A stretch of DNA of 43,983 bases from an uncultured Verrucomicrobiota bacterium (GTDB lineage Bacteria > Verrucomicrobiota > Verrucomicrobiia > Palsa-1439). This document shows, one piece after another, positions 1 through 43,983 of this stretch (within the stretch, counting starts at the first letter, position 1; each line of letters begins with the position of its first letter). The position numbers and the translations under genes are program-made. The notes beneath the pieces were generated by a model. It was not told the origin of the DNA. It did no database searches and saw nothing but the letters and a program-made list of their open reading frames with translations. The stretch lies in the NCBI GenBank assembly GCA_903847335.1, contig CAINDI010000017.1:1-43983 (forward strand), in the 5' to 3' direction.

Positions 1-611
1 AATCCCCACCGCGCTTGGAGCGCGAGACCACCGGCGAAAAGTTTGTCGTATTTTTCAGTCACAACAGTTGTCATGTCGGTCTTGATGACGCCGGGGCGAA
101 CTTCATACACCGGAATGTTGAACTCGCCGAGCCGGGCGGCCCAGAGTTGCGTGGCCATTGCGACGCCGGCTTTGGAGATGCAATAATCGCCCCGGTTCAC
201 CGAGGCGACGGCTGCGGAAATTGAGGAGACGTTGATGATGCAGCCGGATTTCTGGGCAATCATCCACTTCGCGACGGCTTGAGTGAGAAAATATGGGCCT
301 TGGAGATTGGTGCGAATGAGTTCGGCAAAACTTTCTTCCGTGGCGTCGAGAATATCGGCACGCACTTTCGGCGCGATGCCGGCATTATTGACGAGCACAT
401 CCAGACGGCCAAACCGCTGCCGGAGCGCGGCGAGCATTTTGGCGCGCGCGCCGGCATCGCTGACATCGCATTGGTAGTAAAAAAATTCTTTGATATCGCA
501 TGTCGGGCGCACACCGCAAATCGCGACTTCAAAACCGTCCTTCAACAACGCTTGCGCGATGCCGAGGCCGATCCCGCGACTGCCACCGGTGACGAGTGCG
601 ACGCGTTTCAT
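1..611 (-). CDS. SDR-family NAD(P)-dependent oxidoreductase (3' end outside window)
   Basis: Reading leftward from the ATG at 611 gives an open frame to the window edge. It begins MKRVALVTGGSRGIGLG, the Rossmann TGxxxGxG cofactor loop, followed by CDVSD, the NNAG motif (about residue 87) and a Ser ... YxxxK catalytic triad (SSIS near residue 141, YCISK near 155). It then continues into the RPGVIKTDM stretch that follows the active site in classical SDRs. About 203 residues are visible of the usual 245-260, so only the C-terminus is missing. The start overlaps the stop of the upstream oxidoreductase by ATGA, so the two are translationally coupled. The GH88 and KDPG aldolase neighbourhood suggests a sugar or uronate dehydrogenase, but substrate specificity cannot be read from the sequence. 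Confidence 0.93.
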   Translation of the reverse strand, partial: MKRVALVTGGSRGIGLGIAQALLKDGFEVAICGVRPTCDIKEFFYYQCDVSDAGARAKMLAALRQRFGRLDVLVNNAGIAPKVRADILDATEESFAELIRTNLQGPYFLTQAVAKWMIAQKSGCIINVSSISAAVASVNRGDYCISKAGVAMATQLWAARLGEFNIPVYEVRPGVIKTDMTTVVTEKYDKLFAGGLALQARWG

Positions 612-2074
612 TGTTTTCCCATGGTGAGTTTGACTTGTTTCACCTGTGCGGCTTCCGGTTTCTGTTTGTAGTAATCGTCCAGCGGATAGCAGCCGCTAAT
701 CATGCCGTTACGCGGCGCGGTGGTGCAATCGCTGAAGGTCCGGCAAATCAATTTCCGTTCCAGATCACCTTTCTCAATCGCATCCACAATGATGCGCGGA
801 TAGCTGAGGACGACACGCCCGATGCCGATGCTATCGACGTGACCGCGCCGGAGATAATATTGCGCAACGTGCGGCAAGTATTCTTGCAAATAAGTGTAGG
901 CGGTGCCGACGAGAATGAGTTTCGGCGCGTGTCGCTTGAGTTCTTTGACGACATTGATTTGCCGGGCACAACCGACGAGCGGGTCTTCCGGCGGTTGATA
1001 ACCGTCGCTCGGCGGATAGGCTGCCGGCCGCGAGACGTGCGGATTGTAATACGGGCTGCCGGCGGAGATGTTCACCAACGTGATGCCGAGTTGCTCGCAG
1101 ATTTTCAGAAATTGAATCGGCTCGGTCAAATCGTAGGCAACCGGATTCTGCGGGTTCACACCGAAACCGTACCGGTACGGCAAACAGTGCGAATAATCTT
1201 CCGGAATGCCCGGACCGAGTTTACCAGGTTGACTCAAGACTGGATCCGGTTTGTACGGCACAAAATCAAAAATACTGACGCGCACGCCGATGCCGAGACC
1301 GGGAACATTCGCGCGAATACCGGCGGTGATGTCGCGGAGAATGCGCGTCCGGTTTTCGAGCGAACCACCGAACAAACCGGGCCGAGTGTGCGCTCCAAGA
1401 AATTCGTGAAGCAAATAACCGTGACAATGTTTGATGTCCACGAAATCCGCGCCGCACTCCTTCGCGATTTTCGCGGCGGCAATGTACGAGTCAATCAGTC
1501 GCTTGATTTCGTCATCCGTCCAAACTTGCGCATCGCTGGTGATATTGAATTTTTTGTCGAGAATCGGGTGCCGGTAGGCGACGCGCGGTTCCAGTCTTTT
1601 CTTATCCGTCGGCCGACAAAACCGACCGGAATGCGTGAGCTGAAAACCGATAATCAAATCGTCGGTCTTACCGGGATGCGCTTGAATCAAAGTCTCGCGC
1701 AAACCGGCAATCTCGCGCTGGTTGGTTTCGTTGATGATGAGTTGATTTGGATTCGCCCGGCCTTCAGGACAAACCGCCATCGCTTCGCCGCCCCAAATCA
1801 ATTTCGCGCCGCTTTCGCCGAACCGTTGCCAGCGCCGGCGCATCGGTTCCGTCGCACCGCCGGTCGTCGTGCCGTCCCAACCTTCCATCGGATGCACGCA
1901 CCAACTATTGCCGATGGTGCGACCTTCCCACTTTAACGGCTTGGTCAACGGCGACGCGCTACCGGTAACGATGCTGTCTTCGCATTGCAAATCGATTCCG
2001 AGTTTGCCGCAGTAGTCACGGAATGCTTGCGGCGTTTTCAAACTCGGAATGCGGGTGATTTGAATGAAGCTCAT
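608..2074 (-). CDS. NADH:flavin oxidoreductase, Old Yellow Enzyme family
   Basis: This is an FMN-dependent TIM-barrel oxidoreductase of 488 residues. Visible features are the N-terminal barrel with HPMEGWDGT, the IGFQLTHSGR strand, the substrate/FMN region DIKHCHGYLLHEFLGAH (His pair as in OYE/2,4-dienoyl-CoA reductases), the NRTRILRDI helix and a late GIGRVVLSYP phosphate-binding strand. It is longer than plain OYE (about 360 residues) but lacks the second FAD/NADH half of 2,4-dienoyl-CoA reductase. The C-terminal tail has Cys residues (ICRTFSDCTTAPRNG) of the kind found in the Fe-S-type subfamily, though a full four-Cys set is not obvious. The start at 2074 (MSFIQITR) was chosen because it overlaps the upstream GH88 stop by ATGA; the frame stays open upstream but inside GH88. 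The substrate is unknown. Confidence 0.88.
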   Translation of the reverse strand: MSFIQITRIPSLKTPQAFRDYCGKLGIDLQCEDSIVTGSASPLTKPLKWEGRTIGNSWCVHPMEGWDGTTTGGATEPMRRRWQRFGESGAKLIWGGEAMAVCPEGRANPNQLIINETNQREIAGLRETLIQAHPGKTDDLIIGFQLTHSGRFCRPTDKKRLEPRVAYRHPILDKKFNITSDAQVWTDDEIKRLIDSYIAAAKIAKECGADFVDIKHCHGYLLHEFLGAHTRPGLFGGSLENRTRILRDITAGIRANVPGLGIGVRVSIFDFVPYKPDPVLSQPGKLGPGIPEDYSHCLPYRYGFGVNPQNPVAYDLTEPIQFLKICEQLGITLVNISAGSPYYNPHVSRPAAYPPSDGYQPPEDPLVGCARQINVVKELKRHAPKLILVGTAYTYLQEYLPHVAQYYLRRGHVDSIGIGRVVLSYPRIIVDAIEKGDLERKLICRTFSDCTTAPRNGMISGCYPLDDYYKQKPEAAQVKQVKLTMGKQ

Positions 2075-3375
2075 GAGAAAAATGTGTAGTACGGTTTGTT
2101 CTTCGCAATTCGCTGGACGTAGAGCGCAACTTCTCGGGCGTGGTAGTCGCCCCACATTGAAGATTCGCCGCACGGAATTTTTCGGCCCGCCGGAATGTAA
2201 TCCCAACCATTGGGCCGGTGATAAATGCTGTGGAGAATTAATCCCTGATGTTTCGCACCGGTGCTCAGATACGGTTCATCCAGCAACGTGTCGAGCACGG
2301 TCAAGCCGGCTTGCCAATATTTTTTGTTTTTCAGATACCGGCCCAACCGGAGCAAACCTTGCGCGCCGATAGCAGCCGCGGAACTATCCACCGGCTCGAA
2401 ATCATTGAATGGTTCTGCAGGCCGGTCGAGGTAATCGCCGAGTTTGTGCAACAGCGGCGCACCGGTATCCCAATATGGAATTCCATCGGTCGGCGTATTC
2501 GCGATGTAGAAATCGCAAGTCGCTTGAGCGGCTTTGAGCAAGACCGGAACGATTTCTTTATCACCAATCGCCTGCATAAATTCTAATTGCTCCGCAAAAC
2601 CGAGCATCGCCCACGCCAGACCGCGCGTCCAAGTGCTGAACGGCGAATACCCTTGCTGCGAATTCGGACAACGGAAATTTCCGTCGTTCACATTGAAAAT
2701 CACTTCGTGCGTCGTCCGGCCACGAAGGTCGTACGTATCTCGGTCTTCGCCGTAGTAAATGGAATACTTCGCGGTCGTGACGGCGTGCTGTTTCAAACGT
2801 TCCAGCAACGAAATCCGCCGGTCATTTTCTTCCATCAACACATGACCGAGCTTGTGCGCGACCGCCAGCGACCGGAGCGACCGAATCGTGTCGATGAACA
2901 GCGAGTGCGGTCCGTTGAAAGAATAAAGATAGCCACCATCTTTGGCCGGAGTCCACCGGCGCGCTTGCACTGCGCCACTCAGTTTCAGCGCTAGCTCGTA
3001 AAAATTGCGTTCCCATTCCGTCGTGGCGAACCGCCGGAGGTTGCCATAGGTCGAAACGTTGTTAAAACCGTGATCGTGAACACCGAAGTGACTGACGTGC
3101 GGTGCCATTTTCGCCACGGTGTTGTGCCGACCAATTTCGAGAAATCGTTTATCACCGGTGGCGTCGAACTGCAAAATTGCCGCGCCATACTGAAATCCTT
3201 GCGTCCACTCCGTCCAACCGCGCGCCGTGTACTTGCCGCGCACGGTGAAGACCGGTGAGCCTTTTTTCTCGTCGTAATGCGCATCGAGATCGTGAATTTT
3301 CTGGGCAGAAAGTTCCCAGAGCCGGTGAATTTTCGGCAACAGTCGAGCAGGCGTAATCGAAAAATTAATCTTCAT
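2071..3375 (-). CDS. GH88-family unsaturated glucuronyl hydrolase
   Basis: This 434-residue (alpha/alpha)6-barrel hydrolase is predicted to cleave the unsaturated uronic acid from oligosaccharides made by polysaccharide lyases, releasing a product that feeds the KDG/KDPG route. HDHGF (Asp101) and LFIDTIRSL (Asp162) match the two essential Asp positions of GH88. GYSPFSTWTRGLAWAMLG near residue 240 is the family's hallmark stretch. No signal peptide is visible, as expected for a cytoplasmic enzyme acting on imported disaccharides. It is the first gene of a leftward unit (GH88, OYE-like, SDR) and is divergent from KDPG aldolase across 54 bp, which makes one uronate-responsive control region likely (inference). 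Confidence 0.93.
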   Translation of the reverse strand: MKINFSITPARLLPKIHRLWELSAQKIHDLDAHYDEKKGSPVFTVRGKYTARGWTEWTQGFQYGAAILQFDATGDKRFLEIGRHNTVAKMAPHVSHFGVHDHGFNNVSTYGNLRRFATTEWERNFYELALKLSGAVQARRWTPAKDGGYLYSFNGPHSLFIDTIRSLRSLAVAHKLGHVLMEENDRRISLLERLKQHAVTTAKYSIYYGEDRDTYDLRGRTTHEVIFNVNDGNFRCPNSQQGYSPFSTWTRGLAWAMLGFAEQLEFMQAIGDKEIVPVLLKAAQATCDFYIANTPTDGIPYWDTGAPLLHKLGDYLDRPAEPFNDFEPVDSSAAAIGAQGLLRLGRYLKNKKYWQAGLTVLDTLLDEPYLSTGAKHQGLILHSIYHRPNGWDYIPAGRKIPCGESSMWGDYHAREVALYVQRIAKNKPYYTFFS

Positions 3376-3429
3376 GCTGGCGAATTCGTGTTCAGTTTCT
3401 TAGCATAGCGGTCAGGAGTTTGACAATCT
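3376..3429. promoter_or_regulatory. Divergent intergenic region between GH88 and KDPG aldolase operons
   Basis: These 54 bp separate two head-to-head units of uronate-related genes and must carry both sets of start signals. GGAG at 3414-3417 is the likely ribosome binding site of the aldolase, with a rather long spacing to its ATG at 3430. No convincing -35/-10 pair or long palindromic operator was found. The assignment as a shared control region rests on position only. Confidence 0.4.
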
Positions 3430-4053
3430 ATGAATCAAATACTGCAAAAACGCATCGTTCCCGTCGCCGTCATCGACAAACTTGAAGATGCCGTGCCGTT
3501 AGCCAACGCTCTGCTTGCAGCCGGTCTCGACATCATCGAAGTCACCTTTCGCACCGCCGCCGCTGCCGATTGCGTTCGCGCAATTGCGCAGGCGCATCCC
3601 GGGATGCTAGTGGGCGCCGGTACGCTGCTGGAAATTTCTCAGGTAAAACAAGCGCGCGCCGCCGGTGCAAAATTCGGCGTGGCTCCCGGCTTGAATGATG
3701 TCATCGTCCGCGCTTCGCTCGATGCCGGCATGCCGTTCGTGCCGGGCGTGGCGACGGCCAGCGAAGTCGAACGCGGCCTCGAACTCGGCTGCAAACTCCA
3801 GAAACTTTTCCCGGCAGATGTACTCGGCGGTGCGAAGTTGCTGAAGGCGCTCGCCGGACCGTACGGACATACCGGCGTGAAATTCATCCCGCTCGGTGGC
3901 GTCAACGCCCAAAACATGGCCGAGTATCTCGCCTTGCCAATTGTCGCCGCGATTGGCGGCTCGTGGATTGTGGACAAGAAATTGATTGCCGAAAAAAACT
4001 GGACGAAAATCACCGCATTGACTAAAGAAGCCTTAACCACCGCAAAATTATGA
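3430..4053 (+). CDS. eda: 2-keto-3-deoxy-6-phosphogluconate (KDPG/KHG) aldolase
   Basis: This 207-residue class I aldolase cleaves KDPG to pyruvate and glyceraldehyde 3-phosphate in the Entner-Doudoroff and uronate pathways. EVTFRT (Glu37) is the general acid/base region, GAGTL follows, and CKLQKLFPAD holds Lys125, the Schiff-base lysine of the KLFPA motif. The phosphate-binding GGVN comes near the end. The length is typical. It opens the rightward unit and overlaps the esterase gene by ATGA. With GH88 upstream it supplies the last step of uronate breakdown. No KDG kinase or uronate isomerase lies in the window, so those steps must be encoded elsewhere. Confidence 0.95.
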   Translation: MNQILQKRIVPVAVIDKLEDAVPLANALLAAGLDIIEVTFRTAAAADCVRAIAQAHPGMLVGAGTLLEISQVKQARAAGAKFGVAPGLNDVIVRASLDAGMPFVPGVATASEVERGLELGCKLQKLFPADVLGGAKLLKALAGPYGHTGVKFIPLGGVNAQNMAEYLALPIVAAIGGSWIVDKKLIAEKNWTKITALTKEALTTAKL

Positions 4054-4688
4054 TCAAACCGAACGACATCATTCTCTTTCAAGGCGACTCAATTACCGAT
4101 GCGGGTCGGAACCGGGACGTCACCGAATCTAATATCGGCTTGGGCCAAGGTTATGCGTTATTCATCGCCGCACAGTTATGCGCAGAACAGCCCAAAGCCG
4201 GTCTACAATTTTTAAACCGTGGAATCTCCGGCAACCGGATTGTCGATCTCTATGCTCGCATCAAGAGCGACACGATTAATCTCAAGCCCAACGTTCTTTC
4301 CGTGCTCATCGGCGTGAATGATACGTGGCACGAATTTGGTGGCCGGCAAAATGGCGTGGCGGTTCCGAAATATGAACGCTTATTCCGGGACTTTCTCACC
4401 GAGGTGTGCGCTGCACTACCGGATATAAAATTAGTTTTGTGTGAACCCTTCGTCTTGCCGTGCGGCGTCGTCACGCCCGAGTGGATTACTGAGATGGATC
4501 AACGCCGGGCCGTTGTCAAAAAACTGGCTGGAGAATTTCACACGAAGTTTGTACCGTTCCAAACAATGTTCAATGCTGCCATAAAACAAGCGCCACCGGA
4601 ATACTGGGCAGCTGACGGAGTTCATCCGACAGTCGCCGGTCATATGCGGATGGCTCAAACATGGATCAAGGAGGTTGAAGGCAAATGA
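4050..4688 (+). CDS. SGNH/GDSL-family esterase
   Basis: This 212-residue hydrolase carries block I FQGDSITDAGRN (nucleophile Ser14), block III GVNDTWH (the Asn of the oxyanion hole) and block V DGVHPTVAGH (Asp189, His192). That is a complete SGNH catalytic set. No signal peptide is visible, so it is probably cytoplasmic. In a carbohydrate operon it most plausibly deacetylates sugars or oligosaccharides; rhamnogalacturonan or xylan acetylesterase-like enzymes are the nearest kind by motif style. It overlaps eda upstream and the GH1 gene downstream by ATGA at both ends, which indicates one transcript. The exact substrate is not determinable here. Confidence 0.9.
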   Translation: MIKPNDIILFQGDSITDAGRNRDVTESNIGLGQGYALFIAAQLCAEQPKAGLQFLNRGISGNRIVDLYARIKSDTINLKPNVLSVLIGVNDTWHEFGGRQNGVAVPKYERLFRDFLTEVCAALPDIKLVLCEPFVLPCGVVTPEWITEMDQRRAVVKKLAGEFHTKFVPFQTMFNAAIKQAPPEYWAADGVHPTVAGHMRMAQTWIKEVEGK

Positions 4689-6037
4689 GTTTTCCAAAGA
4701 ATTTCGTTTGGGGCGTCGCCGCGGCGTCTTATCAAATCGAAGGTGCCGTCAAAGCTGATGGCCGTGGCGATTCAGTTTGGGACATGCTCTGCCGGAAGCC
4801 AGGCGCGATTTGGAGCGAGCAATCTGGTGCGGAAGCGTGCAATCACTACCGGCATTACAAGCAAGACGTGGCGTTGATGAAATCGCTGGGCGTCAATGCA
4901 TACCGGCTTTCCATTGCGTGGCCACGCGTGATTCCGGACGGTACCGGTAAGGTCAACGCGAAAGGTTTAGCGTTTTACGATAAGCTCATTGACGAATTAC
5001 TCGCCGCCGGTATCCAACCGTACGTGACGCTGTTCCACTGGGATTATCCACTGGCGTTATATCACCGGGGTGGTTGGCTAAACCGTGATTCGGCGGATTG
5101 GTTTGCCGATTACACGAAAGTTGTCGTCGATAAATTTTCTGACCGGGTGAAACATTGGATGACTTTGAATGAACCGGTCTGTTTCACTGACCTCGGCCAT
5201 CGCACCGGTGCTCACGCGCCCGGCGACAAGCTGGCGTGGGCCGAAGTTCTCCGCGCGGCACACAACGTACTCCGCGCTCACGGCCAAGCCGTTCAAGTCA
5301 TTCGGGCGCGCGCCAAGGCGAAACCGGTTGTTGGTTGGGCACCCTGCGGACGGACATGCATTCCGGCGACCGATAAACCGGCCGATATCAAAGCCGCCCG
5401 GCAATCGATGTTCCAACTCACCGAGCGCAACCTTTGGTTACATAGCTGGTGGAGTGATCCAATTTTCTTCGGACACTATCCCGCCGACGGCCTAAAAGTT
5501 TTCGGCGCGGATGCGCCACAAGTCGAACCCGGCGACATGCGCACCATCCAACAACCGCTCGACTTCTTTGGCGTGAATATTTACGGCGGCGACACGATTC
5601 GCGCCGGCAAAAACGGTCAACCGGAAGTCGTATCACCGGCCACCGGTCATGGTCTGACGGGTATGGATTGGCAAGTGACACCAGCGGCGTTGTATTGGGG
5701 ACCACGGTTCTTGCAAGAACGCTACAAACGGCCGATTTATATCACCGAAAACGGCATGAGTGGCATGGACTGGATTGCTCTCGATGGGCAAGTTCACGAC
5801 CCGCAACGAATTGATTTTTTGCATCGCTATCTGCTTGAATTAAAGCGCGCCGTTACCGATGGCATCGACATCCGCGGCTACTTCCAATGGTCAGTAATGG
5901 ACAATTTCGAGTGGGCGTATGGCTACAAGCAACGCTTCGGCTTGGTCTATGTAGATTATCCGACCCAAAAGCGTATTCCCAAAGACAGCTTCCATTGGTA
6001 CCGGCGCGTGATTGAGTCCAACGGTGCTAGTTTGTGA
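4685..6037 (+). CDS. GH1 beta-glucosidase
   Basis: This 450-residue retaining glycosidase is of normal family length. Its N-terminal FVWGVAAASYQIEGA is the GH1 signature. Glu163 in TLNEPVCF is the acid/base and Glu355 in YITENG is the nucleophile. SVMDNFEWAYGY near the end supplies the aglycone and glucose O4/O6 contacts typical of beta-glucosidases. No signal peptide is visible, so it should act on imported beta-glucosides such as cellobiose; phospho-glycosidase residues were not assessed. The start at 4685 is fixed by the ATGA overlap with the esterase stop. Confidence 0.96.
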   Translation: MSFPKNFVWGVAAASYQIEGAVKADGRGDSVWDMLCRKPGAIWSEQSGAEACNHYRHYKQDVALMKSLGVNAYRLSIAWPRVIPDGTGKVNAKGLAFYDKLIDELLAAGIQPYVTLFHWDYPLALYHRGGWLNRDSADWFADYTKVVVDKFSDRVKHWMTLNEPVCFTDLGHRTGAHAPGDKLAWAEVLRAAHNVLRAHGQAVQVIRARAKAKPVVGWAPCGRTCIPATDKPADIKAARQSMFQLTERNLWLHSWWSDPIFFGHYPADGLKVFGADAPQVEPGDMRTIQQPLDFFGVNIYGGDTIRAGKNGQPEVVSPATGHGLTGMDWQVTPAALYWGPRFLQERYKRPIYITENGMSGMDWIALDGQVHDPQRIDFLHRYLLELKRAVTDGIDIRGYFQWSVMDNFEWAYGYKQRFGLVYVDYPTQKRIPKDSFHWYRRVIESNGASL

Positions 6038-6059
6038 TCAAAGCCACAGCTAAATTTTC

Positions 6060-7424
6060 GTGGAGTTACCGGTAAGCTTCGGGCAAACTACCGGTATGTT
6101 GCTGCGACAAAGCTGGCGCGAAAATCTCGCATTCGCAGGGCGCGGTCTGAAATGGCTACTGATTCTACTGCCGATGGCAGCGCTCGTCGGATCGGCGTGT
6201 GCGCTGTTTCTCTGGAGTTTGGATGTGGTCACCCAGCTTCGCGGGCAATATACGTGGTTGCTGTTTCTCCTACCGGTGGCCGGCGTGGCAATCGGGTTTG
6301 TGTATCACTGGATTGGCCGGTCGGTCGAAGGTGGCAATAATCTTCTCCTTGATCAAATTCATACTCCCGGTGGCGGAGTGCCACGCCGGATGGCACCGTT
6401 AATTTTATTTGGCACGGTGGTGACACATTTATTCGGCGGTTCAGCTGGCCGAGAAGGAACGGCGATTCAGATGGGCGGCAGCATCGCCAGCGGTTGCGGT
6501 CGTCTAGCACATTTGAAACCGACTGAAACGCGAATTTTATTAATGGCCGGTGTGGCGGCCGGTTTCGGCGCCGTCTTTGGCACGCCGTTGGCAGGTGCGG
6601 TCTTCGCGTTGGAAGTTTTGATGATTGGCTCAGTCAAGTATGAGGCACTGCTGCCGTGTTTCATTGCCGCGGTGGTCGCCGATTGGACCTGCCAAGCTTG
6701 GAATATTCACCACACGTCGTACCACATTGCCTTCGCCGGTAACTCAATTTTTACCTTAAACTGGTTGCTGTTCGGAAAAGTCATCATTGCAGCGGCAGCA
6801 TTTGGACTAACCAGCGCATTTTTTTCAGAGTCGTCGCACCGGCTCAACAGTTTTTTCAAAACGCTTTGCCCATATGCTCCAATCCGACCGGCCATCGGCG
6901 GCGCGCTTGTCATCGGTCTCGTTTATCTCGTCGGTACGCGGGATTATCTCGGCTTGGGCGTGAACACTCCGGATTTTACCGGCGTGAGTATCGTCCACTT
7001 TTTCACCCAAACTACAATTCATCCGTGGGCGTGGTGGTGGAAAATTGTTTTCACAGTGCTGACGCTTAGCTGCGGTTTCAAAGGCGGCGAGGTAACGCCA
7101 TTATTTTTCATTGGTGCCGCATTCGGCAACGTGCTCGCCGGTCTATTGAACGCGCCGACTGACTTGTTTGCCGCGCTCGGTTTTGTCGCCGTTTTTGCCG
7201 GCGCAACCAACACACCGCTCGCTTGTACGATTATGGGGTTTGAACTTTTCGGAGCGACCTACGGTGTCTACATTGCCGCCGCCTGTTTCCTCGCCTATGT
7301 CTTCAGCGGTCATTCTGGCATCTACCTATCGCAACGCATTGCGATTCCGAAAAGCCCGCAATCGAATTTGCCAACGGAAGTTTCGTTGCGCGATGTCCAC
7401 CAAACTCAAAAACCTAAATTATGA
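6060..7424 (+). CDS. CLC-family anion channel/transporter, possibly fluoride-type (CLC-F)
   Basis: This 454-residue integral membrane protein has about ten or more hydrophobic segments. The key CLC motifs are visible: [11 protein letters not shown] in place of [19 protein letters not shown] with gating Glu132, and [18 protein letters not shown] near residue 345 in place of the GGxFxP region. GREGT rather than GREGP, and the altered first motif, recall the fluoride-exporting CLC-F subgroup; that is inference from memory of the family. A GTG at 6060 gives the longest frame. ATG at 6096 ([10 protein letters not shown]) is an equally good start, and neither has a strong ribosome site. No fluoride riboswitch was recognised in the 22-58 bp upstream. 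Its stop overlaps the trpB2 start by ATGA. Confidence 0.85.
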
Positions 7425-8728
7425 GCACCTCAACGCGATTCACTCTGACCCAAAAACAAATCCCAACGCACTGGTATAATCTGCTGGCTGATTTTCCAAA
7501 GCCGTTACCGCCACCATTGCATCCGGGAACGAAACAGCCAGTCGGTCCGGATGCGCTGGCAGCTATCTTTCCAGAAAATTTAATCCGCCAAGAAGTTTGC
7601 ACGGACCGGTGGGTCGAAATTCCGGAGGAAGTGCGTGACATTTACGCGCTCTGGCGGCCGACACCGCTGTTGCGCGCCGTCCGCTTGGAAAAGGCGCTGC
7701 AAACACCGGCGCATATTTATTACAAATACGAAGGCGGCAGTCCGGCTGGCAGCCACAAACCAAACACCGCCGTCCCGCAAGCCTATTACAACAAACAAGC
7801 CGGCACAAAACGGCTCGCGACCGAGACCGGAGCGGGTCAATGGGGTTCGTCCTTGGCATTGGCGTGCCGGTTGTTTGGTTTGGAATGCACGGTGTACATG
7901 GTGCGCGTCAGCTTTGATCATAAACCGTACCGGAAGATGATGATGCAGACGTGGGGCGCAGAAGTTTTCGCCAGTCCTAGTAATCGAACAGAATTTGGCC
8001 GGAAATTATTAAAGGAAGACCCCAAATGCCCCGGCAGCCTCGGCATTGCCATTAGCGAAGCGGTGGAAGACACCGTCAAAACGCCCGGTACAAAATACGC
8101 TCTCGGCAGCGTACTCAATCACGTTTGCCTTCACCAAAGCGTCATCGGTCAGGAAACAATTCAACAAATGGAACTTGCCGGTGAAGAACCGGATGTCATC
8201 ATCGGTTGCGTCGGCGGCGGTAGTAATTTTGCCGGGATTGCCTTTCCGTTCATTCATCAGAAAATCACCGCCGGTAAGAAATATCGGATTGTGGCGGTCG
8301 AACCGAGTTCGTGCGCTTCCATGACCAAAGGCGAGCTCCGGTACGATTTCGGCGATACCGCACAGACGACACCGTTGATGTGGATGCACACCCTCGGTCA
8401 TGATTTCATCCCACCGACGATTCACGCCGGTGGCTTGCGTTATCACGGCATGGCACCAATGGTCAGTCACGCGCACGATCTTGGGTTGGTGGACGCCGTG
8501 GCGTATCCGCAGACGAAAGTGTTTGAAGCCGCGGTACTGTTTGCGCGCACCGAAGGGATTATTCCGGCGCCGGAGTCATCACACGCCATCCGAGCGGCGG
8601 TGGATGAGGCATTAGCCGCGCGTCAAGAAGGTAAGAAACGCGTCATTGTTTTCAATCTATCTGGCCACGGTATGCTCGACCTGAGTTCGTATGACGCTTA
8701 TCTGGCCGGCCAACTGACTGACGAATAA
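7421..8728 (+). CDS. trpB: TrpB2-type tryptophan synthase beta chain
   Basis: This 435-residue PLP enzyme makes L-tryptophan from indole and serine. GSHKPNTA holds the PLP lysine (Lys113). [12 protein letters not shown] follows, and [10 protein letters not shown] (about residue 270) is the glycine-rich phosphate loop. The N-terminal extension with [15 protein letters not shown] and RPTPLLRA marks the TrpB2 subgroup, which is about 35-40 residues longer than TrpB1 and often lacks an adjacent trpA. No trpA is present here. One possible link is that indole released during aromatic amino-acid fermentation (see the indolepyruvate oxidoreductase at 13.5 kb) is salvaged; this is speculative. The gene overlaps the CLC gene by ATGA and ends at a strong terminator. 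Confidence 0.93.
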
Positions 8729-8739
8729 CATTCACGCTA

Positions 8740-8776
8740 GAAAGAAAAACAGCCGGCAATTTGCCGGCCGTTTTTG
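8740..8776. terminator. Bidirectional rho-independent terminator
   Basis: GCCGGC at 8752-8757 pairs with GCCGGC at 8763-8768 across a short AATTT loop. A T-run (8771-8775) lies on the right and an A-rich run (8741-8749) on the left. It therefore works for both the trpB2 operon and the convergent L21-L27 operon. Confidence 0.85.
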
Positions 8777-8790
8777 TAATGTCTGAAGAT

Positions 8791-9048
8791 TTATGAGGTT
8801 GATAGAACTGGATCGATGTTCACTCGGTGACCGGCTTTATCAAACCGCACTTTACCAGTCTCCAATGCGAAGAGCGTCCAATCGCGACCGACACCAACAT
8901 TGCTACCGGCAACGAATTTTGCGCCGCGCTGACGGATGATGATGCTGCCGGCGCTTACGAGTTCGCCACCGTAGGCTTTGACGCCGAGCCGTTGGCTATT
9001 GCTATCACGACCGTTTCGAGAACTGCCTTGTCCTTTTTTATGGGCCAT
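8791..9048 (-). CDS. rpmA: 50S ribosomal protein L27
   Basis: This 85-residue bL27 starts with [16 protein letters not shown], whose flexible N-terminus reaches the peptidyl-transferase centre, followed by RLGVKAYGG and [18 protein letters not shown]. Length and sequence are canonical, and it lacks the cleavable N-terminal extension seen in Firmicutes. It follows rplU by 22 bp in the conserved rplU-rpmA order. The usual downstream obgE is absent: the unit stops at the bidirectional terminator. Confidence 0.98.
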
Positions 9049-9070
9049 AGTGGTAACTCCTTAACTAAAA

Positions 9071-9388
9071 TTACTTTGTGACGATCTCTTTAATCTTGAG
9101 CACGGTGTGATGCGCTCGGATCCCGCGTTTGCGGTGATAGCCTTCCCGTCGGCGGAACTTGAAGGCAATGACTTTCCGGCCTTTTTTGTCCGGATCAATG
9201 ACTTCGGCGGTCACATGCGCGCCGGCAACGTTGGGTTTACCGACTTGAATGTTTTCGCCATCGGCGAGCAACAAAACGTCGGGGAATGAAATTTCTGCGC
9301 CTTTAGCTCCTTCGACAAGCTCGACTTCGAGCACGTCGCCGGACTGGACGCGATATTGTTTAGCACCTGTTCTAATGACTGCGTACAT
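9071..9388 (-). CDS. rplU: 50S ribosomal protein L21
   Basis: This 105-residue bL21 begins MYAVIRTGAKQYRVQSGD and ends with the family signature RRREGYHRKRGIRAHHTVLKI region, a basic tail that contacts 23S rRNA. It is full length. It is the first gene of the rplU-rpmA pair and a candidate promoter sits just upstream. AGAAAG about 10 bases before the ATG is a weak ribosome binding site. Confidence 0.98.
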   Translation of the reverse strand: MYAVIRTGAKQYRVQSGDVLEVELVEGAKGAEISFPDVLLLADGENIQVGKPNVAGAHVTAEVIDPDKKGRKVIAFKFRRREGYHRKRGIRAHHTVLKIKEIVTK

Positions 9389-9418
9389 GGGATTAATCTT
9401 TCTGCGTTAGAGCGCGCG

Positions 9419-9447
9419 AACTTACCGGAATCTTTGTTGCCCGTCAA
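9419..9447 (-). promoter_or_regulatory. Candidate sigma-70 promoter for rplU-rpmA
   Basis: On the minus strand TTGACG (complement of 9442-9447) and TAAGTT (complement of 9419-9424) are separated by 17 bases, 30 bases upstream of the rplU ATG. The -35 is close to consensus and the -10 is weak. The -35 end lies 4 bp from the stop of the upstream lipoprotein gene. Confidence 0.4.
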
Positions 9448-9450
9448 TGC

Positions 9451-10086
9451 CTATTTCTGCATCGCCTCTTGGGTCTGCAATAGTTCAATTGTATCTTTGG
9501 CACGCTCGCGGACATCTTCGTCAACGTCGTTGAGCAAAACCTGCAGAATCGGCATGGCAAATTTGGCGTCGACACTGCCGAGTGCATTGACGGCCGCCTC
9601 GCGAACTTCCTTGGTTTGATTGGTTGCGATGCCCGCCGTCAGCAACGTGGCTTTATTCGCATCTTGCCCTTCGATATTGAAAAGCAAATTGAGCACCTGC
9701 AGCCGAAGATCAGGATCCGGCTCCTTCTGAAACAACCGGCCCAAAACACTCACCGCCTCCGGTGACCCAAGATTACTCAATTGGAAAATTGTTTGCACGC
9801 GGTCGGTGAATTCCGGATTCGCCAAATACTGCTTCTCCAAATCCGCAGCCGTTGGCAGCCCCGCACTGGCATCAGCAACCGTTGTCGTTCCCGCGAGTGC
9901 CGACTCTTCAAAAGAAGGCGGCATCGTTTCCGAAGTCGGCGTGGTTTTGAAATGCGCTTCTCGTTTTGGTGGGGCCGGCGGCACCGGTGGCGCGACCGGC
10001 AATGGTTCCTCTTTCTGGCCGCAACCAGTCCAAACCACCGTCACCACTCCGACTACCGCTATCCATTTTAAAATCTCGCGCTTCAT
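9451..10086 (-). CDS. HEAT-repeat lipoprotein
   Basis: This 211-residue protein has a signal peptide ending in a lipobox (VVWTGC, Cys22), so it is predicted to be anchored by lipid at a membrane. A Pro-rich linker (about residues 28-45) is followed by helical repeats. EVREAAVNALGSVDAKFAM and EDVRERAKDTIELL show the HEAT pattern of a buried A-L/V core with a conserved Asp-Val-Arg entry. The repeats suggest a protein-binding scaffold; the partner is unknown. A second protein of the same architecture lies at 38985-39677. The neighbours are rplU downstream and a Crp/Fnr regulator upstream, neither of which indicates function. Confidence 0.8.
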   Translation of the reverse strand: MKREILKWIAVVGVVTVVWTGCGQKEEPLPVAPPVPPAPPKREAHFKTTPTSETMPPSFEESALAGTTTVADASAGLPTAADLEKQYLANPEFTDRVQTIFQLSNLGSPEAVSVLGRLFQKEPDPDLRLQVLNLLFNIEGQDANKATLLTAGIATNQTKEVREAAVNALGSVDAKFAMPILQVLLNDVDEDVRERAKDTIELLQTQEAMQK

Positions 10087-10122
10087 TTTTACTTTATAAC
10101 GCTCGGTTTGAGATTCGTCGAG

Positions 10123-10797
10123 TCAAAGCCGTTCGTCACCGGTGGCAACTTTTTCGAGCCGTGCCCGATTGCTAATGCGAATCAGATCGCCCCGGTAGGT
10201 CAACACCCGGTGCCGGCTCAACCGCGCCAACAACCGGGACAGCGTTTCCTTCGTGGTCCCCAAAATTTGCGCCAGCGTGGTTTTGCTGACGTTAATCCGA
10301 ATCGGCTCACCGGATTGCGCCGGCAAACTTAACACATAACTCGCAAATCGCGCCGGCACCTCTTTCAGCGTCAAATCGGTCAACGCATTCCGCAAATGAT
10401 TGAGCCATTGCACTAACGCGCCCATGATTTTGAAACTGAGTTTTCCGTCCCGCGCCAGCAATTGCTTGAAACCATTTTTCTCAATCCACAACACCGTCGT
10501 CGCGCTCAACGCCTCCGCCGTCGCCGGATACGCTTCCATAAACATCGCCGCCTCCGCAAACGCATCACCGGCAGCCACCACGTGGATAATTCGCTCCCGA
10601 CCGTCAGGTCCGAGCCGGTAAATCTTCACCGTCCCAGCAATCAAAACACAAAAACCACGCGACGCTTCGCCTTCGGTGAAAATAATTTGTCCCTTCCGGT
10701 ATTCCCGCCGCGATGTGATCGCTTGTACTGCCGCCAATTCCTTCGCTTCCAAATCAGCGAACAACCGGCAGCTCCGCAGCAAAAACGTCAAGTTCAT
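10123..10797 (-). CDS. Crp/Fnr-family transcription regulator
   Basis: This 224-residue protein has an N-terminal cyclic-nucleotide-binding-like beta-barrel (about residues 10-120; GQIIFTEGEASRGFCVLIAG, then GDAFAEAAMF), a dimerisation helix (about 125-150) and a C-terminal winged helix-turn-helix (about 160-210). The recognition helix is TTKETLSRLLARL. The N-terminal cysteine cluster that binds the Fe-S centre in Fnr is absent, so it is not an oxygen-sensing Fnr of that kind. Glu and Ser/Arg positions of a cAMP pocket are only partly conserved, so the ligand is unknown. The start overlaps the helicase stop by 4 bp, so both are probably co-transcribed. Confidence 0.9.
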   Translation of the reverse strand: MNLTFLLRSCRLFADLEAKELAAVQAITSRREYRKGQIIFTEGEASRGFCVLIAGTVKIYRLGPDGRERIIHVVAAGDAFAEAAMFMEAYPATAEALSATTVLWIEKNGFKQLLARDGKLSFKIMGALVQWLNHLRNALTDLTLKEVPARFASYVLSLPAQSGEPIRINVSKTTLAQILGTTKETLSRLLARLSRHRVLTYRGDLIRISNRARLEKVATGDERL

Positions 10798-12014
10798 CGC
10801 CGGCGGCGCGGTCCGAAGGAGTAGCCTTTTGAAGTCCGCGCCATCGTCACATTCCGGCGCGCGCCAGCGCCGGCATCCTCGTGAAAAGCGGCCGTCGCGG
10901 TGTAATTGAAGTTCTCCAATTGCAAACGCGGAATCTTTGCGCCGATGAACCGCTCGATGGCATTCACATGCTCCGCTTCTTCCGTCGTCGTCAGCGTGAA
11001 CGCATCGCCAACTTTCTGCGCGCGACCGGTGCGGCCAATGCGGTGAACGTAATCTTCCGGATGCTGCGGCACGTCGTAATTGATCACGTGTGTCACACCT
11101 TCCACATCGATGCCACGCGCCGCAATATCAGTGGCAACCATGATTTCGTACTTACCGGACTTAAATCCTTCCAGCGCCTCAATTCGTTCGCGCTGCGTCC
11201 GGTTGGAATGCAAAACGGCGACCGAATGATTGGCTTGCTTGAGCCGGGTAGCGATTTTATCGGCACCGTGTTTGGTCCGAGAGAAAATTAGAATGCTGTC
11301 AAATTTTGTCCGCTCCAACAGCGTGATGAGCAACTGAAACTTTTGCGTCGCCGCGACTGGATAAAATGCGTGCGTCACCGTCGCCGCCGGCAGCCGGCGC
11401 TCGCCGACTGAGATTTGCTCTGGATTTCGCAACGCCCAACCGGCGAGACGCTCAATCTCACCCGGAATCGTCGCAGAAAATAGCAACGTCTGGCGTTCCT
11501 TCGGACATTTTTCAACGACCCGACGAACTTGCGGCAAAAATCCCATATCCAGCATCCGGTCCACTTCATCGAGAATCAACACCTGCACATCGTTGAGCCG
11601 CACATCGCCCTGCTCCATCAAGTCGAGAAGCCGGCCCGGTGTGGCAATCAAAATATCCATCCCGGCTTTCAAGTCGATCCGCTGCTGGCCGTAACCGACG
11701 CCGCCATAAATCACCGTCGTTCGTAAATCGGTGAATCGTCCATAATCGCGAAACGCCGTCTCGACTTGCGCGGCGAGTTCCCGCGTCGGCGTCAACACCA
11801 CACACCGGCATTTGCCGTGCAGACCGAGCTTCGTTAATACCGGTAACGCAAACGCCGCCGTCTTACCGGTGCCGGTTTGTGCGGAACCAATGACATCTCG
11901 GCCGGCGAGAATCAACGGAATCGCGCGAAGTTGTACCGGCGTCGGTTCGGAGTAACCAACCGCCGCCACACCACGCAACACAACTTCGGATAATCCTAAT
12001 GCTTTAAATGCCAT
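10794..12014 (-). CDS. rhlE: DEAD-box ATP-dependent RNA helicase, RhlE-like
   Basis: This is a 406-residue two-RecA-domain helicase. Visible motifs are Q motif PTPVQLRAIP, motif I AQTGTGKT (Lys51), Ia PTRELA, TPGRLLD, motif II as DEVD (149-152) instead of DEAD, SAT, ARGIDVEGV and HRIGRTGRA. The arginine/glycine-rich C-terminus is short, as in RhlE subfamily members. It probably remodels RNA in ribosome assembly or decay. The DEVD variant retains both catalytic acids, so it should be active. The gene is translationally coupled to the Crp/Fnr gene downstream. Confidence 0.93.
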   Translation of the reverse strand: MAFKALGLSEVVLRGVAAVGYSEPTPVQLRAIPLILAGRDVIGSAQTGTGKTAAFALPVLTKLGLHGKCRCVVLTPTRELAAQVETAFRDYGRFTDLRTTVIYGGVGYGQQRIDLKAGMDILIATPGRLLDLMEQGDVRLNDVQVLILDEVDRMLDMGFLPQVRRVVEKCPKERQTLLFSATIPGEIERLAGWALRNPEQISVGERRLPAATVTHAFYPVAATQKFQLLITLLERTKFDSILIFSRTKHGADKIATRLKQANHSVAVLHSNRTQRERIEALEGFKSGKYEIMVATDIAARGIDVEGVTHVINYDVPQHPEDYVHRIGRTGRAQKVGDAFTLTTTEEAEHVNAIERFIGAKIPRLQLENFNYTATAAFHEDAGAGARRNVTMARTSKGYSFGPRRRR

Positions 12015-12040
12015 AAATTTTATTCTCCACGACTTCCAGA

Positions 12041-12370
12041 CTACCGGGCTTCATCGCCAACGCGAATTTCACCTTTTAAAATATCAGCGGTCGCAAAACT
12101 CACCCGAACCGGGTCAGTGATTTGCACTTCGCCAATGCGCTGGCCGGTACGATAAACACTAAGCCGCTCGCCAACCGCCGGCATCGTCTGCGACCGGTAA
12201 TCCAAAACGACAAACCCAAGTTTAGCATCCACATGCGTGATTTTCGCTCCGGTGGCAATAAATTGCATGACCGACGGCTGACCGGCGGCGGTTGGTTTAG
12301 CAGTCGGCGTGGATTGCGTCGTACAGCCGGTCAAAATGGCAAACGAGATAATATTGAGGATTTTTTTCAT
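12041..12370 (-). CDS. Small putative lipoprotein
   Basis: The likely start is 12370: MKKILNIISFAILTGCTTQ is a short signal peptide with lipobox LTGC. The open frame continues upstream to 12478, but there it translates the tRNA remnant (RFRFLIRGSRVRTTPGAP), which is not real coding. The mature part (about 90 residues) starts with a Thr/Pro/Ala-rich linker followed by a beta-rich domain with GAKITHVDAKLGFVVLDY, GERLSVYRTGQRIGEV and ILKGEIRVGDEA. The last elements resemble small beta-barrel repeats found in Verrucomicrobiota secreted proteins. Function is unknown. It sits between the helicase gene and the decayed island, so its own promoter may overlap the tRNA fragment. Confidence 0.75.
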   Translation of the reverse strand: MKKILNIISFAILTGCTTQSTPTAKPTAAGQPSVMQFIATGAKITHVDAKLGFVVLDYRSQTMPAVGERLSVYRTGQRIGEVQITDPVRVSFATADILKGEIRVGDEAR

Positions 12371-12376
12371 AATTGA

Positions 12377-12420
12377 TGGCGCGCCCGGCGTGGTTCGAAC
12401 ACGCGACCCACGGATTAGAA
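12377..12420 (-). other. 3' half of tRNA-Arg(TCT): attachment-site remnant
   Basis: On the minus strand this reads anticodon loop TTCTAA, stem TCCGT, variable loop, T arm GCGTG-TTCGAAC-CACGC, acceptor strand CGGGCGC, discriminator G and encoded CCA (complement of 12377-12379). This is the 3' half of a typical GCGCCCG...CGGGCGC tRNA-Arg. Upstream of the anticodon loop the sequence does not continue as an anticodon stem or D arm, so the tRNA is not functional. Breakage in the anticodon loop followed by an intact 3' half is the footprint left by tyrosine-recombinase integration into a tRNA gene. The intact tRNA-Arg(TCT) should lie elsewhere. Confidence 0.82.
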
Positions 12421-12423
12421 ATC

Positions 12424-12951
12424 GAAATCTGAAGGTATTTATTAGGACGCAATTTCTTAGTAAGATTGCTTCATTCAACAGTTTGTGTCAATCGCAATCC
12501 GGCACCAAAACACCATAAAACTACCCCGCTCTGCCACGGAAATGCCACGGGGAAGTGGAGCGGATGCCTTACAAGATTTGTTCACAGATAGTCAGCATTT
12601 GTCGCTGATTGGATGGCAAATCATCGCTGGGCCTTTTCCTCCAACGACTTGATGGCGATCAATAAAACTTATAATCCGGTCGGCAAAGTCCGCCTCGTCA
12701 AAACTGCCGGCGGGAATGCGGAGCAGAGAGTCACGCTGACAAGCCGAGGAAAGCCAAGCGTTGTTCGCGTTCGCCCGAAGTCATCGTGCCACCAGCCTAC
12801 GAAGGTGGTTCCGGAAAGTCAATTGCCGCGCCATTTGTCACCAGAATCGTGTGCGGATTGTATTTTACACTTGAAACTCAATCGTCCCCAAACCGAAGAT
12901 GGAGTGAATGAACACGATGAAGACCTTCTTATTGCTTCCCCGCACGCATGA
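12424..12951. other. Degraded island sequence without a recognisable gene
   Basis: Between the tRNA fragment and the methyltransferase remnant no frame gives a convincing protein. A rightward frame opens at 12613 and stops at 12949-12951 in the same phase as the methyltransferase fragment, but its translation looks random. A second frame around 12774-12900 gives a protein-like stretch (PEVIVPPAYEGGSGKS) that I cannot assign. A short direct repeat of GCCACGG occurs near 12533-12551. The stretch reads as decayed mobile DNA. No integrase was recognised. Confidence 0.5.
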
Positions 12952-13425
12952 ACGGCGGATCCCGAACGGCATCAATGGATCACAGCTTCGGTCAAGCAAC
13001 CGGAACACTTTATTCTCGGCGATGCGGGGTGCTTGCAGTCATTCGCATTTCCGAGCTGTGATTTTTGTATTACATCACCACCCTATATGCCGAGCCATCA
13101 TCGCTGGAATCCGTTGTTTCAAGGGAATCCGGGCGAAGCCGGTTATCCTAAATATCTCGACCGGCTGCAGGAGATTTTTCGGCAAGTTTCACTGGTTGTG
13201 AAACAAAATGGTTACCTTGTAATTGAAGTTCACAACCTGAAAGGGAAAGAAGTAACTCCGCTGGCTTGGGACATTGCCAGCCGGGTCTCGACCATCATGA
13301 AGTTTGAAGGCGAGATTATCACCGGATGGAAAGGTCACGCCTTTGCTGGCTACAACCACAGTTATTGTCTCATTTTTAAGAACACAAAACAGCCCAAGTT
13401 GGGAGCACGCCGGTTAAAGCGTTAA
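12952..13425 (+). pseudogene. DNA methyltransferase remnant (TSPPY motif)
   Basis: The frame, bounded upstream by the stop at 12949-12951, reads VKQPEHFILGDAG, then CDFCITSPPYMPSHH, and ends with GYLVIEVHNLKG and GHAFAGYNHSYCLIFKN. GD plus TSPPY is the entry and catalytic motif of beta-type amino (N4-cytosine/N6-adenine) methyltransferases. There is no ATG before the conserved GD/TSPPY region (the first is 13033, already inside the domain). The SAM-binding FxGxGT motif that should follow is missing before the stop at 13423-13425. It is therefore broken at the 5' end and probably also lacks an essential motif. It is most likely cargo of the element that integrated at the tRNA-Arg. The closing hydrophobic strand looks undamaged, so the decay may be recent. 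Confidence 0.68.
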
Positions 13426-13453
13426 GTGGAATCAGGCTTTCAATCTGCGAATC

Positions 13454-13493
13454 AAAGACTCGCCAATGTCGGAAAGATGTGGTAAGAGTCTTT
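13454..13493. promoter_or_regulatory. Inverted repeat upstream of the indolepyruvate oxidoreductase
   Basis: AAAGACTC (13454-13461) and GAGTCTTT (13486-13493) form a perfect 8-bp inverted repeat with a 24-base spacer, ending 5 bp before the preferred ATG at 13499. It could be an operator or an RNA stem close to the ribosome site. The AAGAG that would serve as a weak ribosome site lies inside the right arm. No further support is visible. Confidence 0.35.
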
Positions 13494-13498
13494 CTCGC

Positions 13499-16400
13499 AT
13501 GAAAGTGGATCCACGGTTCCTCAAAGAGACCGGCGCGGAAGTTTTCACCGGCAATGAGTTATTGATCAAAGGTGCGCTGGAAGTTGACGGTGGCGTCCAT
13601 TTGCTCACTGGCTATCCCGGCTCACCGGTGGCGGGCTTTTTCGACACGATGGAAGAAATTGCCCCGTTGCTGAAAGCTCACGGCATCCGCGGTTGTATCG
13701 CCAATAATGAAGCGCTCGGCGCGGCGATGCTCAACGGCTCCCAAATGGCACCGTTACGCGGGATTTGTGCCATGAAATCCGTCGGTCTCCACGTGGCAAC
13801 CGATGCGCTTGCGCTCGGCAATCTCGCCGGCGCACATCCCGATGGCGGTGCGCTCGTGTTGATCGGCGACGATCCGTGGAGCGATTCCACGCAAGTCCCG
13901 GCAGATTCCCGGTATCTCTGCAAACACATGTACCTGCCGGTGCTCGAACCCTCCAGCAATCAAGAACTCAAAGACTGGATTAATCTCGGTTTCAAACTTT
14001 CCCAAGAAGCCAATCTTTACGTCGGCTATCTCGTCACTACTAACCAAGCCGACGGCGGCGGCAGTGTCACCTGCCGGCCGAACCACTTTCCGGACCTCAG
14101 CACACTCCACAAATTCAACATTGATACCGCCGTGATTGATTTCGAGCGGACGGTGCTCTTGCCGCCGCGCACTTGGTTGCGCGAACAGGCGATGCCGGAG
14201 CGATTTGCTAAACTTTTTACCAGCGCGCGCCGGCTCGGCCTGAACCAGATCGTCAACGCCCCCGACCATTCCAAATGGCGCGCGGAAATTGGTTTCGTCG
14301 CCACAGGTCTCGGCTACAGCTATCTCCAACACGCGTTGCACGAACTCGGCGTCGCCGACCAAGTGCCGATTCTCAAACTTGGCGTCAGCTATCCGGTGGA
14401 CCCGGTCATCGTTGAAGAATTTTCCCGGCAAGTCCGCAGCATCTTCGTCATCGAAGAACGGCGCGGATTCATGGAAGAACAAATCAGCGAAATTGTCGGC
14501 AAGCTGAACCAAAATGCCACCGGCGCCAATCGCACCAATGTTTGGGGAAAAGAATTTCCCGCCGGTCTGCAAGGCATTCCGGCGTCGCGGGGTTTCAATC
14601 CCAGCATTCTCATCGAACGCCTCGGCCCGCTCGGTAAATTTTTTCACGATCCGAATCTGACGCTCGACGAACCGCAGATTGACCGGGCCGTTGCGCTCGT
14701 TCGCGAGACCGGCACGTTCGAGGTGAAGTTACCGCCGCGCACGCCGACCTTCTGTCCCGGTTGTCCGCACCGGGACTCGGCGAGTTTGTTGATCGAGATT
14801 AAAAAACAGTTTCGCGATGCCAATTTCATGCGGCAGCAGCATCAGCGCAAACCGGTTGATCTCGTATTCCATGGCGATACCGGTTGCTACACGATGCTGA
14901 TGTTCGAGCCGACGAAAGATTTGATGCATAATTATTCCGGCATGGGCTTGGGCGGCGGCACCGGGGCCGGCATTGATCCGTTCATCACGAATAAGCAGGT
15001 CACGTTCGTCGGCGATTCGACTTTTTTCCATTCTGGCATGTTGGGAATTTCCAACGCGCTCAAGCAGGGCCAAGACATCACCTACATCATCCTCGACAAC
15101 GCCACCACCGCGATGACCGGCCATCAGCCGACGCCGAGCATGGATGTGGACATTGTCGGCGACACGACCTTCCGGCAAAGCATCGACCGCATTGCCGAAG
15201 CGATGCTCGGGCAAGGGGTCCATGTTGTCCGTGGTAATCCTGCGTACCGGGAAACGTGGCGACAGACGCTGGAGGAAACCATTTTGCGCGACGGCGTGAA
15301 AGTGGTCATCGCCGACAAAGAGTGCGGCATTACTTCTCACCGGCGCGAGACCCGGCAAGAGCGATTGGAGATTCGCGAGCACGGTTTTGTTCGCGAAAAG
15401 CATTACGTCAACGTCAACACCGATGTCTGCGAGCATTGCCTGGAATGCACAGTGGCGACCGGCTGCCCCGGTCTCACCTTTGTCGAAACACCGTTCGGCG
15501 CAAAAGTGCAAACCGATTTGTCGTGGTGCGTCGCCGACACCGCTTGCACAAAAATTTACGCCTGCCCGTCCTTCGAAGAAATCACCGTCGTGCGCAAACA
15601 GAAGTTACCGGCACCGATTGACGCCGTGGACTTGACCGGCATTCCGGTGCCGGAGCCGCGCGCATTCACGGATGTCTGGCATTGCCATTTAGCCGGTGTC
15701 GGCGGCCAAGGTATCGGCGTTTGCACGGCGACCATCGTCCGTGCCGGTTTCTTGCAAGGGTACACCGTCAATTTCTGCGACAAAAAAGGCCTCGCGGTTC
15801 GTAACGGCAGCGTCTATTCGCAAATCACTTTTACCAAAAACGGCGTGCCGGTCTCTGTTCTCATTCCGTACGGTCAGGCGGATGTCGTCATTGGCGTTGA
15901 TCCACTCGAAGCCTGCCGGAGTCTCGACCCGAAAGGCAATTTGCGCGTCGGCTCACCGGAGCGCACCAGCGCCGTCATCAACGCCTACAAAACGCCGACA
16001 ATTCTCACGCTGCTCGGCAAAGACAATTTCGATGTCGCCAGTGTCGAGGAGAACATCCGCCGGTACACGCGCCGGGACGATTATTTCGGTCTCAACATCG
16101 CCGGCATCAGCGAACATTTCTTCGGCACCAAAATTTACGCCAACGTCGTGATGCTCGGGATTACGTTCCAACGCGGACTGTTGCCGCTCGCGCTCGAAAA
16201 TGTCGAAGCCGCCCTGAAAGTCACAATGGGCCCGGCGGCCGAGGAGAACGTCAAAGCGTTCCACCTCGGCCGCAAACTCGTGCTCGATCCCGGGCTCGCG
16301 ACCCGGCACGAACTCCGCGAAACCTACGAACAATTTGTTTTTGAACGGATGGATGTCCTCAAGCGGAATCACCGGTGGGGGCGACGGTGGGCGCTGGACT

Positions 16401-17092
16401 TTGCCCAACTCGTCCGCCGGAGCGAGCAGAGCATTCAGCTCGGAGACCAAGTCGCGCGCGACCTCGTTTGGCGGCTGTACGATTTGCTCGAATTCGGCAC
16501 CGGCGATTATGCGCGCCGGTATCTTGATTTGGTCGAACGCGTGCACGCCAAAGATACCGCCGCCGACGATTACGCGGTGACCAAAGCGGTTATCTGGAAT
16601 TTACACAAAGCGATGATTATTAAAGATGAGGTGTACGTCGCGCATCTGTTGACCAGCGAAGAAAAAACGCGGCGCGACAACCACCGGTACCATGTGGATG
16701 CTCAGCGCGGTGACAAAATCATTTATCACCATCTCAACCGGCCCGAATTTGTGCTGTTCGGTCGCAAATTGCGCTTCAAAATTTCGCCGCGAAAGTGGCA
16801 GTTGAACGTGCTGAAACATTTCCGCTGGCTCCGGCTCGTGTTACCGGCGTGGCACCGGCAGGAGAGTCAATTTCGGGATTGGTATATTCAGCTCGTCGAA
16901 AATTTCCCGGCGGTGACCACGGCCGAATCACGCGCCCGGTATCTCCAAGCATTACGCTGCGTCGAATCCGTCAAAGGCTACCGCGAAATCCGGTATCCGA
17001 AAATGGAAGCGGCCCGCCGGCAAGCGGAACAACTGCTTACCCAATCGTCGCCGGTCATTTCCCAACCGGTCGTTACCTATACCAGTCGGTAA
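13499..17092 (+). CDS. Indolepyruvate:ferredoxin oxidoreductase, fused subunits
   Basis: This 1197-residue TPP- and Fe-S-dependent enzyme decarboxylates aryl pyruvates such as indolepyruvate to aryl-CoA, reducing ferredoxin. Domains in order: pyrimidine-binding domain with LLTGYPGSPV (about 35), core to about 400, CPGCPHRDS (about 418) and GDTGCYTM (about 459) of the TPP pyrophosphate domain with GDSTFFHSG, a Cys-rich cluster region CEHCLECTVATGCPG ... CVADTACTKIYACPSF (about 643-695), a gamma-type domain AGVGGQGIG (about 733), and a C-terminal all-helical extension (about 930-1197) as in large fused IOR-like proteins. The start at 13499 (MKVDPRF) is preferred over 13466 because it matches the usual family beginning. 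It is followed after 6 bp by cbiM. It implies anaerobic or facultative amino-acid metabolism. Confidence 0.92.
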   Translation: MKVDPRFLKETGAEVFTGNELLIKGALEVDGGVHLLTGYPGSPVAGFFDTMEEIAPLLKAHGIRGCIANNEALGAAMLNGSQMAPLRGICAMKSVGLHVATDALALGNLAGAHPDGGALVLIGDDPWSDSTQVPADSRYLCKHMYLPVLEPSSNQELKDWINLGFKLSQEANLYVGYLVTTNQADGGGSVTCRPNHFPDLSTLHKFNIDTAVIDFERTVLLPPRTWLREQAMPERFAKLFTSARRLGLNQIVNAPDHSKWRAEIGFVATGLGYSYLQHALHELGVADQVPILKLGVSYPVDPVIVEEFSRQVRSIFVIEERRGFMEEQISEIVGKLNQNATGANRTNVWGKEFPAGLQGIPASRGFNPSILIERLGPLGKFFHDPNLTLDEPQIDRAVALVRETGTFEVKLPPRTPTFCPGCPHRDSASLLIEIKKQFRDANFMRQQHQRKPVDLVFHGDTGCYTMLMFEPTKDLMHNYSGMGLGGGTGAGIDPFITNKQVTFVGDSTFFHSGMLGISNALKQGQDITYIILDNATTAMTGHQPTPSMDVDIVGDTTFRQSIDRIAEAMLGQGVHVVRGNPAYRETWRQTLEETILRDGVKVVIADKECGITSHRRETRQERLEIREHGFVREKHYVNVNTDVCEHCLECTVATGCPGLTFVETPFGAKVQTDLSWCVADTACTKIYACPSFEEITVVRKQKLPAPIDAVDLTGIPVPEPRAFTDVWHCHLAGVGGQGIGVCTATIVRAGFLQGYTVNFCDKKGLAVRNGSVYSQITFTKNGVPVSVLIPYGQADVVIGVDPLEACRSLDPKGNLRVGSPERTSAVINAYKTPTILTLLGKDNFDVASVEENIRRYTRRDDYFGLNIAGISEHFFGTKIYANVVMLGITFQRGLLPLALENVEAALKVTMGPAAEENVKAFHLGRKLVLDPGLATRHELRETYEQFVFERMDVLKRNHRWGRRWALDFAQLVRRSEQSIQLGDQVARDLVWRLYDLLEFGTGDYARRYLDLVERVHAKDTAADDYAVTKAVIWNLHKAMIIKDEVYVAHLLTSEEKTRRDNHRYHVDAQRGDKIIYHHLNRPEFVLFGRKLRFKISPRKWQLNVLKHFRWLRLVLPAWHRQESQFRDWYIQLVENFPAVTTAESRARYLQALRCVESVKGYREIRYPKMEAARRQAEQLLTQSSPVISQPVVTYTSR

Positions 17093-17098
17093 TCCGCG

Positions 17099-18046
17099 AT
17101 GCATATCCCGGACGGATTTCTTGACGCCAAAACGGCGATTACTTCGGCGGTCCTCGCCGGCGGTGGAGTCGGCGTAGCGTTATCTCAAGTGCGCCGGCAT
17201 CTGGTCCGGCGAAAAGTTCCGTTGCTGGGTTTAGCGGCGGCGTTTATTTTTGCGGCGCAGATGTTGAACTTTCCGGTAATGGGTGGCACCTCCGGACATT
17301 TGATTGGCGGAGTACTAGCGGCAGTGTTGCTCGGACCGAGTGCGGCGGTCATCGCGTTGACGTGTGTGCTGGTCGTGCAATGTTTTCTGTTTGCCGATGG
17401 CGGTGTAACGGCGCTCGGCGCGAATGTCTTGAATATGGCGGTCATCCATCCGGTGATTGGCTACGGAATCTACCGATTGATTCGGCATCGGCTCACCGGC
17501 CAACGCGGGATGATTGTCGCGGCGGCGTTTGCGAGTTGGTGCGCGACGGTGCTGGCGGCGATGGTTTGCGCCGGAGAACTCGCATTTTCCGGAACGATTT
17601 CCTGGGGGATCGCCTTTCCGGCGATGACGAATGTTCATCTGCTCATCGGTCTCGGCGAAGGATTGATTACGGCGTTGGTCATCACGGCGATTGCGCGTGT
17701 GCGACCGGAGCTGGTCGCGGAATCGCTCCAACCGACGATTGCGCGCCGGTCCGGTGAATTTGTCGGGCTAGGATTGCTGGTGGCGTTGGGACTCGTGATT
17801 TTTGTCGCGCCGTTTGCTTGTCCATGGCCGGATGGTTTGGAAAAAGTTGCCGAAAGATTTGGCGTGAAATCGGTAGCAACGATGCTACCGGCTCCGTTGG
17901 CTGATTACCAAGTACCGGGATTGAAATCCGCTGTGGCAACGACGGCGATTGCCGGTGCGATTGGCACAATCATGGCACTTGGCTTGGCGCTTTTGCTGGC
18001 ACGAATTCTGGTCCCGAAACAAACTGATGAAACACGATTTTCTTGA
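17099..18046 (+). CDS. cbiM: CbiM/NikM-type cobalt or nickel ECF transporter S component
   Basis: This 315-residue membrane protein begins MHIPDGFLD. The free N-terminus and His2 form the metal site in CbiM/NikM, so the start is certain. LNFPVMGGTSGHLIGG and GANVLNMAVIHP are family signatures. After about 210 residues comes a hydrophilic loop and two more segments (ACPWPDGLEKVAERFG), an integrated CbiN/NikN-like C-terminal part, so M and N are fused. Whether the metal is Co2+ or Ni2+ cannot be decided. No cobalamin riboswitch precedes it; it appears to be transcribed with the oxidoreductase gene 6 bp upstream. Confidence 0.93.
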   Translation: MHIPDGFLDAKTAITSAVLAGGGVGVALSQVRRHLVRRKVPLLGLAAAFIFAAQMLNFPVMGGTSGHLIGGVLAAVLLGPSAAVIALTCVLVVQCFLFADGGVTALGANVLNMAVIHPVIGYGIYRLIRHRLTGQRGMIVAAAFASWCATVLAAMVCAGELAFSGTISWGIAFPAMTNVHLLIGLGEGLITALVITAIARVRPELVAESLQPTIARRSGEFVGLGLLVALGLVIFVAPFACPWPDGLEKVAERFGVKSVATMLPAPLADYQVPGLKSAVATTAIAGAIGTIMALGLALLLARILVPKQTDETRFS

Positions 18047-18638
18047 CCGGTATAGTCGGCGGGACAGTCTGATTCACCGGCAATCCGCCGGACTGAAATT
18101 GACCGGAGCGTTGGTGGTGGTGTTGGTGACGGTGATTATGCCGCGAACGGCCTGGACATTTTTCGGAGTGACCGGTTTGATTTTGGTGGGGCTGGCCGGT
18201 CTTAGCCGGTTGCCGGCGCTGTTTCTGTTGCGCCGGATGTTGACGCTGGAACCGGTGGTGCTCGGCGTCGCAATTTTATCGTTACTGCAACCAGGCGGTG
18301 GCGTGATTTTTGCGGGGATTCTGGCGAAAGGCACGCTCTGTTTGTTCACGATGATTTTGTTGGCGAATACGACGCCGTTTGCGGCGTTGCTGGCAGTGTT
18401 GCGGCGACTGCGCTGTCCGGCGATTTTGGTAACGACGCTGGCCTTGATGTACCGGTATTTGTTTGTGCTCGTGGAGGAAACCGAGCGGATGAATCGCGCC
18501 CGGCGGAGCCGGACGTTTCGCCGGCAACGTTGGTGGGAATGGAAAACTCTAGCCGGTGTCATCGGGCAATTATTTGTGCGTTCGACGGAGCGCGCGGAAC
18601 GGATTTATTCGGCAATGTGTGCGCGAGGTTGGAAATGA
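18027..18638 (+). CDS. cbiQ: ECF transporter transmembrane T component CbiQ
   Basis: This 203-residue protein has about five hydrophobic segments. It opens with MKHDFLDRYSRRDSLIHR, the N-terminal FLDRYS...DSxIHRL type of CbiQ. The cytoplasmic coupling helices carry ARRSRTFRR and ERAERIYSAMCARGW, matching the paired Ala-Arg-Gly motifs that contact the ATPase. The ATG at 18027 overlaps the cbiM end by 20 bp; the frame is open further upstream, but this start gives the family N-terminus. It energises metal uptake with CbiM and CbiO. Confidence 0.93.
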   Translation: MKHDFLDRYSRRDSLIHRQSAGLKLTGALVVVLVTVIMPRTAWTFFGVTGLILVGLAGLSRLPALFLLRRMLTLEPVVLGVAILSLLQPGGGVIFAGILAKGTLCLFTMILLANTTPFAALLAVLRRLRCPAILVTTLALMYRYLFVLVEETERMNRARRSRTFRRQRWWEWKTLAGVIGQLFVRSTERAERIYSAMCARGWK

Positions 18639-19369
18639 CGCCGGCGCTGGAAGTTCGTGATTTATCGTTCCGGTATCCCGATGGGCGCGAAGCGTTGGCC
18701 GGTGTGAGTTTTACAGTCAATCCCGGTGAATGTGTCGGATTGATTGGGCCGAACGGTGCCGGTAAATCGACGTTACTGTTGCATCTGAACGGAATCTTGC
18801 CGGAACAAATTCAAGCACCGGTGGTTTTCGTTGCGGGCATGCCCGTCACGGAAGAAAACTTACCGACCATCCGCCGGCAAGTCGGTTTGTTGTTTCAAGA
18901 TGCGGATGACCAGCTTTTTTGTCCGACGGTTTTTGAAGATGTGGCATTTGGGCCGCAGCAATTTGGTTTGGATGAGGCGAAAGTCCGGGAAGCATTAGCA
19001 AAAGTTGGGCTCGCCGGTTACGAGCAACGTTCACCGCAGCATTTGAGTCGCGGCGAAAAGCGGCGAGTTTGTTTGGCCGGGGTTTTGGCGTGCAACCCGC
19101 AGGTGCTGGTGTTGGATGAACCGACGGCAGATTTGGATCCGCGGGGCCGGCGAGAACTGAAGGATTTATTGCGACAGATACCGGCGACGAAATTAATTGC
19201 GTCGCATGATTTGGAGTTGGTGGTGGAATTATGTCCCCGGTCGCTGGTGTTGGATGGCGGCAAGATTGTCGCCGATGGTGCGACGCGGGCACTCTTGGAC
19301 GATTCGGCGCTGATGCTCCGGCACGGTTTAGAGCGACCCCACATTTTGCAACATCACCATCCGCATTAA
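18635..19369 (+). CDS. cbiO: ECF transporter ATP-binding subunit CbiO
   Basis: This 244-residue ABC ATPase has Walker A GPNGAGKST, Q-loop LLFQDADDQLF (the DDQLF extension is typical of cobalt/ECF ATPases), signature LSRGEKRRV (LSRGE in place of LSGGQ), Walker B VLVLDEP and switch His in ASHDLE. The start MTPALEVRDL at 18635 overlaps the cbiQ stop by ATGA. The C-terminus is short and His-rich (HHHPH), which could bind metal ions and is a pleasing fit with a metal transporter, though not proof. It is the last gene of the unit and faces ftsY. Confidence 0.95.
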   Translation: MTPALEVRDLSFRYPDGREALAGVSFTVNPGECVGLIGPNGAGKSTLLLHLNGILPEQIQAPVVFVAGMPVTEENLPTIRRQVGLLFQDADDQLFCPTVFEDVAFGPQQFGLDEAKVREALAKVGLAGYEQRSPQHLSRGEKRRVCLAGVLACNPQVLVLDEPTADLDPRGRRELKDLLRQIPATKLIASHDLELVVELCPRSLVLDGGKIVADGATRALLDDSALMLRHGLERPHILQHHHPH

Positions 19370-19389
19370 TTGCTTAGCTTGGATCCCAC

Positions 19390-20328
19390 CTAAGGTGAAC
19401 GTTCATTAGTGGCCTCGAATTTGGGTTCTCCAAATACCGCCGCGGAAAACTTTTGCGGATCGAATGGTTGTAAATCGTCTAGCTGTTCGCCGAGGCCGAT
19501 AAATTTCACCGGTAACTTCAGTTCCCGCGCAATTGCCACCACGATCCCTCCTTTGGCGGTTCCATCGAGTTTGGTTACCACCAAACCGGTTACGCCGAGT
19601 GTATTGTGAAATTCGCGAACCTGATTCAACGCATTCGCTCCGGTGGTGGCATCAAGCACCAACAAAACTTCGTGCGGCGCGTCCGGTAGTCGCTTCTGTA
19701 ACACCCGCCGCATCTTTTTCATTTCTTCCATCAAATTTTGTTTCGTGTGCAATCGGCCCGCCGTGTCAATCAACAGATAATCCACCTTCCGGCTCACCGC
19801 TGCGCCAACCGCATCAAACGCCAAGGCCGCGCTATCCGAACCGTACGCGCCGGCAATCACGTCGCAGCCGACTCGGTCGCCCCAAATTTTCAACTGCTCA
19901 ATCGCCGCCGCTCGAAACGTATCGCACGCCGCCAGCAACACCGTGTTGCCGGTCGATTTCAAATGGTGCGCGAGCTTCGCGGTCGAAGTCGTTTTACCGG
20001 TGCCGTTGACGCCGGCCAGCAAAATCACCGTCGGCGCAGTTGCGGCTTTCACAAGCTGGTGCGTTGCCACGCCGAGTTCGCGTTCAATCTCCGCTCGCGC
20101 AATCGCAAACACATCCACCGTGCCGGCGCTTTTCGCTGCGGCCTTCGTCTGCTCAATGATGCGCGTCGTCGTTCCGATGCCAATATCGGAAGCAAGCAGC
20201 ACCGCTTCGAGTTCTTCAATCGCCTCCGCATCGAGGCGCGGTGCGCGAGTGACAATCCGTTTGATTTCACTCGCCAGCTTGGTGGACGTTTTCTTGAGAC
20301 CGTCCCGGAATTTCTGAAAAAGATTCAT
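19390..20328 (-). CDS. ftsY: Signal recognition particle receptor FtsY
   Basis: This 312-residue SRP-GTPase docks SRP-ribosome complexes at the membrane. The N domain (about 1-85) is followed by G1 GVNGTGKTTSTAKLA, DTFRAAAIEQLKIW, G3 DTAGRLHTKQNLM, G4 TKLDGTAKGG and closing GLGEQLDDLQPFDP. The usual acidic A domain is missing: it starts directly with MNLFQKFRDGLKKTS, an amphipathic basic helix for lipid binding, as in short FtsY forms. The start at 20328 was chosen because it gives the ATGA overlap with the upstream PHP gene; ten codons more are open. Confidence 0.96.
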   Translation of the reverse strand: MNLFQKFRDGLKKTSTKLASEIKRIVTRAPRLDAEAIEELEAVLLASDIGIGTTTRIIEQTKAAAKSAGTVDVFAIARAEIERELGVATHQLVKAATAPTVILLAGVNGTGKTTSTAKLAHHLKSTGNTVLLAACDTFRAAAIEQLKIWGDRVGCDVIAGAYGSDSAALAFDAVGAAVSRKVDYLLIDTAGRLHTKQNLMEEMKKMRRVLQKRLPDAPHEVLLVLDATTGANALNQVREFHNTLGVTGLVVTKLDGTAKGGIVVAIARELKLPVKFIGLGEQLDDLQPFDPQKFSAAVFGEPKFEATNERSP

Positions 20329-21146
20329 TGCACTTTTTGTTTGATTGCTGTGACGCATTCATACGGTACCGGCACCGTCCCGAGCAAGGTTTTGCCGAGA
20401 ACCGCGCCGTGACAATCGCTACCACCGGTCACTAACAAATCAAATCGCGCCGCCAGTGCCCGGTAATGTTCCGTTTGCGCCGGCGTTTGCCGGCAGTGCC
20501 AAATCTCCAAGCCCGCCAATCCTTGTTGCGCAAGATTCTGAATCTCTTTGTCCGCCTTGCTCAATCCCGGATGCGCCAACACCGCCACGCCACCGGCGCG
20601 GTTGATTAACGCAATCGCCTCCGCCGCTTCCATCCGGTACCGTTCCACATAACCGGGTTTGCCGGATTTCAAAAACCGCTCAAACGCTTCCTCCACACTT
20701 TTCACCACGCCGCGTTGCCGGAGCGCCAACGCCACGTGCGGCCGGCCGGTGGTTCCACACGTCGAACATTCAAACACATCCGCCGTCGTCAACGCGATGC
20801 CGTGTTCGTTCAATCGCGCCACGATTTCGCCGATGCGTTTTTCGCGAACGCCTTTCGCATGATTGAGTACGGTGTGAAGTTCCGGATTTTGCCAAGTGTT
20901 GCCGGGAAAGTAGCCAAGCAAATGCACTTCGCGAGTTTTAATCCGACAAGTGATTTCCACCGCCGGTAACACTTCCACGCCGTGCTGTTGACCGGCGGCG
21001 AGTGCTTCCGGAATTCCATCGAGCGTGTCGTGATCGGTGACGGAAATCGCGGCGAGTTGTTTCTGCTTGGCCGCTCGGCACAACTCCTCCGGTGTCCAGC
21101 TTCCGTCGGAATACCGGGTGTGCAGATGTAGGTCAACGCCGGACAT
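20325..21146 (-). CDS. PHP-domain metal-dependent phosphoesterase
   Basis: This 273-residue protein has PHP motif 1 DLHLHTRYSDG, motif 2 VTDHDT, E of PAVEIT, motif 3 LAHPG (about 195) and motif 4 GGSDCHG (about 250), a complete trinuclear metal site. It belongs to the stand-alone PHP group (YciV/RNase AM-like), whose members hydrolyse 3',5'-nucleotide bisphosphates or trim the 5' ends of RNA. The activity is inferred from family only. Its ATG overlaps the nusB stop by one base (TAATG) and its stop overlaps the ftsY start, so it is embedded in a nusB-PHP-ftsY transcript. Confidence 0.92.
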   Translation of the reverse strand: MSGVDLHLHTRYSDGSWTPEELCRAAKQKQLAAISVTDHDTLDGIPEALAAGQQHGVEVLPAVEITCRIKTREVHLLGYFPGNTWQNPELHTVLNHAKGVREKRIGEIVARLNEHGIALTTADVFECSTCGTTGRPHVALALRQRGVVKSVEEAFERFLKSGKPGYVERYRMEAAEAIALINRAGGVAVLAHPGLSKADKEIQNLAQQGLAGLEIWHCRQTPAQTEHYRALAARFDLLVTGGSDCHGAVLGKTLLGTVPVPYECVTAIKQKVQ

Positions 21147-21604
21147 TACGAACCGGCCGGCGTGCGTGCCGGCCGCGGCAAATCGCCACGGAGCCGGTCG
21201 AGAATGCCGTTGACGAACGCGCCGGATTCGCGTGTGGAATATTTCTTCGCAATGTCCACCGCTTCGTTGATGCTCACCACCGGCGGGATGTCGTCACGGA
21301 ACAGCATTTCGTAAATTGCCAACCGCAAAATGCTCCGGTCCACCGCCGCGATGCGCGACAGTTCCCAGTGCTCGGTATATTTTTTAATGCGCTCGTCAAT
21401 CTCGGTTTGCTTCTCAACCGCCCCGCGAATTAATTCTTCCGCAAAACCGCGCGCGTTGGTTTGATCGTCCGGTTGCGCCGGCCAAAACGCCGCGAACGCG
21501 TCGCGCAAATCGCCGCCGCCGCTGACGTCGTACTGGTAAAGAAATTGTACCGCGAGTTCGCGGGCTTGCCGGCGGCGTCCGCCAGTTTTTACAGGTTCGT
21601 CCAT
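21146..21604 (-). CDS. nusB: Transcription antitermination factor NusB
   Basis: This 152-residue all-helical RNA-binding protein acts in rRNA antitermination. The Arg-rich N-terminal helix GGRRRQARELAVQFLYQYD, the central ELSRIAAVDRSILRLAIYEM and the VSINEAVDIAKKYS helix are characteristic. The Ala/Pro-rich C-terminal tail is not conserved. The start lies inside the end of ribH (16-bp overlap), reproducing the widespread ribH-nusB pairing. Confidence 0.96.
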   Translation of the reverse strand: MDEPVKTGGRRRQARELAVQFLYQYDVSGGGDLRDAFAAFWPAQPDDQTNARGFAEELIRGAVEKQTEIDERIKKYTEHWELSRIAAVDRSILRLAIYEMLFRDDIPPVVSINEAVDIAKKYSTRESGAFVNGILDRLRGDLPRPARTPAGS

Positions 21605-22059
21605 GTGCGAGCCATTTCGATTGCAGTGCGAGCGGCTTCCCGTCCGCGATTATAAGTTTTACCGAGACAGCGCACCCGCGCTTGCCGGAGATTGTTAGCG
21701 GTCACGATTCCGAAAATTGTCGGCACGCCGGTGGTGATAGCGATGTCAGTCAAACCGTGCGCCACGGCGCCGGCAATGTGTTCGGCGTGACTGGTTTCGC
21801 CCTGCAAAAGTACGCCGAGACCGATGACGCAATCATACCGACCCGACTTCGCCAACTTCGCCGCCGCCACAGTAACTTCAAAACTTCCCGGCACACGGAT
21901 GACTTGCGTCCGACGCAAATCCGCACCGGCAGCTTCGAGTGTCGCGAGGCAATTTTCAACCAGCGAATCCGCCAGCTCCGGATTATACCGGGCCGCCGCG
22001 ATGCCGAACCGCAAACCGGTTGCCGAAAGTTCGGTTTTAGATTTTTGAGCGCGCAACAT
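21589..22059 (-). CDS. ribH: 6,7-dimethyl-8-ribityllumazine synthase
   Basis: This 156-residue enzyme performs the penultimate step of riboflavin synthesis, joining the RibBA-derived butanone phosphate with the ribitylamino-uracil. RYNPELADSLVENCL, VPGSFEVTVAA (substrate pocket) and GETSHAEHIAGAVAHGL (catalytic His in the SHAEH stretch) are all present. It ends with NRGREAARTAIEM. It lies 2 bp downstream of ribBA, so both products are made from one message. Confidence 0.97.
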   Translation of the reverse strand: MLRAQKSKTELSATGLRFGIAAARYNPELADSLVENCLATLEAAGADLRRTQVIRVPGSFEVTVAAAKLAKSGRYDCVIGLGVLLQGETSHAEHIAGAVAHGLTDIAITTGVPTIFGIVTANNLRQARVRCLGKTYNRGREAARTAIEMARTWTNL

Positions 22060-22061
22060 GA

Positions 22062-23276
22062 TTAAAGTTTGTGTCCCATTTTCAGCTTCTTGGTTTCAAG
22101 ATATTTCCGGTTGTGCGCCGTCGGCTCAATCCGAATCGGCACCTGCTCGACAATCTGCAATCCGAATCCGTCGAGGCTGATAACTTTTTTCGGGTTGTTC
22201 GTCAAAATCCGAATCGTCCGGAGGCCGAGGTCAGCTAAAATTTGTGCGCCGACGCCATAGTCGCGCAAGTCGGCTTTGAAACCGAGTTGTTCGTTGGCTT
22301 CGACGGTGTCGAGGCCTTGTTTTTCCTGCAACCGGTACGCGTGAATCTTGTCAGCCAAGCCGATGCCGCGACCTTCTTGACCGCGCAGATAAACAATCGC
22401 GCCAAGTTTTTCTTGTGCGACCATTTTCATCGCCTGCTCCAATTGCGCGCCACAATCGCAACGTTGCGAGTGAAAAATGTCACCGGTGAGACATTCGCTA
22501 TGCATTCGCACCAGCACATTGGCCTGACCGCGCACATCGCCGTAGGTCAACGCGATGTGGTGTTCGCCATCCGGCAGCGACCGGTAGAGATGCAGCGTGA
22601 AATCACCGAATTGCGTCGGCAATGACACCTCTTGCACCTTCGCTACCAACTTCTCGCGGTGGCGCCGGTATTCAATCAAATCGCGAATCGTGCAAAGTTT
22701 CAGGCCGTGTGCCTGTTTAAATTTTGTCAACTCCGGCAACCGCGCCATCGTGCCGTCGTCATTGGTGATTTCGCTGAGGATGCCAGCGGGTGTGCAACCG
22801 GCTAATCGCGCCAAATCCACCGCCGCTTCCGTATGTCCGGCGCGAATCAACACGCCGCCTTCCCGGTAGCGCAATGGAAAAATGTGCCCCGGCCGCACGA
22901 GGTCGGTCGGTTTGGCTTGCGGATTCACGAGGGTCTGCACGGTTGCCGTCCGGTCACCAGCGGAAATTCCAGTCGTCACGCCCCGCGCCGCATCCACCGA
23001 CACCGTGAACGCCGTTCGGTGGCTTTCTTGATTGTGTTCGACCATCAACGGGAGTTGCAGCGCGTCGAGTCGGTCGCCGGTCATCGGCACGCAAATCACG
23101 CCGCTGGTGTGCCGAATCATGAAACCCATCGCCGGCGCGGTGACTTTGTCGGCGGCCATGATCAAGTCACCTTCGTTTTCCCGGTCTTCGTCGTCCGTGA
23201 CAATCACCATCCGCCCCTGCCGGATCTCGGCCAGACAAGTCTCGACGGAATCAAAAATATTTTCGGGTTTCTCCAT
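22062..23276 (-). CDS. ribBA: Bifunctional DHBP synthase / GTP cyclohydrolase II
   Basis: This 404-residue fusion is of standard length. The N-terminal half (about 1-205) is 3,4-dihydroxy-2-butanone-4-phosphate synthase with [14 protein letters not shown] and HTSGVICV. The C-terminal half (about 210-404) is GTP cyclohydrolase II, with zinc ligands in [16 protein letters not shown], the EGRGIGL loop and YGVGAQIL. It supplies both riboflavin precursors. No FMN riboswitch can be seen in the 52 bp between it and the esterase upstream, which carry only an ordinary spacer. Confidence 0.97.
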
Positions 23277-23328
23277 TCGGTAAAATCAGCCTAGCAACAT
23301 TCCCGATGAATGGCAATCGTTCCACGAA

Positions 23329-24135
23329 TCAGGGCGTGGGAATGAATTTCTGTGCCGCCAGCCAGCGCAAAGATTGGGATTGCCACGCGTCCCAAGCCGG
23401 TCCTTTGTAACCGTTAAATCCATGTCCACCGGCGGGAAGCTTCAGATATTCACCCGCCACCCCATGAGCGCGGAGTTCGTCGTAGAACATCTGGCTGTTG
23501 GCGCAATCCACAGTCTGGTCGTCTTTGGCGTGCGCGAGAAATGCCGGTGGCGTCTGTGCGGTCACCTGTTTTTCATTGGAAAATAAATCAATCAACGCTG
23601 GCGTTGGCAACGGACCGAGTAGATTGGCTTTGGAGCCGCCATGATTCTTTTCCCCCATCGTAATAACCGGATAAATCAGAACGGAAAAATCCGGTCGACA
23701 ACTGAATTGCTCCACGCGGTCGCGCGCACTGAGATTGCCAGCATCGAAGTGAGTGGCCGCTGTCGCAGCAAGATGTCCACCGGCGGAAAAACCGATGATA
23801 CCAATACACTGCGGATTAAGATTCCATGGTGTGGCATTCGCGCGAACCAAACGAATTGCGCGCTGAGCGTCCAAGAGCGGCACAAACGGCCGACCTTTCG
23901 GCAACCGATAAGCGAGCACAACTCCCGTGATGCTGTGGTGATTCAACCATCGCGCAATCCCGTTTCCTTCGCCCCCCATTACCAACGTGCCATAACCGCC
24001 ACCCGGACAAATAATCATCGCGGCACCATTCGGTTGCGTGGGACGATAAACTGAAATCGATACAGCAGCGGTTTCGGTTTTCCCATCGCCAATTGGTGCG
24101 ATGCCCGACCAGATATCAAAATTCTCTGGCTTCAT
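23329..24135 (-). CDS. Alpha/beta-hydrolase esterase (BD-FAE/acetyl-esterase-like)
   Basis: This 268-residue hydrolase has the oxyanion strand CPGGGYGTL (HGGG-like, with Pro for His), nucleophile elbow GFSAGGHLA (Ser about 120), an acid in AHAKDDQTV and catalytic His in PAGGHGF. No signal peptide is seen with the start at 24135. That start gives the ATGA overlap with the kinase gene and begins MKPENFDIWSG; the frame is open for 12 more codons. The motif set is that of bacterial esterases annotated as acetyl-xylan or bifunctional carbohydrate esterases, so the real substrate may be an acetylated sugar. Confidence 0.85.
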   Translation of the reverse strand: MKPENFDIWSGIAPIGDGKTETAAVSISVYRPTQPNGAAMIICPGGGYGTLVMGGEGNGIARWLNHHSITGVVLAYRLPKGRPFVPLLDAQRAIRLVRANATPWNLNPQCIGIIGFSAGGHLAATAATHFDAGNLSARDRVEQFSCRPDFSVLIYPVITMGEKNHGGSKANLLGPLPTPALIDLFSNEKQVTAQTPPAFLAHAKDDQTVDCANSQMFYDELRAHGVAGEYLKLPAGGHGFNGYKGPAWDAWQSQSLRWLAAQKFIPTP

Positions 24136-27100
24136 CGTTGGCCGGCGACTTCTTTCCACGGGCCGGACCAACCCCGGTCATTGGCGCGCGGAATTTCGCC
24201 GCGCAAACAATACAAACCATTTTCCGGCGGCCCGGTCCCGATGATGACTAGCGGCGCGCCCGGTTTGGGATTTTTTACCACCAACGGCGCGCCGTACCGG
24301 ATTGGCGCACCGACTTCGTATGTCCAAAGCTCCGTGCCGGTCGCCGCGCTGAGACAATGCACCCGGCCTTTCATCGTGCCGACGACGATTGCCGGCGTGC
24401 CGTTCATATCCGCCAACGCCGGCATCCCGAGTACGGATTCTTTTAACCGGCTCGTCCATTTCGGCTGACCGGTTTTCAAGTCGAGACACAACATATTACC
24501 GGATGCGGTGGCGATGAATCCATCGGTACCGGAGACGACCAGACCGTTGCGAGTGCGCAGGTGCCGTTCGGTGTGCCGGTAGAGCCAAAGCGTTGAGCCA
24601 TCTTTGCCGTCGAGCGCATAGACGATGCCGTTGTCACACGCCGCGATGACGTCCGGAATTCCGTCGCCATTCACATCCACCAACACCGGCGTCGTTGGCA
24701 CTGGATCCGAAAAACCGGTGTGCCATAACGTCTGGCCGTTCGTCGCCGATAAACAATAAATCGCGGCGTAACGGTCCGTCATGCCGGTGACGATGACGCG
24801 GCCACCGGCAATCGCTGCGGCCGTCGTAATGTTTGGCAACCGGGCCGACCAAAGCGCTCCGCCGTTGGTCAACGCAAACGCTCGGACATTCGCAACGCCG
24901 TCGCTGACCACCACTAAATTTTCACCGATGGCCGGCGCGCCGATGGTATCGGTTTCCGCCGGCAAGCGCGTTTGCCAGAGTGGTTTTCCGGTCGCAGCGG
25001 ACAAAGCGCGAATCAACCGCGCCGGCGCGTCCGCATCCACGACGATTCCTTGACCGGCGGCCACACCGTAAAACGGCGTCGGTTGCGGCGACGTCGGCAC
25101 ACTCCAAATTGCGTCGCTAAATTGCGGGTCGTGGCAGGCGATTTCGCCGGCGTTGTTCTTTGTGAAAAACCGGCCATCCAAACCGGTAAACGGCGCGTCG
25201 TAGTAACCATCGCTTCGCGCGAACCAAAGTTTGCGGCCGCCGTTGAACGCGAAACATTGGAGATGTTGCGCGACGCCGACGATGATGTCCGGCGTGCCGT
25301 CGCGCACCACGTCGTCGAGCGCCAGCCCGCGACCGGTGGTGGCGTCGAGTTTGATGCGACCGATCAACGCACCATCCTTGCCGGACAATGCAACGATTTC
25401 ATCCGGGCCATTGTTGAAAACTAAATCGAGCGTACCGTCGCCATCCATATCGGCGGTGTACGCGCCGACGGCGAGATAATCGCTGTGCCAGAGCCGATTC
25501 GTACCGGTGGCGTCGTAGCAACTTGTCCCGGTGGCGGTGACGACGAGTTGTTGTGGCGTGCCGGTGCCGGCGAAATCAATCCGTTGCGGAAACACGTCGC
25601 TGACGCCGACAACTTTTTGCTCGGTGAGCGAGACGGCGGTCATGGTGCGACTGTCGCCGGCGGTTTTCGGCGTCGGCAACAGCACGCACGGTTGGCCGGC
25701 GATTTCTTCAAAGCGCGGTGGGAACAACAGCGGCGCACCGGTCTCGATGCGCCAGAGCAATTCGCCGTTTTGCAAACCGAAACAATACAAAAACGAGGCA
25801 GAAGTGCCGACGAGCACGACTTCGTTGGAACTGATGCGGCCGAGTGCCACGGCACTTTCGATGCGACCTTCCACGTTGTTTGTCCAGAGACCGGTGCCGG
25901 TCTTACCGGAGACGGCGCACACGGAACCATCACCGGAACCAATGATGGCGTCCGGCGTGCCGGTGTCATTCAAATCGCGGAGCAAAATCGCGCCGTAAAT
26001 CGGGCCGCCAGTTTCAAATGGTTTGCGCCAGACTTCGTGACCGTCGTTCCCGGCGAGACAGAAAAGTTTACCGGCCGTCGTGGCAACGAAAATGTTGGTG
26101 GCGGAAACTGCCACCGGCGCTTGCACGGCATCGCCGACTTGATGCACCCATTTCATCACGCCGGTTCGCGCCGAGACGCAATACACGCTGCCGGCGTTGT
26201 CGCCAACAATCGCCGACGCCACACCAGTCGCATCCACGTCCGCCACCGCCGGCACGGATTGGATGTTAGCGCCGGTGGGAGCCGACCAGACGCCGACCGG
26301 TGGCAAAGCGATGGTGCAAGTGTTCGTGGCGCGATTTTCGACAACGACATCGAGGTCATGCGCGAGATAATTTTCCCGGTAGACCAACACGGTGTACGGG
26401 CCGGTGGGCAATTCTTGCTCGACCTTCGGCCCGCGCAACGGCAGCCGGTAATTGTCCGGCCCAAAAATCGTGATGCCAGCGTCCGGTGGATTCGCGGTAA
26501 TGACGAGGCGGCCCCGGCGGCGTTCCAAATCGACATTGAACGAAACGCTTTCAGCCGGTTTTGTGACAAAGGTGAATTCTTGCGGATTGTATTCCGGTTC
26601 GGCAGCGATTTGCACGCGGTGTCGGCCGGATTTTATGAGTAATGGTTCCGCAAGTTGCTCTGGTGCGACTCGCTGACCGTCGAGCGTGACTTCGCTGTTT
26701 TCCGTGCCGAGGTGCAACTTGAGATGGCTCGGACGGGAATGCAGATAAGTCCGAACCGCGTACACCGACAAAGTCGCCAGAATCAGATTACCGGCCACGA
26801 GCGGCAAGTGTCGTTTGTATTTGCGAAATTGGCGCATCAACTTACTCGGCGAAGTCGCGACAATCGGTTCGCTGGCGAGAAAGCGCTCGATGTCCTGCTG
26901 CATTTCGCGCGCGGTGGTGTACCGGCGCTCCGGGTCTTTCTCAATGGCTTTCAGGCAAATCGTCGCGGCATCGCGGTGAATTTTTTGATTGATGGTGTGC
27001 GGCGATGGCGGATCGTCGTGGCAAATCTTGTGCAACATTTGCAGCATGCCGTCCGCTTGAAACGCCGGGCGGCCGGTGAGCATTTCGTAGAGCGTGACGC

Positions 27101-27746
27101 CGAGTGAAAAAATATCCGCGCGCCGGTCCACCCGCGCCGACCGGCCGCTGGCTTGTTCCGGTGACATATATTGCGGCGTGCCAATCATCTGGCCGGTCGC
27201 CGTCAATCGCATATCCGTGTGATCCATTTCTTTCGCGACACCAAAGTCGGCGACATGCACGCGGCCGGATTTATCGAGGAGAATGTTGCCGGGTTTGACG
27301 TCACGATGCACGACGTTGTGTTCGTGGGCGAAATGCAACGCATCCGCGACTTGCCGGATAATCATGAGCGCTTCGCGAGTCGGAATCGGCCCGCGCGCCA
27401 GTCGGCCTGCCAACGATTCGCCCTCAATCAAATCCATCGTGAAATAATGCTGGCCGTCTTGCACACCGAAATCATGAATCGGCACGATGTTCGGATGTTG
27501 AAGTCTGGCCGCAGAATGCGCTTCTTGCATGAACCGCTGGAGTTGTTCCGGTGATGCAATCGGCCCGCTGAGTAAAACTTTTAGCGCAACGACACGGTCC
27601 AAGCCACGTTGCCGGGCGCGATACACCACCGCCGTCGCGCCGCGCGCAATCTCGTCGAGGATTTCATAACGACCAAACTCAGTGAATGCCGTACCATCGC
27701 CGAAAATCGGCGTCGCATGGGCTGGCGGTTGATTGTCAGGAGTCAA
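24132..27746 (-). CDS. Membrane Ser/Thr protein kinase with PEGA and PQQ/FG-GAP propeller sensor
   Basis: This 1204-residue fusion has a Hanks-type kinase domain (about 28-290) with ALKVLL, HRDVKPGNILLD (about 145), DFGVAKEMD and GTPQYMSPEQASG. A single transmembrane segment follows (about 315-337; LPLVAGNLILATLSVYAV), then PEGA-type beta domains (about 345-475; LPTGPYTVLVYRENY). The rest, to residue about 1195, is a long run of beta-propeller blades of the form LYCLSAATGxxLW with interspersed DxNGDGIPDVI calcium-binding-like FG-GAP repeats. The kinase should be cytoplasmic and the propeller outside. This architecture is typical of Planctomycetota and Verrucomicrobiota. The ligand and kinase targets are unknown. 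TatD lies upstream and an esterase overlaps downstream. Confidence 0.92.
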   Translation of the reverse strand: MTPDNQPPAHATPIFGDGTAFTEFGRYEILDEIARGATAVVYRARQRGLDRVVALKVLLSGPIASPEQLQRFMQEAHSAARLQHPNIVPIHDFGVQDGQHYFTMDLIEGESLAGRLARGPIPTREALMIIRQVADALHFAHEHNVVHRDVKPGNILLDKSGRVHVADFGVAKEMDHTDMRLTATGQMIGTPQYMSPEQASGRSARVDRRADIFSLGVTLYEMLTGRPAFQADGMLQMLHKICHDDPPSPHTINQKIHRDAATICLKAIEKDPERRYTTAREMQQDIERFLASEPIVATSPSKLMRQFRKYKRHLPLVAGNLILATLSVYAVRTYLHSRPSHLKLHLGTENSEVTLDGQRVAPEQLAEPLLIKSGRHRVQIAAEPEYNPQEFTFVTKPAESVSFNVDLERRRGRLVITANPPDAGITIFGPDNYRLPLRGPKVEQELPTGPYTVLVYRENYLAHDLDVVVENRATNTCTIALPPVGVWSAPTGANIQSVPAVADVDATGVASAIVGDNAGSVYCVSARTGVMKWVHQVGDAVQAPVAVSATNIFVATTAGKLFCLAGNDGHEVWRKPFETGGPIYGAILLRDLNDTGTPDAIIGSGDGSVCAVSGKTGTGLWTNNVEGRIESAVALGRISSNEVVLVGTSASFLYCFGLQNGELLWRIETGAPLLFPPRFEEIAGQPCVLLPTPKTAGDSRTMTAVSLTEQKVVGVSDVFPQRIDFAGTGTPQQLVVTATGTSCYDATGTNRLWHSDYLAVGAYTADMDGDGTLDLVFNNGPDEIVALSGKDGALIGRIKLDATTGRGLALDDVVRDGTPDIIVGVAQHLQCFAFNGGRKLWFARSDGYYDAPFTGLDGRFFTKNNAGEIACHDPQFSDAIWSVPTSPQPTPFYGVAAGQGIVVDADAPARLIRALSAATGKPLWQTRLPAETDTIGAPAIGENLVVVSDGVANVRAFALTNGGALWSARLPNITTAAAIAGGRVIVTGMTDRYAAIYCLSATNGQTLWHTGFSDPVPTTPVLVDVNGDGIPDVIAACDNGIVYALDGKDGSTLWLYRHTERHLRTRNGLVVSGTDGFIATASGNMLCLDLKTGQPKWTSRLKESVLGMPALADMNGTPAIVVGTMKGRVHCLSAATGTELWTYEVGAPIRYGAPLVVKNPKPGAPLVIIGTGPPENGLYCLRGEIPRANDRGWSGPWKEVAGQR

Positions 27747-27783
27747 CGCCGGTAATTATAGCCGCCGGCAGTTTTCGCGCAAA

Positions 27784-28560
27784 CTAAAAGCCCGGCAACT
27801 TGAATAGCCGCCGCGCGTTTGCGCTGGTGATGCGCGCTAATTCTTCCACCGGCACATTTTTGATTTGCGCCAGCGCACCGGCAATGTGCGGAATGAACGC
27901 CGGCTCGTTGCGCTGACCGCGCTGCGGCACCGGTGCCAGATACGGCGAATCGGTTTCGAGTACCAAACTTTCCAGCGGCACCGCACCGGCGACTACGCGA
28001 AGCGCATCGGCATTTTTGAAAGTGACGATACCGGTGAAGCTGATGAGCAAACCGAGTTTGATACATTCCAGCGCAACTTCTGTGTTACCAGCGAAACAGT
28101 GCATCACGCCCCACGGTTGCCAATCCGGAACATTGGCGCGCACAATCGCCAGTGTATCGGCATCGGCGGCGCGGCAATGAATAATCACCGGCAAGCGGCG
28201 TTGCCGGGCTAAGTCGAGATGCGCTTGGAACATTTCTTTTTGCGTCATGGCGTGGTCACGCGACCGGTAGTAATCCAAACCGGTCTCGCCGACGGCAACG
28301 ACTTTTGATTGACCGGCGAGTGCGGCTAATTCTTGCATATCGGCGCGCCATGAATCCGAAATGTGATTCGGATGTAATCCAACAGATGCGAACACGCCGG
28401 GATATTCACCAGCGACTGCTAACACTCGGCGCGCATCGGTGAGGTCGGTGGCGACGCTGACGATTTGTGTCACGCCGGCGGCGTTGGCGCGCGCGACCGT
28501 GGCCGGTAGGTCGCTCGCGAAATCTGGAAAACTCAGATGCGCATGGGTGTCAATCAACAT
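27784..28560 (-). CDS. tatD: TatD-family metal-dependent hydrolase/deoxyribonuclease
   Basis: This 258-residue TIM-barrel enzyme carries DTHAHLSFPDF, GLHPNHI, VAVGETGLDYYRSRD, VIIHCRAAD, HCFAGN and LETDSPYLAPVPQRG. Together these supply the complete set of His/Glu/Asp metal ligands of the TatD family (3'-5' DNase/RNase activity in characterised members). The length is normal. It is the first gene of the long leftward run that ends with ftsY and is divergent from the sugar isomerase-like gene. Confidence 0.95.
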   Translation of the reverse strand: MLIDTHAHLSFPDFASDLPATVARANAAGVTQIVSVATDLTDARRVLAVAGEYPGVFASVGLHPNHISDSWRADMQELAALAGQSKVVAVGETGLDYYRSRDHAMTQKEMFQAHLDLARQRRLPVIIHCRAADADTLAIVRANVPDWQPWGVMHCFAGNTEVALECIKLGLLISFTGIVTFKNADALRVVAGAVPLESLVLETDSPYLAPVPQRGQRNEPAFIPHIAGALAQIKNVPVEELARITSANARRLFKLPGF

Positions 28561-28620
28561 AGGGCTTGCTTTTCATTTCGACTTTATCACAATCGCTGGA
28601 ACTAACTCACGGAGGAAATT

Positions 28621-29658
28621 ATGGCGCGACCTGTTACTCTTTTTACCGGCCAGTGGGCTGATATGCCGTTTGAAACTTTATGCCAGAAAGCTAAGAGCTT
28701 CGGCTTCGACGGGCTTGAACTGGCTTGCTGGGGCGATCATTTTGACGTGGATCAGGCGGTTGCCGATAAAGGTTACTGCAAAAAACGCTGGGAGATTCTC
28801 GCCGGTAATGGTCTCACGGCATTTGCGATTTCCAGCCATCTTGTCGGCCAAGCGATTTGCGATCACATTGATGACCGGCATAAATCCATTCTGCCGGCCG
28901 ATGTTTGGGGTGATGGCGAACCGGAAGGCGTTCGGCAGCGCGCCGCCGAAAAAATGATTAAGACCGGCCAAGCGGCGCGAGCATTTCTCGATGCGAAGCC
29001 GGCGAGTCTCGGTGGCAAGAAAGGCGCACCGGCGGTGGTGAATGGTTTCAGTGGTTCGTCGATTTGGCATTCTATTTATGCGTTTCCGCCGACGAGCGAT
29101 GAATATTGGCAGAAAGGGTTTGATGATTTTGCGAAGCGGTTCCGGCCGATTCTGAAAGCGTTTGATGCGCTGAACGTCAACTTTGCGCTGGAAGTGCATC
29201 CGACGGAAATCGCGTTCGACATCGCCAGCGCTCAGCGCGCCGTGGCGGCAGTGAAGAAAAATAAACGTTTCGGTTTTAACTTTGATCCATCGCACTTCGG
29301 CTATCAAGGCGTGGATTACATTCAATTTATCCGGTTGTTTGGCGACCGGATTTTCCATGTTCACATGAAAGATGCTTGGTGGGGACACGGCGACGGCACG
29401 GTTGGTGTGTTCGGCGGTCATGTTCCGTTCGGCGATTCGCGCCGGTATTGGGATTTCCGGTCCCCCGGCCACGGTGATATTCATTTCGAGGAGATTATCG
29501 TCGCACTGAACGATGTCGGCTATACCGGACCGCTGTCGGTGGAATGGGAAGATAGTCGGATGGACCGCGAACACGGCGCGACCGAAGCGGCGGCATTTGT
29601 ACGCCGGGCGGATTTCAAGCCGAACGTAGTCGCTTTCGACGCGGCGTTTGAGAAGTAA
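28621..29658 (+). CDS. Sugar phosphate isomerase/epimerase-like TIM barrel protein
   Basis: This 345-residue protein of the xylose-isomerase-like AP-endonuclease-2 superfamily shows [26 protein letters not shown] (Glu/His metal ligands), [18 protein letters not shown] and [10 protein letters not shown], the four metal-binding strands. It has a strong ribosome site (GGAGG at 28612-28616). Such genes in PVC bacteria usually belong to sugar or inositol-type oxidation pathways, but no partner gene is adjacent, so specificity is open. Confidence 0.9.
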
Positions 29659-29663
29659 CGCGC

Positions 29664-29987
29664 TTAAGCGATTTGGCCTAATCGCTGCCGGAGGTCGCGG
29701 ATAAATTCATCACGGTTTTTCGGCGTGATGATGAAGTTGCGAAAGAGGCCGGTACGCCGCCGGAGGCAAACGATGCGACCGAATGGCCAGAAGGTGTTGC
29801 ACCAATGTTCATTCCAGAATGGCGCGTCGGTGCTGATGTTCACGATGTCGGTCAGCGCAATCTTCCGGAAGGTGATTCCCCAACAAACCACTCGTACAGA
29901 CCGGTCATCCACGAGGTACCGGAGGGATGCCACCGCGCAACCCAGCGTCATGACCAACGCGACATTCAGCCAGATGGAGAGATTCAT
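29664..29987 (-). CDS. Bacterial PH-domain membrane-associated protein
   Basis: This 107-residue protein has a hydrophobic N-terminal segment (about 5-24; LNVALVMTLGCAVA) followed by a small beta-barrel: DRSVRVVCWGITFRKIALTDIVNIS, then GRIVCLRRRTGLFRNFIITPKNRDEFIRDLRQR. The IxxxDI...F.ITPxxxxxFI pattern is that of bacterial PH (bPH/DUF304-like) domains. It is convergent with the isomerase gene, separated by 5 bp. Function is unknown. Confidence 0.7.
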   Translation of the reverse strand: MNLSIWLNVALVMTLGCAVASLRYLVDDRSVRVVCWGITFRKIALTDIVNISTDAPFWNEHWCNTFWPFGRIVCLRRRTGLFRNFIITPKNRDEFIRDLRQRLGQIA

Positions 29988-30050
29988 GGGACCGGATTAG
30001 CACTTGCGATTGAAAAAGTCAACGCGCACCACCGGTGGAAAATGTGTGAG

Positions 30051-30087
30051 CTTGACAGTTCACTGCCGGATTTGCTGTATTGTCAAG
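30051..30087 (+). promoter_or_regulatory. Candidate promoter with overlapping palindrome for the cytochrome operon
   Basis: TTGACA (30052-30057) and TGTATT (30076-30081) are separated by 18 bases and lie about 80 bp upstream of the first cytochrome gene. CTTGACA (30051-30057) and TGTCAAG (30081-30087) also form a perfect 7-bp inverted repeat framing the promoter, a possible operator spanning -35 to -10. No sigma-54 -24/-12 element was found here, although an NtrC-type regulator is encoded at the other end of the cluster. The rest of 29988-30160 contains no gene. Confidence 0.5.
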
Positions 30088-30160
30088 TAGGTGGCGTAAG
30101 GTCGATTCCTCGAAACTACAACAAGGTCGCCGGGGTGTCGAAATTTTCGGTGGAGATTGC

Positions 30161-31651
30161 ATGAGCGTGGCTGAGAAAAAACCGTCTTTAATTCAGAACT
30201 GGATTAGTGTCGCTGGCTTGATTGTGGCCACCGGCAGCTTATTTGCCATGCTGTGTTTGATGGCGATGGATTTCTTTTCCGCCTCGAAGAATCCGTACAT
30301 CGGCATCGTCACGTACTTCGTCGCACCAGCATTCCTCGGACTCGGTTTGTTCGTCATCGTGGGCGGGATGTTGTTTGAACGGCATCAACTGATTCGCAGC
30401 CAGCAAGGCGTGGTGAGTTGGTTCCCGGTGGTGGATTTGAATCGTCCCCGGCACCGGCAAATCCTCGGCAGTCTCATCGGATTCGGTGTCGTGCTGCTGC
30501 TGGTCATTGCGGTCAGCAGCTACCGGAGCTACCATTTCACCGAGTCAAAACAATTTTGCGGGCAAACTTGCCACACAGTGATGAAGCCGGAATTCACCGC
30601 CTACCAAAACTCGCCGCACGCCCGTGTCACCTGCACAGAATGTCATATTGGTGCCGGCGCGACCTGGTTTGTGCGCTCGAAACTTTCTGGCAGCTATCAG
30701 GTGTACGCCACGCTTTTCCATAAATATCCGACACCGATTCCGACGCCGGTGAAAAATCTCCGCCCGGCACAAGAAACCTGCGAACAATGCCACTGGCCGC
30801 AGAAATTTTACGGCGCGGTGGAACGCGTCCGGACGCATTTCAAATATGATGATGAAAATTCACCGTACACGGTTCGTTTGCTGTTGAAAGTTGGCGGCGG
30901 CGATCCGTTGCACGGACCGGTGGGCGGAATTCACTGGCACATGAACGTCGCTAACAAGACGGAATACATTGCGTCCGACGACGCCCGGCAGGTGATTCCG
31001 TGGGTGCGTATGACCGACCGCGATGGTCGCGTCACCACCTATGAAGTCAAGGAAGGCCGGCTGAAACCAGAGCAAGTCGCGGAAGCCACGCCGCGTCGGA
31101 TGGATTGTATTGATTGCCATAACCGGCCGACGCATATTTTCCGGTCGCCAGATGAAACGGTGGATATGGCGATGATGCTCGGACGGATTGACCCGAAGTT
31201 ACCGGCGATTAAGAAGCACGCGGTCGATGCCTTGGCGGCGGATTACACCGAAACCGAAGACGCCTGCCGGCAGATTGCGGAGAAATTGCAGAAAGATTAT
31301 CCCAACGCCGCCACCGGTACCGTGACGCGGGCGATTGTGGAATTGCAAAAGATTTACCGGGATAATTTCTTCCCGGAAATGAAATCCCGCTGGAAAGCTT
31401 ATCCGAACAACATCGGCCACTTTGAATGGGCTGGTTGCTTCCGGTGCCACGATGACCAGCATGTGAGCGCCGATGGCCGGAAAATCTCCGCCGATTGCAA
31501 GAGTTGCCACGTGATTATCAGTCAAGGCGCGGCGACGGAATTGAAAACGATTAGTTCACAAGGTTTGGAATTCGAACATCCCGCCGAAGAAGTCGGCGAT
31601 ACATGGAAAGGAATGAAATGCAACGATTGTCACAGCGGTGGCGCAATGTAA
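30161..31651 (+). CDS. NapC/NirT-type seven-heme membrane cytochrome c
   Basis: This 496-residue protein has two N-terminal transmembrane segments (about 15-40 and 50-75) and a third near 115-135, then a periplasmic heme domain. There are seven heme sites: one CX3CH (CGQTCH) at the NapC/NirT entry (FCGQTCHTVMKPEFTAYQNS) and six CXXCH (CTECH, CEQCH, CIDCH, CFRCH, CKSCH, CNDCH). It should pass electrons from the quinol pool or the cytochrome b below to periplasmic carriers. The start at 30161 (MSVAEKKPS) is chosen because the upstream frame lies in the promoter region. It overlaps the next cytochrome gene by 34 bp. Confidence 0.92.
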   Translation: MSVAEKKPSLIQNWISVAGLIVATGSLFAMLCLMAMDFFSASKNPYIGIVTYFVAPAFLGLGLFVIVGGMLFERHQLIRSQQGVVSWFPVVDLNRPRHRQILGSLIGFGVVLLLVIAVSSYRSYHFTESKQFCGQTCHTVMKPEFTAYQNSPHARVTCTECHIGAGATWFVRSKLSGSYQVYATLFHKYPTPIPTPVKNLRPAQETCEQCHWPQKFYGAVERVRTHFKYDDENSPYTVRLLLKVGGGDPLHGPVGGIHWHMNVANKTEYIASDDARQVIPWVRMTDRDGRVTTYEVKEGRLKPEQVAEATPRRMDCIDCHNRPTHIFRSPDETVDMAMMLGRIDPKLPAIKKHAVDALAADYTETEDACRQIAEKLQKDYPNAATGTVTRAIVELQKIYRDNFFPEMKSRWKAYPNNIGHFEWAGCFRCHDDQHVSADGRKISADCKSCHVIISQGAATELKTISSQGLEFEHPAEEVGDTWKGMKCNDCHSGGAM

Positions 31652-32748
31652 TTATTGCCGGCACGATTTTTTTAACTGGGCTGGTGCGGGCGGACGTGAC
31701 GAATGAAGTCGCGGCCAGCGTGCATGCCGAACTCAAGTGCGCCAGTTGCCATGCCGGCAAATTGGAAAGTAAACGCGCCATCGCGGAGATGTGCGCGTCT
31801 TGTCACAGCGACGTCCGGCGGATGAATCCTTACGGCTTGCCGACGGATCAATTGGCCCGGTACAAAACCAGCAAACACGGCGAGCAATTATTTGAGCACA
31901 ACGACCAAAATGTCGCGGTCTGTACTGATTGCCACGGCACGCATGACATTCTGAAAGTGAAATCGCCACAGTCGCGCGCGTTCCCGACGAACATTCCGGC
32001 AACCTGCGGCCGGTGCCACAGCGATGCGAAGTTGATGAGCCAATATAAATTGCCATCGGATGTTGTGGACAAATACAAAACCAGTCATCATGCGCACTTG
32101 CTGCTTGAGAAAGGCGATCTCAGCGCGCCGACTTGTATTACTTGTCACGGCAATCACGGCGCAACGCCGCCCGGCACGGCTGAAGTCGGCCAAGTCTGTG
32201 GAAAATGTCACGTCCGGCAGCGCGAATTATTCGCCAAGAGTCCGCATGCCGAAGTTGCCACCGCCGGTGCATTTAACGAATGCGTTAGCTGCCACGGCAA
32301 TCATGCGATTCAAAAAGCGTCGGTGGAACTGTATGCGAAAGCCTGCACTGAATGTCACGCCAACGATCCAAAACAATTGAAAGTGCGCGATGCCGTCTCC
32401 GGTCTGATTCGTCAGGCGCAAGCCGATTACCGGCACGCTGAGGAAACGGTTCACGCCGCGACGATTCGCGGTTTGGCGACCGACGACGATCAAGTGTTAT
32501 TGCAAGATGCGAAAACGCAAGTCACGCAGCTCGAAGTGCTGCAGCACACCTTGACAATGGCTCAACTGGAACCGGTGGCACAGCATTCCGGAGAAACCGT
32601 CGCTCAAGTACTGACCGATGTCCGACATATGGAGCGGTTTGAGTTATTGAAACATAAGGCGCTCTGGCCTGTCTGGGCGTTCTTAGTGATGATGGCCATT
32701 ATTTTCTGGGCGAAACACCGGCAATTGGAGAAGCAAGATAAACCATGA
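31618..32748 (+). CDS. Eight-heme, C-terminally anchored cytochrome c
   Basis: This 376-residue protein has a signal peptide (MQRLSQRWRNVIIAGTIFLT), eight CXXCH sites (CASCH twice, CTDCH, CGRCH, CITCH, CGKCH, CVSCH, CTECH) in about residues 35-260, a helical spacer, and a C-terminal membrane anchor (about 345-365; LWPVWAFLVMMAIIFW) ending in basic residues. CHGNHG/CHGTHD repeats resemble octaheme and decaheme electron-transfer cytochromes. The start at 31618 is preferred to the ATG at 31603 because GGAAAGGA lies just before it. It takes the place that cytochrome c1 or f has in standard bc complexes and is therefore the probable electron acceptor of the Rieske protein (inference). Confidence 0.92.
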   Translation: MQRLSQRWRNVIIAGTIFLTGLVRADVTNEVAASVHAELKCASCHAGKLESKRAIAEMCASCHSDVRRMNPYGLPTDQLARYKTSKHGEQLFEHNDQNVAVCTDCHGTHDILKVKSPQSRAFPTNIPATCGRCHSDAKLMSQYKLPSDVVDKYKTSHHAHLLLEKGDLSAPTCITCHGNHGATPPGTAEVGQVCGKCHVRQRELFAKSPHAEVATAGAFNECVSCHGNHAIQKASVELYAKACTECHANDPKQLKVRDAVSGLIRQAQADYRHAEETVHAATIRGLATDDDQVLLQDAKTQVTQLEVLQHTLTMAQLEPVAQHSGETVAQVLTDVRHMERFELLKHKALWPVWAFLVMMAIIFWAKHRQLEKQDKP

Positions 32749-33182
32749 AAACCTCTGAGAAAATTTCCCGACGCACATTTCTAGATTGGCTACTGATGGG
32801 CGGCCTCCTCGCGTGGGGCACGGCGTTTGTTGCACCGGTCATCACCTACGTCTGGCCATCGCAAAAGCGCGGGCCGAACTCGCAAACCGTTTCCGTCGGC
32901 AAGGTTGACGACTTCACGGAGTGGCAACACAAGATGGTGGCGCTGGATAACAAGCCAGTTATCGTCGTCCGCACACCGCAAGGTTTTCGGGCTTACTTGG
33001 CAATCTGCACCCATCTCGGCTGCATCGTCGGCTGGGATGCCGGGCGCCGGCAGATTGCATGTCCGTGCCATGCCGGATTTTTTGATTTGAACGGTCGGCC
33101 TGTTGCCGGTCCGCCGCCGCGGCCGCTGGCGGAACAAACTGTCGTCGTGGTTAACAACGAAGTCATGGTGAAATCCACATGA
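32745..33182 (+). CDS. Rieske [2Fe-2S] protein
   Basis: This 145-residue protein starts with a twin-arginine-like leader (KISRRTFLDWLLMGG), which also serves as membrane anchor, as is usual for bc-complex Rieske subunits exported folded by Tat. The cluster is bound by CTHLGC (about 90-95) and CPCHAGFFD (about 107-115), with the GPPPRPL Pro loop following. It overlaps the cytochrome genes on both sides by ATGA. It accepts electrons from quinol oxidised at the cytochrome b Qo site. Confidence 0.95.
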   Translation: MKTSEKISRRTFLDWLLMGGLLAWGTAFVAPVITYVWPSQKRGPNSQTVSVGKVDDFTEWQHKMVALDNKPVIVVRTPQGFRAYLAICTHLGCIVGWDAGRRQIACPCHAGFFDLNGRPVAGPPPRPLAEQTVVVVNNEVMVKST

Positions 33183-34339
33183 GTCTAAAATTACCTAACA
33201 AAATTCAAAACTGGCTGAGCCAACGCTTGCCGGTTGAAACCGCCGAACAGTTTATTGACGAGCAAACCCACAAGCCGATGCCGGAGGCGACTGGTTTTTT
33301 GCATACGTTTGGCAGCTTGTCGCTGTTTTTGTTCATTAATCAAGTCGTGACCGGCATTTTGCTGATGGTGTATTACCGGCCGACGACGAACACTGCCTTT
33401 GAGAGCATCCGGTTCATCATGACGAAGGCGCATTTCGGTTGGTTCATCCGTGGACTGCATGCTTGGGGTGCGACGCTGATGATTCTGTGCGTGCTGATTC
33501 ACATGATCCGGACATTCTTCATGGGCGCATTCAAAAAACCACGCGAGCTAACGTGGGTGCTCGGTGTAGCCATCTTCGGTTGCACAGTCACCTTCGGCTT
33601 CACCGGCTACTTGCTGCCGTGGAATCAACTTTCCTATTGGGCAACTACTGTCGGAACGGAGATTACCGGCGCAATTCCATTCGTCGGGCCGTACCTGCGG
33701 ACATTATTGCGTGGCGGCGAAAGCATCAGCGGCGAAACGCTGGCGCGCTTTTTCGTCTTGCACGTGGTGGTTCTGCCGTGGGCGCTGACGGCATTGATTG
33801 CCACACACCTATTCCTGATGCGCGTTCAAGGTCTCGCAACGATGGAAAAAGTCGGCGAAGAAAAACATATCGATGAGCACGATGCCGTGCCGTTTTTTCC
33901 GCATCACGTTTTGAAAGAAGGCGTGATTCTCTGTGGCTTACTCGCCACACTCATCACATTGATTGTGGTCTGGCCGGTCGAGTTAGGCGAAAAAGCGAAT
34001 CCGCTAGTGACACCGGAAGGCATCAAGCCCGAATGGTATTTTCTTTCCACCTACCAACTCTTGAAATACTTCCCGAAGACAATCGGGTTGTTTGTGTCGC
34101 TCATTCCGCAGGTTCTGCTATTGATCTGGCCGTTCTTGGATCGCACACCGGAACGCCATCCGAAGAAACGCCCAATCTCGGTTACCATCGGTGTCGTCGC
34201 ATTACTATTGGCAATTGTGTTCGGATTTGTCGGGTATATGTCTGAGAGCACAATCACTTGGCGCGGTCAACGCTATGAGATTGATGTGCGTGGTGTTCCG
34301 CATCATAGCGAGACAAAAGCAGCACCGCACTCAAACTAA
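33179..34339 (+). CDS. Fused cytochrome b (b6 plus subunit IV-like)
   Basis: This 386-residue protein has about eight to nine membrane segments. The heme b ligands are paired as His-x13-His (HAWGATLMILCVLIH) and His-x14-His (HVVVLPWALTALIATH); the 14-residue spacing in the second pair is the b6-type rather than the bc1-type arrangement. The Qo motif is intact as KPEWYF near residue 285. The N- and C-terminal halves, split in b6f complexes, are joined here. With the Rieske and multiheme proteins it forms a quinol:cytochrome c oxidoreductase in which no canonical c1 or f is encoded. It ends 6 bp before the convergent response regulator. Confidence 0.94.
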   Translation: MSLKLPNKIQNWLSQRLPVETAEQFIDEQTHKPMPEATGFLHTFGSLSLFLFINQVVTGILLMVYYRPTTNTAFESIRFIMTKAHFGWFIRGLHAWGATLMILCVLIHMIRTFFMGAFKKPRELTWVLGVAIFGCTVTFGFTGYLLPWNQLSYWATTVGTEITGAIPFVGPYLRTLLRGGESISGETLARFFVLHVVVLPWALTALIATHLFLMRVQGLATMEKVGEEKHIDEHDAVPFFPHHVLKEGVILCGLLATLITLIVVWPVELGEKANPLVTPEGIKPEWYFLSTYQLLKYFPKTIGLFVSLIPQVLLLIWPFLDRTPERHPKKRPISVTIGVVALLLAIVFGFVGYMSESTITWRGQRYEIDVRGVPHHSETKAAPHSN

Positions 34340-34345
34340 AAGCAG

Positions 34346-35716
34346 TTACAAAGCTTCCAACCGGTATTGCTTTAACTTCCGGTGCAATGTCCGCCGGCTC
34401 ATGCCGATTTTGTCGGCGGCTTTTGTACGATTGCCATTGGTTTCCTTCAGTGCTTGCACAATCAATTGCCGCTCGGCTTCCTCCACTGTCATCGTCACAC
34501 CGGGACGAACCACGGAAATCTTTGTTAAATCAGCACCGGTCCGAATCGGCGCCGGAATATCTCGAACTGTCAGCCGGTCGCCGCGCGCCAACACCACCAT
34601 TTGTTCTAACGCATTTCGCAGCTCCCGCACATTGCCGGGCCAGTCGTAGGCCATCAATAAATTTATCGCCTCTTGCGTAATTTCGCGGACTGGCACATTA
34701 TTTTCCTCGCTGTATTGCCGGTTGAATGTCGCCACCAACAAGGGCACATCGTCCCGGCGCTCGCGCAACGGAGGCAAGCCCACCGTCACCACGCTCAACC
34801 GGTAAAACAAATCATCCCGGAACTTTCCTTCCGCTACCATCTTCTTCAAATCCCGATTCGTTGCCGCCACCAACCGCACATCCACCTCGATAGTTTTGTT
34901 GCCGCCGACACGCTCGAACTTTCGTTCTTCGAGCACACGCAACAGTTTCACCTGCATCGCCGGTTCCAATTCGCCGACTTCATCCAGAAAAATCGTCCCG
35001 CCATCCGCCATCTCAAATCGGCCGGCACGACGTTCGACCGCGCCGGTAAACGCACCTTTCTCATGACCAAACAATTCACTCTCCAATAACGTCGTCGGCA
35101 ACGCCGCCGCGTGGACGGCGATGAATGGTCCGCCTTTACGCGGACTGAGATTGTGAACGGCATGCGCCACGAGTTCCTTACCGGTGCCCGTCTCGCCGGT
35201 AATCAACACCGATGCCCGCGTCGGCGCAACCTGCCGGATAATGTCGAACATCTGCAACATCGCCGGCGACTGGCCAATCAGATTTTCGAGGCCGAATTTC
35301 TGGTCCAGTTGTTCGTGAAGGTTGACGTTCTCGGCTTCGATTTGCCGGCTCTTCAACGCCCGCCCGATCACCAAATCCAATTCATCGAGATTGACCGGCT
35401 TGGTGACGTAGTGATACGCACCGGCTTTCATCGCCTCCACTGCATTTTCAATCGAACCGTACGCCGTCATCATGATGCTCACCGGCGGATTGCTCAGCGA
35501 ACCGGCTCGCCGGAGCAATTTTAAACCATCGTCACCCGGCATTCGTAAATCAGTAAGCAACACATCCACCGGTTGGGTTTCTAAGATACCGGTCGCCTTC
35601 GACACATCGTCAGCGGCCAGCACGTCATACCGGTCCTCAAGCGCCCGCTGCAAACCATCGCGCTGCAACCGTTCGTCATCCACAATCAAAATTGTTGGGC
35701 GTTTATGGGTGTTCAT
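34346..35716 (-). CDS. NtrC-family sigma-54-dependent response regulator
   Basis: This 456-residue protein has a receiver domain (about 7-120) with ILIVDDE and LLTDLRMPG (phospho-acceptor Asp56). The AAA+ domain (about 143-380) has Walker A GETGTGKE, the sigma-54 contact loop ELFGHEKGAFTGA, Walker B GGTIFLDEVGEL and Arg finger FRDDLFYRL. The C-terminal Fis-type helix-turn-helix (about 415-456) reads RTKAADKIGMSRRTLHRKLK. It is co-transcribed with the sensor kinase (14-bp overlap). It is convergent with the cytochrome operon, which is a plausible target, but I found no -24/-12 promoter there. Confidence 0.96.
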   Translation of the reverse strand: MNTHKRPTILIVDDERLQRDGLQRALEDRYDVLAADDVSKATGILETQPVDVLLTDLRMPGDDGLKLLRRAGSLSNPPVSIMMTAYGSIENAVEAMKAGAYHYVTKPVNLDELDLVIGRALKSRQIEAENVNLHEQLDQKFGLENLIGQSPAMLQMFDIIRQVAPTRASVLITGETGTGKELVAHAVHNLSPRKGGPFIAVHAAALPTTLLESELFGHEKGAFTGAVERRAGRFEMADGGTIFLDEVGELEPAMQVKLLRVLEERKFERVGGNKTIEVDVRLVAATNRDLKKMVAEGKFRDDLFYRLSVVTVGLPPLRERRDDVPLLVATFNRQYSEENNVPVREITQEAINLLMAYDWPGNVRELRNALEQMVVLARGDRLTVRDIPAPIRTGADLTKISVVRPGVTMTVEEAERQLIVQALKETNGNRTKAADKIGMSRRTLHRKLKQYRLEAL

Positions 35717-36947
35717 GATGACTACCGGTGGCGAGCAGCCGAGTGCGTTTTTCCGTCAGAGGCAATTTCAACCGAACCGTCGTACCGCGACCAATATCAC
35801 TTTCGACATCCAACGTGCCGCCGTGTTCGCGAACAATCCGTTGCACAATCATCAACCCGAGACCGGTCCCTTCGGTTTTCGTGGTGAAATACGGTTCAAA
35901 AACCCGGCCGATATGTTCCGGCGCGATACCATGACCGGTATCCATAAACGACACCGCCACATAGTCTGCGTTCGCCTCGGTGCGAACTCGCAAGATTCCG
36001 CCGGCGCGCATCGCTTGGAGCGCATTCTTAATCAAATTGTAAAACGCCTGCTGCAATTGCGCCCGGTCCGCCAGACATTGCGGCAAGCCATCCGCCAATT
36101 CCAGTTCGACCAGAATATCCCGGTCTTTAATCTCGCGCTCCAACAGCGTCAACGATTCCATCACGACATCATTGACACCGGTGCGTTGTAAATCCGGTTT
36201 TGTCGGACGAATCGCGCGAAGAAATTGGCTGATAATCCGGTCGAGTCGCGCGATTTCTTCGCGAGCGATGCCCAAATCTTTCCGGAGCCGGCCCGCTTTA
36301 GCCACCGGTACGTTTTTCAACTCGCGCTCCATCAATTGCAGATGAATATTCAGCGAGTTCAGCGGATTCCCAAGTTCGTGCGCGACGCCGGCGGCGAGCA
36401 ATGTCAGCGCAGAAATTTTTTCCGATTCCAACGCCGTCGCCGCGCGTTGCCGGGCTTCGGTGACATCCCGGAGAATCACCGCCATCCCGGTCACCGAATC
36501 GTCCGTCTCTTCCACCAACGGTACGATGTAAAAACTCAGAAACCGTTGCCGGGGATAAAACACCTCCAACTCGCGCGCCAAAACTTTGCTCCATTCGTTT
36601 TTGTCAGCGGCAAAAATTTTCTTCCAATCCAAATCGCGCAAATGTTTGGCAAGCAGATCGCCGACTGCGCGCTCTGGGTCGAGACCAAGCATCTCGGCGG
36701 CGGCGGCATTGAGATAACTAATTTTGCCATCGCGCCCGGCCACGATGATGCCTTCTTGAATGGTGTTGAAAAGCGTTTCGAGAAAACCTTTTTCCCGCGA
36801 AAGTTTCAGCACAAAACTTTGCAGGCTTTGCGGGTCCACCCGGTCAATCCGACCGATGAGTTTGTCGAGAAATGTATTTTTCACAATCGGCACCAGTTTA
36901 TTTTTGACAACGCCGCATCTCGTGTGCCACAATGTCGCAAGTTTCAC
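35703..36947 (-). CDS. PAS-domain sensor histidine kinase, NtrB-like
   Basis: Up to 414 residues: a PAS domain (about 55-165; ILRDVTEARQRA closes it), then a dimerisation helix with AAGVAHELGNPLNSL (His190), N box NLIKNALQAM, and G boxes DTGHGIAPEH and TEGTGLGLMIV. There are no transmembrane segments, so it is a cytoplasmic sensor. The ATG at 36947 gives the longest frame, but it overlaps a good promoter for the divergent apgM. A GTG at 36884 (reading VKNTFLDKL) may be the true start, giving about 393 residues. Downstream it overlaps the response regulator by 14 bp. Confidence 0.93.
   Translation of the reverse strand: MKLATLWHTRCGVVKNKLVPIVKNTFLDKLIGRIDRVDPQSLQSFVLKLSREKGFLETLFNTIQEGIIVAGRDGKISYLNAAAAEMLGLDPERAVGDLLAKHLRDLDWKKIFAADKNEWSKVLARELEVFYPRQRFLSFYIVPLVEETDDSVTGMAVILRDVTEARQRAATALESEKISALTLLAAGVAHELGNPLNSLNIHLQLMERELKNVPVAKAGRLRKDLGIAREEIARLDRIISQFLRAIRPTKPDLQRTGVNDVVMESLTLLEREIKDRDILVELELADGLPQCLADRAQLQQAFYNLIKNALQAMRAGGILRVRTEANADYVAVSFMDTGHGIAPEHIGRVFEPYFTTKTEGTGLGLMIVQRIVREHGGTLDVESDIGRGTTVRLKLPLTEKRTRLLATGSHHEHP
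36904..36933 (+). promoter_or_regulatory. Sigma-70 promoter for apgM
   Basis: TTGACA (36904-36909, a perfect -35) and CACAAT (36928-36933) are 18 bases apart and lie about 46 bp upstream of the apgM ATG. The element overlaps the first codons assigned to the divergent histidine kinase, which supports a later start for that gene. Confidence 0.55.
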
Positions 36948-36979
36948 CTGTTTTCAAGGCAAAACCCCGGAGCAAATTC

Positions 36980-38200
36980 ATGAATCTCGATAAAATTTAT
37001 ACGGATCTCACGATCCCGAACGAATCCAAAATCGCGCTCGTCGTGTACGACGGCGTCGGCGATATCGCCACCGAATCCACCGGCTTTCGCACTCCGCTCG
37101 AAGTCGCCAAAACTCCTAATCTCGACGCGCTCGCCAAACACGCCGCAATGGGCCGTCTGACGCCCGTCGCGCCCGGCATCACTCCCGGCAGCGGCCCCGG
37201 CCACCTCGGCTTGTTTGGCTACGATCCGCTCGAATTTGAAGTTGGTCGTGGCGTCATCGAAGCGCTCGGTCTCGGCATTGAACTCAAAGCCGGCGACATT
37301 GCCGCCCGCGCCAATTTCTGCACGCTCAACGCCAAAGGTCTGGTCACCGACCGGCGCGCTGGCCGCATCGACACCAAAGTTTGCGAAGCACAGGTCGAAA
37401 TCCTGAAAAAGAAAATCAAAAAAATCGGCGATGTCGAAGTCATCATCAAAGCCGGTAAAGGCCACCGGTTCGTCGTTGTATTTCGCGGCAAAGGACTCGA
37501 AGGCCCGCTCACCAATTCCGATCCCGGCCGCGAAGGCCAACCCATCGGCGTTGCCAAGCCGATTAAGAAAACCGCCAAGACCACCAAGACCGCGAAAATC
37601 GTTGCCGAGTTTTACAAACAAGCGTTGCCGCTCTTGAAGAATTGCCGGCCCGCCAACGGCTTCCTCCTCCGCGGCATCGCCCACCAGCCGCACATTCCGA
37701 GTTTCCAAGACCGGTACGGCCTGAAAGCGGCCTGCATCGCGATTTATCCGATGTACAAAGGTCTCGCCCAACTCGTCGGCATGACCAAAATTGAAGGCGC
37801 GCACTCGCTCGCCGAGGAATTTGAACTCGCCGTTAAAGCGCTCAAAACTTACGACTTTGTTTTCATCCACATCAAGCCGACCGACGCCGCCGGCGAAGAT
37901 GGTAATTTCGCCGCGAAAGTCGCCGCCATCGAAGAAGCCGATGCCGGCCTTGCGACCTTGATCGCCGCGCAACCCGACGTGCTCGTCGTGACCGGCGACC
38001 ACTCCACACCGGTGCCGGTGAAAGGTCACAGTTGGCATCCGCAACCGGTATTAATCGCCAGCGAAATTTCCGGCTGGGACGGCATGGAACGTTTCACTGA
38101 ACGCGCCGCCAACCACGGCAGCCTCGGCATCTTCGACGCGAAATATCTCATCCGCTTCATGCAAGCCAACGCCAAGCGCTTCGACAAATTCGGCGCGTAA
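36980..38200 (+). CDS. apgM: Cofactor-independent phosphoglycerate mutase, archaeal-type
   Basis: This 406-residue alkaline-phosphatase-superfamily enzyme interconverts 3- and 2-phosphoglycerate. LVVYDGVGDIA holds the first metal ligand, GITPGSGPGHLGLFGYDP carries the nucleophile Ser of ApgM, followed by HIKPTDAAGEDG and VTGDHSTPV plus KGHSWHPQPVLI, the second metal site. The start at 36980 has GGAG at 36969-36972. CCGG is somewhat less frequent here than in the preceding genes, but codon style is otherwise the same. It is the last gene before the repeat-bounded segments, and its stop lies 2 bp before the ACTGA tandem repeat. Confidence 0.95.
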   Translation: MNLDKIYTDLTIPNESKIALVVYDGVGDIATESTGFRTPLEVAKTPNLDALAKHAAMGRLTPVAPGITPGSGPGHLGLFGYDPLEFEVGRGVIEALGLGIELKAGDIAARANFCTLNAKGLVTDRRAGRIDTKVCEAQVEILKKKIKKIGDVEVIIKAGKGHRFVVVFRGKGLEGPLTNSDPGREGQPIGVAKPIKKTAKTTKTAKIVAEFYKQALPLLKNCRPANGFLLRGIAHQPHIPSFQDRYGLKAACIAIYPMYKGLAQLVGMTKIEGAHSLAEEFELAVKALKTYDFVFIHIKPTDAAGEDGNFAAKVAAIEEADAGLATLIAAQPDVLVVTGDHSTPVPVKGHSWHPQPVLIASEISGWDGMERFTERAANHGSLGIFDAKYLIRFMQANAKRFDKFGA

Positions 38201-38202
38201 AA

Positions 38203-38226
38203 ACTGAACTGAACTGAACTGACTGA
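38203..38226 (+). repeat. ACTGA tandem repeat next to repeat copy 1
   Basis: Four perfect ACTGA units (38203-38222) plus CTGA run straight into the 44-bp core of copy 1. ACTGA is also the first five bases of copies 2-4, so this may be expansion of the left end of the same element. Confidence 0.8.
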
Positions 38227-38268
38227 AATTGCTTTTGGGGACCGAATCACGCTTGCGCAGGGGGGTTA
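38225..38268 (+). repeat. 44-bp dispersed repeat, copy 1 (variant left end)
   Basis: The core from GAAATTGC to GGGGGGTTA is identical to the other three copies. The left flank differs (ACTGACT in place of ACTGATAG) and the base after TTA is G rather than A. It follows an intact apgM and no gene is cut here. The minus strand of every copy encodes a start codon followed by IRSPKAIS, which creates artificial gene starts. Confidence 0.95.
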
Positions 38269-38376
38269 GTTTTTTTACTTGTTTTTTTTTTGAACCTTTT
38301 GTATTCTAAGGGTCACTAATACCAAAACAGCACGAGCTGTTTGAAACACTAACCAAACACTGAGGAAAAGAGTGGC

Positions 38377-38877
38377 ATGAAGAAAAAACTAGCAGTAGTT
38401 GCAATGATCGTGGTTGTCGGCGTGGCCAGCGGTTGGGCGGCCCAAACAACCGTGTTGAACAAGATGGACATCACCTTGAAGGGGAAACTGACTCCGGGTG
38501 GAGCCGCGGTGACCGGGGCAACCTTGGCGGGTAACACGAATGCAATCTCGCACTTGATCTTGCAGGTCGTGAATGCCGGCACGACGAACGAAGTCGAGGC
38601 GATTGGACAGGTCAGCGGGACGAATATCACTGTCTTGTTGACGCAAAAAGCGAGTGTCGATCTCGTCAATACGCCGAAGAGCGATAAGTTCGTTGCGGCC
38701 TTCGAAGGCACCGCCGGTTCGGCGAAAAACGCTGTGTTGCTGATCAATGGGACGGTGAAAACGGCGACGACGAAGACGGCGACGAACGTCACTCTCGCGG
38801 GGACGTTCAGCGGCATCTGGACGGATGGCAGCAATACGGTCGCGGGAACGATTGCCAGCGTCAAAGTGAAGAAGTAG
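38377..38877 (+). CDS. Secreted hypothetical protein, beta-rich
   Basis: The N-terminal signal peptide is MKKKLAVVAMIVVVGVASGWAAQ (cleavage after GWA or WAA likely). It is followed by about 143 residues rich in Thr, Ala, Val, Asn and Gly, with alternating polarity suggesting an all-beta fold (NKMDITLKGKLTPGG, LAGTFSGIWTDGSNTVAG). There are no Cys residues and no known motif. GAGG at 38361-38364 serves as ribosome site, and a strong terminator follows, so it is a single-gene unit. Codon choice looks GC-rich but with fewer CCGG than 1-38.2 kb. I do not recognise the family. Confidence 0.75.
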   Translation: MKKKLAVVAMIVVVGVASGWAAQTTVLNKMDITLKGKLTPGGAAVTGATLAGNTNAISHLILQVVNAGTTNEVEAIGQVSGTNITVLLTQKASVDLVNTPKSDKFVAAFEGTAGSAKNAVLLINGTVKTATTKTATNVTLAGTFSGIWTDGSNTVAGTIASVKVKK

Positions 38878-38911
38878 TTTCTGGTTGCGCGTCGCGCAAT
38901 CGTAGCAGACA

Positions 38912-38949
38912 ACGGGGAAGGCGTTTTACGCTTTCCCCGTTTCTGTTTT
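38912..38949 (+). terminator. Rho-independent terminator of the secreted-protein gene
   Basis: ACGGGGAAGGCG pairs with the CGCTTTCCCCGT region across a TTTTA loop (one G-T pair), followed by TTTCTGTTTT. A separate compact palindrome, TTGCGCG-T-CGCGCAA, lies just before it at 38885-38899. Confidence 0.8.
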
Positions 38950-38984
38950 CAGTCAGCGGAGTGATGCACTCAGCCGGCGAGCCT

Positions 38985-39677
38985 TCATTGAGCGTTGAAC
39001 GAATTCAGCGCGTCTTGGGCGGCTTCGCGGACTTCGGCGTCGCGGTCCGTGAGCAGGCGCCGCAACAACGGCAAGGCGCGTTGGTCGCCCAGCGTGTCCA
39101 GGGCGCGGATGGCGGCTTTGCGGACCTCCGGCGGTTGCGCTTGGTCCGCGCCGAGGGTGATTTCCTGGAAGGCCGACGGGTGGTCGAGATTGGCCAACTC
39201 GTTCAGGATGTCCGCTTTCACTTCGACACTGGTTTCCGCGCGCAACATGCGCCCGAGCGTGCTGGCCACCTGCGGGTCGGAGACGCCGGCGTCGGTCAGT
39301 TCACGCACGCGCAGGACGATAGTGGAACGACCGTTGTTGTCTTCCGTTGTCTGATAGGATTTCAACGCGGCTTGCAAGCGTGTGTCGAGATACTGAACCG
39401 GCACATCGGAACCCAGTCCCGCGGCGAACACCGAGTCGGTATCGGCTTGGGGCACGGCGGTGGGCGTTTGGTTTGTCGCGGCGCTGTCGTGAGGGTTCTT
39501 TGTGGAGAGCGCTGCACCGGGTTGCGGTTGCAGTGTGGGAATCGCGGGGACCTGCTTGCTGACGTGCCGGGGCGAGTTGGTGGACGGAACGTCGGATTCC
39601 ATTGCGGGCTGGCCGCAGCCACACAGTGAACCCACGAGCAGCGTCGCGACAATTGCCAGTGGCATCAAGTCCTTCAT
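38985..39677 (-). CDS. HEAT-repeat lipoprotein, second copy of this architecture
   Basis: This 230-residue protein has a signal peptide with lipobox SLCGC (Cys about 20), a long Pro/Thr/Ser-rich linker (about 25-75) and C-terminal HEAT repeats: SVEVKADILNELANLDHP, PEVRKAAIRALDTLGDQRA and AEVREAAQDALNSF. Layout, size and repeat phrasing match the lipoprotein at 9451-10086, which suggests the same phylum even though it lies beyond repeat copy 1. It probably mediates protein binding at a membrane. No functional partner is adjacent. Confidence 0.82.
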   Translation of the reverse strand: MKDLMPLAIVATLLVGSLCGCGQPAMESDVPSTNSPRHVSKQVPAIPTLQPQPGAALSTKNPHDSAATNQTPTAVPQADTDSVFAAGLGSDVPVQYLDTRLQAALKSYQTTEDNNGRSTIVLRVRELTDAGVSDPQVASTLGRMLRAETSVEVKADILNELANLDHPSAFQEITLGADQAQPPEVRKAAIRALDTLGDQRALPLLRRLLTDRDAEVREAAQDALNSFNAQ

Positions 39678-39780
39678 GCGCGAATTTTATCGCAGTGGCC
39701 GGCCTCAGCGTCAATCGCGGATTTGTGATGACTGACAATGGGCGCGGGCAAAATTCCAATTGCGCCGCTAGCCGGGCGAG

Positions 39781-39808
39781 TTGCCGATTTGGGAAAGGTG
39801 CATACTGT
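39781..39808 (+). promoter_or_regulatory. Candidate sigma-70 promoter for the PAS-protein fragment
   Basis: TTGCCG (39781-39786) and TACTGT (39803-39808) are 16 bases apart, with GAGG (39815-39818) as ribosome site before the ATG at 39827. It is moderately similar to consensus. Confidence 0.4.
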
Positions 39809-39826
39809 CTTGTTGAGGTAACGAAG

Positions 39827-40046
39827 ATGAATGGGCAAGAACAAATTCGGCCGCCGGTGGCGTTTCCGAAGGTGCCGGCGAAGTTGCCGTTGCCGCCGAC
39901 GGACGAATTGTTTCGGCTGTGGGTGGAGGCGGCGCCGGATGGGATTGTGATCGTGGATCGGTCGGGCCTGATCCAATTTGTCAATGGGCGGACGCGGGCG
40001 CTGTTTGGGTACAGTGATGCGGAGTTGCTTGGGCAGCCAGTTGAGG
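39827..40046 (+). pseudogene. PAS-domain signalling protein, cut off at repeat copy 2
   Basis: Seventy-three native residues are present. A Pro-rich start (MNGQEQIRPPVAFPK) leads into a PAS domain: LWVEAAPDGIVIVDRSGLIQFVNGR, then ALFGYSDAELLGQPVE. PAS domains normally run on for another 60-70 residues and are followed by a kinase or cyclase output domain. Here the sequence meets the repeat at 40047, whose bases supply one more codon and a TGA at 40049-40051. A proper promoter and ribosome site are present, so the gene was intact in its source genome. Confidence 0.88.
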
Positions 40047-40099
40047 ACTGATAGGAAATTGCTTTTGGGGACCGAATCACGCTTGCGCAGGGGGGTTAA
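40047..40099 (+). repeat. 53-bp dispersed repeat, copy 2
   Basis: It runs from ACTGATAGG to GGGGGGTTAA and is identical over 53 bp to copies 3 and 4. The PAS-protein gene is interrupted at its left border. To the right, 40100-40217 is AT-rich noncoding sequence downstream of the glycosyltransferase gene. No target-site duplication is visible. Confidence 0.97.
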
Positions 40100-40217
40100 T
40101 AACCTCTTGGCTTCAAATCCGATAATCATAGTTTGGTCAATTAAGTGGTTGCATTGATGGAATCCAGCAGTTACAGAGGCTAAAAGTAATTTTTTTTTCA
40201 GTCATGCAAAATTTTCG

Positions 40218-41279
40218 CTACCCGGTAATCTTTCTGAATAGATGAAGGTATTCATTCAGGTTGGTTTCCCAGGAAAATTTAAGCGAATACTGTTTTAGTA
40301 CTTCAGGGAGGGATTTGTCTTTGTCGAATGCTTCCATATTTTCCAGAAAAAAGCGGGCCATCTCCACAGGTTCAAATGTTTTCCAGTAGTAGGCATGCTT
40401 GTCACAAACTTCAGGGATACTCGAAAAAGTTGAAGCAAATACGGGCTTTCCGAATCGCATGGCTTCAATGGGAGGCAGGCCCATACCTTCAAATCTGGAG
40501 GGGAAAAGTACCGCCTTGCAGTGGTTGTACATCCAGAATTTGTCTTCTTCAGAAATGGTGCCTGGAAGAATGATTCTTTCACTCAGACCCATTGCATCGA
40601 TTCTCCGCCACAATTCTTCCGCGTACGCTGAAGAGTTGTTTCCAGCCATGATTAACTTATAGTTTTCAGGTAATTGCTGCATGAATTCCAAGAGTACACC
40701 AAGGTTTTTCTTCATTTGGATCACACCTATGGAGAAGAGAAGATCTCCATCCGGGACAAACGCAGGTGGGTTAACCTGACCGGAATTTTTAACTGTCACC
40801 CCGTTGTAGATCTTATGGATGGGGGTTTTTCCGATGTGCAGGTTCTCCCTGACAACTCCTTCTGTAAACTTCGATATGACCGTTATTGTGGTTGCCCGGT
40901 CCACTTTTTTCTGCAAAATCTTCAGCCTTTTTTTTGCCTTTGCGGGCGATTTCTCACCCAGAAAATTCAGGTCGTGAATGGTTAGGATGTAAGGCGTATT
41001 TAGATCTGAAGGGAAATAGGCCGAATCCTGGTGCAGGGCATACCACAGGTCATATTTTCTGCACAAGGAAGGGAAGTACCTGCGCCGCAGTGAGACGACC
41101 TCATAATCCACGAGATTTCCGAAGTATCCTTTGAATTTGCGGGGTACTAAAAGCGTAAATCTGAATCGCTCATCCACAATCCTGCTGATTCCCTCACCGA
41201 AAAACAAGGCAACCTGTCCGAGGCCGGTATTTAGATCCTTGAGCCTGTCGAGATCAATCAATATCGATAATTTATCCAT
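40218..41279 (-). CDS. Family 1 (GT4-type) glycosyltransferase
   Basis: This 353-residue GT-B enzyme has an N-terminal domain with YILTIHDLNFL and ITVISKFTEGVV, and a C-terminal nucleotide-sugar domain with LFSIGVIQMKKNLGVLLEFM, PGTISEEDKFWMY and LFPSRFEGMGLPPIEAM. The last is the E-x7-E donor-binding motif of GT4 enzymes. There is no membrane span. It probably adds a sugar in surface polysaccharide synthesis. Composition and codon use are clearly more AT-rich than in 1-38.2 kb and the style is Bacteroidota-like. It lies 11 bp downstream of the deacetylase fragment, probably in one operon of a polysaccharide locus. Confidence 0.92.
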   Translation of the reverse strand: MDKLSILIDLDRLKDLNTGLGQVALFFGEGISRIVDERFRFTLLVPRKFKGYFGNLVDYEVVSLRRRYFPSLCRKYDLWYALHQDSAYFPSDLNTPYILTIHDLNFLGEKSPAKAKKRLKILQKKVDRATTITVISKFTEGVVRENLHIGKTPIHKIYNGVTVKNSGQVNPPAFVPDGDLLFSIGVIQMKKNLGVLLEFMQQLPENYKLIMAGNNSSAYAEELWRRIDAMGLSERIILPGTISEEDKFWMYNHCKAVLFPSRFEGMGLPPIEAMRFGKPVFASTFSSIPEVCDKHAYYWKTFEPVEMARFFLENMEAFDKDKSLPEVLKQYSLKFSWETNLNEYLHLFRKITG

Positions 41280-41290
41280 TTCATCTTTTT

Positions 41291-41852
41291 TCAGAACATC
41301 CTGACCCTGCCTTTTTTTAGCTTTGTTTTAAATGTCCAATCCGAATCAGTACCCTTGATATCAATTCGTTTCAGTTCGAACCTGTTTGTCGTACCCGGAT
41401 GATTGCACCTGTTTCCGATGCGCAATCCAGCAAGGATGCCATTCCTTTCCAGGGTACTGAAAAATGCTTGCTTTTCCGGCTGTTTCCTTGGGTATGCGCC
41501 ATAGGGATAGGCAAGAACCGGTACAAAGGGAATATTGTTTTCCGAAAGAATCGTGAAACAACCGGACAGATCCCTGGCGACTTCCGCGGTAGTTAATGTG
41601 TTATAGCTTTGATGGGCATAAGAATGCAACCCGAATTCGACATATTGCGCCTCCATTTGGCGAAGATGGACAAAATCCAACAGCGGCATTGGAGGTTCTG
41701 TTTCCCACTCGCTGGTAAGTCCGATGTATTTAACGGGCAACATGATGGATGCATGAAGCTTGTATCTGATTAGCAAGGGATAGAGTAATTCGAAATTATT
41801 CAGGTATCCGTCGTCGAAAGTGATCAGAAGTGGTTTTTCAGGAAATCTGAAA
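41291..41852 (-). pseudogene. NodB-type polysaccharide deacetylase, 5' end lost at repeat copy 3
   Basis: The frame is open from the repeat border at 41852: FRFPEKPLLITFDDGYLNN carries the catalytic/metal Asp pair of motif 1 (TFDDG), EFGLHSYAHQSY is motif 2 (H-x3-H zinc ligands), and LAYPYGAYP is motif 3. About 187 residues remain. The N-terminus before TFDDG (usually 30-100 residues, often a signal or anchor) is missing because the repeat replaces it. The protein would N- or O-deacetylate a cell-surface glycan. No start codon lies upstream of TFDDG on this side of the repeat, so the gene is cut rather than short. Confidence 0.88.
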
Positions 41853-41905
41853 ACTGATAGGAAATTGCTTTTGGGGACCGAATCACGCTTGCGCAGGGGG
41901 GTTAA
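41853..41905 (+). repeat. 53-bp dispersed repeat, copy 3
   Basis: It is identical to copies 2 and 4. Its left border cuts the deacetylase gene. Its right border coincides with the stop codon of the FkbM protein (TAA is the complement of 41902-41904, inside the repeat). No target duplication is seen. Confidence 0.97.
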
Positions 41906-42807
41906 TGCTTCACTGCCCTTATCAGTCCCCGTCTAAAATATGGAGGTTGTAATCTGGGGTCATGATACATCAGGATGTAGCCATCGGAATGAGAGGTTTC
42001 AAATCCGTGGTTTCTTAATATCTCTGTAAACAGTTTTTCATCTTCTTGTTTGTGATAAGTGCAAATGGCTAATTTTAAGTGATTTGTATTTTGAAGAATT
42101 CTTTTAGCCCCCTTTATAAGTTGCATCTCAGCTCCTTCAACATCAATCTTTAGAAATGAGACCTTTTCATTCTCGGCAAAAAAGTCATCAAGAGTCGTGA
42201 AACCTTCGTTTGTGATGTCACCAACAAATTTTCGAATTATCGTCACCTTCTCCTTCCAGGGTTCAAAAGTTGCGTTCAGTGCCTCCACCCATCTTTCATC
42301 GCTTTCGAAAAGAATAACCTTTGAGACTTTCTCAATAACGCTCAATGCAAAATTACCTTCGGCAGCACCCACATCAACAAGCACGTCCCCTTGATCAATT
42401 TTGAAATCTCCATTTTCATAGCAGTGGGGACAAACAGGATCCTGTTCCTTCAATAATCCATTGAAAGCTTTTTTGATCCTGAGCTTATTCCATTTCTTTT
42501 TAAAATAGAGTCGCTTGCCATCGAGCAAGACATATTTCAAACCTTTCTCCTTATCACTGAAAACCTTAATATCAGTAGGAATATATTTGTCCAAAGCGTA
42601 ATAAGGAAAATTAGTTACAGCTTTTTTCCGCAAATAATCAAGAACAGTTTCAATTTCACTGTCTGGAGGGGTGGGCAAATTACTATAATAGGTAAAAATA
42701 GAACTGCGCACAGCCCTTTTCAGCAATACCTTATGGATAAATTTTGGAACGACTGCCCTTAAAAATTTCGATGTAACTATTCTCATTCTGAACTTTTTAT
42801 AAATCAA
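41902..42807 (-). CDS. FkbM-family SAM-dependent methyltransferase
   Basis: This 301-residue protein has a basic helical N-terminus (about 1-40), a middle region ending with CPHC, and then the SAM-binding core: VLVDVGAAEGNFALSVIEK (motif I), ILFESDERW, TTLDDFF and FLKIDVEGAEMQLIKGA, the IDVEGAE hallmark of FkbM. It probably O-methylates a sugar of a surface glycan. The C-terminus YFRRGLIRAVKH looks like a natural family end, but the stop codon itself is provided by repeat copy 3, so a few residues might be lost. The segment is the most AT-rich of the window and Bacteroidota-like. It lies 11 bp downstream of a second FkbM gene. Confidence 0.9.
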   Translation of the reverse strand: MIYKKFRMRIVTSKFLRAVVPKFIHKVLLKRAVRSSIFTYYSNLPTPPDSEIETVLDYLRKKAVTNFPYYALDKYIPTDIKVFSDKEKGLKYVLLDGKRLYFKKKWNKLRIKKAFNGLLKEQDPVCPHCYENGDFKIDQGDVLVDVGAAEGNFALSVIEKVSKVILFESDERWVEALNATFEPWKEKVTIIRKFVGDITNEGFTTLDDFFAENEKVSFLKIDVEGAEMQLIKGAKRILQNTNHLKLAICTYHKQEDEKLFTEILRNHGFETSHSDGYILMYHDPRLQPPYFRRGLIRAVKH

Positions 42808-42818
42808 TAATGAGAAGC

Positions 42819-43510
42819 TTACTCCATAATGGCATATAAATCAAAATGTTTCCATTTTAACATATCGGTTTCGTTCAAAATCGGGATAATTTCAGCATTG
42901 GCTTCAAAATCAGAAAAATAGTAAAGGGAATACCCTTTATCTTTCAATAAATGAAAATGTTCGAAACGCTCCTCGTTGGTGTTCCTAAAAAAGCACTCAG
43001 TGATAACGACCGGTTTGTATTTATCCAGTAGGCTGGAAATAGATTTAATTATTTCTTTGTCATAGCCTTCTGTATCTATTTTGATCAGTTTCAGTTTATC
43101 GATCCGGTCAGGGAAATTCTTTTCAAGGAACGATTCAAGAACAATACCTTTGATTTTATCTTTAAAGGTGTATTTTCCATGTTTGCTGCTTTTATCGCGC
43201 GAGATCCCTCCGTTGCTGAACGAAGCTTCCGACGAATAATAATAGAATTCCTCCTCCTTGTCGGTAATGGCACAATTGAAGGTGTTGATATTGGTTTTAT
43301 CGGCGTTTAATTGGGAATTCTTCACAAGGATTTCATAGACATATGGGTTAGGGTCGAAAGACAGGGTTATGCCGGTTTTACCTGTTACCAAACCAAGCTG
43401 AAGAGACTCATGTCCAATGTTAGCACCAATGTCGATGGCCGTATCGCCCTCTTTTAAAAACCGACTAAAGAATTTAACACCTGCGCTTTCTATTTTTCTG
43501 TTCAGGAAGA
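42819..43510 (-). pseudogene. FkbM-family methyltransferase, 5' end lost at repeat copy 4
   Basis: About 230 native residues remain. The sequence enters at FFLNRKIESAGVKFF, only some 20 residues before motif I DTAIDIGANIGHESL, and continues with LSFDPNPYVYEIL and LKLIKIDTEGYDKEII (FkbM IDxEGxE-like hallmark, with Tyr for Ala and Asp for the final Glu). Members usually carry more residues before motif I, so the start is missing. The open frame can be extended to an ATG at 43544, but those first residues (MIRSPKAIS) are encoded by the repeat and are an artefact. It is co-directional with the other FkbM gene. Confidence 0.87.
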
Positions 43511-43563
43511 ACTGATAGGAAATTGCTTTTGGGGACCGAATCACGCTTGCGCAGGGGGGTTAA
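43511..43563 (+). repeat. 53-bp dispersed repeat, copy 4
   Basis: It is identical to copies 2 and 3. Its left border cuts the second FkbM gene. On the right it continues into GGGGGGACGG and the noncoding tail of an IS91-type element, which makes this copy the only one next to a recognisable transposon. Confidence 0.97.
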
Positions 43564-43758
43564 GGGGGGACGGAAAATTTCGACGGATTCCGTATCGCCC
43601 ACCTGTTTTGGCTGCCTCCAGTTTGCAAAATGCAATTTCTTTTCCTTTCTTGCGCATGATTTACGCTCACTGACAGCGGAGTGCAAGAAAAAAACAGATG
43701 GTCCGACATGCAGGTGCGGGGCAAGCTGGAAGCTTACCCTATCGGGGCAAGACCGATT
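43564..43758. other. Noncoding stretch between repeat copy 4 and the transposase
   Basis: No gene is visible. A small palindrome, TTGCA-AAA-TGCAA, occurs near 43623-43635, and a CACT...AGTG stem followed by CAAG lies near 43667-43686. IS91-family ends carry short hairpins next to CAAG or GAAC, so this could be the terminal region of the element downstream of its transposase, but the match is weak. Confidence 0.35.
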
Positions 43759-43983
43759 CTATTCGGCGAATGTTTCGTCGGGGCAAAACGGCTGATCATT
43801 GTCGACCGGCGCGTAGGTGAGTTCGAGCCGGAAGGGTGGTTCCGGTGGAGCCAGTCCGCTGGGGCCGTCTGGCTCTTCCCAGAGATTCAGATGGCGGAGG
43901 ATGTCCTCAATTACCTGCCGGTCCTCGATCAACGAGATCAGCCGCATTTCCCCACCGCATTTCGGGCAGAGCAGCGGATCGGT
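43759..43983 (-). mobile_element. IS91-family transposase, C-terminal end (5' part outside window)
   Basis: The frame reads TDPLLCPKCGGEMRLIS, then FIED-like LIEDRQVIEDILRHLNLWEE, and stops at 43759-43761. CPxCGGxMxxI.FIEDxxVIxxILxHLGLW is the usual C-terminus of IS91/Y2-type rolling-circle transposases. About 74 residues are visible. The extra tail, Pro-rich and then acidic, is variable in the family. Composition is GC-rich again. The zinc-ribbon end alone cannot show which IS91 branch it belongs to, and whether the element is complete cannot be seen. Confidence 0.8.

Follow-up and report, generated by a model that had tools for sequence, protein, structure and literature searches.

How does a series of identical short repeats come to bound pieces of DNA of unlike composition? 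Two answers had been proposed for the locus described here, namely a short mobile element that gathers foreign DNA in the manner of cassettes, and chimeric joins made by an assembler or a library linker. The locus lies in the window, that is the whole stretch of DNA analysed (43,983 nucleotides), which is the entire contig C17 of an uncultured Verrucomicrobiota bacterium whose genome comprises 177 contigs and 2.35 Mb. The four copies in the same orientation that an earlier note had reported were recovered by a repeat search of the window, at spacings of 1830, 1806 and 1658 bp; the search gave no other comparable repeat family. Copies 2-4 are exactly alike over 53 bp (ACTGATAGG...GGGGGGTTAA). 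Copy 1 keeps a 44-bp core (38225-38268) and has a changed tip, ACTGACTG where the others have ACTGATAGG. Chance cannot explain four exact copies of 41-44 bp. Within its own genome the exact 41-bp core is found only on the window contig. With up to 3 mismatches allowed, 57 related genomes lacked the core, its own genome excepted, and the exact core was not found in genome collections or viral collections. The exact-core scans of these collections missed the relatives described below because the repeats, hereafter called modules, are lineage-specific. The modules and the segments between them are listed in Table 1.

Table 1. Modules, intervening segments and transposon end in the window (position 1 is the first nucleotide of the window).
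Feature	Position	Strand	Remarks
Module 1, most distal copy	38216..38268	+	altered tip; preceded by four AACTG(A) repeats
Segment 1	38269..40048	.	GC 0.585, host-like; right end is target GGAC
Genes of segment 1			166-aa secreted protein, HEAT-repeat lipoprotein, PAS protein cut at right end
Module 2	40049..40099	+	TGATAGGAAATTGC...GCAGGGGGGTTAA in transposed-strand orientation
Segment 2	40100..41854	.	GC 0.439, Bacteroidota; right end AAAC
Segment 2 glycosyltransferase	40221-41279	-	
Segment 2 polysaccharide deacetylase	41294-41851	-	without its start
Module 3	41855..41905	+	
Segment 3	41906..43512	.	GC 0.374, Bacteroidota-like; right end GAAC
Segment 3 FkbM methyltransferase	41905-42807	-	
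Segment 3 second FkbM methyltransferase	42822-43508	-	without its start
Module 4, the IS91-family element's own oriIS-type end	43513..43563	+	
3' part of IS91-family element	43564..43983	-	transposase reads leftwards

When the whole region was compared by BLAST with its own genome, two informative matches were obtained, on contigs C142 and C79. An end of C79 is identical to the window's end over 138 bp, and positions 43983-43846 (minus strand) of the window are the last 46 codons, held also on C79, of a transposase gene whose remainder lies on C79 (L029:1036-2364). The transposase has Y2_Tnp (8e-23) and Zn_Tnp_IS91 (6e-18) domains, an HUH motif (FHPHIHA) and a Y-x3-Y pair (YYGWY), and is accompanied on C79 by a divergent WYL-domain regulator. 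At E ≤ 1e-30 the genome has no second copy of this transposase. The gene reads towards copy 4, which is therefore the 3', oriIS-type end of the element. On C142 a diverged form of the repeat occurs twice, 1124 bp apart, and copy 4 together with the 250 bp to its right is matched at 87%. C142 holds an internally deleted relative, in which the 3' end is joined to a 5' part with the regulator's tail. The copies are identical within an array, and about 7% of positions differ between the C17 and C142 arrays. Transposase, end position and tip alike place the element in the IS91 family, and the repeat is the 3' (oriIS-type) terminal module, about 51 bp long, of this rolling-circle transposon. The array has a polar order: transposase gene, module 4, segment 3, module 3, segment 2, module 2, segment 1, module 1. 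Thus, the repeats first reported were real but not the whole story, as the 3' end of a transposon lies to the right of copy 4 and continues on another contig. The hairpin expected of an oriIS is weak in this genome's own modules and clear in those of genomes G314, G258 and G008.

Related transposases were found in 23 of the 384 genomes of the class, with the tip AAAGCAA(A/T)TTCCTATCA downstream of them. A scan with the terminus motif gave matches in 73 of the 384 genomes, one of which has as many as 100 copies; the reversed-pattern control gave 2 matches. Neighbouring ends no more than 5 kb apart had the same orientation in all 32 pairs at the places listed (15 genomes), pairs of one array not being independent. 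Module edges were compared in regions from 20 loci plus the larger arrays. Each lineage has its own private module of 33-75 bp, the miniature end being about 33-56 bp in most lineages. In the best-sampled lineages the left edge is sharp: in G008 (13 copies) identity falls from 100% to about 30% past column 54, and the drop comes at column 55 in G002 (11 copies), 37 in G317 (6 copies), 53 in G258 (4 copies) and 49 in G314 (3 copies). It is less regular or less clear in G354, G166 and G327. In most lineages the tetranucleotide at the left edge is TAAC, TCAC, TGAC or TTAC, i.e. TNAC. The right edge is the tip, followed in most lineages by a dinucleotide that is constant for the lineage (GT, TT, CT or AT). 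Arrays with an adjoining transposase gene lead away from its 3' side.

The most extended case, contig C220 of G008, carries nine identical modules in 9.5 kb, and its segments, of 28-62% GC, encode an exosortase, an FkbM methyltransferase, a PIG-L deacetylase and an M48 peptidase, among others. Empty units, where two modules are split only by the dinucleotide of the lineage, are present on this contig (9458/9514), on C170 of G002 (5045/5101) and in G314. The three arrays of this family that combine several segments with a visible transposase all run from foreign GC near the transposase to host-like GC at the distal end (0.376/0.439/0.585 in G000, 0.324/0.604 in G008 and 0.431/0.601 in G002). 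In other lineages (L105, L111 and L189) the segments are host-like throughout, so that foreign capture is not the rule. In this small and fragmented sample no cassette common to two arrays was found, nor any pair of arrays with a common proximal and a different distal part; a DNA search for segment 2 of the G008 array in relatives returned modules only.

The DNA between the modules of the window agrees with the earlier description. GC shifts from piece to piece, from 0.555 in the first 38.2 kb of the window to 0.585, 0.439 and 0.374 in the three segments, and genes are cut at the edges (the PAS protein at 40046, the polysaccharide deacetylase at 41851, an FkbM methyltransferase at 43508). The Bacteroidota-style genes noticed at first sight are indeed such. 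Segment 2 is of Bacteroidota origin, being about 88% identical to a contiguous locus of a Bacteroidia MAG (89% and 88% for the glycosyltransferase and deacetylase genes, respectively), and segment 3 is Bacteroidota-like. In a Prolixibacteraceae MAG, relatives of a segment 3 methyltransferase (64%) and of the glycosyltransferase (69%) lie no more than 3 kb apart; segments 2 and 3 are therefore likely to stem from polysaccharide clusters of one kind. In composition, segment 1 resembles the host, and its 166-aa protein has relatives of 45-54% identity in two genomes of the host's family. The Bacteroidia homologue of the deacetylase has about 80 codons that are gone at module 3. Since the homologue retains this start, simple landing in contiguous DNA does not account for modules 2 and 3.

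This observation bears on the reading of the repeats as ordinary ones, in which miniature IS91 ends inserted independently at several places in one contiguous region, with no capture or movement of the DNA between them. Solo modules with sharp edges do exist and could insert anywhere, and a native origin is conceivable for both segment 1 and the DNA to the left of module 1. However, the flanks of modules 2 and 3 come from different phyla or from different genes, the missing deacetylase start is known from its homologue, and independent insertion would not yield 32 of 32 pairs in one orientation. We therefore regard such independent insertion as extremely improbable.

Could the array be a chimera, with unrelated fragments joined at a common 53-bp sequence during assembly or library preparation? 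The segments are unlike in phylum and composition, genes end abruptly at the repeats, and the chain is located at a contig end, all of which would be expected of such joins. Two of the contig-end overlaps in this assembly, however, measure exactly 141 bp, which indicates k = 141, as for de Bruijn assembly; overlaps of 300 bp among several small contigs proved to be runs of N. As this k exceeds the 53-bp repeat, every k-mer joining the flanks spans the repeat. The same anatomy, with other sequences, recurs in unrelated assemblies: at least 15 further genomes have it, frequently in the interior of contigs of 60-160 kb. In addition, the C142 array is flanked on one side by p142 and on the other by a dehydrogenase gene, with ubiE next to it, and in the relatives G004 and G010 p142 and ubiE are about 0.4 kb apart; because this order is conserved, the C142 array lies in native, syntenic surroundings. 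The repeat is a lineage-specific transposon end and not a linker: plasmids, phages and E. coli genomes gave no full match to it, nor did the literature searched. A linker, vector or adapter origin was dropped after the diverged copies turned up in C142. An empty site for the C17 array was not found, the genes downstream of phosphoglycerate mutase in relatives being unlike the right-hand genes of C79, and a base-level empty site was found neither for an array nor for a solo module. Taken together, a chimera is very unlikely, with some doubt left on these particular joins, and the first of the two proposed answers, a mobile element gathering foreign DNA, is upheld; the element can now be named as IS91-family oriIS-type ends.

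The mechanism suggested by these arrays draws on IS801, a member of the IS91 family. Miniature right-end products with GNAC-type left ends make up 26% of IS801 transpositions, the transposase acts in trans, 0.3-1.4 kb of adjacent DNA can be taken along, and GAAC, GGAC, CAAG and CGAC serve as targets (PMC3189936). The modules fit this pattern: their right end is intact, and their left edge resembles the ends of IS801 miniatures, with TNAC rather than GNAC. To the left of the tips, on the plus strand of the window, stand GGAC (segment 1), AAAC (segment 2) and GAAC (segment 3). GAAC and GGAC are known IS801 targets; AAAC also occurs, and other lineages have other fixed dinucleotides. The tips on C142 have TAAC and AAAC at the corresponding position. 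Nested one-ended accretion by way of oriIS-type modules is the best explanation of the arrays and, in our judgement, a probable one, in which we infer each transposition step. The Y2/HUH transposase would start rolling-circle transfer at the TGATAGG tip (plus strand of the window), and transfer would often end with the first GTNA beyond the module. The resulting one-ended miniatures would insert after NNAC targets, and one of them, placed 1-2 kb upstream of a resident element, would provide a new start point. The next transfer, from this new origin, would carry the intervening host DNA and the older element to a new site. One segment would be gained per move, and the segments would be pieces of successive former residences, the oldest adjoining the transposase. 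The array of the window would then reflect two stops in Bacteroidota DNA, in the same kind of polysaccharide gene cluster, followed by host-like DNA. Nine genomes with a homologous glycosyltransferase, mostly Bacteroidota, have almost no such ends (1 motif), so it is the captured DNA by itself that speaks for passage through Bacteroidota.

A rival to nested accretion is that units of segment plus module, possibly circular, were excised or copied singly by the IS91 transposase and inserted at GT beside an existing module, as for integron cassettes. The regular units of GT, insert and module, the empty units, and the modules identical within an array yet diverged between arrays would all be accounted for. 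One-ended capture of single units, however, should leave left ends of the TNAC or GNAC type. Read in the orientation of the transposase, the segments start with target-like GTnn and not TNAC; GTnn being target flanks, this favours the nested history. No cassette was found in two arrays, and an order with foreign DNA proximal and host-like DNA distal is not predicted by single insertions. The nested history predicts the oldest segments next to the transposase, with which the foreign-proximal order in the three arrays agrees. Separate insertion of units thus appears unlikely, although it is the most serious competitor. Homologous recombination between dispersed identical ends could also have fused unrelated regions; identical 51-bp ends are numerous in some genomes, and most IS801 fragments in P. 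syringae have been ascribed to reorganisation (PMC3189936). The homology is short, however, and recombination does not make new exact-edged copies or runs of nine modules in 9.5 kb. We give this origin hardly any credence.

The arrays share features with several known systems. With IS91 and IS801 the arrays share the Y2/HUH transposase with its N-terminal zinc-binding domain, an essential origin end lying 3' of its gene, miniature right-end products, apparently NNAC-type targets, and the probable uptake of upstream DNA (PMC3189936). IS801 fragments are of 229-679 nt and scattered (PMC3189936), whereas the miniature ends here are of the short size given above, with one fixed left edge per lineage, and line up in one orientation as long arrays, with captured DNA between them on the origin side. 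ISCR elements and complex class 1 integrons are likewise IS91-related, with repeated units bounding different acquired genes, and the ISCR1 oriIS, GTGGTTTATACTTCCTATACCC (PMC13023784), has TTCCTAT in common with the tip described here. In ISCR arrays the whole element or the 3'-CS is repeated, whereas here it is only the terminal module; on this ground, and with the one transposase copy in the genome, an ISCR or complex class 1 integron was rejected. Integron cassette arrays also consist of head-to-tail units of an insert and a short recombination site, starting with GT. Unlike theirs, the repeats here are identical and not variable, the units are often 1-3 kb with cut genes, and no integrase was identified at the array, whose visible leader is an IS91 transposase. 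An attC/integron identity was rejected on account of the identical copies within arrays, the transposase and the weakly folded module. Helitrons (Helraiser), also rolling-circle HUH elements that capture flanking DNA, do so by bypassing the terminator (PMC4778049), whereas here DNA would gather outside the origin end via extra origin copies.

One-ended transposition of IS91 and IS801 is already known. In the literature searched, with subscription papers outside its scope, one-ended IS91/IS801 products, ISCR models and Helitron capture were found, and such arrays were not described. What appears to be new is the array itself, in which a miniature origin recurs in a single direction and captured DNA separates its copies. 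How IS91 and ISCR elements collect genes is an old question, addressed mostly by circumstantial evidence, and it bears on the gathering of resistance genes. Sharp lineage-specific ends in many environmental genomes offer a natural record of this collection and a direct route to testing. Assemblies broken at such ends will hide the arrays or be mistaken for chimeras. The order, age and origin of the segments can be read from the sequence, and the arrays show DNA passing between Bacteroidota and the distant lineage of the host. The chances seem evenly balanced that these arrays are the rolling-circle counterpart of integron cassette arrays, in which a mobile origin of about 50 bp, spread by IS91-family transposons, would gather, order and carry the DNA of successive hosts, the array being a legible itinerary of the element across phyla.

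A WYL/WCX-domain regulator belongs to the IS91 element of the host genome and was found at two loci, at the end of the transposase contig (L029) and on the contig with the diverged two-copy array (L027). The transposase at locus L040 of another genome of the class (G243) is likewise accompanied by a homologue of this regulator (54%). In the relatives G004 and G010, the gap between p142, the gene beside the L027 array, and ubiE is 0.4 kb, too short for the hydroxyisobutyrate-dehydrogenase-like gene found at L027. Searches of the host genome cover the sequence outside the small contigs C147, C148, C150, C159, C162, C169, C175 and C177, which are N throughout.

Coordinates of features at the window and related loci
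Feature	Location	Remark
Multihaem cytochrome c, Rieske protein and cytochrome b genes	window 30080-34339	single run; sequence motifs in ORF list
AACTG(A) repeated four times	window 38200-38224	other strand AGTTC
WYL/WCX-domain regulator	L029:3-992; L027:4425-4835	divergent from IS91 transposase
Hydroxyisobutyrate-dehydrogenase-like gene	L027:4842-5741	between array and ubiE
Mini-element (G008)	L037:3843-3915

Elsewhere in the window, the cytochrome c/Rieske/cytochrome b run, a putative assignment from motifs in the ORF list, is followed by an NtrB/NtrC-like pair.

The tip of module 1 is altered, and the AACTG(A) run directly precedes this module. It may have arisen because the GTTC target was cut repeatedly or because slippage took place there. 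In G008, the 18-bp tip also stands in inverted form ahead of the array's second module. The resulting mini-element is bounded by perfect terminal inverted repeats, suggesting that single-stranded DNA folded back on itself.

The terminus motif occurs 100 times in the single genome G147, split about equally between the two strands. The sequence upstream of these motifs varies at the subset of places fetched (L149). G147 has possibly undergone a MITE-like expansion of IS91-type ends.
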